This document shows positions 1 through 48,484 of a DNA stretch of 48,484 nt, in pieces. Within the stretch, counting starts at the first letter, position 1. Every line of letters begins with the position of its first letter. Source of the stretch: Clostridia bacterium (GTDB lineage Bacteria; Bacillota; Clostridia; Christensenellales; Borkfalkiaceae); contig JAFVWA010000183.1 in assembly GCA_017501885.1 (NCBI GenBank), forward strand, positions 1-48,484, written 5' to 3'. The notes below the pieces were generated by a model, which had not been told where the DNA came from, searched no databases, and worked only from the letters and a program-made list of their open reading frames with translations. Position numbers and translations under genes: made by a program.

Positions 1-78
1 AACACAGAAGTTAAGCTCACCAGCGCCGACAATACTTGACTGGAGACGGTCCGGGAAGATAGGTAGTTGCTGCATCCA
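1..78 (+). rRNA. rrf: 5S ribosomal RNA, 3' part (cut by window start)
   Basis: The first bases carry the typical 5S motif GAAGTTAAGCTC, followed by the loop E/helix IV-V region (GGTCCGGGAAGATAGGTAG) and the closing 3' strand near GTTGCTGC. The 5' part lies outside the window. An intrinsic terminator follows within 10 bases, so this is the last gene of an rRNA operon. The exact 3' end (75-79) cannot be fixed without the missing 5' strand. Confidence 0.93.
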
Positions 79-85
79 AACAAAG

Positions 86-113
86 AAGAACCATCAAAAG
101 ATGGTTCTTTTTT
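86..113 (+). terminator. Intrinsic terminator of the rRNA operon
   Basis: A perfect 10-bp stem (AAGAACCATC / GATGGTTCTT) with an AAAA loop is followed by T residues. It lies just after the 5S gene. Confidence 0.9.
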
Positions 114-310
114 GTTGCAGCAACTACCGTTTCCCGTCCCGGCAATCGTTCCGATTGCGTCCGGGAAGAAATCGCTATCTTTATTCAAGATTTTTGGCTG
201 TTAGTTATTGGAAAAAACAAACAAGGTTAGTTAGTCCGTAGAAAGTGATATGTCGCTATCGCGACACATGGTAGTTGCTAAAAGGAATTGTTTATATTTT
301 ATTGATTATA
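114..310. other. Gene-free spacer with 5S-like fragments and hairpins
   Basis: No convincing ORF is seen. Positions 117-128 are the exact reverse complement of 62-73 in the 5S tail. The words TCCGGGAAG (about 160-168) and GGTAGTTGCT (270-279) repeat 5S sequence in direct orientation. Two hairpins stand out: GCAATCG/CGATTGC near 133-152 and TGTCGC/GCGACA at 251-266. This looks like debris of a rearranged or decayed 5S copy. A small structured RNA is the alternative. Confidence 0.45.
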
Positions 311-341
311 TGAAAAAACCACTCAAACGAGTGGTTTTTTT
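311..341. terminator. Bidirectional terminator, used by the araC-type gene
   Basis: The stem AAACCACTC/GAGTGGTTT has a 4-nt loop and A/T tracts on both sides. On the minus strand it begins at the stop codon of the AraC-family gene. The same hairpin recurs in the opposite orientation at 7097-7123. Confidence 0.85.
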
Positions 342-1167
342 ATATTTCGGTGTAGGTGAAGATTGATTTTTGCCTGAATGCACTAGGAGACAGTAAGGTG
401 TATTTCTTAAATGTTTTACAAAAATATGATTGGGTGGAAAATCCACACGCATATGCAACGTCTGTTAAGCTCTTTTCGTTTTTTGAAAGTAAGTATTTTG
501 CGTGCTCAATCCGTGTTTGCTCTAAATATTTTTGGGGCGAAGAGCCCACAACGTCGGCAAAAATATTCAAAAAGTGATTAGGCGAATAACCTGTTAGTTC
601 GCCAAGTTCTTTTAACGTAATCTTTTGGTTGAAATTTTTCTTTATAAACGAAATAGCTTTTTGAATAAACTGATTTTCTTTCCTTAAAGAAAGGTGGCGA
701 ACGTTTTTGTTGCTTTTTTCGTCTTTTTTTAGGTGATATATCAGTTCAAGTATTTTTGCAGAGGTAAAATAATCGTTTTGCAAATCGGAATTTTTTACAA
801 GATGGCGAAGCAGCGATTCAAATAATGGTTGATAGGTTTTATCGCTAATCAAAGTAAAGTATTCTGGCAGAGATAAAAGTTCGCCGTATAGCGGATTAGT
901 TTGTTCTATTTTTAGGTGCAAACAATAACACTTAAAATGCAAACGGCTATAACTTTTTTGAAAGGGTTTTCTAATAACCAAAACGTTGGGAAACAAGGAG
1001 CATTTTTTATCGTCAATATAAGAAACCGCTTTATTGTCGCACGAAATTATGTAATCAAATTCAAAACAAACAACTTCTCTTTGTGGAGATTTTGCTTTGT
1101 TTGGTAATTTTGGTAATTCTTTTTTGCTATCAAATAGCCCGTATTTTATAATTTTAAAATCTAGCAT
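340..1167 (-). CDS. AraC-family transcriptional regulator
   Basis: This 275-residue protein is predicted to bind DNA and control the divergent carbohydrate operon. The last ~100 residues form an AraC/XylS double helix-turn-helix: helix 'ITLKELGELTGYSPNHFLNIF', then 'SLTDVAYACGFSTQSYFCKTFKK'. The N-terminal ~150 residues resemble a cupin-type sensor domain but are not distinctive. An in-frame GTG lies three codons upstream at 1176. The ATG at 1167 is preferred because AGGTG lies 6 nt before it and overlaps that GTG. A good promoter (TTGACT-17-TATAAT) lies upstream. The ligand is unknown; a breakdown product of the sugar handled by the neighbouring operon is the natural guess. Confidence 0.9.
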   Translation of the reverse strand: MLDFKIIKYGLFDSKKELPKLPNKAKSPQREVVCFEFDYIISCDNKAVSYIDDKKCSLFPNVLVIRKPFQKSYSRLHFKCYCLHLKIEQTNPLYGELLSLPEYFTLISDKTYQPLFESLLRHLVKNSDLQNDYFTSAKILELIYHLKKDEKSNKNVRHLSLRKENQFIQKAISFIKKNFNQKITLKELGELTGYSPNHFLNIFADVVGSSPQKYLEQTRIEHAKYLLSKNEKSLTDVAYACGFSTQSYFCKTFKKYTLLSPSAFRQKSIFTYTEI

Positions 1168-1186
1168 TGTGTTCACCTATAATAAA

Positions 1187-1215
1187 ATTATAAAAGATAT
1201 TTAGTTAATAGTCAA
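1187..1215 (-). promoter_or_regulatory. Sigma-A promoter of the AraC-family gene
   Basis: On the minus strand TTGACT (1210-1215) and TATAAT (1187-1192) are separated by 17 nt. It is back to back with the operon promoter at 1231-1260, so one regulator site could serve both. Confidence 0.75.
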
Positions 1216-1230
1216 TATATATCGTAAGAT

Positions 1231-1260
1231 TTTACAAAACAACAATACAATTTTTATATA
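1231..1260 (+). promoter_or_regulatory. Probable promoter of the glycan operon
   Basis: TTTACA (1231-1236) and TATATA (1255-1260) are separated by 18 nt. The region is very AT-rich and a TATAAT at 1279-1284 is an alternative -10, so the assignment is tentative. Confidence 0.4.
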
Positions 1261-1315
1261 CAATTTAATTTATATTTATATAATAAAAAGTGAAACCAAT
1301 AAAAGAGGTGGTTAA

Positions 1316-2476
1316 ATGAAAGTAACCGACGTAAAAACGTTTGTTGTAGATTGTTTTAGAACAAACTGGGTGTTTGTAAAAGTTTATACAGACCAAGGCA
1401 TAACAGGTGTTGGCGAAGGCACTCTTGAATACAAAGAAAAAGCACTTGTTGGTGCTATTGAACACATAAAGAATTATCTTATAGGCAAAGACCCTTGCCA
1501 AATAGAAAAGCATTTCCACGATATTTATCGTGACGCATATTGGAGGGGCGGTGTCGTGCTAATGAGTGCGCTTTCTGCCGTAGAAATGGCACTTTGGGAT
1601 ATACTAGGCAAGTCGCTTAACGTTCCTGTTTATCAACTTTTGGGTGGAAAGGTTAACGATGATTGCCGTATTTATATCAATGGTTGGTTTGCCGGTGCAA
1701 AAACTCCAGAGGAGTTTGGCGAAAAAGCAAAAGAAGCTGTTAAAAAGGGCGTAACGGCTATGAAGTGGGACCCTTTTGGCAAAAACTACTTGCAAATTTC
1801 CAACAAAGATTTAGATACGGCGCTTAAAAATATTGAAGCTGTTCGCAGTGCTGTTGGCGACGACGTTGATTTACTTATCGAAGCGCACGGCCGTTTTGAC
1901 GTGCCTACGGGTATTAAAATCGCACAAGAGATTGCACAGTTTAAGCCAATGCTTTTAGAAGAACCTGTTCCCCCCAACAACTTAGAGGCGTTAAAAGCCG
2001 TTAGGGATAAATCCCCCGTTGCAATTTCTGCAGGGGAACGTTTATATACGAGATTTGATTATAACGAATTATTTAGGCTTCGTGCTTGCGACTATATTCA
2101 ACCAGACGTATCACACGCAGGCGGAATTATGGAACTTAAAAAACTTGCTGCTATTGCAGAAGCTAACTATATTCCATTTGCTCCACACAATCCAAGTGGC
2201 CCTATTGCAAACGCTGCAACGTTGCAGTTGGCGGCGTGCTGTCCTAACTTTGCTATTTTAGAAATTATGTATTCAGACGTTGAATATAGAAAGCTTATAA
2301 CAAATGAAAACCTTGAATACAAAGACGGAAGAATCAAGATTGGTAACAAGCCCGGTCTTGGCATAGAACTTAACGAAGAAGAATGCTTAAAGCACCCTTA
2401 CGTTGAACACAATCTTCGTCATTACACTGGGGCATTGACAGACATTCGCCCACCAAAAACGGAATTCTATTTTTAA
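1316..2476 (+). CDS. Enolase-superfamily sugar-acid dehydratase (mandelate racemase/muconate lactonizing family)
   Basis: This 386-residue enzyme of the MR/MLE branch is closest in look to galactonate/gluconate dehydratases, which turn an aldonate into a 2-keto-3-deoxy acid. The capping domain fills about residues 1-120 and the barrel follows. Visible active-site elements are K150 in 'MKWDPFG', metal ligands E189 ('EAHGR'), E215 ('LLEEPV') and E241 ('SAGERL'), and acid/base residues H191 and H291 ('APHNPSGPI'). The first ligand is Glu where E. coli DgoD, as I recall it, has Asp. The ribosome site AGAGGTGG lies just before the ATG. It is the first gene of a five-gene operon with GH16, SDR, GH28 and a UlaG-like protein. 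The exact substrate cannot be read from sequence; a cycloisomerase role is also possible in this superfamily. Confidence 0.85.
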   Translation: MKVTDVKTFVVDCFRTNWVFVKVYTDQGITGVGEGTLEYKEKALVGAIEHIKNYLIGKDPCQIEKHFHDIYRDAYWRGGVVLMSALSAVEMALWDILGKSLNVPVYQLLGGKVNDDCRIYINGWFAGAKTPEEFGEKAKEAVKKGVTAMKWDPFGKNYLQISNKDLDTALKNIEAVRSAVGDDVDLLIEAHGRFDVPTGIKIAQEIAQFKPMLLEEPVPPNNLEALKAVRDKSPVAISAGERLYTRFDYNELFRLRACDYIQPDVSHAGGIMELKKLAAIAEANYIPFAPHNPSGPIANAATLQLAACCPNFAILEIMYSDVEYRKLITNENLEYKDGRIKIGNKPGLGIELNEEECLKHPYVEHNLRHYTGALTDIRPPKTEFYF

Positions 2477-2489
2477 TGGAGATATAAAA

Positions 2490-3353
2490 ATGAAAAAATT
2501 TGAAATTAAAGATCACGAACATAGTTTATTGCCAGAAGGAAAAAAATGGAAACTTGCGTGGAGCGATGAGTTCGACGGAGATACTCTTGACGAGAGCAAG
2601 TGGAATTTTAGACTAAACTACTGGGGGCAACGTTTTGACGCTTGGACTGATAAGGGCGTGTATCTTGATGGACAAGGCAACGTAGTGTTTAAGCCTGTTG
2701 TTGTAGACGGCCACCTTTGTTCTTCTCAATTACAAACTGGTGGAAACAGCTTTGACTTGTTAGATTTAGACGGTGCGATTAAAAATCGTTTAGAAAGAAG
2801 ACAGGGCAATAACCCTTGGAACAACCAAGTTGAAATTTGGCCACTTAAACCATTAGAAAAGGCAAAGTTTGCACATAGATACGGCTACTACGAAGCAAGG
2901 GTAAAATTTCAAAAGCAACCATTTTGGTGGAGTGCGTTTTGGACTCAATCTCCAACCATTGGCGCTTCTGCAAACCCAGAATTCGCAGGGGTAGAAAGCG
3001 ACATTATGGAAAACTTTGTAAACGGACAGCTAACTTCTGGCAATATTTATAACGGTTATGGTAAGCAGTTTAGCGAAGAAGCAAGGGTAGTTTACCCTTA
3101 CACCGACGACGGTGAATATCATAGATTTGGTATGGAATGGAACGAAAAGGAATACGTTTTCTATTTTGACGGCAAAGAAATGGCAAGAAGCTGTGCGCCA
3201 ATTTCAAAGGTAGAACAATTTATTCTACTTTCTACCGAGATAAAAGGTTATCGTTCTGACGAGCCAAAAACAGAGTGGACGGAAGAAGAACTAAACGACA
3301 GATTTATTTGCGACTACGTGCGTGTATTCGATGAGGTTGATGATGAAGAATAA
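2490..3353 (+). CDS. Glycoside hydrolase family 16 protein (probably cytoplasmic)
   Basis: This 287-residue beta-jelly-roll glycosidase opens with the GH16 signature 'AWSDEFDGDTLDESKWNF' (23-40). It carries the catalytic motif ExDxxE as E169-S-D171-I-M-E174 (nucleophile, helper, acid/base). The family cuts beta-1,3/1,4 glucans and galactans (laminarin, lichenan, agar, carrageenan, porphyran). There is no signal peptide or lipobox, which is unusual for GH16 and points to intracellular cleavage of imported oligosaccharides. It starts 13 nt after the dehydratase stop. Its last 11 bases overlap the SDR start, so translation is probably coupled. Substrate specificity is not assigned. Confidence 0.88.
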   Translation: MKKFEIKDHEHSLLPEGKKWKLAWSDEFDGDTLDESKWNFRLNYWGQRFDAWTDKGVYLDGQGNVVFKPVVVDGHLCSSQLQTGGNSFDLLDLDGAIKNRLERRQGNNPWNNQVEIWPLKPLEKAKFAHRYGYYEARVKFQKQPFWWSAFWTQSPTIGASANPEFAGVESDIMENFVNGQLTSGNIYNGYGKQFSEEARVVYPYTDDGEYHRFGMEWNEKEYVFYFDGKEMARSCAPISKVEQFILLSTEIKGYRSDEPKTEWTEEELNDRFICDYVRVFDEVDDEE

Positions 3354-4128
3354 CACCGTGTTAATAACAGGTGCTTGTATAAATACAGGTGTGGCAATAG
3401 TAGAAAAATTTGCAAGCGAGGGTTATAACGTTGTTTTTACTGGTAGAGATGCCGATAAAGTTAACGTGGCTACCGAAAGCTATCGAAAAAAATTCCCTAA
3501 CATAACCATTTTGGGCTTTGCCATCAATTCGCTTATTGATGATAAAACGCCAGATGAACAAGCTATCGACAACCTATTTTCCACTCTTGACGAAAAGGGG
3601 ATTTTTGTTAATTGTTTAGTTCTTAACGCAGCTGACCAAGGGCTTAATATGAAGATTTTTGAAAACCCCTTAACCGATTTTATGCGTGTTGTAAACGTTA
3701 ACGTCGTGTGGAATTATGCTTTGATTGAGCGTGCTACACTACGTATGAAAAATATGGGCGGCGGAAGTATAGTGTTTATAAATTCCAACACCGCATATAG
3801 GGCTATTCCCGATAGAATTGCATACGAAACAAGCAAGGGTGCGCAGTTAGGAATGATGCGAGGGCTTGCACTTGATTTAGGCAAGTATAATATTCGTGTT
3901 AACGCAGTTCTTCCCGGTATGATTAAAACGGAAAGATGGGATAAAAATCCAGATTTTTATAAAGACGTGCCTTCTCGCTTCACCCCACTGGGCGACGTTG
4001 CCGTGGGCGAAGATATCGCAGATGCCGTTTGGTATTTCGTGGCGCACGCGAGAAACACTACTGGTGCAGAACTAGTTGTTGATGGTGGAAATACTATTCA
4101 ACTTTATCCTATTATACCCAAAGATTAA
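3343..4128 (+). CDS. Short-chain dehydrogenase/reductase
   Basis: This 261-residue NAD(P)-dependent oxidoreductase has a nucleotide-binding loop 'TGACINTG' near residue 9 (the usual middle Gly is Asn), the NAA motif near 95-97, catalytic S148 and the Y161-x-x-x-K165 pair in 'YETSK', and 'NAVLPGMIKT' after the active site. The start at 3343 is chosen because GAGG lies 6 nt upstream; the ATG at 3340 is also possible. In this operon it probably oxidises or reduces a sugar or keto-deoxy sugar acid made by the dehydratase. Its last 21 codons are duplicated at 5382-5447 after the GH28 gene. Confidence 0.88.
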   Translation: MKNNTVLITGACINTGVAIVEKFASEGYNVVFTGRDADKVNVATESYRKKFPNITILGFAINSLIDDKTPDEQAIDNLFSTLDEKGIFVNCLVLNAADQGLNMKIFENPLTDFMRVVNVNVVWNYALIERATLRMKNMGGGSIVFINSNTAYRAIPDRIAYETSKGAQLGMMRGLALDLGKYNIRVNAVLPGMIKTERWDKNPDFYKDVPSRFTPLGDVAVGEDIADAVWYFVAHARNTTGAELVVDGGNTIQLYPIIPKD

Positions 4129-4149
4129 CGTGCTTTAAGGGGGCAATTT

Positions 4150-5349
4150 ATGAAAGTTTATAATATAATGGATTTTGGCGCAAAGGCTAAAACGCTTTCT
4201 ACTAGCGCTATTCAAAACGCAATAGATAAATGCCATTTAGACGGTGGTGGAATAGTCGAAATTTCAAACGGAACTTACGTTTCTGGCACTATTTTCTTAA
4301 AATCAAACGTCAACTTGCGCATAGAGGCAGGCGCAACCCTAGAAATGTCTACTAATATGGAATATTTCCCCGATTTTAAGTGTGAATGGGACGTGAGAAA
4401 AGCACCCAGATACAGCGCAAGATGCTTTATTTACGTTGGAAACTGTCAAAACGTTAGCATAAGCGGGCTTGGAACGATTGATTGCAAAGGGGCGGACTTT
4501 TGCGAAGTTGACGTTGACGCACCAATATCTGACACCGACCCGTTTTTGCAAAAACGTATGAAACGTAAGGCAGATTACGAGAACACCATTGGAAGAATGA
4601 TTTTCGTTATGAAAAGCAAAAACGTTACCCTTGAGGATTTCACAATGATAGAAATGGCAGGGGGTTGGGGCGCTTGGATAAATGGTTGCGAAAACGTTAA
4701 CGTTCGCAACGTAAAGATGACTTGCAACCCTAACTATCCTAATTCAGACGGCGTTCACGTAAACTGTTCAAAAAACGTTTTTATTACCGATTGCGCCCTT
4801 CACACGGGCGACGATGCGCTTATCGTTCGTGCAAACACAAACACCTTGGGGCAAGATATCCCTTGCGAAAACGTTATCGTAAAAGGTTGCACGTTAAGTT
4901 CGCATTGTCAAGCAATTAGGGTGGGCTGGATTGGAGATGGCGCTATTCGTAACTGTATCTTTTCCGATTTGATTATTTCGGATAGTAGAGATGCAATATC
5001 TATAGTTTTGCCACCTTGGGCCGTTCCTGCAGACCTTGGCGAAAATTCAACTAGAATAGAAAATATTTCGTTTAACAACGTGTTGGTTGACAGAACGGAG
5101 CGCTATCCAATCAATATAACCATAGCAGATTCATCAATGACCAAATGCGATTATATAAGGAATATTCAGTTCAATAATTTTAACAGCAAAACTAAATTGC
5201 CACCACGACTATTGGGGCGTAAAGATACGTATATAGAAGACGTTAGCTTTATAAATTGCCGTTTTGACGTTAGCGAAAAGGTCGTGTTAGGCGAACTTCC
5301 ACGTTTCGTTCGCAACTTAAAAACCGATTGCTCGTGGAACGTTGATTAA
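4150..5349 (+). CDS. Glycoside hydrolase family 28 (polygalacturonase-like)
   Basis: This 399-residue right-handed beta-helix protein starts with the pectinase-type repeat 'MDFGAKAKTLSTSAIQNAIDKC'. GH28 acids are present as N198-S-D200 ('NSDGVH') and D221-D222 ('GDDALIV'). The classical 'GHG' block is replaced by 'SSHCQAIRVGW' with H252 and R257. The family hydrolyses galacturonic acid or rhamnose linkages by inversion. The degenerate third motif suggests an exo-acting or non-pectin substrate. No signal peptide is seen, as for the GH16 upstream. The ribosome site is AAGGGGGC before the ATG. The gene is followed by the SDR-tail remnant rather than directly by the next gene. Confidence 0.85.
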   Translation: MKVYNIMDFGAKAKTLSTSAIQNAIDKCHLDGGGIVEISNGTYVSGTIFLKSNVNLRIEAGATLEMSTNMEYFPDFKCEWDVRKAPRYSARCFIYVGNCQNVSISGLGTIDCKGADFCEVDVDAPISDTDPFLQKRMKRKADYENTIGRMIFVMKSKNVTLEDFTMIEMAGGWGAWINGCENVNVRNVKMTCNPNYPNSDGVHVNCSKNVFITDCALHTGDDALIVRANTNTLGQDIPCENVIVKGCTLSSHCQAIRVGWIGDGAIRNCIFSDLIISDSRDAISIVLPPWAVPADLGENSTRIENISFNNVLVDRTERYPINITIADSSMTKCDYIRNIQFNNFNSKTKLPPRLLGRKDTYIEDVSFINCRFDVSEKVVLGELPRFVRNLKTDCSWNVD

Positions 5350-5381
5350 AGCGCTAAACGAATTTAATTTTAAAAAATACA

Positions 5382-5447
5382 GGTGCAGAACTAGTTGTTG
5401 ATGGTGGAAACACAATTCAGTTGTATCCTATTATATCAAAGGAATAA
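5382..5447 (+). pseudogene. Remnant of a second SDR gene (last 21 codons plus stop)
   Basis: Reading frame 5382-5447 encodes GAELVVDGGNTIQLYPIISK plus Glu and a stop. It has the same length as the end of the SDR gene at 4063-4128 and differs at two residues (P to S, D to E). The first 29 bases are identical, then silent changes appear. Nothing upstream of about 5378 resembles the rest of the SDR. This is a truncated copy left by duplication or recombination. The ribosome site of the next gene (AAAGGA) lies in its last codons. Confidence 0.85.
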
Positions 5448-5450
5448 ATT

Positions 5451-6131
5451 ATGAAAATAACGTGGATAGGTCAAGCGGGCCTCTTTATGCAAACAGAAGA
5501 AAAGACTATTTTGATAGATCCATATTTATCTGATAGTGTAAGCAAGGTGCAACCGCAAAATTATAGGCGTGTGCCAGTAGATAAATCTTTTTTAACCGTT
5601 CGCCCAAACGTAATTGTAATTACGCACAAGCATCTTGATCATTTGGATAAAGAAACTCTTGTAAATTATTTAACGAAGGATAGTGGAGTAACCGTTCTTG
5701 CCCCTAACGGAAGTTATCAAGAGTTAAGGGAAATGGGTGGAAACAATAACTACGTTTTGTTTAATAACGGCACTACTTGGACAGAAGGCAACGTTGTTTT
5801 TAGGGCAGTAAAAGCAGAACATTCAGACGATGATGCAATAGGTGTAATCCTTTCTGAAAATGGAAAAAACTATTACGTTTCGGGGGATACGTTATATAGC
5901 GAAAGGGTTTTTGAATCTCTTCCTAACATTACTTTCGACGTGGTTTTTATTCCTATAAACGGCGTTGGAAACAATATGAATTTTACCGATGCAAAAAATT
6001 TTGCTTTTAGGTTAAAGGCAAAAAAAGTTGTTCCCATTCATTTTGGAATGTTTGACAGTATAAATGCAGAGGACTTTAAATGTGAAAACAAAGTTGTTCC
6101 TTGTATTTATAAAGAAATACCACTATTTTGA
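5451..6131 (+). CDS. UlaG-like metallo-beta-lactamase-fold hydrolase
   Basis: This 226-residue cytoplasmic protein has the metal-binding HxHxDH motif as H59-K-H61-L-D63-H64 ('ITHKHLDHLD'). Further ligands are visible near 'AEHSDDDA', 'VSGDTLY' and the late 'PIHFGMFD'. The short, lactamase-like 'beta-lactamase superfamily hydrolase' branch includes L-ascorbate-6-phosphate lactonase UlaG. A lactonase role would fit an operon making and dehydrating aldonates, because sugar oxidation often gives lactones first. Exact substrate is unknown. It is the last gene of the operon and ends before a bidirectional terminator. Confidence 0.82.
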   Translation: MKITWIGQAGLFMQTEEKTILIDPYLSDSVSKVQPQNYRRVPVDKSFLTVRPNVIVITHKHLDHLDKETLVNYLTKDSGVTVLAPNGSYQELREMGGNNNYVLFNNGTTWTEGNVVFRAVKAEHSDDDAIGVILSENGKNYYVSGDTLYSERVFESLPNITFDVVFIPINGVGNNMNFTDAKNFAFRLKAKKVVPIHFGMFDSINAEDFKCENKVVPCIYKEIPLF

Positions 6132-6160
6132 TTATGTTTTAACAATCAATAAATAAAAAA

Positions 6161-6187
6161 GGCGAAGCGCTTTTAACGCTTCGCCTT
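6161..6187. terminator. Bidirectional terminator between the glycan operon and nagB
   Basis: A 10-bp stem AGGCGAAGCG/CGCTTCGCCT has a 7-nt loop. A-rich sequence lies before it and T-rich after it, serving both converging transcripts. Confidence 0.88.
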
Positions 6188-6202
6188 AAGTTTTTCGTAA
6201 AA

Positions 6203-6988
6203 TTACTTTTCGTTTTTGTAGATTTCTTTGAAGTATTTGTAGGTGTCTACTTTCAATTCGCCACAAGCAGCTTCGTCGCAAGCGATGATGCCGTCTTTGT
6301 GTAATTGAAGAGCGCTTATCGTCCAAGCATGGTCAACGCCACCTTCTACGCAATGACGGAGTGCGCGTGCCTTGTTGTGTCCGCTGATTAAAAGTAATAC
6401 TTGTTTAGAATCACATACTGTGCCAACGCCAACTGAAAGTGCAGTCTTTGGAACTTTGTTTGGATCGTTGTCAAAGAAACGTGAGTTTGCAATTAAAGTA
6501 TCTTCGGTTAAAGCGCGGATACCCGTTCTTGAAGTTAAAGAAGTAAATGGTTCGTTGAAAGCAATGTGTCCGTCAACACCACTACCGCCTAAGAACAAGT
6601 CGATTCCACCAAAAGATGCAATCTTGTCTTCGTAACGTTTGCATTCAGCTTCTAAATCACTTGCCATACCATTTAAGATGTTGATGTTTTCTGCAGGAAT
6701 GTCAATGTGGTTGAAGAAGTTGTCGTGCATGAAATACCAGTAGCTTTGGTCGTGTTCTCTTGGAAGACCTACGTATTCGTCCATGTTAAAGGTAACAACG
6801 TTCTTAAAAGTAACTTTGCCGGCTTTGTTCATTTCGATAAGCTTTTTGTAAACTCCGAGTGGAGAAGAACCGGTTGGAAGACCGAGAACGAAAGGACGAT
6901 CTTCTTTATGATTGTTGATAGCGTCAGCAATGTGGTTTGCTGCCCATTCACTCATTGAACTGTAATTGTCTTTGATAATTAATTTCAT
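6203..6988 (-). CDS. nagB: Glucosamine-6-phosphate deaminase
   Basis: This 261-residue enzyme converts glucosamine-6-phosphate to fructose-6-phosphate and ammonia in the cytoplasm, feeding amino sugars into glycolysis. It has the phosphate loop '[16 protein letters not shown]' (35-50). The catalytic set matches E. coli D72/D141/H143/E148: D70 in 'NMDEYVGLP', then D139, H141 and E146 in '[14 protein letters not shown]'. Length is normal for the family. The start is supported by AAGGAG 9 nt upstream and a consensus promoter. It stands alone: no nagA or PTS gene is next to it. Confidence 0.97.
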
Positions 6989-7022
6989 TTCAAATGCTCC
7001 TTAGTTTTTCAATACGTGTTTA

Positions 7023-7051
7023 ATTATACAACTTAAATTCTCTTTTGTAAA
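7023..7051 (-). promoter_or_regulatory. Promoter of nagB
   Basis: On the minus strand TTTACA (7046-7051) and TATAAT (7023-7028) are 17 nt apart. The transcript would start about 25-30 nt before the ribosome site. Confidence 0.8.
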
Positions 7052-7096
7052 GGCGTTTAGAATGTTTTTATTATAAATTTATAATAATAAACAAGC

Positions 7097-7123
7097 AAAA
7101 AACCACTCGTTTGAGTGGTTTTT
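7097..7123. terminator. Terminator of the GH2 gene
   Basis: The hairpin AACCACTC-GTTT-GAGTGGTT is flanked by A and T tracts and lies right after the GH2 stop codon on the minus strand. It is the exact reverse complement of the hairpin at 311-341. Confidence 0.82.
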
Positions 7124-7131
7124 GTTTTAAG

Positions 7132-8856
7132 TTATTTGTCAAATTTTTTCTTAAATGCGGTTTGAATGTCAGAGTTTATCTCTTTTAGCATTTGGGGGCA
7201 GAGTTTTAGGACTCTGTCGAAAGTGAAAATGCCGTTTATTTCATCTTCTACGTCGGTTAGTTGAGTGTAGACGGTAGAGCATAAGCCGTTTTTCTCTATT
7301 TCGGGGATAACTTCTAAACGGTAGAGTTTTTTATACGCGTTGTTTAGTTTTTCGTTATCCTTAAAAATCTTATATCCAAAAGTCCTTTTAGCAAATGTAT
7401 GTTCGGGATATGCGTAACTGTAACCGCCAAATTCACTAACTGTTAGTGCGCGCTCGTCTTTTTTAAGGCGTAACTTTCTGAAATAGATATGTTTGCTATT
7501 AAAATCTCCTGCGCCCATATCTTGCCAACCGCTTGCGTGGTCGTAAAGTCTTGTTGGATCGTTCTCGCGTAATATCTTGGTAACGTTAACCGCGTCAAAC
7601 TGTCCCCAACCTTCATTAAAGGGGGTGTATACGCATACCGAAGGACAGTTACAAAGTGTTTTTTGCATAAGCAAAGAATCTTTCATGTATTGCGAACGCG
7701 ACTGCTCGTTTCTACCCATCGATTTATAGTTGGTGTCGTTTAGGTGTAAGTTTATAAAGGGCGCGAGCATAATTCTTAAAGTCTTGTAGGGTGCACCGCC
7801 GTTTACCATGTCTTGCCAAACGGTAACACCTAAAACGTCGCAGTAGTAATACCACAATAGGGGTTCGACCTTGGCGTGTTTTCTAAGCATGTTAAAACCT
7901 AAGTTTTTAACGCGTTTTATCTCTTCATAAAAATCAGCGTTGGTTTTTGGCGTGTAGTAACCGCCTTGAAAATATCCTTGGTCTAAAATTCCGTTATAAA
8001 ATATAGGGGTATCGTTAAGCAAAGTAACAGTATATCCGTCTATATTTTTTAAGCTTATTTTTCTAAGCCCAAAATAACTTTCTACCTTGTCTTCGTTGGC
8101 GGTAACCTTAACGGTATAAAGTTCGGGGGTGTCGGTTGACCAGGGTTTACAGTCGGGAATATCTAAAACTAAGCCGTTTTTTCCGCTTTTAGAGTAAAGT
8201 GTGGTGTCTCCGTCTAAAACTTCAACCGTAATTTCATTGATATCGCCAACAAACTCACAGTCTACTTTTAAGGTTTTATTATCGAAGTCGGTGGTAAGTC
8301 GCAAATCTTTGATATAACTTTTGGGAACGCTTTCAAGCCACACCGTTTGCCATATACCGCTTGTGGCGGTATACCAAATGCCACCCCTTTTATATTTTTG
8401 TTTACCGCGCGCGTGCACGGGAGAACTTGCATCATCGGTAACCGCAACTACAATTTGGTTTTGCTCTTTTATATAATCGGTTATATCGAAATAGAAGGGA
8501 AGATAGCCACCTTTATTTTCGCCAACGCTAATTCCGTTTATAAAAACGGTGCATTCTTGATCTACTGCGCCGAAGTTTAGTAAAATTCTGCCACGGTTAA
8601 AGCCGTTTGGCAAACAAAAATCTCTTTTATAATATAAAGTTTGGTCGCTTTTAAGTTGACGGTTAACCCCTGAAAGCTCTGTTTCGGGTGAGTAGGGAAC
8701 AATTATTTTGCCGTCGTAAACGGCTGGGCTTTGTCCGCATGTAATTGCGTATTCCCACTCGCCGTTTAGGCATAAGTAACTGTCTCTTTTAAGTTGAGGT
8801 CTTGGATATTCCAAAAGCGGAATTCCGCTCTTTTCAAATTTTGGGGTAATTATCAT
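7132..8856 (-). CDS. Glycoside hydrolase family 2 (beta-galactosidase/glucuronidase-like)
   Basis: This 574-residue retaining beta-glycosidase has a sugar-binding jelly-roll domain (about 25-175, 'LNGEWEY', 'VFINGISVGENKGGYLPFYFDIT'), an immunoglobulin-like domain (about 180-265) and a TIM barrel (about 270-574). The acid/base is E415 in 'FNEGWGQ' and the nucleophile is E475 in 'SEFGGYS'. There is no signal peptide, so it should act on imported oligosaccharides. It is shorter than LacZ and lacks C-terminal accessory domains. AAGGAG lies 5 nt before the ATG. The N-terminal 'PRPQLKRDSYLCLNGEWEY' matches the 'beta-galactosidase' subgroup common in gut Clostridia and Bacteroidetes; the sugar is not assigned. 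Confidence 0.9.
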   Translation of the reverse strand: MIITPKFEKSGIPLLEYPRPQLKRDSYLCLNGEWEYAITCGQSPAVYDGKIIVPYSPETELSGVNRQLKSDQTLYYKRDFCLPNGFNRGRILLNFGAVDQECTVFINGISVGENKGGYLPFYFDITDYIKEQNQIVVAVTDDASSPVHARGKQKYKRGGIWYTATSGIWQTVWLESVPKSYIKDLRLTTDFDNKTLKVDCEFVGDINEITVEVLDGDTTLYSKSGKNGLVLDIPDCKPWSTDTPELYTVKVTANEDKVESYFGLRKISLKNIDGYTVTLLNDTPIFYNGILDQGYFQGGYYTPKTNADFYEEIKRVKNLGFNMLRKHAKVEPLLWYYYCDVLGVTVWQDMVNGGAPYKTLRIMLAPFINLHLNDTNYKSMGRNEQSRSQYMKDSLLMQKTLCNCPSVCVYTPFNEGWGQFDAVNVTKILRENDPTRLYDHASGWQDMGAGDFNSKHIYFRKLRLKKDERALTVSEFGGYSYAYPEHTFAKRTFGYKIFKDNEKLNNAYKKLYRLEVIPEIEKNGLCSTVYTQLTDVEDEINGIFTFDRVLKLCPQMLKEINSDIQTAFKKKFDK

Positions 8857-8879
8857 GGTTTCTCCTTAAGGTCAAATAC

Positions 8880-8908
8880 ATTTTAATATATCTTTGCTTT
8901 TTTGTCCA
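8880..8908 (-). promoter_or_regulatory. Promoter of the GH2 gene
   Basis: On the minus strand TGGACA (8903-8908) and TAAAAT (8880-8885) are spaced 17 nt, just upstream of the ribosome site. Confidence 0.6.
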
Positions 8909-9007
8909 TACTGCATTCAAAAAAAGCCTGCAAATTGCAAAAAACAATAGAAAAAGCGTAGTAAAACTCATAGAAAACTGCCAAAATAAGGCAATTTCGT
9001 AAAACGT

Positions 9008-9036
9008 TTGACAAACGCGAATATGGGGAGTATAAT
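9008..9036 (+). promoter_or_regulatory. Consensus sigma-A promoter of the CvpA-like gene
   Basis: A perfect TTGACA (9008-9013) and a perfect TATAAT (9031-9036) are separated by exactly 17 nt, implying strong constitutive expression. The AGGAGA ribosome site lies at 9069-9074. Confidence 0.9.
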
Positions 9037-9080
9037 GAACTTGTTGATAAAACAAAACAATTATTTTTAGGAGAAAGTTT

Positions 9081-10448
9081 ATGAACCTTATAGCACTTGT
9101 CATATTGTTGTTTACAGTTGCTTGTTTGTTGTTCGGCGCTCTTTTCGGAATGATGAGAGGTCGTAACCGTTCTATTTTAAGACTTATCATAGTTTTAATT
9201 TGCGGTGTTGCGGCTATCTTCTTAAAAGACGTCGTTGTTGGTATCCTTATGGATTTGGACTTCGTTAAAGAATTTATGGCTGAAATGGTAACTGAATTTA
9301 GCGAAATGGAAGCGTTAACCGAAGTTATTATGGCGTTTATCCGTATCTTATTCGGTTTATTCGTTTACTTGCTTTTATTCTTCGTTCTTCAATTTGTTAC
9401 TTGGATGATCGTATATCCTATCTGCAAGATTTTTGTTAAAAAAGAAGGTATGAGGAAGGCAAAAAGAGAAGCTGCTCAAAACCCACAAGAACATCAAGGC
9501 AAAGAAAAAATCAAAGTCAAGAAGAAAAAGGGTTGGGGCTCACTTATCGGTCTTGGTCAAGGCTTGCTCGTTGCGTTCTTTATCTGCGCACCTTTGACAG
9601 GCTTTGCTTTCCAAGCTTACGGCGTTCTTGCTCCCGTTAAGGACATGATGGCTGAAATGGATAACAGCGAAAGCGCTTACGTTGAGGAACTTGACAGCGT
9701 TTCTCAATACAACGCAACTTTCGATGCTGGTCCTGGTGGCTCTTCTAGTGAAAGCGGTTCAAGTAGCGATAGCGACATGGGAATGCTCAATGACATTATC
9801 GACTTGCTCGGCGGTTTTGTTGACTCTGCTCCCGGTAAAGTTTTCAATGCTGTTGGCGGTTGGTATGCAAACATCGTTACTACCGATACTGAAACTGATA
9901 TTTCTTTAGAAAACATTGTAGAAGTTATCAAAACGACTTCAACCGTTGCTAACGAAGCAACTAACTTAATGGAACTTCTTGAAGACTTCGATCCAGAAGC
10001 AGAAGACGCAACCACAACTATGAGAGCAATCGGCGATAGCCTTATTAAAATTGGCAACACCGTTGATACCATGAGTCAAGAAGGCGTTAAGATTATGAAC
10101 GATATTCTTGCTGATATTGAAAGCATGATTACTGAAAACGTTGACGACGAAGACGCTGACGAGGTTGAAGAACTTTTCAACGAAATCAAGGTTACCGATT
10201 TAAAACTTGCGCCTGCTGGTAATGCAATCAAAGCTATTGCAGACTACATGGACGATGAAACCATGACTCAGGACAAGGCTAACAAGATTGTAAACGGAAT
10301 TGCGCAAAACAAGTTTATGGTTACCCTTGCTGGCGAAACCACTCTTATGGATTTAAGCGAATCTGCTGATAGACAATACTTTGAAATCGCTATTGCAAAC
10401 CAAACGCAATACCAAAGCGAACTTAGAGTAATGTTCGGTTTAGCATAA
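9081..10448 (+). CDS. CvpA-like integral membrane protein with long acidic C-terminal domain
   Basis: This 455-residue protein has four hydrophobic segments (about 4-24, 32-54, 86-112, 155-178). The arrangement 'LFGMMRGRNRSILRL' after helix 1 and 'GWGSLIGLGQGLLVAF' in helix 4 recalls the CvpA (colicin V production) family. A lysine-rich cytoplasmic loop lies between helices 3 and 4. After helix 4 comes a serine/glycine-rich linker ('GGSSSESGSSSDSDMG', about 220-235) and a strongly acidic helical region of about 210 residues, which is much longer than ordinary CvpA. Its role is unknown; membrane or envelope homeostasis is a guess. It is transcribed alone from a perfect promoter and ends at a strong terminator. 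Confidence 0.62.
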   Translation: MNLIALVILLFTVACLLFGALFGMMRGRNRSILRLIIVLICGVAAIFLKDVVVGILMDLDFVKEFMAEMVTEFSEMEALTEVIMAFIRILFGLFVYLLLFFVLQFVTWMIVYPICKIFVKKEGMRKAKREAAQNPQEHQGKEKIKVKKKKGWGSLIGLGQGLLVAFFICAPLTGFAFQAYGVLAPVKDMMAEMDNSESAYVEELDSVSQYNATFDAGPGGSSSESGSSSDSDMGMLNDIIDLLGGFVDSAPGKVFNAVGGWYANIVTTDTETDISLENIVEVIKTTSTVANEATNLMELLEDFDPEAEDATTTMRAIGDSLIKIGNTVDTMSQEGVKIMNDILADIESMITENVDDEDADEVEELFNEIKVTDLKLAPAGNAIKAIADYMDDETMTQDKANKIVNGIAQNKFMVTLAGETTLMDLSESADRQYFEIAIANQTQYQSELRVMFGLA

Positions 10449-10467
10449 GCCTAATTAAAACTTTAAC

Positions 10468-10498
10468 AAAAGCACTTGCTAGCAAGCAAGTGCTTTTT
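10468..10498 (+). terminator. Terminator of the CvpA-like gene
   Basis: A 10-bp stem AGCACTTGCT/AGCAAGTGCT with an AGCA loop is followed by TTTTT. Confidence 0.88.
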
Positions 10499-10533
10499 GC
10501 TTGTAAAAAATTGACAAAAAATAACGTTTGGTA

Positions 10534-10561
10534 TTGACTTTACCGAAGGCTTATGTATAAT
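10534..10561 (+). promoter_or_regulatory. Promoter of the SGNH/RpiB-like operon
   Basis: TTGACT (10534-10539) and TATAAT (10556-10561) are separated by 16 nt. Another TTGACA at 10511-10516 lies upstream without a matching -10. Confidence 0.7.
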
Positions 10562-10590
10562 TAAATTAGTTGTTATTTTAGGAGCAAATT

Positions 10591-11316
10591 ATGAAGATTA
10601 TAGAAAAAATTAAGCAAAAACAACAAGACCTTAGGGCAGTTAAGCCTATTACCATTGCCTTTTTGGGCGACAGCGTTACGCAAGGTTGTTTTGAAATTTT
10701 TTATGAAAGAGATGGTCGCATACAAACTATTTTCGATTATAAAAAAGCGTATAGCACGAGAGTTAAAGAAATTTTAAATATGCTTTACCCTACCGTTCAG
10801 ATAAACGTTATCAACAGCGGTATTAGTGGCGATAGCGCTTCGGGCGGTCTTGAAAGGGTAGACAGAGACGTTTTGGCGTATAATCCAGACCTAGTTGTGG
10901 TAAGTTACGGCTTAAACGACGTTACTTTTGATGATGCAGGACTTGTTAACTATAAAAACGCCTTAGAAGGAATTTTCAAAAAGGTAGTAAGTAGTGGCGC
11001 AGAGTGTATATTTATGTCGCAAAACTATTACAATACAAATTTAAGTCCTCATTTAATCGAAAAAGCAGAAGAACTTGGCCAAACGCTTATGAAAAAGCAA
11101 AACGACGGACTTTTAAAGAAGTATTATCAAGAAGCCATTGCTCTTGCAAAAGAAAATGGCGTTAAGGTTTGCGACGTTTATAAAAAGTGGGAAGCGATGG
11201 AAAAGGGCGGTGTAAATATCACCGAACTCTTGGCGAACAAGTTAAATCACCCTATTCCCGAACTTCACTATTTGTTTGCATATAGTTTAATAGAAGTAAT
11301 GTTTGATTTAGTTTAA
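10591..11316 (+). CDS. SGNH/GDSL-family hydrolase
   Basis: This 241-residue cytoplasmic esterase-fold protein has block I 'FLGDSVTQG' with nucleophile S28, block II 'NSGISGDSASG' with the oxyanion Gly, block III 'SYGLNDVTF' with N109, and H220 in 'LNHP' as block V. The usual Asp three residues before the His is Lys, so the catalytic triad may be a dyad. The family removes acyl groups from sugars, lipids or peptides. Together with the alpha/beta hydrolase two genes downstream it suggests de-esterification of a sugar or glycan. There is no signal peptide. It is first gene of a four-gene operon; AGGAGC lies before the ATG. Confidence 0.85.
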   Translation: MKIIEKIKQKQQDLRAVKPITIAFLGDSVTQGCFEIFYERDGRIQTIFDYKKAYSTRVKEILNMLYPTVQINVINSGISGDSASGGLERVDRDVLAYNPDLVVVSYGLNDVTFDDAGLVNYKNALEGIFKKVVSSGAECIFMSQNYYNTNLSPHLIEKAEELGQTLMKKQNDGLLKKYYQEAIALAKENGVKVCDVYKKWEAMEKGGVNITELLANKLNHPIPELHYLFAYSLIEVMFDLV

Positions 11317-11327
11317 GGAGAATATAT

Positions 11328-11900
11328 ATGAAAAAGGTTAAGGATAAATATTTAGTAGTAGGGGCAGACTTTGCAGGTTACCCCTTAAAAGAAGCGGTTG
11401 TCGCTCACTTAAAAGCAAAGGGTTGGAAAATTGAAGACCTTGGCGTTACGGCTGACAGCGATCCAAACGATACCGAAAATATGTTCCATAGGGTAGGTTT
11501 AAGAGTTGGCGCGCAAATTAGCGAAGGCAATTATGAAAGAGCGTTGATTTTCTGTGGAACGGGTATGGGCATACACATTGCGGCAAGCAAGTGTCCGCAC
11601 GTTCATGCAGGCGTTGTAGAAAGCGTGCCTGCGGCACTCCGCGCTATTACGGGTAACGGTGTAAACGTTCTTGCAATGGGAGCTTTCTACGTTGCTCCAA
11701 GTATGGGTTGTGATATTGCAGACGCATACCTTAACGCAGAACTCGGCTCGGGCTACGAATGGTGGAAAAACTTTTACGAATTCCACAAACTTGCAATTGA
11801 CGAACTCGAAGCCTTTGATTATGAAAAGTATAAGGCAAACGCCTTTAAGGTTGAACACCTTGGCGATTATCCTTTGAAGTTAGAAACTAAACCTGAATAA
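11328..11900 (+). CDS. RpiB/LacA/LacB-family sugar-phosphate isomerase-like protein
   Basis: This 190-residue Rossmann-like protein has the family outline: 'VVGADFAGYPLKEAVVAHL' at the N terminus and the 'CGTGMGIHIAASK' loop with the catalytic Cys at residue 76. In ribose-5-phosphate isomerase B the N-terminal motif is usually GSDHAG and a His sits in the later 'ALCHD' strand. Here these positions read F15 and E99 ('GVVES'), so a pentose-5-phosphate substrate is doubtful. It is longer than RpiB (about 150) through a C-terminal extension rich in aromatic and charged residues. It lies 11 nt after the SGNH gene and 4 nt before an alpha/beta hydrolase. The fold call is firm, the substrate open. 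Confidence 0.85.
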   Translation: MKKVKDKYLVVGADFAGYPLKEAVVAHLKAKGWKIEDLGVTADSDPNDTENMFHRVGLRVGAQISEGNYERALIFCGTGMGIHIAASKCPHVHAGVVESVPAALRAITGNGVNVLAMGAFYVAPSMGCDIADAYLNAELGSGYEWWKNFYEFHKLAIDELEAFDYEKYKANAFKVEHLGDYPLKLETKPE

Positions 11901-11904
11901 ATTT

Positions 11905-12930
11905 ATGGGAAAATATTATTCAGAAGAATTTAGCGCCGTTTCAAAAGAGCGCGATGAATATGAGAAAAGTATAACCGACTTTATTTTTCGTTGCGAAAAG
12001 GGTAAAGAAAAACAAAGGCGAGAGTTTATGTCGCCCGAAGATTACGCTTTATCCCCCGAGCATTTTAGGAACGAGTTTATTAAAATGCTTGGCTTTCCGC
12101 TTAATCTTCCTATTGAAAAGCCAAAGTTAATAAACAAAACTTTTGTAGCAAAAGACGGAGATATAAATATTTACCGCATGCAGTTTGAAGTGCTTGACGG
12201 TATTAAGTATTACGGAATTTTCTTTGAACAGTCAAAGAGCGACGCGCCTTTCTTGATTGGCTTTCACGGGAAGGAAGGCACGCCCGAAGTTTGCAGTAGT
12301 ATTTACAAAGACTCGTCAAACTATAACCACATGATTAGGCGCGCAACCGACAGGGGCGCAAGTGTTTTCGTTGGGCAAAACCTTTTGTGGAACAAAAACG
12401 AGTATAAAGAAGATTACGATAGAGAGTGGGTTGATTCAAGGCTTCGCCGTTTAGGTGGAAGCGTTGTTGCCTTAGAACTTTATATAACTTCTTGCTTGCT
12501 TTCCTATTTTGCAGAAAACCATGGTATAAACATGAATAAGGTGGGGGCGTTTGGTCTTTCATACGGCGGAATGTATACCGTGCTTTTTTCTGCTATCGAC
12601 AAGCGCGTTAAAGCATGCTGTTCTTGTAGTTGGTTTTCAGACACCGACGGACATACCTTTCCCGATTGGTGTCATAAGAATGCAGAGTTTACCTTTGGAA
12701 ACGCGCAAATAGCAGGACTTGTTGCGCCAAGACCTATGGCGCTTGCTATGGGTAACGCCGACCAAATATTTAACGGACAAGGCACACTTTTAGAAGGCGA
12801 GATGGTTAAAGAATACTATAAGGCCTTTAACAAGCAAGACAACCTTATTTGCTATCTTTTTGACGGCGTTCACGAATTTGATACTACCGACAAGGGATTA
12901 AACTTTTTGTTTGAGGCATTAAATGACTAA
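11905..12930 (+). CDS. Alpha/beta-hydrolase (acetyl xylan esterase/dienelactone hydrolase-like)
   Basis: This 341-residue serine hydrolase has the oxyanion region 'FLIGFHGKEGTPE' (about 116-128), the nucleophile elbow G217-L-S219-Y-G221, the acid D286 ('MGNADQIF') and H323 ('GVHEF'), a complete triad in correct order. About 90 N-terminal residues precede the core fold. No signal peptide is seen. It overlaps the next gene by 8 nt and follows the RpiB-like gene by 4 nt, so the four genes are one operon. An esterase acting on an imported acylated sugar is a reasonable inference, but substrate cannot be read. Confidence 0.82.
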   Translation: MGKYYSEEFSAVSKERDEYEKSITDFIFRCEKGKEKQRREFMSPEDYALSPEHFRNEFIKMLGFPLNLPIEKPKLINKTFVAKDGDINIYRMQFEVLDGIKYYGIFFEQSKSDAPFLIGFHGKEGTPEVCSSIYKDSSNYNHMIRRATDRGASVFVGQNLLWNKNEYKEDYDREWVDSRLRRLGGSVVALELYITSCLLSYFAENHGINMNKVGAFGLSYGGMYTVLFSAIDKRVKACCSCSWFSDTDGHTFPDWCHKNAEFTFGNAQIAGLVAPRPMALAMGNADQIFNGQGTLLEGEMVKEYYKAFNKQDNLICYLFDGVHEFDTTDKGLNFLFEALND

Positions 12931-13387
12931 AATTTTATTTGTTTGCTACGGAAATATATGCCGTTCCCCTATGGCGGAATTTATAATGAAAGACTTGGTG
13001 GAAAGAAATGGACTTAAAAAAGAGTTCTATATCGAGTCTGCTGCAACCAGCACTGAAGAACTCGGAAACCCCGTTCATCGCGGAACAAGAGCTATACTTG
13101 ACAGGCTTAATATAGACTACTCGAAAAAGCGCGCTCGTCAAATTGTAAAAGCCGACTACGATAAGTTTGATTTTATAGTGGGAATGGACGAGATGAATAG
13201 ACGCGACATGACAAGGTTTTTTGGTGGGGATAAGGACAATAAGATTTCACTTCTTCTCGATTTTACCGACTCGCCAAGAGACGTTGCAGACCCTTGGTGG
13301 ACGCATAATTTTGAAGTAACTTTCGACGATATCACGCGCGGAACGGCAGGTCTTTTTGCAAAAATAAAAAACTTGAAAAAACTTTGA
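12923..13387 (+). CDS. Low-molecular-weight protein-tyrosine phosphatase family
   Basis: This 154-residue cytoplasmic phosphatase has the P-loop C8-YGNIC-R14-S at the N terminus and the general-acid Asp at D123 in 'VADPWW' (canonical DPYY or DPYG). Length is typical. It may dephosphorylate protein tyrosine or arginine, or a sugar phosphate. The operon with an SGNH hydrolase, an RpiB-like isomerase and an esterase makes a metabolite-phosphate role at least as likely as signalling. It begins inside the preceding gene (8-nt overlap), so translation is coupled. Confidence 0.9.
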   Translation: MTKILFVCYGNICRSPMAEFIMKDLVERNGLKKEFYIESAATSTEELGNPVHRGTRAILDRLNIDYSKKRARQIVKADYDKFDFIVGMDEMNRRDMTRFFGGDKDNKISLLLDFTDSPRDVADPWWTHNFEVTFDDITRGTAGLFAKIKNLKKL

Positions 13388-13406
13388 TAAATTTTCAAAA
13401 ACCCTA

Positions 13407-13435
13407 TTGACAAGGTGTTTTATAAATGTTAAACT
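13407..13435 (+). promoter_or_regulatory. Promoter of the ABC transporter gene
   Basis: TTGACA (13407-13412) and TAAACT (13430-13435) are 17 nt apart, starting about 20 bases after the phosphatase stop codon. Confidence 0.65.
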
Positions 13436-13445
13436 CAAACTAATC

Positions 13446-13476
13446 AAAGGCTTTAATCGTTAAGGTTAAAGCCTTT
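13446..13476 (+). other. Stem-loop at the extreme 5' end of the ABC transporter mRNA
   Basis: An 11-bp perfect stem AAAGGCTTTAA/TTAAAGCCTTT with a 9-nt loop begins a few bases after the predicted transcript start. Only four T residues follow, so it is a weak terminator at best. It may be an mRNA-stabilising 5' hairpin or an attenuator. Confidence 0.6.
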
Positions 13477-13506
13477 TACATACTCTTTCGCACGAGGTGT
13501 TTTAGT

Positions 13507-15390
13507 ATGAGTAAATCAGACGTGGCAGACGTTCCCTTAGGCAAAACTCAAAAAGAAACTATACCAGACTACGATTGGTTATTTAACGAAGATTCGGACA
13601 GAGACAGAAAGAAAAGCAGATTTTTATCTAAGATTATAAAGATAAACATCAAGCCTATTCTTTTATCTCTGTTTATTTATTTGTTTCAATCGTTGCCCGT
13701 TTATATGATTCCCCTTTGCACGGCGGATATTATAAACACGGTAACCGGCTCTATTAGCACGGGGGTTACCGATGCCGTTTGGCTAAGAATTGGTATAAAC
13801 GTTGCAATCGTGCTATTTTGTATTATTCTAAACGTTCCGTCTACCGTTCTTAGGTGGAAGGTTGCGAGCAAGATGCTTAGAAGGACGAGCGCAGGTATTA
13901 GAATGGCGCTTGTTAGAAAACTTCAAAGTTTATCCATAACCTACCACAAGGATATGCAAACGGGTAAAATTCAAGCAAAGTTCCTTCGCGATATGGATAC
14001 GCTGGACAGCTTTTTCTCCACCATGATACACGGCTTTTTGCTTCACGTCATAACTCTTATTATATACGTGGTAATTGCAGTTATTAAAAACGGTTGGGTG
14101 TCGCTTTTCTTCCTTTTGATTGTTCCGTTTAACGTGCTACTTCGAAACGCATTCTATAAAAAGATACGCGCCGTTAATAGAGATTACCGCGTCAATGCCG
14201 AAGGCATGAGCGCAAAACTGACGTCCATGATGGAAATGATACCCGTTACTAAATCGCACGGGTTAGAAAGCGAAGAAATTTATTCTGTTCAAAACACCGT
14301 CCAAAAGGTTGAAAAATCGGGCATTAAAATGGATAAGACAATTGCTAACTTCGGCGCATGGTCGTTCGTCGTTAACAACGTGCTTTCAATAATGTGCTTG
14401 ACTTTCTGCGCTGTGCTTTGCTTAAACGGTGTAGGCGGAATGCAAGTTGGCGACATCGTGTTGTTCCAGTCAATGTTTACGCAAATTAGCAGTGCTGTTT
14501 CTGCGCTCGTTAACTCTATGCCACAAATTTACGCGGGCAGAGAAGCCGTTGACTCTATCTCTGAACTTATGAATTCTTCTGACGTAGAAAGAAACATAGG
14601 TAAACCAACCGTTCCAACTATCAAAGGGGAAATTCAGTTTAATAACGTAAACTATAAGTATCCTAACACCGACCAACTCGTTATTAAAGACTTTTCGCTC
14701 GACGTTAAAGCGGGTGAGTGTATTGCAGTAGTTGGGCCGTCTGGCTCGGGTAAGTCTACTCTTATAAATATGATTATAGGGTTTTTACCACCCACTTCGG
14801 GAACTGTTAAGATTGACGGCAAGGATATGTCGGGAATAAACCTTTCAGAGTATCGCCACCATATTTCAGTTGTTCCACAAAACAGTATTTTGTTTTCGGG
14901 AACTATAAAAGAAAACATTACCTACGGGTTAAGCCATTACTCAGAGCAAGACCTTGAAAAGGTTTTAGAAATGGCTAACATAAACGAGTTTTTGGCAGAA
15001 CTTCCACAAGGTATAAACACCGTTGTTGGCGAACATGGTGATAAACTTTCGGGTGGACAACGTCAGCGTATCAGTATAGCAAGGGCGCTTATAAGAAATC
15101 CGCAAATTCTTATACTTGACGAAGCGACGTCTGCGCTCGACAACATTTCCGAATACCACGTTCAAAAGGCAATCTCGACGAGTATTCAGGGAAGAACCAC
15201 CTTTATCGTTGCGCATAGACTTTCTACCATTAGAAACGCAGATAGAATTTTAGTTATGGAAAACGGCGAGTGCGTGGAAAGTGGAACTTATGAAGAGCTT
15301 ATTGCAAAGAAAGGCAAGTTCTTTGAACTTAAAAACTTAAACGATATGACGAGCAAAAAAGTTGAAGCCGATATGGACAAGCTTGCGTAA
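13507..15390 (+). CDS. ABC exporter half-transporter (permease fused to ATPase)
   Basis: This 627-residue protein has a type IV exporter membrane domain (about 45-345, six helices) and a nucleotide-binding domain (about 370-600). Walker A is 'GPSGSGKST' at 410-418, the signature 'LSGGQRQR' begins near 514, and Walker B is 'ILILDEATSALD', with the H-loop in 'IVAHRLST'. A 40-residue charged N-terminal tail precedes the first helix. Only one half-transporter gene is present, so it should work as a homodimer. Substrate is not evident; lipids, peptides or drugs are the usual cargo. The ribosome site GAGGTG lies before the ATG. Confidence 0.93.
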   Translation: MSKSDVADVPLGKTQKETIPDYDWLFNEDSDRDRKKSRFLSKIIKINIKPILLSLFIYLFQSLPVYMIPLCTADIINTVTGSISTGVTDAVWLRIGINVAIVLFCIILNVPSTVLRWKVASKMLRRTSAGIRMALVRKLQSLSITYHKDMQTGKIQAKFLRDMDTLDSFFSTMIHGFLLHVITLIIYVVIAVIKNGWVSLFFLLIVPFNVLLRNAFYKKIRAVNRDYRVNAEGMSAKLTSMMEMIPVTKSHGLESEEIYSVQNTVQKVEKSGIKMDKTIANFGAWSFVVNNVLSIMCLTFCAVLCLNGVGGMQVGDIVLFQSMFTQISSAVSALVNSMPQIYAGREAVDSISELMNSSDVERNIGKPTVPTIKGEIQFNNVNYKYPNTDQLVIKDFSLDVKAGECIAVVGPSGSGKSTLINMIIGFLPPTSGTVKIDGKDMSGINLSEYRHHISVVPQNSILFSGTIKENITYGLSHYSEQDLEKVLEMANINEFLAELPQGINTVVGEHGDKLSGGQRQRISIARALIRNPQILILDEATSALDNISEYHVQKAISTSIQGRTTFIVAHRLSTIRNADRILVMENGECVESGTYEELIAKKGKFFELKNLNDMTSKKVEADMDKLA

Positions 15391-15403
15391 GCAAAGTAAA
15401 AAC

Positions 15404-15434
15404 AAAAAGAGCGTTGACAAACGCTCTTTTTTTG
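15404..15434 (+). terminator. Terminator of the ABC transporter gene
   Basis: The stem AAAAAGAGCGT/ACGCTCTTTTT is followed by further T residues. The next promoter's -35 element begins at the end of the stem's 5' arm and runs through the loop. Confidence 0.88.
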
Positions 15435-15442
15435 TTTAGAAT
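15414..15442 (+). promoter_or_regulatory. Promoter of the 15485 gene, interlocked with the terminator
   Basis: TTGACA (15414-15419) and TAGAAT (15437-15442) are 17 nt apart. The -35 lies in and beside the terminator loop. Confidence 0.75.
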
Positions 15443-15484
15443 ATATCAGTAAGTTATCAACTTTTTCGTTGGAGAGAATATAAT

Positions 15485-15964
15485 ATGAAAGACAACTTAA
15501 ACTTTTGGACGATGATATGTGCAGGCACTTTGGCGTTTTTAGGCGTCTTTTCCATTTTGCTTTCGCCCATTTCTTCTACGTTGATATTAAACACTCCTTT
15601 GGATTTTAAGGAAGTGTATTTTTCAAAGTCGGGCACGATAGTTCCACTCTTTGGCTACGCATTGCTTATTGCAGGTGGAATACTTTTATTTGTTTCTGCA
15701 TTTAAGGGAAGCAAGAAAATCGGTATTATCGGCATGATTATTTTACTTGCAAGCGCATTGATTATCTTTTTAACAAGACAATTTTTCATACTTTCTAAAA
15801 TGGACTCCCTTTCATCTTATCAGTATGAGTTGCTTGACGGTTGGTATAGCAAACTCGGTTTAGGTCCTATTCTCGGCGGTGTGGCAGGACTCGTTAGCGC
15901 GTTTATGGCGTTCGTCGTATTTTTTGTGTTTGACGAGCAAGGAAAAATTAAAAAAAGGTATTGA
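15485..15964 (+). CDS. Small four-helix membrane protein (paralogue of the next gene)
   Basis: This 159-residue hydrophobic protein has predicted membrane helices at about 8-35, 55-72, 78-98 and 125-152. I do not recognise a named family. It shares a pattern with the following protein: an early 'LSP' after helix 1, 'YF...GTI.P' before helix 2, and 'LGLGPILGGVAG' at the start of helix 4. The two are tandem duplicates despite low overall identity. The ribosome site GGAGAG lies upstream. It has its own promoter and is followed by another promoter that overlaps its stop codon. Confidence 0.8.
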   Translation: MKDNLNFWTMICAGTLAFLGVFSILLSPISSTLILNTPLDFKEVYFSKSGTIVPLFGYALLIAGGILLFVSAFKGSKKIGIIGMIILLASALIIFLTRQFFILSKMDSLSSYQYELLDGWYSKLGLGPILGGVAGLVSAFMAFVVFFVFDEQGKIKKRY

Positions 15965-15989
15965 CATCTTTTGTCGAATATTGTAAAAT
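15961..15989 (+). promoter_or_regulatory. Promoter of the 16092 gene
   Basis: TTGACA (15961-15966) and TAAAAT (15984-15989) are separated by 17 nt. The -35 overlaps the stop codon of the preceding gene. Confidence 0.8.
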
Positions 15990-16010
15990 TTAATTAACAA
16001 AATTTTTTTA

Positions 16011-16083
16011 GCAAGAGACTAGTCTCTTTTGCGGTGTTTTTTCAAAACCCCGCAAACTGTGATAAGGTCTGTTGCAAAAGGAG
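16011..16083 (+). promoter_or_regulatory. Structured leader with alternative pairings before the 16092 gene
   Basis: Hairpin 1 is the palindrome AAGAGACT/AGTCTCTT (16013-16028). Hairpin 2 pairs 16031-16040 with 16044-16053 (GCGGTGTTTT/AAAACCCCGC, one mismatch). The 5' arm GCAAGAGAC (16011-16019) can instead pair with GTCTGTTGC (16067-16075), 8 of 9 pairs, directly next to the ribosome site AAAAGGAG. Two exclusive folds beside a ribosome site suggest translational control. No known riboswitch class is recognised. Confidence 0.45.
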
Positions 16084-16091
16084 TGTGTAAC

Positions 16092-16583
16092 ATGAAACTT
16101 TTCACTAAGAAGAACTTGCTTTTAATAGCAGCAATCTTCGCAATCGTAGGCTTTATCGGTGCTTTCCTTTCTCCATTAAAGGCAACTTTACCTGGATTTA
16201 TGGGCGCAACTTTAGAAGAATCTCTTGCAATCGGCGATATTTACTTTGGAACTGAAGTTTCAAAGGGAACTATCCTTCCTTTCTTAGCATTCTTCTTGCT
16301 TTTAGCAGGCGCAGTTGTTCTTTTCATCGCAAGAAAGAACGACAACAAGCTTTTTGCTCTTATCGGTATCGCACTTTTAGTAGTAGGCGCTTTAGTTCCA
16401 TTATTTACTGAAGCTCTTTACATCAGCGCTAACATGGCTGACGTTCCTGCTGAAATGGCTGAAACAGTTAAAGCTTCTGCTAAAGAAATGTATAGCCTTG
16501 GCTTTGGTCCTATCCTTGGCGCTATCGGTGGTTTTGGCGGTGCTGCTATTGCTGCTGTTGCAACTTTCGTTGTTAAGAAATAA
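16092..16583 (+). CDS. Small four-helix membrane protein (paralogue of 15485-15964)
   Basis: This 163-residue hydrophobic protein has helices at about 8-28, 60-78, 86-104 and 138-160. An in-frame TTG at 16029 would extend it, but that start lies within the leader hairpins. The ATG at 16092 has AAAAGGAG at the right distance. It shares 'LSP', 'YFGTEVSKGTILPF' and 'LGFGPILGAIGG' with the upstream protein. Family and function are not recognised. Codon choice is strongly biased (GCT, GTT, CTT), as in the highly expressed ppdK and gdhA genes here, which suggests abundant product. Confidence 0.82.
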   Translation: MKLFTKKNLLLIAAIFAIVGFIGAFLSPLKATLPGFMGATLEESLAIGDIYFGTEVSKGTILPFLAFFLLLAGAVVLFIARKNDNKLFALIGIALLVVGALVPLFTEALYISANMADVPAEMAETVKASAKEMYSLGFGPILGAIGGFGGAAIAAVATFVVKK

Positions 16584-16600
16584 TTAAAGACTAAAAACAA

Positions 16601-16635
16601 AAAAACGGCTCACCTATTTAGGTGAGTCTTTTTTT
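16601..16635 (+). terminator. Terminator after the membrane protein pair
   Basis: The stem GGCTCACCT/AGGTGAGTC (one G-T pair) with an ATTT loop is followed by seven T residues. Confidence 0.85.
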
Positions 16636-16666
16636 GTTTTCGATAAAATAAAAGTCGACAAAAAAT

Positions 16667-16692
16667 AAAAGCCACGGATAGGCGTGGCTTTT
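16667..16692 (-). terminator. Terminator of transketolase
   Basis: A perfect 10-bp stem AAAAGCCACG/CGTGGCTTTT lies 20 nt past the tkt stop on the minus strand. A T-rich stretch follows in that direction. Confidence 0.85.
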
Positions 16693-16711
16693 AAGGTTTA
16701 TATAGTTTTAA

Positions 16712-18688
16712 TTATTTTCCTAAAACTGCTTTTGCGTTTGCAACTACGTTGTCAACGGTAAAGCCGTATTTTTCAAATAACTTCTTAGCGGGGGCAGATG
16801 CACCGAAGGTTTCGATACCCATAACCTTTCCGCCAAATCCTACGTATTTATACCAACACATTGGAGAGCCTGCTTCAATAGCAAGTCTTGCGGTAACAGC
16901 TTTTGGAAGAACGCTTTCTTTATATTTTTCGCTTTGTGCTTCAAAGTCTTCAACGCATGGCATTGAAACTACTCTTGTATCGATGCCTTCTTCTTTAAGA
17001 ATTGTTTTTGCGCTAACTGCAAGTGAAACTTCACTACCCGTTGCGATTAAGATAATATCTGGGGTTTTCTTGTCGCTATCACTTAAAACGTAGCCACCCT
17101 TGAATGCGTTTTTGCCCGTGCCGTCAAGTTGTGGAAGCGTTTGACGAGAGAGAACTAAGCAAGATGGATTTTTGCCTGTAACAGCGCTTATCCAAGCAGC
17201 CGTTGTTTCTCTGCCGTCAGCAGGACGGTAAACTCTCATGTTAGGCATAGCGCGAAGTCCTGCCAAATGTTCGATAGGTTGGTGTGTAGGACCGTCTTCG
17301 CCAACACCGATAGAGTCGTGAGTTAATACGTAAGTTACGGGAAGTTCCATAATAGCAGACATACGCATTGCATTCTTCATAAAATCTGAGAAAACAGCAA
17401 AGGTTGCGCAGTAGGGGAGAAGTCCGCCGTGTAAATACATACCGTTGCAGATTGCTGCCATTGCGTGTTCACGAATACCGAAATGCATATTTGAACCGCT
17501 CTTGTCGGTAGGTAAGTAATCGCCCCTTGCTTTTACGTTGGTCTTGTTAGCAGGTGCTAAGTCAGCGCTACCACCGATAAGGTTGGGGATATATTTTGCA
17601 AGTTTGTTAAGAACGGTGTTGCCGTATCCACGGGAAGCGTCGTCCTTTTCAAATTGCCATAATTCTTCAATTTCAGCAAGGTTAGGCATTTCCATTTTCT
17701 TCCAAGAGATATATTCTTTTGCAAGTTCTGGATATTTTTCTTCATAAGCCTTGAACATTTCTTTCCAAGCCCTTTGAGCGCGTCTACCCTTAGCGCCGAA
17801 TTTCTTACAATGCTTTAATACTTCTTCAGGAACTTCGAATGGAGCGCATTCCCAACCGAGCGTCTTCTTTAATTCAACGATGTTTTCTTCGCCGAGTGGA
17901 GCGCCGTGGCAACTTGCCTTTCCCGCAAGTGGGGAAGCGTAGCCGATAGTAGATTTAACGATAATAAGTGAAGGCTTTTCTTTTTCTGCCTTTGCCTTTT
18001 TGATTGCACGGTTTAATTTAACTAAGTTGTTAGCGTCGTCAACTTTAATAACTTGCCAACCCATAGCTTCGTGGCGCTTGCCAACGTCTTCGGTAAAGGT
18101 GATGTCCGTGCTACCTTCGATGGTGATATCGTTATCGTCGTAGAACACGATGAGTTTGCCAAGTTTTAAAGAGCCTGCGAGTGAAGCGGCTTCGTTTTCA
18201 ATACCTTCTTGCATACAGCCGTCGCCTGCTAAAGCGTAGGTGTAGTGGTCAACGATTGGGAAACCTTCTTTGTTGAACTTGTTTGCAAGGTAGTCTTCTG
18301 CGATAGCCATACCAACTGCGTTTGCGATACCTTGACCGAGTGGACCGGTGCTCGTTTCAACGCCTGGGCATACGCCGTATTCTGGGTGACCAGCCGTCTT
18401 GCTTCCTAATTGACGGAAGTTCATCAAATCTTCTTTGGTAAGACCAAAGCCGAAAAGATAATAAAGCGCGTAGTCAAGCATTGATGCGTGGCCTGCAGAG
18501 AGAACGAATCTGTCTCTGTTGTCAAAAGACATATGATTCTTTGGATTGAAAGCCATATTGGTAAAAATAGAGTAGCCGATGGGCGCTGCGCCGAGTGGCA
18601 TTCCGGGGTGTCCCGAATTAGCCTTTTGGATAGCGTCTGCCGACAAAACTCTGATTGCGTTTACTGTTAACTGTTTAACGTCTTGCAT
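16712..18688 (-). CDS. tkt: Transketolase
   Basis: This 658-residue thiamine-diphosphate enzyme of the non-oxidative pentose phosphate pathway moves two-carbon units between sugar phosphates. It has the N-terminal 'KANSGHPGMPLGAAPI', the ThDP motif 'GDGCMQEGIENEA' and the pyrimidine domain 'HDSIGVGEDGPTHQPIEHLAGLRAMPN', plus a C-terminal transketolase domain. Length is standard. The start at 18688 is chosen because AGGAGG lies 6 nt upstream; the ATG at 18694 touches that site and a GTG at 18718 lies beyond it. In this organism it probably also makes pentoses for nucleotides. It is monocistronic, with its own promoter and terminator. Confidence 0.97.
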   Translation of the reverse strand: MQDVKQLTVNAIRVLSADAIQKANSGHPGMPLGAAPIGYSIFTNMAFNPKNHMSFDNRDRFVLSAGHASMLDYALYYLFGFGLTKEDLMNFRQLGSKTAGHPEYGVCPGVETSTGPLGQGIANAVGMAIAEDYLANKFNKEGFPIVDHYTYALAGDGCMQEGIENEAASLAGSLKLGKLIVFYDDNDITIEGSTDITFTEDVGKRHEAMGWQVIKVDDANNLVKLNRAIKKAKAEKEKPSLIIVKSTIGYASPLAGKASCHGAPLGEENIVELKKTLGWECAPFEVPEEVLKHCKKFGAKGRRAQRAWKEMFKAYEEKYPELAKEYISWKKMEMPNLAEIEELWQFEKDDASRGYGNTVLNKLAKYIPNLIGGSADLAPANKTNVKARGDYLPTDKSGSNMHFGIREHAMAAICNGMYLHGGLLPYCATFAVFSDFMKNAMRMSAIMELPVTYVLTHDSIGVGEDGPTHQPIEHLAGLRAMPNMRVYRPADGRETTAAWISAVTGKNPSCLVLSRQTLPQLDGTGKNAFKGGYVLSDSDKKTPDIILIATGSEVSLAVSAKTILKEEGIDTRVVSMPCVEDFEAQSEKYKESVLPKAVTARLAIEAGSPMCWYKYVGFGGKVMGIETFGASAPAKKLFEKYGFTVDNVVANAKAVLGK

Positions 18689-18739
18689 TGTCATCCTCCT
18701 AAAGTGTAAAATAAACACTTAAATAAATATGATATTTAC

Positions 18740-18768
18740 ATTATATAGCAAAACGACGGCTTTTTCAA
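18740..18768 (-). promoter_or_regulatory. Promoter of tkt
   Basis: On the minus strand TTGAAA (18763-18768) and TATAAT (18740-18745) are 17 nt apart. Confidence 0.75.
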
Positions 18769-18810
18769 GCCTTTTTCAAGTCTTTTTGAGTAAATTATAA
18801 TAAAAAGCGC

Positions 18811-18839
18811 TTGATATCTTTTGTTCGAAAGTGTATAAT
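18811..18839 (+). promoter_or_regulatory. Promoter of proS
   Basis: TTGATA (18811-18816) and TATAAT (18834-18839) are 17 nt apart. The -10 overlaps an in-frame GTG at 18831, which rules that codon out as the proS start. Confidence 0.82.
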
Positions 18840-18881
18840 GGTAAAGTAAAAAACTATGACTATAAACTTTTGGAGAAAAAA

Positions 18882-20312
18882 ATGGACTCAAAACAATTCG
18901 TAACGCAAATTGCAGACATTAACGAAAACTTTGCTCAATGGTATACCGACGTGGTTTTAAAAACCGAACTCGTTGACTACGGTCCCGTAAAAGGCACTAT
19001 GGTTATTCGTCCATACGGATACGCTATTTGGGAAAACATTCAAAAGGATTTAGACGCACGCTTTAAGCAAACGGGCGCTAAAAACGCATATTTCCCATTG
19101 CTTATTCCTATGAGTTACTTTACCAAGGAAGCAGAGCACGTTGAAGGTTTTGCCCCCGAAGTAGCGGTAGTTACGCACGCGGGCGGTGCAAAACTTGAAG
19201 AACCACTCGCTATTCGTCCTACGAGTGAAACGGTTATCGGAACAATGTATGCAAAATGGATTCAATCATACAGAGATTTACCCGTTATGATGAACCAATG
19301 GTGTAACGTTATGCGTTGGGAAAAAACTACGCGTCCATTCCTTCGCACGAGCGAGTTTTTATGGCAAGAAGGTCATACCGTTCACGCAAGCGAAGAAGAA
19401 GCGGTTGAAGAAACTATGAAAATGCTTGAAGTTTACCGTTCTTTTGCAGAAGAAACTTTGGCTATCCCCATTTATACTGGTAGAAAGACCGAAAAGGAAA
19501 AGTTCGCAGGTGCGGTTGCTACTTTCGGTATGGAAGCAATGATGCTTGACGGAAAGAGTTTGCAAGCGGGAACTTCTCACTATCTCGGTCAGAATTTTTC
19601 CAAGGCGTTTAACATAAAATATCTTGATAAAGACAGCAATCAAAAGTTTGGCTATACCACTTCTTGGGGTGTTTCTACAAGACTTATCGGCGCTATCATC
19701 ATGGCGCACGGCGACCAAAGGGGTTTGGTATTGCCACCAAAGGTTGCTCCTATCCAAACGATTATCGTTCCTATTGCTACGCATAAGAGCGGTGTTATCG
19801 AAAAGGCTAAAGAAGTTGAAAGCATTCTCGTTAAAGCAGGCATTCGCGCAGAAACTGATATCCGTGATATGAGCCCAGGTTGGAAGTTCAACGAATGGGA
19901 AATGAAAGGCGTGCCCGTTCGCTTAGAAATCGGTCCAAGAGACATTGAAAATAATCAAGCGGTAATCGTTCGTCGCGACACCTTTGAAAAGATTACGGTT
20001 AGCCTTGACAACCTTGCTGAATGTGTAAATGCAATTTTAGAGCAAGTTCAAAGCAACATGCTCGTTAAGTCAAAAGCGCATCGCGACGCAAGAACTATTG
20101 AAGCCGACAGTTTAGACGGTATACTTTCTGGTGTAGAAGGAAAGAATTTCGTTAAGGCAGGCTGGTGCGGTTGCAGAGAGTGCGAAGACAAGGTTAAAGA
20201 AGTGGCGCAAGCTACCGCAAGAGTTATGTGCGACGAAGACGGCGTTCCTGAAAAGTGCGCTATCTGCGGTAAGCCTGCTAAACATAAAGTTATTTTTGCA
20301 AGAGCATACTAA
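18882..20312 (+). CDS. proS: Prolyl-tRNA synthetase, short (archaeal/eukaryotic-like) type
   Basis: This 476-residue class II synthetase charges tRNA-Pro. The class II core holds motif 2 ('RWEKTTRPFLRTSEFLWQEGHT') and motif 3 ('STRLIGAIIMAHGDQRGL'). An anticodon-binding domain and a C-terminal domain with paired cysteines ('CGCREC', 'CAICGK') follow; the protein ends in Tyr, as in the type lacking the editing insertion. ATG 18882 is preceded by GGAG. In many Bacillota the long bacterial ProS sits beside rseP/ispG. Here the short type occupies a different locus, and rseP at 30088 is not followed by proS. Confidence 0.96.
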   Translation: MDSKQFVTQIADINENFAQWYTDVVLKTELVDYGPVKGTMVIRPYGYAIWENIQKDLDARFKQTGAKNAYFPLLIPMSYFTKEAEHVEGFAPEVAVVTHAGGAKLEEPLAIRPTSETVIGTMYAKWIQSYRDLPVMMNQWCNVMRWEKTTRPFLRTSEFLWQEGHTVHASEEEAVEETMKMLEVYRSFAEETLAIPIYTGRKTEKEKFAGAVATFGMEAMMLDGKSLQAGTSHYLGQNFSKAFNIKYLDKDSNQKFGYTTSWGVSTRLIGAIIMAHGDQRGLVLPPKVAPIQTIIVPIATHKSGVIEKAKEVESILVKAGIRAETDIRDMSPGWKFNEWEMKGVPVRLEIGPRDIENNQAVIVRRDTFEKITVSLDNLAECVNAILEQVQSNMLVKSKAHRDARTIEADSLDGILSGVEGKNFVKAGWCGCRECEDKVKEVAQATARVMCDEDGVPEKCAICGKPAKHKVIFARAY

Positions 20313-20336
20313 GTCTTTTGCAATTCGGAGATTTTA

Positions 20337-21182
20337 ATGGGTAAAATTATTATAGTTGACGACTACGCTGGTCAAGTTATGAAAAGCGAACTATCTAACG
20401 GCTGGATTATCGCTATTGCGCTAATCGCTTTGGTCGTTATTGTTGGTCTTTATTTGCTTCGCTCTTTCGGACTTTATAAACTTGCTAAAAACAACGGCGT
20501 AGACAAAGCGTTTATCGCTTGGATTCCTTGCGTTTGGGTTTACACGGCTTGTAAACTCGTTAAAGAATATAAGTTTTTTAGTTATTCTTATCAAAAGTTT
20601 GCGGTATGGTTTGCAGTAATCTTTTCGGTTGCTCAAGTTTTAACCCTAACGTATACTTTTCTTTTGTATTTTCCGCTCGTAGGCTATTTTTTGCAAGGCG
20701 GAAATATCTACTTAGGCGAGTATGCTAAACTTGTTAACGCTAACGCTGAAGAATTTATCTTTATAGGAAATCTTTTCGTAGACCATATTGTTTATCCTTA
20801 TACTAACTTTAGGGCGTTGTCTATCGTTTTGGATATTATGTCTACTGCTAGCGCTCTTTTCGACCTTGCGGTTGCTATTATTCAAATCAATTTATACTTG
20901 GTGCTTTTCAGAAAGTTTTGGCCAGAACACTATATCGTTGGCGCAATCGTGTCTTTCTTTGGACTTTTCCCATTCTTTATCTTTGCGATAAGAAACAAAA
21001 GGGCTGTTCGCGTTTATCGTTATACGCCAAACTACACTAATTATAATCAAAGGCCACAAGATTATAGCCAACCACAAAGACCTGTTCGCAGAGATGAAGA
21101 TCCTTTCATAGAGTTTAGCGATAAAGACGACGATCCATTCTCTGACATATTTAACAACGACAAGAAAAACGGAGATAACTAA
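20337..21182 (+). CDS. Membrane protein of unknown function with charged C-terminal tail
   Basis: This 281-residue protein is not assigned to a family. After a short N-terminal stretch there are predicted helices at about 22-42, 58-76, 85-108, 160-190 and 198-222. The segment 'GLYKLAKNNGVDKAFIAWIPCVWVYTACKLV' is typical of an uncharacterised Clostridia membrane family. The tail from about 230 is rich in Tyr, Asn, Gln, Pro and Asp ('QRPQDYSQPQRPVRRDEDPF') and probably disordered in the cytoplasm. It lies 24 nt after proS, and its TAA is directly followed by the mnmE ATG, so the three are likely cotranscribed. Confidence 0.75.
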   Translation: MGKIIIVDDYAGQVMKSELSNGWIIAIALIALVVIVGLYLLRSFGLYKLAKNNGVDKAFIAWIPCVWVYTACKLVKEYKFFSYSYQKFAVWFAVIFSVAQVLTLTYTFLLYFPLVGYFLQGGNIYLGEYAKLVNANAEEFIFIGNLFVDHIVYPYTNFRALSIVLDIMSTASALFDLAVAIIQINLYLVLFRKFWPEHYIVGAIVSFFGLFPFFIFAIRNKRAVRVYRYTPNYTNYNQRPQDYSQPQRPVRRDEDPFIEFSDKDDDPFSDIFNNDKKNGDN

Positions 21183-22520
21183 ATGAAAACGGATAACATT
21201 GCCGCTATCTCCACGGGAATGGTTGCGAGCGGTGTTGCGGTTATTAGAATAAGCGGACCGTCTCCTCTTCAAGTTGCCGAAAAGATGTTTAAGCCACTTG
21301 GCAAAACTAAGGTTTGCGATTTTGAGCCGAACAAAATGTATCCCGGCGAGATTGTTGCAAAAGGCTTTAACGATTTTGGAATGTGCGTTTACTTCAAAGC
21401 CCCTAAAAGTTTTACGGGGGAAGATTCGGTTGAGTTCCATTCGCACGGCGGTTTAGCCATAACCAAAGGAATTTTAAACAAAATTTTCTCGCTTGGCGTT
21501 CGCCCTGCTACTAACGGCGAATTTACCAAGCGCGCTTTTCTTAACGGCAAACTCTCGCTTTCTTCTGCCGAAGGCTTAATCGACATGATTAACAGCGAAT
21601 CGGAAAGCGGAGTTAAGGCAGGGTATTATCTTTATAGAGAAAAATTGCTCAGCGCAGTAAATTCTATTCAAGATAGACTTACCGACAGCCTTTCTCAAAT
21701 AGACGTGGATATGGACTTTCCAGAAGAAGACATAGAGCAAACGGCAACTCCTAAAATTAAACAAGACATAGAGATTAGCATACAAAAATTAGACAGTTTA
21801 CTTTCAACCTACCGCACGGGCAGAACGCTTAAAGACGGTGTTAAGGTGGGTATCGTTGGCAAGCCAAACACGGGAAAGAGTTCTACTCTCAACGCTTTGC
21901 TTAACTACGACAAGGCTATCGTTTCGTCAGTTGCAGGAACGACAAGAGATATAGTTGAAGGCAGTATCGACATCAACGGCGTTAGATTTAACTTTTCGGA
22001 TACCGCGGGTATTAGAGAGAGTGATGACGAGATAGAAGAAATAGGCGTAAGCCTATCAAAGCGCGTGCTTAACGAGAGCGACTTAATAGTCTTTATTGCA
22101 GACGCTTCCGACTTTGATAGTAGCGACGAGCAAATTTTGCAGTCGGTCATTGACAAGAACTTGTTGTTCGTAATGAATAAGACGGATAAAAGCGACTTTA
22201 AGCACGAAAGAGCAGATATTTACATATCGGCATTAGAAAAGATAAACGTAGACGGGTTAAGACAGGCTATCTACGACAAGACAGCGTTAAAGGGCTTAGA
22301 TTTAAGCGGTGATTTCCTTTGTGAAGAAAGACATTTTGATGCGCTTAGTAGGGCGAAAACAAGTCTTGTATCCGCACTAAACTCAATAGAAAGCGTGTCG
22401 CTTGATATTCTTGCGATAGACGTTAAAGACGCATGGGACGCGTTAGGGGAAATTTCAGGCAAAACGGCTACTGAAGAAATTATCAATAATATTTTTTCTA
22501 AGTTTTGCGTAGGAAAATAA
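21183..22520 (+). CDS. mnmE: tRNA modification GTPase MnmE
   Basis: This 445-residue protein works with MnmG to add the (carboxymethyl)aminomethyl group to U34 of certain tRNAs. It has the N-terminal folate-binding domain ('MVASGVAVIRISGP', 'GEDSVEFHSHGG'), a helical domain, an inserted G domain with G1 'GKPNTGKSS' (226-234), 'DTAG' (273-276) and 'NKTD', and the C-terminal CxGK motif as 'FCVGK'. Length is normal. The usual neighbours (rnpA, yidC, jag, mnmG) are not present; here it sits between a membrane protein and a LysR regulator. Confidence 0.97.
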   Translation: MKTDNIAAISTGMVASGVAVIRISGPSPLQVAEKMFKPLGKTKVCDFEPNKMYPGEIVAKGFNDFGMCVYFKAPKSFTGEDSVEFHSHGGLAITKGILNKIFSLGVRPATNGEFTKRAFLNGKLSLSSAEGLIDMINSESESGVKAGYYLYREKLLSAVNSIQDRLTDSLSQIDVDMDFPEEDIEQTATPKIKQDIEISIQKLDSLLSTYRTGRTLKDGVKVGIVGKPNTGKSSTLNALLNYDKAIVSSVAGTTRDIVEGSIDINGVRFNFSDTAGIRESDDEIEEIGVSLSKRVLNESDLIVFIADASDFDSSDEQILQSVIDKNLLFVMNKTDKSDFKHERADIYISALEKINVDGLRQAIYDKTALKGLDLSGDFLCEERHFDALSRAKTSLVSALNSIESVSLDILAIDVKDAWDALGEISGKTATEEIINNIFSKFCVGK

Positions 22521-22529
22521 GGGGAACAA

Positions 22530-23423
22530 ATGGTAAATCTCGAACTATACAGAGTTTTTTATACGGTTGCTAAATGCGGAAGTCTTACTAAGGCGGCGGA
22601 AGAACTTTTTATCTCTCAGCCTGCCGTTTCGCAAGAAATAAAGCAACTTGAAACTCAACTTGGCGGTCAACTCTTTAACCGAACCAGAAAGGGCATGGAA
22701 CTTTCGGAAACGGGTGGCAAGCAAATTTTCCCACTCGTTGAACAGGCGTTAAAACTTTTTGACCAAGTGGAAAGCAAGTATTCTGAAATTAAGGGCACGG
22801 CAACGGGTATCGTTCGCGTGTGTGCTTCTGATACGGTTAGCACTCACTTTTTATTGCCTTTCGTTAAAGAGTATCACGAGAAATATCCCGACGTTAACTT
22901 GATTTTACAAAATTGCACTTCAAACGAAACGGTTGAACTTTTGAAAAACAAAAAGGGCGACGTTGGGTTTGTTAATTTACCCATTGACGATAGCGATATA
23001 AACCTTTCGGGCGTGGTTATGCAACTGCACGACACCTTCGTTGCGAGCGAAAAGTTCGCGCATTTAACCAAAGAGCCTATCGATTTAAAACGTTTGCAAG
23101 ACTATCCACTCTTGATGCTTGAACTCTCTACCGCAACAAGACAGGCAATAGTGTCTTACGCGCATTCGCAAGGCATTCACCTTCACCCTGAAGTGGAACT
23201 CGGCAGTTTAGAACTCATGACCGAACTTGCAAAGGCGGGAATAGGTATCGCTTGTATTCCAAGAGAGTTTGTAAAACACGAACTTGAAAGTGGAAGTTTA
23301 TTAGAAATTAAAACTACGCCCAGTCTTCCAAGTAGGGCAATAGGTTTAGCGCTTCCTAAAACCGAAGACCTTACCTTTGCGGTTAAGGAATTCGTCAAAA
23401 TGGTTAGCGGTAACAAAAAGTAA
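22530..23423 (+). CDS. LysR-family transcriptional regulator
   Basis: This 297-residue regulator has the N-terminal winged helix-turn-helix 'SLTKAAEELFISQPAVSQEIKQLETQLGGQLFNRTRKGMELSETG' (about 17-63) and a two-lobed periplasmic-binding-like effector domain from about 90. It begins 10 nt after mnmE in the same direction, so it is embedded in an operon rather than divergent from its target, which is unusual for LysR proteins. Overall look is of the CysL/YwfK-like group common in Clostridia. Effector and targets are unknown. Confidence 0.93.
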   Translation: MVNLELYRVFYTVAKCGSLTKAAEELFISQPAVSQEIKQLETQLGGQLFNRTRKGMELSETGGKQIFPLVEQALKLFDQVESKYSEIKGTATGIVRVCASDTVSTHFLLPFVKEYHEKYPDVNLILQNCTSNETVELLKNKKGDVGFVNLPIDDSDINLSGVVMQLHDTFVASEKFAHLTKEPIDLKRLQDYPLLMLELSTATRQAIVSYAHSQGIHLHPEVELGSLELMTELAKAGIGIACIPREFVKHELESGSLLEIKTTPSLPSRAIGLALPKTEDLTFAVKEFVKMVSGNKK

Positions 23424-23435
23424 AAGGAGAAAACT

Positions 23436-24098
23436 ATGGCTGAATGGCTTAACGTAACCTTTCACGGCTTAGATAACGCCGTGTTTACGGCTATGGGAAA
23501 TATCAACTGTGGCTTCCTTAATTTTTTCTGTAAGGTATTTTCTTTTTTGGGAGAAAAGGGTATTCCACTTATTCTTGCAAGTTTAGTTTTAATGTGCTTT
23601 GCAAAGACGAGAAAAATCGGTTTTACCATGCTTTTGGCAATAGCAATCGGCGCGATATTTACTAACGTAATTTTAAAGAACGTAGTTGCAAGGGCAAGAC
23701 CTTTTGCGCAAAGTGATTACTATAATTACTTGTGGCAACAGGCAGGCGCGGTTGAAGAAGGCGAGTTTTCGTTCCCGTCGGGGCACACCACCGCCACCAC
23801 CGCTTTCGTGGTAGGCTTATTCCTTGCTTGTGACAAAAAGTGGAGCTGGATAGGACTTCCCTTTGCATTACTTATGGGCTTTTGCCGTGTATATCTCGTT
23901 GTGCATTTTACAACCGACGTGCTTGCAGGTATTATCGTCGGCACGATTGCAGGTATTTGTTCTTTCTTTTTGGTTAAACTTATATATAAATGGCTTAACA
24001 AAAATCCACAGTCAAAGTTTTGTGACTTTGCGCTTAATTTTAGCGTGGTAAACCTATTCGCAAAAGATAAAAACACCGATAACGATAAAGCGGAATAA
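23436..24098 (+). CDS. PAP2-family membrane phosphatase
   Basis: This 220-residue integral membrane protein has the three-part phosphatase signature: 'KNVVARARP' (K...RP), 'PSGHTTATTAF' and 'CRVYLVVHFTTD' (R...H...D). About six helices are predicted. Family members remove phosphate from undecaprenyl pyrophosphate, phosphatidylglycerol phosphate or phosphatidic acid. The tail after the last helix is short and charged. It sits 12 nt after the LysR gene and 18 nt before the small basic ORF that leads into mscL. Confidence 0.9.
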   Translation: MAEWLNVTFHGLDNAVFTAMGNINCGFLNFFCKVFSFLGEKGIPLILASLVLMCFAKTRKIGFTMLLAIAIGAIFTNVILKNVVARARPFAQSDYYNYLWQQAGAVEEGEFSFPSGHTTATTAFVVGLFLACDKKWSWIGLPFALLMGFCRVYLVVHFTTDVLAGIIVGTIAGICSFFLVKLIYKWLNKNPQSKFCDFALNFSVVNLFAKDKNTDNDKAE

Positions 24099-24116
24099 AA
24101 TTTTTGCGGAGATTTA

Positions 24117-24248
24117 ATGAAAACTAAAAAACAACGACCGTCGTTAGAGAGTGCAGAGTTTTGGCAAAATGCAACGCCAAAAGAATGCGCCCGCGCGGTG
24201 GTCAAGTTGGTTAGAAAAAAATTATACAAAAGGAAAAAAGAAAAATGA
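24117..24248 (+). CDS. Small basic protein, 43 residues, unknown
   Basis: A short ORF fills the gap between the PAP2 gene and mscL. It has a ribosome site (CGGAG) 7 nt before its ATG, and its TGA overlaps the mscL ATG as ATGA, the usual mark of translational coupling. Of 43 residues 15 are Lys or Arg. The centre ('SAEFWQNATPKECARAVVKLV') can form an amphipathic helix and the end is almost all Lys/Arg. There is no signal peptide. I do not recognise it. It may be a true small protein or a leader that couples mscL translation; the mscL ribosome site lies inside it. Confidence 0.65.
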   Translation: MKTKKQRPSLESAEFWQNATPKECARAVVKLVRKKLYKRKKEK

Positions 24249-24847
24249 AAAAGTTTTTTGGAGAATTCAAAAAATTCATTACTCGCGGTAACGTATTAGA
24301 CATGGCTGTCGGCGTTATCGTCGGCGGTGCGTTTACGGGTATCGTAAATGGCTTATCTAACTACATTTTAAAGCCTTTAATCAATGCTTTACTTGCAGTT
24401 ATTTTGGGTAGCGAAGGTTTAGACGGTGCAGTTACAATGCTTTCTGCTGCGTATACCGAAACGGGCGCTATCGACCTTGCTAAGTCTATCTATATAGACT
24501 GGGGCGCATTCATAAGTGCAGTTATCAACTTCTTCTTGATTGCTATAACCTTGTTCACTATCGTTAAGGTTATCAATTCCGTTCGCGAAAAGAACGAAGA
24601 ACTTGCTAACAAAATCAAGAAGTTAAAACTTACCAAAGAACAAAAGAAAGAACTTAAAGCAAAAGGCATTAGCCGTTTTGACAAAGATGCTGTAAAAGCT
24701 TACCTTGACGAAAAGGAAGCTGAGAAAAAGGCTCAAGAAGAACAAGCTAAGTTAGAAGCCGACGAAAAGGCAAAGCTTGAAAGAGAGCAAAACCCAACGG
24801 TAGAAGATTTATTAAAGCAAATCAAGGAAATTCTACAAGCAAAATAA
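24245..24847 (+). CDS. mscL: Large-conductance mechanosensitive channel with extended tail
   Basis: This 200-residue homopentameric channel protein opens under membrane tension to release solutes on hypo-osmotic shock. It has the N-terminal amphipathic helix 'FFGEFKKFITRGNVLDMAVGVIVGGAFTGIV', with the pore-lining Gly/Val-rich TM1 and a second helix 'WGAFISAVINFFLIAITLFTIVKVIN'. MscL is normally 120-150 residues. Here about 90 residues follow TM2, forming long charged helices ('KEQKKELKAKG', 'KAYLDEKEAEKKAQEEQAK') before the usual short bundle 'PTVEDLLKQIKEIL'. The start overlaps the upstream small ORF. Confidence 0.95.
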   Translation: MKKFFGEFKKFITRGNVLDMAVGVIVGGAFTGIVNGLSNYILKPLINALLAVILGSEGLDGAVTMLSAAYTETGAIDLAKSIYIDWGAFISAVINFFLIAITLFTIVKVINSVREKNEELANKIKKLKLTKEQKKELKAKGISRFDKDAVKAYLDEKEAEKKAQEEQAKLEADEKAKLEREQNPTVEDLLKQIKEILQAK

Positions 24848-24855
24848 GTTTATTA

Positions 24856-24886
24856 AAAGACCATCGATAAAAGGTGGTCTTTTTTG
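24856..24886 (+). terminator. Terminator after mscL
   Basis: The stem AAAGACCATC/GGTGGTCTTT has one wobble pair and is followed by T residues. Confidence 0.85.
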
Positions 24887-24914
24887 TTTATTTTTCCATA
24901 AAAATTTATATTCC

Positions 24915-24957
24915 GTCCATTTACACTATGGACAAAAACAAGAAAAAGTAGTATAAT
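24915..24957 (+). promoter_or_regulatory. pyrH promoter with an inverted repeat over the -35
   Basis: TGGACA (24929-24934) and TATAAT (24952-24957) are 17 nt apart. The inverted repeat GTCCAT-N7-ATGGAC (24915-24933) covers the -35, which suggests a repressor site or chance symmetry. Confidence 0.7.
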
Positions 24958-24988
24958 AGAAAAAATACTTTAATTAGGGGTTTTATAT

Positions 24989-25696
24989 ATGCAAAAGGCA
25001 AAGTATAAGAGAGTTATTATTAAGTTGTCTGGCGAAGCGCTCGCAGGGGAAAAGGGCAATGGTATTGACGAAAAGATTTTAGATATCGTTACCGATGAAA
25101 TTATCGCTGTTACCAAACTCGGCGTTCAAGTAGGCATAATCGTTGGTGGCGGAAACTTCTGGCGTGGCCGTCAGGGTAGAGAAATGGACAGGTCCACCGC
25201 AGACCACATGGGAATGCTCGCAACCGTTATAAACGCTCTCGGGCTTCAAGACGCGCTTGAAAGAAAGGGCGCTCCTACAAGAGTTCAAACGGCGCTCACC
25301 ATTACCCGTGTTGCTGAACCTTATATTTTAAGAAAGGCTATGTCGCACCTTAATAAAAACAGAATCGTTATCTTTGCTTGTGGAACGGGCAACCCCTATT
25401 TTACTACCGATACGGCTGCCGCTCTCCGCGCCGCTGAAATAGGCGCAGAAGTATTGCTTCTCGCTAAAAACGTCGACGGTATTTACGATTCCGATCCAAA
25501 GCTTAATCCAAACGCTAAAAAACTCAAAGAAGTTTCTTATAAAGACTACATTGCTCAAGGCTTAAAGGCGATGGATACGACTGCAATCACCATTTGTATG
25601 GAAAACCAAATTCCCGTTCTCGCATTCGGACTCTTTGAAAAAGATTCTCTCGTTCGCGCAGTTGCGGGCGAAGATATTGGAACTATCATCAAGTAA
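24989..25696 (+). CDS. pyrH: UMP kinase
   Basis: This 235-residue amino-acid-kinase-fold enzyme phosphorylates UMP to UDP. It has 'IIKLSGEALAG' at the N terminus, 'GIIVGGGNFWRGRQ', 'ADHMGMLATVINALGLQDAL' and 'GTGNPYFTTDTAAALRAAEIGAE', all diagnostic of bacterial hexameric UMP kinase rather than eukaryotic UMP/CMP kinase. It heads the conserved pyrH-frr-uppS-cdsA-dxr-rseP operon. The usual upstream rpsB-tsf pair is absent; mscL and a terminator are there instead. Confidence 0.98.
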   Translation: MQKAKYKRVIIKLSGEALAGEKGNGIDEKILDIVTDEIIAVTKLGVQVGIIVGGGNFWRGRQGREMDRSTADHMGMLATVINALGLQDALERKGAPTRVQTALTITRVAEPYILRKAMSHLNKNRIVIFACGTGNPYFTTDTAAALRAAEIGAEVLLLAKNVDGIYDSDPKLNPNAKKLKEVSYKDYIAQGLKAMDTTAITICMENQIPVLAFGLFEKDSLVRAVAGEDIGTIIK

Positions 25697-25728
25697 TTTT
25701 AACCACAAAAATATAAAGGAGATTAAAA

Positions 25729-26304
25729 ATGGCTATCGAAAACGAACAATTTGAAATGATTTTAATGGAAACTATGGAAAGAACGGATAAAACCGTTTCA
25801 GTATTAAACAGCGAATACGTTACTATTAGAGCGGGCAGAGCAAACCCACACATTTTAGACAAAGTTTTGGTTGACTACTACGGAACGCCAACTCCTATCA
25901 ACCAAGTTGGCAACCTTTCAGTTAGCGAAGGTAGAATTTTGGTTATTTCACCTTGGGACGCTTCTATGCTCAAAGTTATTGAAAAGCAAATTCTTGCAGA
26001 CAACATCGGCATAACCCCCGTTAACGACGGTAAGGTTATACGTTTAGTTTTCCCTGTTCTAACAGAAGAAAGAAGAAAAGAACTCGTTAAACAAACCAAA
26101 AAAATGGCAGAAGATTCTAAGGTTGCTATCCGTAACATCAGACGCGACGCTATGGATACCTTAAAGAAAATGAAAAACAACAAAGAACTTTCTGAAGACG
26201 AACACGCTTCTTGCGAAAAGGAAATCGACAAGGTTATTTCTGAAAGCATCGAAAAAATCGAAAAGCTTTCTGTTGATAAAGAAAAGGACATTTTATCCGT
26301 ATAA
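25729..26304 (+). CDS. frr: Ribosome recycling factor
   Basis: This 191-residue factor splits post-termination ribosomes together with EF-G. It has the three-helix bundle plus hinge domain, with 'TIRAGRANPHILDKVLVDYYGTPTPINQVGNLSV' and 'KMAEDSKVAIRNIRRDAMDTLKK' as clear family segments. GGAG lies before the ATG. Its stop codon shares one base with the uppS start (TAATG), so the two are translationally coupled. Confidence 0.98.
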   Translation: MAIENEQFEMILMETMERTDKTVSVLNSEYVTIRAGRANPHILDKVLVDYYGTPTPINQVGNLSVSEGRILVISPWDASMLKVIEKQILADNIGITPVNDGKVIRLVFPVLTEERRKELVKQTKKMAEDSKVAIRNIRRDAMDTLKKMKNNKELSEDEHASCEKEIDKVISESIEKIEKLSVDKEKDILSV

Positions 26305-26987
26305 TGGAAAACAAATTGCCAAGCCACGTTGGTATTATTATGGACGGCAACGGCAGGTGGGCAACCGCTCGTGGAAAAGAGCGTTCCTACGGGCATAGAG
26401 CTGGTTCGGACAACGTGGATAAAATCGTTACTCACGCATTCAGTCGCGGGGTAAAGGCGCTTACTCTTTACGCGTTTTCTTCTGAAAATTGGGCTCGCCC
26501 AAAAAAAGAAGTTGACGAACTTATGCGCCTTTTAAAAATCTACTTTAAAAAGTTTATCAAAAAGGTGGTAAAAAACAAAGTCCGCCTTTTTGTTATGGGC
26601 GATTTATCCGTTTTAGACGCTGAGCTTCAAAAGATTATCAGCGAAGGAATGGAAAAGACCAAAGACTACGGCGACAACGTTTTAAACATCGCCGTTAACT
26701 ACGGCGGAAGACAAGAGATTGTCCACGCTGTAAACCGTCTTTTGGAAAATAACTTGCCCGTTACCGTAGAAGGTATTTCTAAAAACCTTTACACGGCGTT
26801 TATCGGAGAGCCTGACCTTATTATTAGAACGGGCGGGGAACTCCGCATTTCTAACTTTATGCTCTACCAAGGGGCGTATAGCGAACTTTATTTTACCGAC
26901 GTATTGTGGCCTGACTTTGACGAGAAACAGTTTGACCTTGCTATGGAAGAATTTTCTCGTAGAAATCGCAGATACGGAAAGGTTTAA
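26304..26987 (+). CDS. uppS: Isoprenyl (undecaprenyl) diphosphate synthase
   Basis: This 227-residue cis-prenyltransferase builds the C55 lipid carrier for cell-wall synthesis. It has 'HVGIIMDGNGRWA' with the catalytic Asp, 'GHRAGSDNVDKIV', 'LTLYAFSSENWARPKKEV', 'NIAVNYGGRQEI' and 'PDLIIRTGGELRISNFMLYQGAYSELYF'. Length is slightly under the usual 240-250. It overlaps frr by one base and precedes cdsA by 9 nt. Confidence 0.98.
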   Translation: MENKLPSHVGIIMDGNGRWATARGKERSYGHRAGSDNVDKIVTHAFSRGVKALTLYAFSSENWARPKKEVDELMRLLKIYFKKFIKKVVKNKVRLFVMGDLSVLDAELQKIISEGMEKTKDYGDNVLNIAVNYGGRQEIVHAVNRLLENNLPVTVEGISKNLYTAFIGEPDLIIRTGGELRISNFMLYQGAYSELYFTDVLWPDFDEKQFDLAMEEFSRRNRRYGKV

Positions 26988-26996
26988 GGAATTATT

Positions 26997-27827
26997 ATGA
27001 AGATAAGAGTTATAAGCGGTGCGTGTTTCGTCGCTATCGTTACGGGATTTTTCTTACTCCGTGAATTTGTTGACGCAAGGCTATTTTCAATATTTTTGTG
27101 GTTCTTATGCACGGTGGGTGCGTTTGAAATGGCGCGCGCAGCAAGGCAAAAAACGGGTGACGGAATTTATTTAATATCCATAATCTTTGGTTTTTTAACC
27201 GTTCCCGTATACTGTGTAACCGAATATTTCGTTTGCCCTGGATACGGCTACGTTTTTGCACTTATCACCATGCTTTGCGCCTTGGTGTTTAACCTTGGCT
27301 TGTTAACTACAAACCCAAACAAAAAAGCCGTAATCGGCTATGCTACGTTAGACGCGCTTTATCCATCAGCATTGATACTTTTCATGCTTTTAATAAACGG
27401 TCTTTCGGGGGATAAAGGCTTTATCGCAATGCTTTTAACCTTTGTAATCTCACCTTTTTCAGACACCTTTGCCTACTTTGTAGGAAGCCTTTGCAAAGGT
27501 CCTAAACTTTGCCCAAGGCTAAGTCCTAAAAAGACGTGGTCGGGTGCTATCGGTGGAACGCTTGGCGGTGCAATAGGAAGCATTATAGTCTTCTTTGTGT
27601 TTGGCAAAGCGCTCGGCGGATATTTTACTTGGTGGGTATTCTTGCTCTTAGGTTTAGTGGCTTCTGTGTTGACCATTATAGGCGACCTTTTTGAAAGTTT
27701 TATTAAACGTAGACTTGAAATAAAAGACATGGGTAAAATCATGCCCGGGCACGGCGGTGTGCTTGACAGAATTGACGGAACTACTTTCGCATCGGTTATC
27801 ATTTTTATCACCTTTGCGGTATTATAA
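26997..27827 (+). CDS. cdsA: Phosphatidate cytidylyltransferase
   Basis: This 276-residue membrane enzyme makes CDP-diacylglycerol from phosphatidic acid and CTP. Several hydrophobic helices are followed by the family signature 'SPKKTWSGAIGGTLGG' and the C-terminal 'SFIKRRLEIKDMGKIMPGHGGVLDRIDG'. The end of the reading frame touches the dxr start region, with no spacer. Confidence 0.97.
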   Translation: MKIRVISGACFVAIVTGFFLLREFVDARLFSIFLWFLCTVGAFEMARAARQKTGDGIYLISIIFGFLTVPVYCVTEYFVCPGYGYVFALITMLCALVFNLGLLTTNPNKKAVIGYATLDALYPSALILFMLLINGLSGDKGFIAMLLTFVISPFSDTFAYFVGSLCKGPKLCPRLSPKKTWSGAIGGTLGGAIGSIIVFFVFGKALGGYFTWWVFLLLGLVASVLTIIGDLFESFIKRRLEIKDMGKIMPGHGGVLDRIDGTTFASVIIFITFAVL

Positions 27828-27833
27828 TTGATT

Positions 27834-28970
27834 ATGAAAAAAATTGCTCTTATAGGAAGCACGGGTTCTATCGGCGTTCAAACGTTAAACGTCGTTAGAA
27901 GAAACCCCGAACAATTTAAAATCGTATCTTTGGCGGCGGGTTCAAACGCAGACCTTTTGAAACAACAGGTTGCGGAGTTTTGTCCTGCCGTTGCTACTTT
28001 ATCTTCTAAGCAAGAGTGGACGAAAGAGTTTTCGTCTACGCAATTTTTCTTTGGCGAAAACGCGTTTAAGTCTGCTGTTATCGACGATGCGGATATTGTT
28101 GTAATCGCGCTCGTTGGATATAAGGGCATAATCGCTGTGTTGGACGCTATCAATAAGGGCAAAGATATTGCGCTTGCTAACAAAGAAAGTTTAGTCGTTG
28201 GTGGACAGCTCGTTATGCGCCTTGCAAAGGAAAAGGGCGTTAACATCTATCCTGTCGATAGCGAACATTCGGCTATTTGGCAATCGCTTTCAATGAATTT
28301 TAATAAGCCCTTTAACAAACTCATTTTAACGGCAAGCGGTGGCGCGTTTAGAGATTACACAAAAGAACAGTTAAAAAGCGTAACCGCAAAGGACGCGCTA
28401 AAACACCCCAACTGGGCTATGGGTAACAAGATTACCGTAGACTGCGCTTCAATGGTTAACAAGGCTTTTGAAGTTATCGAAGCAAAATGGCTTTATAATG
28501 CACCTTTCGACAAAATAGACGTTATAATTCATAGGGAAAGTATCATACACTCTATGGTAGAGTATTTTGACGGCTCGGTTATCGCGCAGATGAGTTATCC
28601 ATCAATGGAACTTCCCATTGCGCTTGCTCTAAGCCCCGATAAAAGATTACCTTCAAACGTCAAATCTCTTGACTTTGCAACTATTAAAAACCTTACCTTT
28701 AATGCTCTCGACAAGGATAAATATCCTTGCTTTGATTTAGTGGTTAACGCTGGGAAAAAAGGCGGTTGCTATCCTGCCGTTGCTAATGGGGCAAACGACG
28801 TTGCCGTTAACCTATTCTTGCAAGATAAAATTTCTTTTGGGGATATTTACAAGGCAATTGACAACGCGCTTTGCCATTTTAAGGGCGAGTGCAGTTGCTC
28901 TTTTGAATGTTTTGAAAATGCCAACGACTACGCACGTCGTAGCGTTATGGAGTTGTTTAATATTAAATGA
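27834..28970 (+). CDS. dxr: 1-deoxy-D-xylulose-5-phosphate reductoisomerase
   Basis: This 378-residue NADPH enzyme makes MEP, the committed step of the non-mevalonate isoprenoid pathway that feeds uppS. It has 'IALIGSTGSIGVQTLNVV', 'ALANKESLVVGG', 'YPVDSEHSAIWQ', 'LTASGGAFRDY' and 'HPNWAMGNKITVDCASMVNKAFEVIEA'. An in-frame TTG two codons upstream (27828) is possible; neither start has a clear ribosome site, so translation probably depends on cdsA. Its TGA overlaps the rseP ATG. Confidence 0.98.
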   Translation: MKKIALIGSTGSIGVQTLNVVRRNPEQFKIVSLAAGSNADLLKQQVAEFCPAVATLSSKQEWTKEFSSTQFFFGENAFKSAVIDDADIVVIALVGYKGIIAVLDAINKGKDIALANKESLVVGGQLVMRLAKEKGVNIYPVDSEHSAIWQSLSMNFNKPFNKLILTASGGAFRDYTKEQLKSVTAKDALKHPNWAMGNKITVDCASMVNKAFEVIEAKWLYNAPFDKIDVIIHRESIIHSMVEYFDGSVIAQMSYPSMELPIALALSPDKRLPSNVKSLDFATIKNLTFNALDKDKYPCFDLVVNAGKKGGCYPAVANGANDVAVNLFLQDKISFGDIYKAIDNALCHFKGECSCSFECFENANDYARRSVMELFNIK

Positions 28971-30088
28971 ATTTATTGTTAGCGTCGTTTTCACAAATAA
29001 TGTCATACGTCGGCTACATTTTGTTAGCCATTCTCGTTTTGCTCGTTATGATTACCGTGCACGAATTAGGGCACTATATAGCGGGCAAGATTTTTAAGTT
29101 TAAAATCGACGAGTTTGCAATAGGCTTTGGCCCTAAACTATTTAAAAAAACTAAAAAGAACGGCGAGGTTTTTTCTGTTAGACTTCTACCTGTCGGTGGG
29201 TTTTGCGCATTTCATGGCGAAGACGAAGATAACCAAGATAAAGACGCGTTTAACAACAAACCTGCATGGCAAAGAATAATCGTGCTTATATCAGGCGCGC
29301 TTATGAATTACCTTCTTGCCGTTATGCTTATCGCTTTGATGTTCGGCATTTACGGGCATACCGCAATGCTTACTCTTTATACTGACGGGGAAACTGAACA
29401 GTATGCTTATGAATACAGTCTTCAAGACAGAGATATTATCATTCGTGCGGACGGTAAAAACGTATACCTTGTAACCGACTTAATGAATGCTATTGACGGC
29501 GGAGAAAAAGGCGACTTAGTAGATTTTGAAATCATTAGAAACGGCGAAATTATAGACGCTAAAATCATGCTTCGTTCCAACGCTAATTTTGACAACGTTG
29601 AAGATGTTCGCACTCTTTATAACGCCTTAGGTATAACCTATCAAACGGCAGAAGACGGCACTATTGTTAGTAGTGGTCTATACGCTACGGGGGTTCGCTT
29701 AGGCTTTTTCTCAACGCTTGGGCGAAGTTTTGATTATTCGTTTAAACTCGCAGGCACAATCTTTAAGATTTTAGGGCAACTCTTGACGGGGAACTTGGGT
29801 ATTAAGTCTATGGGCGGAACGGTTACCACTCTTTCGGTTACCGCAGACGCTATTAAGGTTGGCGGTTTTAGAAATCTTTTAAACATCGCTTCGTTTATAG
29901 GCGTAAACCTTGCTGTGTTCAACCTTTTGCCTATCCCTGCGCTCGACGGTTCAAGGGTAGTGTTCGGCTTAATCGAATGGATAAGACGCAAACCGCTTAA
30001 CCGAAAGGTGGAAGGCATTATACACACAGTCGGCTTTGTCTTGATACTTCTTTTTGCAGTCTTTGTAGACGTTCAACAATGTTTTTAG
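28967..30088 (+). CDS. rseP: Site-2 intramembrane zinc metalloprotease (RseP/RasP family)
   Basis: This 373-residue membrane protease has the zinc motif HELGH in helix 1 ('ITVHELGHYIAGKIF', about 31-45), a PDZ-like domain (about 140-220, 'RDIIIRADGKNV') and the second metal motif 'NLLPIPALDGSRVVF' near 325. In Bacillota the enzyme cuts anti-sigma factors, FtsL or signal peptide remnants. It is the last gene of this operon here. ispG, often next, is absent. Confidence 0.96.
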   Translation: MNLLLASFSQIMSYVGYILLAILVLLVMITVHELGHYIAGKIFKFKIDEFAIGFGPKLFKKTKKNGEVFSVRLLPVGGFCAFHGEDEDNQDKDAFNNKPAWQRIIVLISGALMNYLLAVMLIALMFGIYGHTAMLTLYTDGETEQYAYEYSLQDRDIIIRADGKNVYLVTDLMNAIDGGEKGDLVDFEIIRNGEIIDAKIMLRSNANFDNVEDVRTLYNALGITYQTAEDGTIVSSGLYATGVRLGFFSTLGRSFDYSFKLAGTIFKILGQLLTGNLGIKSMGGTVTTLSVTADAIKVGGFRNLLNIASFIGVNLAVFNLLPIPALDGSRVVFGLIEWIRRKPLNRKVEGIIHTVGFVLILLFAVFVDVQQCF

Positions 30089-30172
30089 GTGGTTATAACT
30101 AAAAATAATATACTTTATAAGAAAAAATATGTTAAAATCGTTTTATTTTTAACAGTAGTTGTGATAAAATAA

Positions 30173-31549
<1,377 letters not shown>

Positions 31550-31675
31550 TTAAACGAATTATAAACTTCGCATGGCGTCGTTAACTGATTCGCCAAAACA
31601 ACCTCGATGACCAGACGGTCTATCTTGTCTGTTTTGGCTCTCGAGCCTATCCATGCTTGTTTCTAATCCGTTTAA
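31550..31675 (+). ncRNA. Candidate structured RNA (rod-shaped) after gdhA
   Basis: The two ends pair in register: TTAAACG (31550-31556) with CGTTTAA (31669-31675), ATTA (31558-31561) with TAAT (31664-31667), AAAC (31563-31566) with GTTT (31659-31662), and GCATGG (31570-31575) with CCATGC (31651-31656). A large bubble follows (31576-31591 against 31639-31650), with a possible small hairpin GGCT/AGCC on its 3' side. Next come GCCAAAAC (31592-31599) with GTTTTGGC (31631-31638) and an apical hairpin GACC-AGAC-GGTC. The outline recalls a shortened 6S RNA, but no known family is identified. It may be the gdhA 3' UTR or an independent RNA; the strand is not certain. Confidence 0.5.
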
Positions 31676-31706
31676 TACTTGTAAACACGGCTAACATTGT
31701 AAAAAT

Positions 31707-31735
31707 AAAAAGGCACTCGTTAAGAGTGCCTTTTG
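31707..31735. terminator. Bidirectional terminator between gdhA and the WYL regulator
   Basis: The stem GGCACTC/GAGTGCC with a GTTAA loop is flanked by A and T tracts, serving both converging transcripts. Confidence 0.88.
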
Positions 31736-31753
31736 GTTTTTAAACAACAACTT

Positions 31754-32734
31754 CTAATCTTTATATTTTTCGTTTGCTGATTGCACGTTCTTCTTTATGC
31801 GTTCGCGAAGTTCTAACGGGGTGAGCACTTCAACTGCATTAAGATATTGCATTGCCCAATATTCCATCGCGTTTACGCTTGCGTAAATGCTTACGTAATT
31901 TGTGTCGTTTTTTCGCTCTATGGTTATATCTTTTCCAAACCAGTCTACAACTTGGTCAATTACGCCGTCGTCGGCTGTAAAGGTTATGCGTTGAGGCTCG
32001 TCGCAAAACATGTATGGCATTGACGCGGAAAAGCGTTTGTAATCTATGCCGTTTTCAAAACCCTTAACCGACTTTAACGGAGTTCTAATAGTGTCCATAA
32101 GTTCGATATCGGTAATTCTATCCATTCTAAAATACTGAACGTGTTTCCACCTTTCATCAAAGCACATTAAATAATAACGTTGGTTTTGCAAAATCATTTG
32201 ATAAGGGGAAACGACGTGAGTAGCGGAGTGGTGCATTTTTTTGTCCGTTCCGTATTTGTTGTAATCAAACTTAATTTGAAGGTTGGATTCTATGGCTTCG
32301 TCAATAATTTCTACGTTGTAAAAAACGGCGACGTTTTCCGTCTTGTTCCAATCGCCCACCGAATATATGTTTTTAACGTGTTTTTTGAAGTATTTATTCG
32401 ACTGACTACAAAGCTTTTCAATGAGTTCTTTTGACTGTTTTGGCGTTATGTGTTTGCTCGATAAAACGCTATCTATAAGCAGTTTTAGTTCGCTGTCTTC
32501 AAACGTGCGCGCTGATAAATAAGAGCCTTTTTTGGTCGTTTCTATATCATATCCCGCTTCGTTTAGGAGTGATATATTTCTGCCAATTGCCTTTCTTTCA
32601 ATGGTTAAATCAAACTCGCTTTTTAATAACTCTACAATCTTATCGTGTTTTATAGGGTGATTTGAGTCGCTATGTTTTTCTAAAACTTGCAAAATTCTAA
32701 TGAGTGCTAACTTTTTTGGTTCAAAACTTTCCAT
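31754..32734 (-). CDS. WYL-domain transcriptional regulator
   Basis: This 326-residue protein has an N-terminal winged helix (about 8-75, 'KHDKIVELLKSEFDLTIERKAIGRNISLLNEAGYDIE') and a WYL sensor domain (about 135-235, 'YYLMCFDERWKHVQYFRMDRITDIEL'), followed by the C-terminal extension seen in this family. WYL domains are thought to bind nucleotides or nucleic acid. A palindrome ATTGT-N4-ACAAT lies inside its own promoter, which suggests autoregulation. No target gene is evident nearby; mgtE, next on the strand, has its own riboswitch control. Confidence 0.93.
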   Translation of the reverse strand: MESFEPKKLALIRILQVLEKHSDSNHPIKHDKIVELLKSEFDLTIERKAIGRNISLLNEAGYDIETTKKGSYLSARTFEDSELKLLIDSVLSSKHITPKQSKELIEKLCSQSNKYFKKHVKNIYSVGDWNKTENVAVFYNVEIIDEAIESNLQIKFDYNKYGTDKKMHHSATHVVSPYQMILQNQRYYLMCFDERWKHVQYFRMDRITDIELMDTIRTPLKSVKGFENGIDYKRFSASMPYMFCDEPQRITFTADDGVIDQVVDWFGKDITIERKNDTNYVSIYASVNAMEYWAMQYLNAVEVLTPLELRERIKKNVQSANEKYKD

Positions 32735-32765
32735 GTCTTACCTTTTATAATATATTATCATAATT

Positions 32766-32794
32766 ACTATACCAAAATTGTCGCAACAATGCAA
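32766..32794 (-). promoter_or_regulatory. Promoter of the WYL regulator with an internal palindrome
   Basis: On the minus strand TTGCAT (32789-32794) and TATAGT (32766-32771) are 17 nt apart. The inverted repeat ATTGT-CGCA-ACAAT (32777-32790) lies between them, a typical place for repressor binding. Confidence 0.55.
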
Positions 32795-32806
32795 GGGGTT
32801 AAATAA

Positions 32807-32838
32807 AAAAAGGATAACGAGTTTTTGTTATCCTTTTT
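32807..32838 (-). terminator. Terminator of mgtE
   Basis: A 12-bp stem AAAAAGGATAAC/GTTATCCTTTTT with an 8-nt loop lies just past the mgtE stop codon. Confidence 0.88.
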
Positions 32839-32854
32839 ATTTTAAGTGTTTGTT

Positions 32855-34219
32855 CTATACCAAAATTGCGATTGAGATAGAACAGTAAATGATGAGTGAC
32901 AATGCGTCTACGATAGTAGTCATAACGGGGCTTGCAACAACCGCGGGGTCTAAGCGAACGAGTTTAACGAAAATGGGGAGCATGCAACCTACGAGTTTTG
33001 CAAGAACGATACTGATAAGACACACTGCAGAGATTACCAACGAAACGTCAACCGTTATGCTTGCATCGTAAAGTCTATCAAGAAGCATAAGCTTTCCAAA
33101 GCACACCACAGCAACGGTAAGTCCTACCGCCAACGAAACCAAAACTTCTTTTAAGATTACCCTAAAAAGGTCTTTGGGCTCGACTTCGCAAAGGGCGAGC
33201 GCACGAATTACCGTAACTGACGTTTGACCGCCTGCGTTACCTGCCGTTCCCATAAGCATGGGGACGAACGCGTATAGCACGGGGGATAGCCTGCTTTCGT
33301 AACCGGCGAGAATAATGCTTGTAAAGGTTGACGTAAGCATTAACATAATAAGCCACGGAATACGCGATTTCCAAATACTGAAAACCGACTGTTTTAGATA
33401 TGGCTTTTCGCTTGGCAAGATAGCCGCCATTTTTTGGATATCTTCGGTCGCTTCTTCTTGAATAACGTCTACCGCGTCGTCGACTGTAACTATACCAACG
33501 ATACAACCCTCGTGGTCGATAACGGGAAGGGCAATAAAGTCGTATTTAGAAAACTTTAACGCCACTTCTTCCTTGTCTTCTAAGGTATCAACGGTGATGA
33601 CGCTTGGGTCCATAACGTTTTCTATAAGTTCGTCTTTGTCAGCAAAGAGTAAATCGCGAACGGTAACAACGCCGATTAAGTGCTTTTTAGAGTCGGTAAC
33701 GTAGCAAGTGTAAATAGTTTCTTTGTTTTGTCCCGTTCTTGAAATCTTATCAAACGCTTCCTTAACCGTGCTTTTTGCAGAGAACGAAGTGTATTCGGTG
33801 GTCATTATCGAGCCTGCCGAATAGTCGGGGTATTTAAGAAGTTCGTTTATTTGTTTTCTATCTTCGGGGGCAGAGTTTTTAAGTATTCTTTTAACCACGT
33901 TTGCGGGCATTTCTTCAATGATGTCAACCGTATCGTCTAAGAACATATCGTCAATAATGGCTTTAAGTTCTTTATCGGTAAACGCTTTAATCAAAAGTTC
34001 TTGAGTGTCCGAATCAAATTCAACGAAAACGTCAGACGCGAGTTCTTTTGGAAGCAAACGGAAAAACACCACTTGCGCCTTTTCGTCAAGGTTGTCTTCT
34101 ATGAACTGGGCTATGTCGAAAGGCTCCATATCAAGAAGCGCCATTCTTAAATCGGCAAACTTTCTGTTTTCAAAAGAATATAAAAGTTTTTCATAAAGCA
34201 TTTCTAATTCTTCGTTCAT
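32855..34219 (-). CDS. mgtE: Magnesium transporter MgtE
   Basis: This 454-residue Mg2+-selective channel has an N-terminal helical superfamily domain (about 25-130), a CBS pair that senses cytosolic Mg2+ (about 135-255, 'TCYVTDSKKHLIGVVTVRDLL', 'PVIDHEGCIVGIVTVDDAVDVI') and five membrane helices (about 285-454) including 'PMLMGTAGNAGGQTSVTVIRALAL'. Length is standard. AGGGAGG lies before the ATG. Its mRNA begins with a leader of about 430 nt containing two hairpin repeats, an M-box riboswitch and an intrinsic terminator, so Mg2+ controls both transcription and channel gating. Confidence 0.97.
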   Translation of the reverse strand: MNEELEMLYEKLLYSFENRKFADLRMALLDMEPFDIAQFIEDNLDEKAQVVFFRLLPKELASDVFVEFDSDTQELLIKAFTDKELKAIIDDMFLDDTVDIIEEMPANVVKRILKNSAPEDRKQINELLKYPDYSAGSIMTTEYTSFSAKSTVKEAFDKISRTGQNKETIYTCYVTDSKKHLIGVVTVRDLLFADKDELIENVMDPSVITVDTLEDKEEVALKFSKYDFIALPVIDHEGCIVGIVTVDDAVDVIQEEATEDIQKMAAILPSEKPYLKQSVFSIWKSRIPWLIMLMLTSTFTSIILAGYESRLSPVLYAFVPMLMGTAGNAGGQTSVTVIRALALCEVEPKDLFRVILKEVLVSLAVGLTVAVVCFGKLMLLDRLYDASITVDVSLVISAVCLISIVLAKLVGCMLPIFVKLVRLDPAVVASPVMTTIVDALSLIIYCSISIAILV

Positions 34220-34250
34220 AACAACCTCCCTTTATAGAATTTGTGGAAAT

Positions 34251-34276
34251 AAAAAACCCACCGAAAGTCCGGTGGG
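34251..34276 (-). terminator. Riboswitch-controlled terminator before mgtE
   Basis: On the minus strand CCCACCG/CGGTGGG (34257-34263, 34270-34276) is followed by six T residues (34256-34251), about 30 nt before the mgtE ribosome site. It should form when the M-box binds Mg2+. Confidence 0.9.
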
Positions 34277-34325
34277 AATAATAGCAACAAATCACGCCTT
34301 TTGGCGTGCAACGTGTAACCATACT

Positions 34326-34460
34326 GGCTTTAGCACCGTAGGGCAATGAAACTGCATTAAATCACGCCTTGTTTTCGACGTGGTTTGCTGACCTTCTCAT
34401 AGTGTCTCCACTACTTCGCGGCAGCAGTCCGTATCCCTATGGTAGCCTTACCCACTGGAA
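34326..34460 (-). promoter_or_regulatory. M-box (ykoK) magnesium riboswitch
   Basis: On the minus strand the conserved M-box words occur in order: GGTAAGGCTACC, GGGATAC, CTGCTGCC, then TTTAATGCAG and GTGCTAAAGCC, which closes the P1 region. The segment lies directly upstream of mgtE, the classical M-box target, and is followed by a second hairpin (CACGCC/GGCGTG, 34293-34308) and a terminator. Mg2+ binding is known to favour termination in this class. Confidence 0.93.
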
Positions 34461-34470
34461 TTTCGTCGAA

Positions 34471-34530
34471 GCACAACCATTTGTCATTATCCTGCTTGCG
34501 CACGATAATTGACTCTGCGGTTGGCTTCTC
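34471..34530 (-). repeat. Hairpin repeat, copy B, in the mgtE leader
   Basis: This is a 60-nt unit 56/60 identical to copy A at 34581-34640. In the transcript it folds as GTCA/TGAC, TTATC/GATAA and TGC/GCA capped by a GCAA (GNRA) tetraloop. The outer pairs CAACC/GGTTG and GAAGC/GCTTC continue into the flank. It ends about 10 nt before the M-box. Confidence 0.85.
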
Positions 34531-34580
34531 CTCTTCGCAAAAATTTCTTCGACAATTTTTGCGATATATTTTTTTAGGTA

Positions 34581-34640
34581 GCACAACCATTTGTCATTAT
34601 CCTGCTTGCGCACGATAATTGACTTTGTGGTCAGCTTCTC
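34581..34640 (-). repeat. Hairpin repeat, copy A, in the mgtE leader
   Basis: This 60-nt unit is the first in the transcript, exactly 110 nt from copy B. The 44 nt holding the inner hairpin are identical. The four differences lie in the outer 5' arm, where one position changes an A-U pair to G-U (CAACC to TGACC against GGTTG). A 10-bp hairpin CGCAAAAATT/AATTTTTGCG (34536-34563) separates the copies. Confidence 0.85.
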
Positions 34641-34652
34641 TATTCGTAAGAC

Positions 34653-34681
34653 AGTGTATACCTATCTTAACCGTTTGTCAA
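34653..34681 (-). promoter_or_regulatory. Promoter of the mgtE leader
   Basis: On the minus strand TTGACA (34676-34681) and TACACT (34653-34658) are 17 nt apart. Transcription would start near 34646 and include both repeats and the M-box. Confidence 0.6.
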
Positions 34682-34713
34682 ACATATTTATGCAATATGT
34701 CAATATTTTTAAA

Positions 34714-35172
34714 TTAATCAGGGGTGTCTTCCCCGTCGATTTTAACGTTGTAAGATATTTTGGGGTTAATTTCTCGAACGGCTAAAATAAACTGTTCGTA
34801 AAACTCAGGGGCGATAACAACTATTATAAAATTTGTTTCACCAAAATAAGCGACCAGTTTGTTGCTCTTTTTAAAGTGGATAAGTTCAGTTAGTTCGCTA
34901 ACGTCAAACCTACTTTTAATAAACCCTAAGTAAGAATACACGCAACCGTTTTTAATAACGTATTTTCCGTAAACCATAATGCTTATGGAGAGCGAAAGCA
35001 AAACTAAGCACAATAGACACAGTATTGCACCCGAAACTACGCGTTTATCACTTATACCAGCATATTCTACTATGGTGAAAATATTCCAAACGAGTCCGCC
35101 AAGTGAAACGAGCGATATAACTGTCAACAATATCCAAACGGTAACCGAGTATTTGAATCTAAAAGTCTTCAT
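34714..35172 (-). CDS. Small membrane protein with a bacterial PH-like domain
   Basis: This 152-residue protein has two membrane helices (about 10-34 and 45-68) and then a beta-rich domain 'YVIKNGCVYSYLGFIKSRFDVSELTELIHFKKSNKLVAYF', which resembles the bPH/YdbS-type membrane-anchored PH-like fold. Function is unknown. There is no ribosome site before the ATG. A promoter ending 7 nt upstream would start the transcript at the ATG, so the mRNA may be leaderless. It is divergent from the aconitase-family gene. Confidence 0.7.
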   Translation of the reverse strand: MKTFRFKYSVTVWILLTVISLVSLGGLVWNIFTIVEYAGISDKRVVSGAILCLLCLVLLSLSISIMVYGKYVIKNGCVYSYLGFIKSRFDVSELTELIHFKKSNKLVAYFGETNFIIVVIAPEFYEQFILAVREINPKISYNVKIDGEDTPD

Positions 35173-35178
35173 GTCTAT

Positions 35179-35207
35179 ATTTTATAATATAGCCTTAAAA
35201 AAATCAA
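35179..35207 (-). promoter_or_regulatory. Promoter predicting a leaderless transcript
   Basis: On the minus strand TTGATT (35202-35207) and TAAAAT (35179-35184) are 17 nt apart. The expected start lies at or next to the ATG at 35172. Confidence 0.5.
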
Positions 35208-35251
35208 GTGCGAAATTTAACTTTTTTTGTCCCTTGCACTTTATCTTTTAC

Positions 35252-35280
35252 TTGCAAAACTTTTCAGTATGTTGTATACT
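35252..35280 (+). promoter_or_regulatory. Promoter of the aconitase-family gene
   Basis: TTGCAA (35252-35257) and TATACT (35275-35280) are 17 nt apart. The start codon follows 39 nt later. Confidence 0.65.
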
Positions 35281-35318
35281 ACTATCGTAAAAAACAGATG
35301 GAGAACTTGGAGATTACT

Positions 35319-37487
35319 ATGATAAAACTAATCAACAAAGGCGTAGTTTACAAAAACGGAAGAATCGTTCGCGCAAATGCGAGCGATAAGGTAAACAACA
35401 AAGGCACTATGGCGTATAAAATTTTATCCGCACACAACGTGTCTGGTAACGACCAAAAACTCAACGTTAAGTTTGACGAAATTACATCTCACGATATAAC
35501 TTACGTTGGCATTATTCAAACGGCAAAGGCGAGCGGTCTTGAAAAATTCCCGTTGCCTTACACTTTAACCAACTGTCACAACTCACTCTGCGCGGTTGGT
35601 GGAACTATCAATGAAGACGACCACGTATTTGGTCTATCCGCTGCTAAAAAATACGGTGGGGCATTCGTGCCACCACACCTTGCGGTAATTCACCAATACA
35701 TTCGTGAAATGCGCGCATTCTCAGGCGGTATGATTTTGGGCTCCGACTCACATACAAGATACGGCGCGCTCGGAACTCTCGCAGTTGGCGAAGGCGGTCC
35801 CGAACTCGTTAAACAGTTGCTTAATAGAACTTACGACTTAGATATGCCCGAAATAGTTGCAGTGCAATTAAAGGGTAGACTTCGCAAGGGCGTAGGTCCA
35901 CACGACGTTGCTTTGGCGCTCGTTAAAGCGACCTTTAAGAGCGGTTTTGTTAAGAATAAAGTTTTAGAATTCGTTGGCAACGGTATCAAAACCCTTTCTA
36001 TGGATTTTAGAAACGGTATTGACGTTATGACTACCGAAACCACTTGCCTTTCTTCTATTTGGATGACTGACGATAAAACTAAGGCATACTACGCTGAACA
36101 CGGTAGAGTTGGCGCATACAAGCAAATGTCCCCTGACGAAGGTGCTTACTATGATAAAGGTATTGTAATCGACCTTTCTAAGGTTGAACCTATGATAGCG
36201 CTTCCTTTCCACCCATCTAACGCGTATACCATTAGGGACTTCTTATCTCGTCCTTACGAACTCTTAAAAGAGTGCGAAGAAGCAGGTAACAAACTTCTTC
36301 CCGAAGGTAAAGGTCAATTCCGTTTGACAGATAAAATTAAAGACGGAAAAGTTTATGTTGAACAAGGCGTTATCGCAGGTTGCGCAGGCGGTATGTTCGA
36401 AAACATTGCCGAAGCGTCTGACATTTTAGGCGATACCGCTATTGATAACAACGATTTTACCTTGGACGTTTACCCATCAAGCCAACCTGTTTACAAAGGA
36501 CTTGTTGACACCGGTTACATAGGCAAACTTATGGATAACGGCGCTGTTATTAAAACGGCGTTCTGCGGTCCTTGTTTCGGTGCGGGCGACGTTCCTCAAA
36601 ACAACGGCTTGTCCATTCGTCATACTACAAGAAACTTTGAAAGTAGAGAAGGTAGTAAACCTGCAAACGGTCAACTTTCAGCCGTTGCGCTTATGGACGC
36701 AAGAAGTATCGCTGCAACCGCTAAAAACGGTGGCGCAATCACTTCGGCTATGGATGAAGCGTATACAAGCAAAATTAAAAAATATCGTTTTGATACAAAG
36801 ATTTATCGTTCACGCGTGTTTAACGGCGTGGAAAAGGCAGATACCAACGCAAGTTTGGTTTACGGACCTAACATTGCCGACTGGCCAAAGATGGAAGAAC
36901 TTAAAGACAATTTATTGTTAAAGGTTGTTTCCGTTCTTAACGATCCCGTTACCACTACCGACGAACTTATTCCATCGGGCGAAACGTCTTCCTATCGTTC
37001 TAACCCCTTAAAACTTGCTGAGTTCGCTCTTTCGAGAAAAGATCCTGGCTACGTTGCAAGGGCAAAGGCTGTTAAAAAGGACGGTTTCCCAACCGAACTC
37101 GGTCTTGATGAAAGCACCACTACTTACGGAAGCGTAGTTTGTTCAATTAAACCGGGCGACGGCTCTGCAAGAGAACAAGCGGCTTCTTGCCAAAGAGTTT
37201 TGGGCGGTGTTGCTAACGTTGCAAAAGAATACGCAACCAAGCGATATAGAAGCAACCTTATCAACTGGGGTATGCTTCCATTCCTTGCAGATAAAAACGA
37301 CTTTAACGTTGGCGAATATATTTATATAGAAAACGTAAAAAAGGGAATAGAGAGCGGAGCGAAAGAATTTAAGGCAAAAATCCTTGGCGAAAAACCACGT
37401 CAAATCACCTTAAAAATGGACGCGCTCACCGACGCAGAAAAACAAATAATCTTAAAAGGTTGTTTGATAAATTACTATAAAGGTTAA
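35319..37487 (+). CDS. Aconitase-family hydratase
   Basis: This 722-residue single-chain protein has the aconitase core and C-terminal swivel domain. The second iron-sulfur block is clear ('[16 protein letters not shown]', then 'RNFESREGS'). The first block, normally a Ser-Cys-Thr-Asn motif, reads '[16 protein letters not shown]'. Three potential cluster cysteines remain. Early segments '[13 protein letters not shown]' and '[25 protein letters not shown]' are conserved in the 'hydratase' branch related to E. coli YbhJ rather than in AcnA/AcnB. Citrate/isocitrate activity is therefore uncertain. GGAG 8 nt upstream supports ATG 35319 over earlier in-frame starts. No citrate synthase or isocitrate dehydrogenase gene is adjacent. 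Confidence 0.88.
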
Positions 37488-37497
37488 GATAAAAATT

Positions 37498-37529
37498 AAA
37501 ACGGCTGGCGAGAAATCGCAAGCCGTTTT
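37498..37529 (+). terminator. Terminator of the aconitase-family gene
   Basis: The stem AAAACGGCT-GCGA/TCGC-AGCCGTTTT with a GAAA loop is interrupted by a G/A mismatch. Confidence 0.8.
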
Positions 37530-37564
37530 AACATTTTAAAAAGTTATTTTATTAAGCCTTTTTG

Positions 37565-37580
37565 CATACTAATTAGTATG
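37565..37580. promoter_or_regulatory. Perfect 16-bp palindrome over the yqfC start codon
   Basis: CATACTAATTAGTATG is fully self-complementary, and its last three bases are the yqfC ATG. Its left half also resembles a sigma-E -10 (CATACTAA), with GTTATTTT 14 nt upstream as a possible -35. Confidence 0.5.
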
Positions 37581-37835
37581 AGTTTTTTAGAGAGCGTTAA
37601 AGAAATCATCGGCTTAGAGCAGTTTCCTGCGCCCGTTTTTCGCGCGACCATAATAGGCGACGTGGCAGGCTTTTTTGAAGGCGTGGTCGACGTGCAGACG
37701 TGGAGCGACGAGCAAATTGTTATCCGCCTTAAAAAGGGCGGTTTTATAATAAACGGGAAAAATCTTTACCTTAAAAAATATTGCGCGGGGGATTTAGTGG
37801 TTTGCGGAAAAATTACTTCCACCCAAAGAATTTAG
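37578..37835 (+). CDS. yqfC: YabP/YqfC-family sporulation protein
   Basis: This 85-residue beta-rich protein begins 'MSFLESVKEIIGLEQFPAPVFRATIIGD' and contains 'KKGGFIINGKNLYLKKYCAGDLVVCGKI', the YabP/YqfC pattern. In Bacillus subtilis yqfC is expressed under sigma-E in the mother cell and lies next to yqfD, exactly as here. No ribosome site precedes the ATG, which is embedded in a 16-bp palindrome. Its end overlaps the yqfD start by 34 nt. Confidence 0.88.
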   Translation: MSFLESVKEIIGLEQFPAPVFRATIIGDVAGFFEGVVDVQTWSDEQIVIRLKKGGFIINGKNLYLKKYCAGDLVVCGKITSTQRI

Positions 37836-38821
37836 ACGGGGTGTATTCTGTCTATCAAATAGAGGGGCTTAATCAAGATAGGCTTATTAAAAACCTAAAA
37901 AACGGCGGTTTAACCTTATATAACGTCAAAAAAATCGCTAACCATAAGATGAGTTTAGAGATTAGTGTTAAACAAGATAAAAATTTTTTTGCAATAGTTG
38001 AAAAAATGTGTTATACTAATCTTGAATTAAAGCCTAAAATAGATAAAAAGCGAAAAAAACTTCTTAAAAAGGGTGTTATTGCCACCAAAAGTGAGTGCGG
38101 TTACAATATAAAACTGACGCGTGTTCACGGAAAGGCATATCCGCTGTATTATTTATTTACCCACGTGGGGGTTTTAATAGGTGCGATTATATTTTGTTTA
38201 GGCGCTTATCACGTTGACGATTACATATTCTCGTTTGAGTTTACGGGGAGTGGAAACGTTGTTGAAAACCGCGTAGTGGAATACTTAAATAGCGTTGGCG
38301 TTGAAAAGGGAAAACGCTTTTCCGAGTTCGACTTAAATGTTTTGGCGGACGGCATTCTTGCTGAAAACCCACTTTTAAGTTATGCAGGTTGCTTAAAGCG
38401 TGGCAATAAGATGGTTATAGAACTCGTTCTTGCAAAGAACGGAACGGATATCTTAGACGAAAGCATTAAAAGTCTATCTTCTGATGTGGACGGAGTCGTT
38501 AAAGAACTTAAAGTTTACCGTGGCACTCCGCTTGTCGGTGTGGGCGATAAGGTAAGCGCAGGCGACCTTTTGGTGGACGGGGTTATTTCGCATAAAGACG
38601 TACAAATTGAGACCAACGTCTTGGCAAAAGTGGTGGTGCTTGCAGAGTTTAACTATACCTTTATTAGCCAGTTTGACGATAGGGAAACTCATGCCGAACT
38701 TTTGGCTATCGAAAGCCTAAACTTGCCCGTAGAATATTCAAAGATAACAAAACAACCCGATAAAGACGGGTATTTATACACGGTTACCTTGTATTATAAC
38801 AGGGTTTTCGTGGCAGGATAA
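37802..38821 (+). CDS. yqfD: Sporulation protein YqfD
   Basis: This 339-residue protein has an N-terminal cytoplasmic part ('VYSVYQIEGLNQDRLIKNLKNGGLTLYNVKK'), one membrane helix near 120-140 ('YYLFTHVGVLIGAIIFCLGAYHV') and an external region with the 'VAKNGTDILD'-like and 'GVGDKVSAGDLLVDGVI' segments of the YqfD family. A TTG start at 37802 is chosen because GGGGGA lies 10 nt upstream and the N terminus then matches known lengths; an earlier TTG at 37781 is less likely. B. subtilis yqfD is sigma-E dependent and required for efficient sporulation. phoH, usually next, is missing. Confidence 0.85.
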   Translation: MRKNYFHPKNLDGVYSVYQIEGLNQDRLIKNLKNGGLTLYNVKKIANHKMSLEISVKQDKNFFAIVEKMCYTNLELKPKIDKKRKKLLKKGVIATKSECGYNIKLTRVHGKAYPLYYLFTHVGVLIGAIIFCLGAYHVDDYIFSFEFTGSGNVVENRVVEYLNSVGVEKGKRFSEFDLNVLADGILAENPLLSYAGCLKRGNKMVIELVLAKNGTDILDESIKSLSSDVDGVVKELKVYRGTPLVGVGDKVSAGDLLVDGVISHKDVQIETNVLAKVVVLAEFNYTFISQFDDRETHAELLAIESLNLPVEYSKITKQPDKDGYLYTVTLYYNRVFVAG

Positions 38822-38836
38822 TTAAAGGAAAAACTT

Positions 38837-40333
38837 ATGAAAAAAGAAGTTAGCAGAAAACAACTTAAATGGACGAATAAAGACGTTGCCAAGGTGGCGA
38901 CCGTTTACGTGGTGAACGTTATCGTGTTTGCCATGCTTTTTGTGTTGCTTGAACTTATTAACAGCAATTTTAAGACGAGCGTTTGGCAGGTGTTTAAGGC
39001 TCAGCCTTTATACCTACTAAACTTTTTGTTCCTTGCAATGATTGCCATTTGCTTTATGGCGGTATTCTTTTTGGTTATTGATAGAGATTTCTTGCATGAT
39101 CCCGTTAACTCGGAAATGCTATTTTTAATAATGCAACTATCTCTTGCCATTGGCTTTTGCTGTTGCAAATACGTGCATATCTATTTTTCACCATTTGCAA
39201 TCGCGGGGCTTTTAACACTTTATCTTACCAACTCTAAAACGGCTATTTTTATAAACGCTATTTACGGATATTTGTTTATAATCTTCTTTACGTTCTTAGG
39301 ACTCAATACCAATTTTGTTGGAAGCTTAGAACAAACGATTTCTTTCTTTATTTTAAGTTTAGCATCAGGAATACTTGCAACCTTTGTAATGAACGGTGTT
39401 TATTCAAGATTTAAACTTATTGTAAAGAGTTTTATAATCTCCCTTCCAAACCTTGCGGGTGTGGGAATTTCCGTGCTAATGCAAGGCGAAGTAGACCTTG
39501 TTACCGCGCTTCTTGGCGCTGCGTTCTCAGGTCCTATTGCCGTGGCTTCGTTTATACTCATTCTTCCCATTATGGAAGGCTTGTTTAAGAAGGTTTCTTG
39601 CTTTAAGTATGCAGAACTTACCGACCACAAATCTAAGTTTGTTCGCAAAATGATAGAACAAGCGCCTGGCACGTTTAACCACTCCATAATCGTTTCCAAC
39701 ATTGCCGAATCGTGCGCTACCGCTATCGGCGAAGATGCGTTGCTTGCAAGAACTTGCGCGTATTATCACGACGTTGGTAAACTTCGTCGTCCCGAATACT
39801 TTACCGAAAATCAACAAGACGGCGTAAACCCACACGACGAACTAACACCTGAACTTTCTACTAACATAATCAAGGCGCACGCGCTTGACGGATATAATTT
39901 ACTTCTTAAAAATAGAGTTCCTAAGGAAATCGCCGAAGTATGCTTACAGCACCATGGCACTATGCCCATGCTTTTCTTCTACGATAAGGCTAAGAAGTTT
40001 ACCGACGGTGAAGTGGACGTTAATCAGTTCTCTTACGGTGGACCAAAGCCACAGACCAAGATTGCCGCTATCATGATGATAGCAGACGCTTCCGAAGCGG
40101 CTACGAGAACGCTCAAGGATAGGTCGAGAGAAAAGGTTGGTGCGGTAGTTCGTAAAGTGGTAAACGACAGAATGAAGTTAGGTCAATTTGACGAATGTGA
40201 AATTACCTTAAAAGAAATAACCATTATCATAAACACCGTTGTAAACAATCTTACGGGTATTTACCACCGCAGAGTGCAATATCCAAAGGTTAGTTTAGAA
40301 GGCTTGGAAGCCGAAATGGAAAAGGGCGAATAA
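38837..40333 (+). CDS. pgpH: HD-domain phosphohydrolase, short PgpH-like (c-di-AMP phosphodiesterase family)
   Basis: This 498-residue protein has about seven membrane helices (25-260) and a C-terminal HD domain: 'PGTFNHSIIVSNIAE', 'TCAYYHDVGKLRRPEYF', 'IKAHALDGYNLL' and 'CLQHHGT'. These match the PgpH/YqfF enzymes, which hydrolyse cyclic di-AMP to pApA. B. subtilis PgpH has about 711 residues because of an external 7TMR-HDED domain after helix 1. That domain is absent here, so external sensing through it is lost. The position between yqfD and ybeY agrees with the B. subtilis order. Confidence 0.9.
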   Translation: MKKEVSRKQLKWTNKDVAKVATVYVVNVIVFAMLFVLLELINSNFKTSVWQVFKAQPLYLLNFLFLAMIAICFMAVFFLVIDRDFLHDPVNSEMLFLIMQLSLAIGFCCCKYVHIYFSPFAIAGLLTLYLTNSKTAIFINAIYGYLFIIFFTFLGLNTNFVGSLEQTISFFILSLASGILATFVMNGVYSRFKLIVKSFIISLPNLAGVGISVLMQGEVDLVTALLGAAFSGPIAVASFILILPIMEGLFKKVSCFKYAELTDHKSKFVRKMIEQAPGTFNHSIIVSNIAESCATAIGEDALLARTCAYYHDVGKLRRPEYFTENQQDGVNPHDELTPELSTNIIKAHALDGYNLLLKNRVPKEIAEVCLQHHGTMPMLFFYDKAKKFTDGEVDVNQFSYGGPKPQTKIAAIMMIADASEAATRTLKDRSREKVGAVVRKVVNDRMKLGQFDECEITLKEITIIINTVVNNLTGIYHRRVQYPKVSLEGLEAEMEKGE

Positions 40334-40337
40334 AATA

Positions 40338-40805
40338 ATGGCTGAACTTAAAATAGAATGCTTTAATAAAAAAATACATCTTAGAAAAATCGCAGAAGCC
40401 GTTTATTCTACACTCGGTCAAAAGGACGACTTAAAGGTAGAACTCGGGTTTGTTAGCGAACAAGAAATTCAAGAATACAACCGCCAAACAAGGGGCGTGG
40501 ACAAGGTTACCGATGTGCTTTCATACCCCACTCTTGACGGTGTTTGCGGAAAGGTTTTGTATAAAAAAGACTTTCCCACAGACCTTGACGGAAAGTATTT
40601 GTTTTTAGGCTCTATAATCTTGTGCGAACAAAAGATTAAAAGCCAAGCAAAAGAATACGGACATTCTGAAAAGAGAGAAAGAGATTATCTTATAGTGCAC
40701 GGACTTATGCACCTTTTCGGTTACGATCACACGACCGACCAAGATAAGGCTCTTATGAGAGAGAAAGAAAAACAAGCGCTAAAAATTTTAGGGATTGAAC
40801 AATGA
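40338..40805 (+). CDS. ybeY: Endoribonuclease YbeY
   Basis: This 155-residue metalloprotein takes part in 16S rRNA 3' end maturation and ribosome quality control. The zinc site HxxxHxxxxxH is present as 'HGLMHLFGYDH' near the C terminus, with 'RGVDKVTDVLSYP' as the second family segment. Its TGA overlaps the era ATG by 4 nt. dgkA and cdd, which lie between ybeY and era in B. subtilis, are absent. Confidence 0.96.
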   Translation: MAELKIECFNKKIHLRKIAEAVYSTLGQKDDLKVELGFVSEQEIQEYNRQTRGVDKVTDVLSYPTLDGVCGKVLYKKDFPTDLDGKYLFLGSIILCEQKIKSQAKEYGHSEKRERDYLIVHGLMHLFGYDHTTDQDKALMREKEKQALKILGIEQ

Positions 40806-41680
40806 GAAGCGGATACGTAGCAGTAGTGGGTAGGGCAAACGCAGGAAAAAGCACTTTGGTCAACGTTATGGTTGGCGAAAAGGTGGCTATCGTTTCCCCT
40901 AAGCCCCAAACGACAAGAGATAGAATCACGGGTGTTTTAACCACCGACGATTATCAAATCGCCTTTGTGGATACCCCCGGTATTTATAAGGCGGACAACC
41001 TTCTTAACTCGGTTATGCAAAAGACGGTGCAAGACTGCTTAGAAGACGTTGATTTAGTGCTTTTCGTTATGGACGCGCACGCAGGCGTTTCGGATAAGGA
41101 TAAGAACATTCTTAAAAAGTGGACGGGGCTTAAAGTTCCCACCGTGCTTGCCCTTACTAAGACGGACATTATGCCCGAAAACTTGCTTATAAACGAGATA
41201 AACGATTTGTCGGGAATGGTTGACGACATAGTTCCCGTTTCAGCAAGAAAAAACCGCAACGTTAAAGAACTTGTTAAGGTCATTGCGGACAAACTCCCCG
41301 AAGGGGACAAACTTTTTGACTTTGAGATTATTTCGGACAGGTCGGAAAAGTTTATGATAGGCGAGATAGTTCGTGAAAAGATTTTGGTTAAGTGCGACAA
41401 GGAAATTCCACACGGTGTCGCAGTTATCGTCAATAAGTTCGACAACCCACAAAACTCCAAAGTGTGTGAAGTTAGCGTTGATATCATTTGCGAAAAGCCC
41501 AACCATAAAGCCATTATCATAGGCAAGGGCGGAGCAATGATAAAAGAGATTTCTTCTTTTGCTCGCCAGGACATGGAAAAGTTTTTAGGCAAAAAAGTTT
41601 TCCTTACTACATACGTAAAAGTAAAGGAAGACTGGCGAAACAGCGCGTTTTTACTTAAAGAACACGGTTATAGTGAATAA
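40802..41680 (+). CDS. era: GTPase Era
   Basis: This 292-residue essential GTPase binds 16S rRNA during 30S assembly. It has G1 'GRANAGKST' (9-17), G2/G3 'TTRDRITGV' and 'DTPG', G4 'TKTD', and a C-terminal KH domain with 'GKGGAMIKEISSFARQDMEKFLGKKVFL'. Length is standard. Coupling to ybeY by a 4-nt overlap links two 30S maturation factors. Confidence 0.98.
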   Translation: MRSGYVAVVGRANAGKSTLVNVMVGEKVAIVSPKPQTTRDRITGVLTTDDYQIAFVDTPGIYKADNLLNSVMQKTVQDCLEDVDLVLFVMDAHAGVSDKDKNILKKWTGLKVPTVLALTKTDIMPENLLINEINDLSGMVDDIVPVSARKNRNVKELVKVIADKLPEGDKLFDFEIISDRSEKFMIGEIVREKILVKCDKEIPHGVAVIVNKFDNPQNSKVCEVSVDIICEKPNHKAIIIGKGGAMIKEISSFARQDMEKFLGKKVFLTTYVKVKEDWRNSAFLLKEHGYSE

Positions 41681-41722
41681 AAACTTATAAACTGCTTATG
41701 CTACCCACAAAAAGGGGGAAGC

Positions 41723-41845
41723 ATGGCAAAAAAAGATAAGTTTGGCTATATAGAAAACGCAGACTCTTTATGGAAGATGTTCGAAAAGACAGGAAACATT
41801 ACTTATTATCTTCTATATAGAAAACTCAACGATAAAAATATGTAA
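41723..41845 (+). CDS. yqzL: YqzL-like small protein, 40 residues
   Basis: This short ORF has a strong ribosome site (AGGGGGAAG) before its ATG and lies between era and recO. The core 'SLWKMFEKTGNITYYLLYRKL' matches the YqzL pattern (W-x-x-F-x-x-T-G-N-I-x-x-Y-L-L), and B. subtilis yqzL occupies the same position between era and recO. Function is unknown. The next gene starts 12 nt after its stop. Confidence 0.88.
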   Translation: MAKKDKFGYIENADSLWKMFEKTGNITYYLLYRKLNDKNM

Positions 41846-41857
41846 CGGGAAAGATAC

Positions 41858-42571
41858 ATGGAAGAAAAATTAAGCGGAATAGTTTTAGGTGGCGTAAACG
41901 TCGGCGAAAACGATAAAATACTCAACGTGTTTACATTAGAACAGGGTGTAGTTTCCGCAAAAATAAAGGGAGTAAAAAAGGCAGGAGCAAAGTTAAAATT
42001 TGCATCCGAGCCTTTTTGCTTTGCCCAATTTGTCTTTGCTAAAACAGGAAAAAACCGCACGGTTATAGGCGCGAGTTTATTAGACAGTTTTTATCCCATA
42101 AGAGAAGATTTAAGCAAGTTCTTTTGCGGTGGTGCGCTTTTAGAATACGTTCGCAAGTTCTTAAAAGAAGGAATAGTTGGAGAGCAAACCTTTTACCTTT
42201 TGGTAAACACGCTAAAAGAAATGGCTTACGGTGAAAAAGCGCCCGAATGTTTGCTCGCATACTTCTTGATAAACGCGCTGTCGCTTTCAGGTTACGCGCT
42301 ACTTCTCGACGGGTGTTTCGGATGTGGTTGCGAACTTGGAAACAGAATATTTTTCGACTATGCTTTCGGTGGCTTTTTTTGTGAAAGTTGCAGAATAGAA
42401 ACTTCAAGGGAAATAAATGCAGACACATTTTTCTGCTTGCAAAAAATCAGCAGGGGAGAAAGTTTAGAAAAAGAAAGGTGTATTCGCCCCTTAAAACTCT
42501 TAGATTTTTACCTAAGCGAAAAAACAGACGTCAAGATAAATTCATTAAAAGAATTGCTAAATATTTTATAA
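41858..42571 (+). CDS. recO: DNA repair protein RecO
   Basis: This 237-residue protein loads RecA and anneals single strands in the RecFOR pathway. It has an N-terminal OB fold ('SGIVLGGVNVGENDKILNVFTLEQGVVSAKIKGVKK') and a helical C-terminal domain with a four-Cys zinc site ('CFGCGCELGN' ... 'FFCESC'). Length is slightly below the 240-255 typical. It closes the yqfC-to-recO cluster; glyQS, often next, is absent. Confidence 0.94.
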   Translation: MEEKLSGIVLGGVNVGENDKILNVFTLEQGVVSAKIKGVKKAGAKLKFASEPFCFAQFVFAKTGKNRTVIGASLLDSFYPIREDLSKFFCGGALLEYVRKFLKEGIVGEQTFYLLVNTLKEMAYGEKAPECLLAYFLINALSLSGYALLLDGCFGCGCELGNRIFFDYAFGGFFCESCRIETSREINADTFFCLQKISRGESLEKERCIRPLKLLDFYLSEKTDVKINSLKELLNIL

Positions 42572-42617
42572 ATTTAGTCAATATTTCAATAAATAAGCAA
42601 AATATACACTCATTTAC

Positions 42618-42646
42618 TTGAAAAAAAGTCAAAAATGGTGTATTAT
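42618..42646 (+). promoter_or_regulatory. Promoter of ppdK
   Basis: TTGAAA (42618-42623) and TATTAT (42641-42646) are 17 nt apart, followed by a leader of about 50 nt. Confidence 0.65.
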
Positions 42647-42701
42647 ATATACCTAAAAAAACAGATTGGTTTGAAAATTACGTTTTTTCAAAGGAGAAAA
42701 T

Positions 42702-45332
42702 ATGAAATTCGTTTATTTATTTAGCGAAGGCGACGCTTCAATGCGTGAACTATTAGGTGGTAAGGGTGCAAACCTTGCAGAAATGACCAAAATCGGTCTT
42801 CCTGTTCCACAGGGCTTTACCATTTCTACCGAAGCTTGCACCAAGTATTATGAAGACGGCAAGCAAATCAACGATGAAATCATGGCTGAAATCATGGAAA
42901 ACATCGTTAAAATGGAAGAAATCACCGGCAAAAAATTCGGCGATACCGAAAACCCATTGCTCGTTTCAGTTCGTTCTGGCGCAAGAGCATCAATGCCCGG
43001 TATGATGGATACCATTCTTAACCTTGGCTTAAATGAACAAGTTGTTGAAGTTATGGCTGAGAAGAGCGGTAACGCAAGATGGGCTTACGACTGTTACAGA
43101 AGATTTATTCAAATGTATTCAGACGTAGTTATGGAAGTAGGTAAAAAATACTTCGAACAACTCATCGATAAAATGAAAGAAGAAAAGGGCGTTTCCTTAG
43201 ACGTTGAACTCACCGCTGAAGACTTAAAGGAACTCGCTAACCAATTCAAGGCTGAATATAAAGCAAAGATTGGCGCTGACTTCCCATCAGATCCTAAGGA
43301 ACAATTAATCGGCGCAGTTAAAGCCGTATTCCGTTCTTGGGACAACCCACGTGCTAACGTATATCGTAGAGATAACGATATCCCATACAGCTGGGGAACT
43401 GCAGTTAACGTTCAAGCAATGGCTTTTGGTAACATGGGCGACGATTGTGGAACGGGCGTTGCATTTACTCGTGATCCTGCTACCGGCGAAAAGAAACTTA
43501 TGGGCGAATTCTTAACCAACGCACAAGGTGAAGACGTTGTTGCTGGTGTTAGAACACCAATGCCTATTTCTCAAATGGCTGAAAAATTCCCTGAAGCGTT
43601 TGAACAATTCAAAAAGGTTTGCGCTATCTTAGAAGACCACTACAGAGATATGCAAGATATGGAATTTACCGTTGAACACGGCAAACTCTATATGCTTCAA
43701 ACAAGAAACGGTAAGAGAACGGCTGCCGCAGCTCTCCAAATCGCTTGCGATTTAGTTGACGAAGGCATGATTGATGAAAAACAAGCCGTTTTAATGATAG
43801 ATCCAAGAAACTTAGACACTCTTTTACACCCACAATTCGACGCTAAGGCATTGAAGGATGCTAAACCTGCTGCTCGCGCGCTCGGTGCATCTCCTGGTGC
43901 TGCTTGCGGTAAAATCGTTTTCTCTGCTGACGACGCTAAAGAATGGAACGCTCGTGGCGAAAAGGTTGTTTTAGTTCGTTTGGAAACTTCACCTGAAGAT
44001 ATTGAAGGTATGAAAGCTTCTCAAGGTATCTTAACCGCTCGTGGCGGTATGACCTCTCACGCAGCCGTTGTTGCTCGTGGTATGGGAACTTGCTGTGTAT
44101 CAGGTTGTTCAGCTATCACCAATTTTGATGAAGAAAACAAGACTTTCGTTCTTGCTGGCAAAACTTATAAAGAAGGCGACGTTATTTCTCTCGACGGTTC
44201 TACCGGTTGCATCTACGCAGGCGCTATTCCTACCGTAGACGCTCAAATTTCTGGTAACTTTGGCAGAATCATGGCTTGGGCTGACAAATATCGCGCTCTC
44301 GGTGTTCGCACCAACGCAGATACTCCTAAGGATGCTGCTAAGGCTCGTGAACTCGGTGCAGAAGGTATCGGTCTTTGCAGAACAGAACACATGTTCTTTG
44401 AAGGCAACAGAATCGACGCTTTCCGTGAAATGATTTGCGCTGACACCGTTGAAGAGAGAGAAGCTGCTTTAGAAAAGATTCTTCCTATGCAACAAGGCGA
44501 CTTCGAAAAACTTTACGAAGCATTAGAAGGTAACCCCGTTACCATTCGTTTCTTAGATCCACCACTTCACGAATTCGTTCCTACCGAAGAAGAAGATATT
44601 AAGGCTCTTGCAGACGCTCAAGACAAGTCTGTTGAAACGATTAAGTCAATTATCGCTTCTCTCCACGAAGCTAACCCAATGATGGGACACCGTGGTTGTC
44701 GTTTAAGCGTTACCTATCCTGAAATTGCTAAAATGCAAACTAAGGCGGTTATTCGCGCTGCTATCAACGTTTCTAAAAAGCATGCTGATTGGAACATCGT
44801 TCCTGAAATCATGATTCCATTAGTTGGCGAAACCAAAGAACTTAAATTCGTTAAAGACATCGTTGTTGCTACTGCTGACGCTGAAATCAAGGCTGCTGGC
44901 GCTGACCTTAAATACGAAGTAGGAACTATGATTGAAATTCCAAGAGCTTGTATCACCGCTGACGAAGTTGCTAAGCAAGCAGAATTCTTCTGCTTCGGCA
45001 CCAACGACTTAACTCAAATGACTTACGGATTTAGCCGTGACGATGCTGGTAAGTTCTTGTCTGCTTACTATGATACTAAGATTTTTGAAAACGACCCATT
45101 TGCTAAACTTGACCAAGACGGCGTTGGCAAACTCATGCAAACGGCTATTGCTCTTGGTAGAGGCGTTAACCCAGAACTTCATTGCGGTATCTGTGGTGAA
45201 CACGGTGGCGATCCATCTTCAGTAGAATTCTGCCATAAGATTGGACTTTCTTACGTATCTTGCTCACCATTCAGAGTTCCGATTGCAAGACTCGCAGCTG
45301 CACAAGCTAATATCCGTAATCCTAGGGGCTAA
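42702..45332 (+). CDS. ppdK: Pyruvate, phosphate dikinase
   Basis: This 876-residue enzyme interconverts pyruvate, ATP and phosphate with PEP, AMP and pyrophosphate. The order is an ATP-grasp domain ('LLGGKGANLAEMTKIGLPVPQGFTIS', 1-340), a swivelling phospho-His domain ('LTARGGMTSHAAVVARGMGT', His near 455) and a PEP/pyruvate barrel ending 'ELHCGICGEHGGDPSSVEF'. Length is full. In glycolytic Clostridia it can replace pyruvate kinase or run towards PEP. The PPDK regulatory protein gene often seen nearby is not here. Codon use is highly biased, so expression is probably strong. Confidence 0.98.
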   Translation: MKFVYLFSEGDASMRELLGGKGANLAEMTKIGLPVPQGFTISTEACTKYYEDGKQINDEIMAEIMENIVKMEEITGKKFGDTENPLLVSVRSGARASMPGMMDTILNLGLNEQVVEVMAEKSGNARWAYDCYRRFIQMYSDVVMEVGKKYFEQLIDKMKEEKGVSLDVELTAEDLKELANQFKAEYKAKIGADFPSDPKEQLIGAVKAVFRSWDNPRANVYRRDNDIPYSWGTAVNVQAMAFGNMGDDCGTGVAFTRDPATGEKKLMGEFLTNAQGEDVVAGVRTPMPISQMAEKFPEAFEQFKKVCAILEDHYRDMQDMEFTVEHGKLYMLQTRNGKRTAAAALQIACDLVDEGMIDEKQAVLMIDPRNLDTLLHPQFDAKALKDAKPAARALGASPGAACGKIVFSADDAKEWNARGEKVVLVRLETSPEDIEGMKASQGILTARGGMTSHAAVVARGMGTCCVSGCSAITNFDEENKTFVLAGKTYKEGDVISLDGSTGCIYAGAIPTVDAQISGNFGRIMAWADKYRALGVRTNADTPKDAAKARELGAEGIGLCRTEHMFFEGNRIDAFREMICADTVEEREAALEKILPMQQGDFEKLYEALEGNPVTIRFLDPPLHEFVPTEEEDIKALADAQDKSVETIKSIIASLHEANPMMGHRGCRLSVTYPEIAKMQTKAVIRAAINVSKKHADWNIVPEIMIPLVGETKELKFVKDIVVATADAEIKAAGADLKYEVGTMIEIPRACITADEVAKQAEFFCFGTNDLTQMTYGFSRDDAGKFLSAYYDTKIFENDPFAKLDQDGVGKLMQTAIALGRGVNPELHCGICGEHGGDPSSVEFCHKIGLSYVSCSPFRVPIARLAAAQANIRNPRG

Positions 45333-45387
45333 GAATTAACCCTAAAAAGCGGTAAAAATTCAATTTTTAATTAAAAAATAAGGTTTT

Positions 45388-45423
45388 AGTAGTCATTCTT
45401 CTCGGAGAGTGACTACTTTTTTT
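45388..45423 (+). terminator. Terminator of ppdK
   Basis: The stem AGTAGTCA/TGACTACT with a 14-nt loop that can itself pair is followed by six or more T residues. Confidence 0.87.
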
Positions 45424-45543
45424 CTCTTAAAAATCCCTTGTAAAGTCAAAAATCGGTCAAAAAAACGGGGTGGTTCCTAAAATTTTACATTTTTCTGTAT
45501 CTACTGATATGGGTAAAAAAGGGCGACAAAAAGGAGGTTTTTT

Positions 45544-46095
45544 ATGAAAAATTACAAATTAATCATTGAATATTACGAAAAAGGCAATAAACAAGGGCAA
45601 ATCGCTACCCTTTGCAGTTGTTCTCGAATGACTGTTTTTACTGTGCTAAAGCGTTTTCGAACTCTAGAACTTAATTATGATGACGTAAAGTCAATGAGTG
45701 AAGAAGAAATTTATTATTTATTATTTCCCGAAAGGGCGAAAGCAGGGGAAGGATATTTAATTCCCGATTTTAAGTGGGAAGAGTTCCAAATGTGTAAACA
45801 TCAATCATCTATAAGGTTATGTTGGCGTAGGTATTGCAAACGTGCCGCAAAACAAAACTTGATGGCATACAGTTGGAAATGCTTTATAACTTTATATAAT
45901 GCTTATCGAAGACCAAAGATTATCGTTGAAGACCCTAACGACAAGATTCGCAACAAACTAAAAGACTTTAACTTTTTATTATCTTGTTGCCCGCGTGGAA
46001 GTATAAACTATCAAGTAATTCAACGTAAAAAAGAAGAGTGGCTCAAATCCTTAAAACTCGAAGAAGATAAAATCTTGGATAGTGACGAAGAGTAA
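45544..46095 (+). CDS. IstA-like N-terminal fragment (IS21-type helix-turn-helix protein)
   Basis: This 183-residue protein resembles the N-terminal part of IS21 IstA transposases: a helix-turn-helix 'GQIATLCSCSRMTVFTVLKRF' (about 18-38), the segment 'MSEEEIYYLLFPERAKAGEGYLIPDFKWEEFQMCKHQSSIRLCWRRYCK', and 'MAYSWKCFITLYNAY'. In intact IstA a DDE catalytic domain follows here. Instead there is a unique charged tail from about 120 ('NDKIRNKLKDFNFLLSCC') and a normal stop. No istB or terminal repeat pair is seen. It is either a decayed element or a domesticated DNA-binding protein. A good ribosome site (AAGGAGG) is kept. Confidence 0.65.
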   Translation: MKNYKLIIEYYEKGNKQGQIATLCSCSRMTVFTVLKRFRTLELNYDDVKSMSEEEIYYLLFPERAKAGEGYLIPDFKWEEFQMCKHQSSIRLCWRRYCKRAAKQNLMAYSWKCFITLYNAYRRPKIIVEDPNDKIRNKLKDFNFLLSCCPRGSINYQVIQRKKEEWLKSLKLEEDKILDSDEE

Positions 46096-46110
46096 ATGCC
46101 TATAAAAAAT

Positions 46111-46149
46111 AAGTTTCTCGTAAAAACCAATAATATTTACGAGAAACTT
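46111..46149. repeat. Perfect 14-bp inverted repeat
   Basis: AAGTTTCTCGTAAA and TTTACGAGAAACTT flank an 11-nt AT-rich loop. It lies 16 nt after the IstA-like stop codon. Few T residues follow, so it may be a terminator variant, an RNA hairpin or a relic of a mobile element end. Confidence 0.6.
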
Positions 46150-46159
46150 TCTGTATAAT

Positions 46160-46197
46160 AAAAGCCGTTTTAAAACAAAAATTCAAAACGGCTTTTT
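46160..46197. terminator. Bidirectional terminator between the IstA-like and SLOG genes
   Basis: A 12-bp stem AAAAGCCGTTTT/AAAACGGCTTTT with a 13-nt loop is followed by T residues on the plus strand and A residues upstream, serving both converging genes. Confidence 0.85.
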
Positions 46198-46203
46198 ATA
46201 TGT

Positions 46204-46647
46204 TTATTTTGCAATGTTTATAATACGTTTCTTTTTCCGTTTTGCATATTCTAAAGTTTTAGCAGCTCCACCCCAAGAATACATAACGTAGGCAATAACA
46301 AGGTCAGCTTGTTCAACCATCCACTCATTTCTTTTTAAGATTGCAAACTTACGTGGAACCCTTTCAAGTGGAGGGAAGATAACGTTGTCATAATGATATT
46401 TAGCGAATTCCAACTTTGAGTAATTCTTATCAAGATAGGGCGTAATAAATATAAGTTCAATATTCGGGAAGTCATTTTTTAATTCTTTTAACGTACGCAA
46501 ACACAATCCGTCAAAATCACCATACCCACCTAAGTAAAACTTACAGGTGGGATTTTTTATTATCTCATTTTTAAGAATATTTTTTAGTTGTTCTTTGATG
46601 TCATCACTAAACAAACAATTAGAGTGTCCACAAAAAGTAATAATCAT
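46204..46647 (-). CDS. SLOG-superfamily protein (DUF1273/YpsA-like)
   Basis: This 147-residue Rossmann-like protein starts 'MIITFCGHSNCLFSDDIKEQL' and has 'KFYLGGYGDFDGLCLRTLKEL', 'ELIFITPYLD', 'RNEWMVEQADLVIAYVMYSWGGAAKTLEYA'. This is the DUF1273 subset of the SLOG fold, thought to bind nucleotide-derived ligands or ADP-ribose-like signals. Relatives are scattered in Bacillota accessory regions. It is divergent from an XRE regulator, with an operator-like palindrome over its predicted transcript start, so it is probably repressed by that protein. Biochemical role is unknown. Confidence 0.8.
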   Translation of the reverse strand: MIITFCGHSNCLFSDDIKEQLKNILKNEIIKNPTCKFYLGGYGDFDGLCLRTLKELKNDFPNIELIFITPYLDKNYSKLEFAKYHYDNVIFPPLERVPRKFAILKRNEWMVEQADLVIAYVMYSWGGAAKTLEYAKRKKKRIINIAK

Positions 46648-46661
46648 AGATTCCTCTTTAC

Positions 46662-46675
46662 GTAGATTTACCTAC
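46662..46675. promoter_or_regulatory. Operator-like palindrome 1
   Basis: GTAG-ATTTAC-CTAC, extended to ACGTAG/CTACAT. It lies just downstream of the -10 of the SLOG gene, over its likely transcription start. Confidence 0.65.
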
Positions 46676-46677
46676 AT

Positions 46678-46707
46678 ATTATATCAAAACATTTAGAAAA
46701 ATAGCAA
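46678..46707 (-). promoter_or_regulatory. Promoter of the SLOG gene
   Basis: On the minus strand TTGCTA (46702-46707) and TATAAT (46678-46683) are 18 nt apart. Confidence 0.65.
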
Positions 46708-46712
46708 GTATT

Positions 46713-46732
46713 TACGTAGGTTTAGCTACGTA
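46713..46732. promoter_or_regulatory. Operator-like palindrome 2 (best copy)
   Basis: TACGTAG-GTTTAG-CTACGTA has perfect 7-bp arms around a 6-nt centre. It lies between the two divergent start regions. Confidence 0.7.
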
Positions 46733-46760
46733 TATTTAGAAACACAAACTGTTAAACTTA

Positions 46761-46780
46761 TATGTAGATATAACTGCGTA
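46761..46780. promoter_or_regulatory. Operator-like palindrome 3 (imperfect)
   Basis: TATGTAG-ATATAA-CTGCGTA matches the other two with two arm mismatches. It lies directly before the XRE ribosome site (AGGAGG), in a position suited to autorepression. Confidence 0.6.
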
Positions 46781-46793
46781 GGAGGAATGACAC

Positions 46794-47036
46794 ATGAACG
46801 TATGTGAAGCAACAGCTAAAAGAATAAACCAATTATTAAAAGAAAAGGGGATGACTCAATACAGATTAGAACAAAAGTCGGGTATATTACACGGAAGTAT
46901 GGCGTGTATTATGAATGGACGAAACAAAACGGTAACATTGAGTACGATTTATATGTTGGCAAGAGGTTTTGATATGTCGATAATAGAGTTTCTCAATAAT
47001 GAGATTTTCTTATCAGAAGATGTTGATTTTGAATAA
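46794..47036 (+). CDS. XRE-family helix-turn-helix regulator
   Basis: This 80-residue single-domain DNA-binding protein has a Cro/C1-type helix-turn-helix: 'AKRINQLLKEKGMTQYRLEQKSGILHGSMACIMNGRNKTVTLSTIYMLARGFDMSIIEFL'. There is no sensor or dimerisation domain beyond a short acidic tail. AGGAGG lies 8 nt before the ATG. Three similar palindromes in the upstream divergent region are the natural binding sites, so it should repress itself and the SLOG gene. Confidence 0.92.
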   Translation: MNVCEATAKRINQLLKEKGMTQYRLEQKSGILHGSMACIMNGRNKTVTLSTIYMLARGFDMSIIEFLNNEIFLSEDVDFE

Positions 47037-47047
47037 CGATATATAGT

Positions 47048-47075
47048 AAAGTCGGTGGTTTTTACCATCGACTTT
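47048..47075 (+). terminator. Terminator of the XRE gene
   Basis: The stem AAAGTCGGTGG/CCATCGACTTT (one wobble pair) is followed by a T-rich stretch. Confidence 0.8.
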
Positions 47076-47193
47076 TCTTTTTAACTAAACTCACACGAAA
47101 CACTTATTCAACATAGTGTTTTGCGTTAAAATGGTAAAAATCAAAGATTTTATTACACATATTACAAAAATTACTTAAATTACGCAAAAACCG

Positions 47194-47222
47194 TTGACAT
47201 TTGTTCGCAATTTGAGTAAAAT
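47194..47222 (+). promoter_or_regulatory. Promoter of the AbiE operon
   Basis: TTGACA (47194-47199) and TAAAAT (47217-47222) are 17 nt apart. Confidence 0.75.
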
Positions 47223-47251
47223 AAGTATAACAAGATAAGGAAATGATAGTA

Positions 47252-47989
47252 ATGGAAGATTTTTATTTGAGCCAAGCCCTATTTCGCACGCAAGAAATCT
47301 TAGACAACTTTACAAACGAAAGAAGTATGCAAATTAGATTAAAGGCGTTAACGGAAAATGGGCGTATTGAAAAAATAAAAAATGGTCTTTATGCGACGGT
47401 CAATTCATTGACGGGCGATATTTTTGCAAGCCGTTTTGAAATAGCGTCCGCGCTTTTTGAAAATGCTTGCGTTGCATATCACTCTGCATTGGAATTTCAC
47501 GGGCTAGGAAATCAAATGTTTTCTGAGGTGCAAGTTTTTACCGAGAAACGCTATAATCCCTTTACTTATAACGGGCTTGAATATAAATTCTTCTCATACA
47601 CCGCAAAAGGCGGGATAATGCGATTAGAGCAAAATGCGGAAATTGTTGTTACCGATTTAGAAAGAACGGTTGTTGACTGTATTGACCGTATTGACCTTGC
47701 CGGTGGATTAGAAGAACTTGTTACGGCGTTAAATGGCATAACGCATCTTGACGAGCAAGCGTTATTATCCTATTTAAAAGAGTACAACAAGAAATTCGTT
47801 TATAAGAAAGCAGGCTTTTTACTTTCATTGCTTAAAAAAGACCTTCTCTCGCAAAACTTCTTTGATATATGCAAGCAAAACTGCTCTATAAAATTAGAAG
47901 ATATAAGCGAAAACAAGAAAATGCCGAGGAAAACGGATAAGTATTGGGGACTTATGTATCCCGAAAAACTTATAAACACGGAGAACTGA
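47252..47989 (+). CDS. abiEi: Type IV toxin-antitoxin system antitoxin, AbiEi family
   Basis: This 245-residue protein has an N-terminal winged helix ('FRTQEILDNFTNERSMQIRLKALTENGRIEKIKNGLYATV') and the AbiEi-type C-terminal domain with 'DIFASRFEIASALFENACVAYHSALEFHGLGNQMFSEVQVFT' and 'VTDLERTVVDCIDRIDLAGGLEELV'. AbiEi proteins bind the promoter and repress the operon, and they counter AbiEii without direct protein contact. ATG 47252 is preferred: AAGGA lies 10 nt before it but only 1 nt before the ATG at 47243. The toxin gene follows after one base. Confidence 0.9.
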   Translation: MEDFYLSQALFRTQEILDNFTNERSMQIRLKALTENGRIEKIKNGLYATVNSLTGDIFASRFEIASALFENACVAYHSALEFHGLGNQMFSEVQVFTEKRYNPFTYNGLEYKFFSYTAKGGIMRLEQNAEIVVTDLERTVVDCIDRIDLAGGLEELVTALNGITHLDEQALLSYLKEYNKKFVYKKAGFLLSLLKKDLLSQNFFDICKQNCSIKLEDISENKKMPRKTDKYWGLMYPEKLINTEN

Positions 47990-47990
47990 T

Positions 47991-48484
47991 ATGATAAACC
48001 TATCGCAAAAAAACGTAGTTAAAATAGCGAAAGAAACTAACTTTATAAAAGATAACGTTGAAAAGGTTATGCGCCTTGCGGATATTTTAGAGTTTGTGTT
48101 TACGTCTAAATGGAAAGATAAACTCGCTCTTAAAGGTGGAACGGCTATCAATTTGTTTTATCGTGAACTTCCAAGACTTTCCGTTGACATAGACTTAGAT
48201 TATATTGGCGATACGAAAGAAGAAATGGAAAAGGATAAAGAAGAATTGTGGAACTTCTTGCAAATGGCGTTATTCCAAAAGAATTATTCGCTTTCGCCAC
48301 AAAGCAAAAGATATTTTGCTTTAGATTCTGCCGTTTTTCAATATATAAATAATGCAGGTAATCGCGACAATATCAAAATAGAAATAAATTATCTTGATAG
48401 AAAGCACGTTCTTCCATTGAACGATAAACCTATTAAAACACCCGTTGCCGAAAGCGATACGTGCGTAAAAGTTTTAAGTGTTTG
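47991..48484 (+). CDS. abiEii: Type IV toxin, AbiEii nucleotidyltransferase (cut by window end)
   Basis: The first 164 residues are present. The nucleotidyltransferase signature is visible: 'LALKGGTAINLF' with G49-G50-T51, then 'LSVDIDLDYIG' with D66 and D68 as metal ligands, and 'NIKIEINYLDR' as the later conserved strand. This matches the AbiEii/AbiGii toxin family, whose studied members modify tRNA or bind GTP and block growth on phage infection. GGAG in the end of abiEi is the ribosome site. No stop occurs before the window ends, so completeness cannot be judged. Confidence 0.9.
   Translation, partial: MINLSQKNVVKIAKETNFIKDNVEKVMRLADILEFVFTSKWKDKLALKGGTAINLFYRELPRLSVDIDLDYIGDTKEEMEKDKEELWNFLQMALFQKNYSLSPQSKRYFALDSAVFQYINNAGNRDNIKIEINYLDRKHVLPLNDKPIKTPVAESDTCVKVLSV

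Follow-up and report, generated by a model that had tools for sequence, protein, structure and literature searches.

Several described systems combine short repeats, hairpins or integration sites in ways that invite comparison with the locus studied here. REP/REPIN repeats carry a conserved tetranucleotide foot and are served in trans by a RAYT transposase, and MITEs are marked by target-site duplication together with terminal inverted repeats. Tyrosine recombinases insert islands into tRNA genes, and the attC sites of integrons carry R boxes of the form RYYYAAC / GTTRRRY. We analysed a tandem array of hairpins in the leader of the Mg2+ transporter gene mgtE, located in a stretch of 48,484 nucleotides from a Clostridia bacterium (contig JAFVWA010000183.1), hereafter called the window. 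In our judgement the array is probably a locally duplicated copy of a small, mobile-like repeat of two hairpins, which is dispersed in the genus and more thinly in the order and the class.

On the minus strand the order of elements is promoter-like box, unit 1, 11-bp hairpin, unit 2, M-box, terminator-like hairpin and mgtE (Table 1), which bears out the initial annotation in placing the array between the promoter and the M-box of mgtE. The promoter call is weak alone, because a scan of 801 nt found five promoter-like sites where shuffles give 2.5; yet the same box precedes the M-box in relatives. Ahead of this promoter lies an ORF of 152 aa (window 34714-35172, minus strand) without Pfam match, and coding-looking DNA similar to it, as judged by eye, precedes the promoter in several relatives.

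Table 1. Elements of the mgtE locus and of the hairpin array, in window coordinates.
Feature	Position	Strand	Remarks
Promoter-like TTGACA-17-TACACT	34653..34681	(-)	ahead of array
Unit 1 (H2a)	34580..34640	(-)	61-nt hairpin with GCAA loop, no H1 ahead; partial R2 match, 28.1 bits
Complete module (unit 2 and middle hairpin, 107 nt)	34463..34569	(-)	109.2 bits with model R2, model positions 1-108
H1	34535..34564	(-)	11-bp hairpin, loop GUCGAAGA; conserved first hairpin of module
Linker AGAGGA	34529..34534	(-)	joins H1 to H2b
Unit 2	34470-34530	(-)	61 nt; most of its span inside H2b
H2b	34468..34528	(-)	P2a (5 bp), 1-nt bulge, P2b, internal loop, bulged P2c capped by GCAA loop
Tail GACGA	34463..34467	(-)	adjoins M-box here, RNA ends elsewhere
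M-box riboswitch aptamer (RF00380)	34311..34466	(-)	83.8 bits, gathering cut-off 44
Intrinsic-terminator-like hairpin, then T run	34257..34276	(-)	
mgtE, Mg2+ transporter gene	32855..34219	(-)	Pfam MgtE, MgtE_N, CBS

The two 61-nt units are spaced by 110 nt and agree at 57 of 61 positions; the earlier count of 56 of 60 is the same alignment minus one base, and the near-identity that it described is real. Each unit folds on the minus strand, which is that of the transcript, into the long GCAA-capped hairpin that had been proposed (-24.6 and -22.1 kcal/mol; z -5.62 and -4.74), and none of 200 shuffles folded as well in either case. The four differences between the units, at unit positions 8, 9, 13 and 16, are clustered within 9 of the 61 nucleotides, as happens in 0.6% of random draws, and the last 45 nt are unchanged, in keeping with the 44 invariant nucleotides around the inner hairpin that had been reported. 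Pairing is preserved in the outer stem as the initial annotation saw, but at three differences rather than the one that it counted (positions 8, 9 and 13: C-G/U-G, A-U/G-U and G-U/A-U), while position 16 falls in the internal loop; similarly, the perfect hairpin between the units is present but has 11 bp instead of 10. A scan of the array with Rfam 15 gave no family at gathering score, consistent with the earlier failure to match it to a known class, and the weak matches to MicA (17.1 and 16.7 bits against a cut-off of 41) lie on the other strand from the array. When the 400-nt leader is folded in silico, the hairpins of the array form independently, and a few bases at the extreme 5' end are predicted to pair with the terminator's U tail.

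M-boxes were detected in 39 of the 61 genomes searched. The distance from the end of the -10 box to the M-box is 8-16 nt in 28 of the 33 same-genus M-box loci with a recognisable promoter, the window included (L060 runs off its contig; where promoter candidates were tied, the TTGACA one adjoining the M-box was taken). The outlying distances are 24, 37, 52 and 276 nt, and 186 nt in the window, that is 15 nt plus the 171-nt array. This comparison of sequences argues that the array is an insertion and no ancestral part of the riboswitch leader. The leader of 276 nt (L042, genome G007) is filled by two tandem copies, 96% alike, of a 117-nt repeat that has relatives in 24 of the 44 genus genomes and seven matches in its own genome. 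It was considered as the same element and rejected, being a different repeat in a genome without any R2 match; leaders at the mgtE site have therefore taken up repeats more than once. H1-H2 modules also occur inside or beside what seems to be the same 117-nt repeat in three loci (L111, L142, L155).

The leader position and the two nearly identical hairpins had suggested a role of the array in the Mg2+ response, and they would fit a second sensor, for Mg2+ or another ligand, in tandem with the M-box. When the other 39 M-box loci were fetched and searched with model R2, the module was absent from all of them, and the M-box of the window is the sole riboswitch encountered at a module end; the relatives of the array are instead dispersed, with the ends of tRNA and tmRNA genes as the only recurrent neighbours found. 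Mg2+ sensing by the array is thus without support, and we regard a second sensor of any kind as very improbable.

The window module belongs to a dispersed family with the layout H1, linker, H2 and tail GACG. This membership escapes plain sequence search: blastn with the unit finds only its two copies in its own genome, and across the remaining 43 genomes of the genus nothing but short matches, the best at E 0.04, as expected if a species-specific hairpin without family had been duplicated in tandem by chance. That explanation is refuted by structure models, which recover a third copy in the same genome and a whole family beyond it, and it retains practically no probability. Model R1, built from the two 61-nt units alone, found the third copy on another contig (C124) with 52.4 bits, and in a blastn search with the whole array the similarity to C124 covers array positions 77-171 at 80%, the middle hairpin included. 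The middle-hairpin motif AATTGTCGAAGAAATT occurs exactly at six places of the genome and with at most one mismatch in 14 of the 44 genus genomes, some of these matches looking coding (L141, L146, L148, L151, L153, L157 and L159 were excluded by eye as such). The flanks of the copies share one layout, and model R2 was built from ten copies, the window copy among them. With strict filters and rough E-values, R2 has matches in at least 36 of 44 genomes of the genus (E<=0.1), at least 94 of 396 of the order (E<=0.01) and at least 41 of 291 of the class (E<=0.001), and also on one viral contig. The module measures about 105-120 nt.

For the counts of position given below, 240 modules from 197 loci plus the window were used, after the partial second R2 match of the window had been dropped from 241. 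One hundred extra loci were hand-picked, mostly from the top of the genus, order and class matches listed, with L348-L350 chosen for their inverted pairs. Eight of a set of 37 R2 matches were excluded from the tally: L210, L214 (twice) and L217 had been counted before, L229 and L231 nearly duplicate L228, and two matches, in L223 and L247, scored less than 25 bits. Searches of the phage and plasmid collections with the array gave no match, nor did the L223 module in the phage collection or the L263 module in the plasmid collection. A degenerate pattern of the inner hairpin, tried on genome contigs, gave three matches that were judged unrelated by eye, and it gave none on viral contigs. A literature search on titles and abstract openings brought up no work pointing to an H1-H2-GACG element; among the thousands of candidate motifs announced in PMC8040213, one could be this family.

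Covariation within the family is strong. Changes on both sides of a pair are found in 24 of 33 pairs among the ten sequences, as in none of 500 shuffles and against 9-13 when the pairing is slid; among 91 sequences they are found in 32 of 33 pairs, against 17-24 when slid, in an alignment that was fitted to the model and so leans to it. G-U accounts for 85 of 2748 standard-pair cells, and A-C was seen in 21 cells. H1 is conserved in sequence (an A tract against a T tract) and H2 mainly in shape, with conserved columns AGGA and GACG at the H2 feet. Kissing between the H1 loop and the tail was dropped as a candidate, the loop not being conserved outside the genus. The initial annotation had proposed a model search for homologues with compensatory changes near Mg2+ genes: the compensatory changes between relatives are there, but the relatives are scattered repeats unrelated to mgtE and do not recur at its riboswitch.

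The GACG end of the module has a strong but partial preference for the ends of structured RNA genes, which is no defining feature of the family. Of the 240 modules, 70 have the start of a tRNA or tRNA fragment no more than 6 nt from this end, and two have one as near to the opposite end; within 150 nt, a tRNA-like start is found for 94 modules at the GACG end versus 34 at the opposite end, and 146 modules have no tRNA-like sequence at this distance. Antisense modules mostly follow directly after CCA (CCA, then CGTC), and sense modules are placed at the 5' end of the mature RNA. When 80 loci holding a module without tRNA-like right flank were scanned with Rfam (cmscan), nine held a tmRNA, abutted by the module in seven of them, six times antisense at the 3' end and once (L260) sense at the 5' end. 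RNA-end adjacency thus amounts to 77 of the 239 modules outside the window (70 tRNA, 7 tmRNA); the window's own GACG end adjoins the M-box and no tRNA-like RNA end. Full-length RNA ends (tRNA, tmRNA and M-box) carry 39 antisense and 14 sense modules, RNA-fragment ends 15 and 10. No tRNA or tmRNA was found at the GACG end of 162 of the 240 modules, of which only part were scanned for other RNAs. The right flanks were also considered as generally structured in the 137 modules without tRNA, and this was rejected, since mean z is -1.51 on the right versus -2.19 on the left (-0.85 far right), so that there is no special signal on the right of the module.

Several of the tRNA fragments break off 19-21 nt from CCA, and cuts in the anticodon stem occur as well. 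In L163, L171 and L314 a fragment (37, 19 and 26 nt, respectively) is enclosed by a pair of modules with facing GACG ends. By eye, tRNA genes seem interrupted near the T loop in seven loci (L116, L144, L173, L178, L184, L261, L288) by structured inserts of about 60-90 nt, some of which end with the T arm copied in inverse orientation. With regard to CCA addition at the RNA level, 111 of the 113 distinct tRNA genes seen end in CCA.

From the likeness of copies within genomes we infer that the module is mobile-like. At least 85% identity is reached by 46 of 365 within-genome module pairs. In one genome (G035), three copies, each at the 3' end of a different tRNA gene (Leu, Val and Pro), share 88-94% identity; the flanks of the Leu and Val copies are no more alike than background (0.53 and 0.55, where background has a mean of 0.47 and a maximum of 0.65), and the Val and Pro copies have part of the left flank in common (0.72). 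A fourth copy of this genome (L266), 86-88% identical, is one module away from tmRNA. The copies of another genome (G025) are 98-100% identical, with left flanks partly in common. Copies with such partly common left flanks may therefore have spread as longer stretches of DNA or by recombination. The flanks inspected by eye showed no target-site duplication, and no transposase or other partner enzyme was found for the module; serine recombinase ORFs in seven loci were considered as a partner and judged coincidental, being of more than one kind by eye. The class-wide search also brought up inverted module pairs that share or touch their H1 ends (L242, L247, L348, L349, L350).

The 3' end of the module often adjoins the end of a structured RNA gene, in sense at the 5' end (tRNA, tmRNA, M-box) and antisense at the CCA end, and we propose that in this species one module was inserted between the promoter of mgtE and its M-box. 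H2 would then have been duplicated in cis, giving the order promoter, H2a, H1, H2b, M-box. The array is probably transcribed as a 5' leader. A simple terminator script predicts a terminator on the strand transcribed with the RNA gene for 23 of 39 antisense versus 0 of 14 sense modules, the window being among the 14; antisense modules could thus act as the terminator of the RNA gene, and sense modules could let transcription through. With no terminator predicted on its strand and with M-box and terminator intact, the array most likely has a passive effect on mgtE, as a structured 5' end and perhaps by some stabilisation of the RNA, rather than through Mg2+ sensing.

The same arrangement could instead be a general functional leader, in which H2a-H1-H2b binds a protein, stabilises the 5' end or serves in processing, and which selection keeps in some tRNA genes, a tmRNA gene and the mgtE mRNA. 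The layout promoter-H2a-H1-H2b-RNA does recur before tRNA-Glu(CTC), tRNA-Thr(CGT), tRNA-Gly(CCC) and tmRNA, and the tandem H2 of several sense leaders may reflect a function under selection. Among the modules at full-length RNA ends, to which this count was restricted, an upstream H2-like copy (score at least 50) is found in 7 of 14 sense versus 5 of 39 antisense modules (p 0.008 with orthologues counted), and with a score of at least 40 in 8 of 14 versus 6 of 39 (p 0.005). The strong covariation and the lack of predicted terminators in sense modules point the same way. However, the tandem count is inflated by orthologues (three tRNA-Glu, two tRNA-Thr), only some family members have the layout, antisense copies and copies away from RNA ends outnumber it, and nothing ties it to the expression of the gene behind, so that we consider a general leader unlikely, though not negligible. 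A bacterial SINE-like element, which would be a new class, is a doubtful reading of the movement itself. Reverse transcription would start at the GACG 3' end of the module RNA; priming by the 3'-OH of mature tRNA or tmRNA would place antisense copies right after CCA, and template switching at RNA 5' ends would place sense copies at mature 5' ends and near the start of the M-box transcript. The tRNA pieces that stop about 19-21 nt from CCA would be products of aborted tRNA copying (as in L171 between facing modules, with a longer piece in L163), and the mgtE leader would be an mRNA 5' end captured likewise. This purely geometric argument would account for both orientations, at a probability that we hold to be low; islands integrated in tRNA genes could leave such tRNA pieces as well.

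Under the reading that we prefer, a local duplication of a dispersed repeat, the locus presents a structured, class-wide repeat without Rfam entry that favours mature tRNA and tmRNA ends and stands here on a riboswitch mRNA. A hairpin that lies next to a riboswitch is not necessarily part of it, and uptake of such repeats would be one route by which leaders gain 5' domains. The family also offers a handle on a mobility mechanism in bacteria that is possibly directed to RNA ends.

Compared with the known systems, the M-box (ykoK leader, RF00380) lies intact directly downstream of the array in the same transcript; however, the array is no part of it, with no Rfam match over the array and no module at 39 other M-box loci. 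Integron attC sites differ in that the H2 feet are AGGA and GACG, which do not have the R-box form. Islands in tRNA genes resemble the family in the position of modules at tRNA 3' ends and in the tRNA 3' fragments, but a module has about 110 nt and no integrase within, and it also occurs in sense at tRNA 5' ends, at tmRNA and at the M-box. Like MITEs, modules are short, non-coding, present at many places and found as near-identical pairs within genomes, whereas a single module has no terminal inverted repeats (its ends are AGGGCTC and GACG), and inspection of flanks by eye showed no target-site duplication. REP/REPIN repeats resemble the family in form, since both are small dispersed hairpins with conserved short feet that occur as singles, tandems and inverted pairs; the family described here is set apart by two unlike hairpins in each unit, by an H2 kept in shape more than in sequence, and by a right end placed at tRNA and tmRNA ends.
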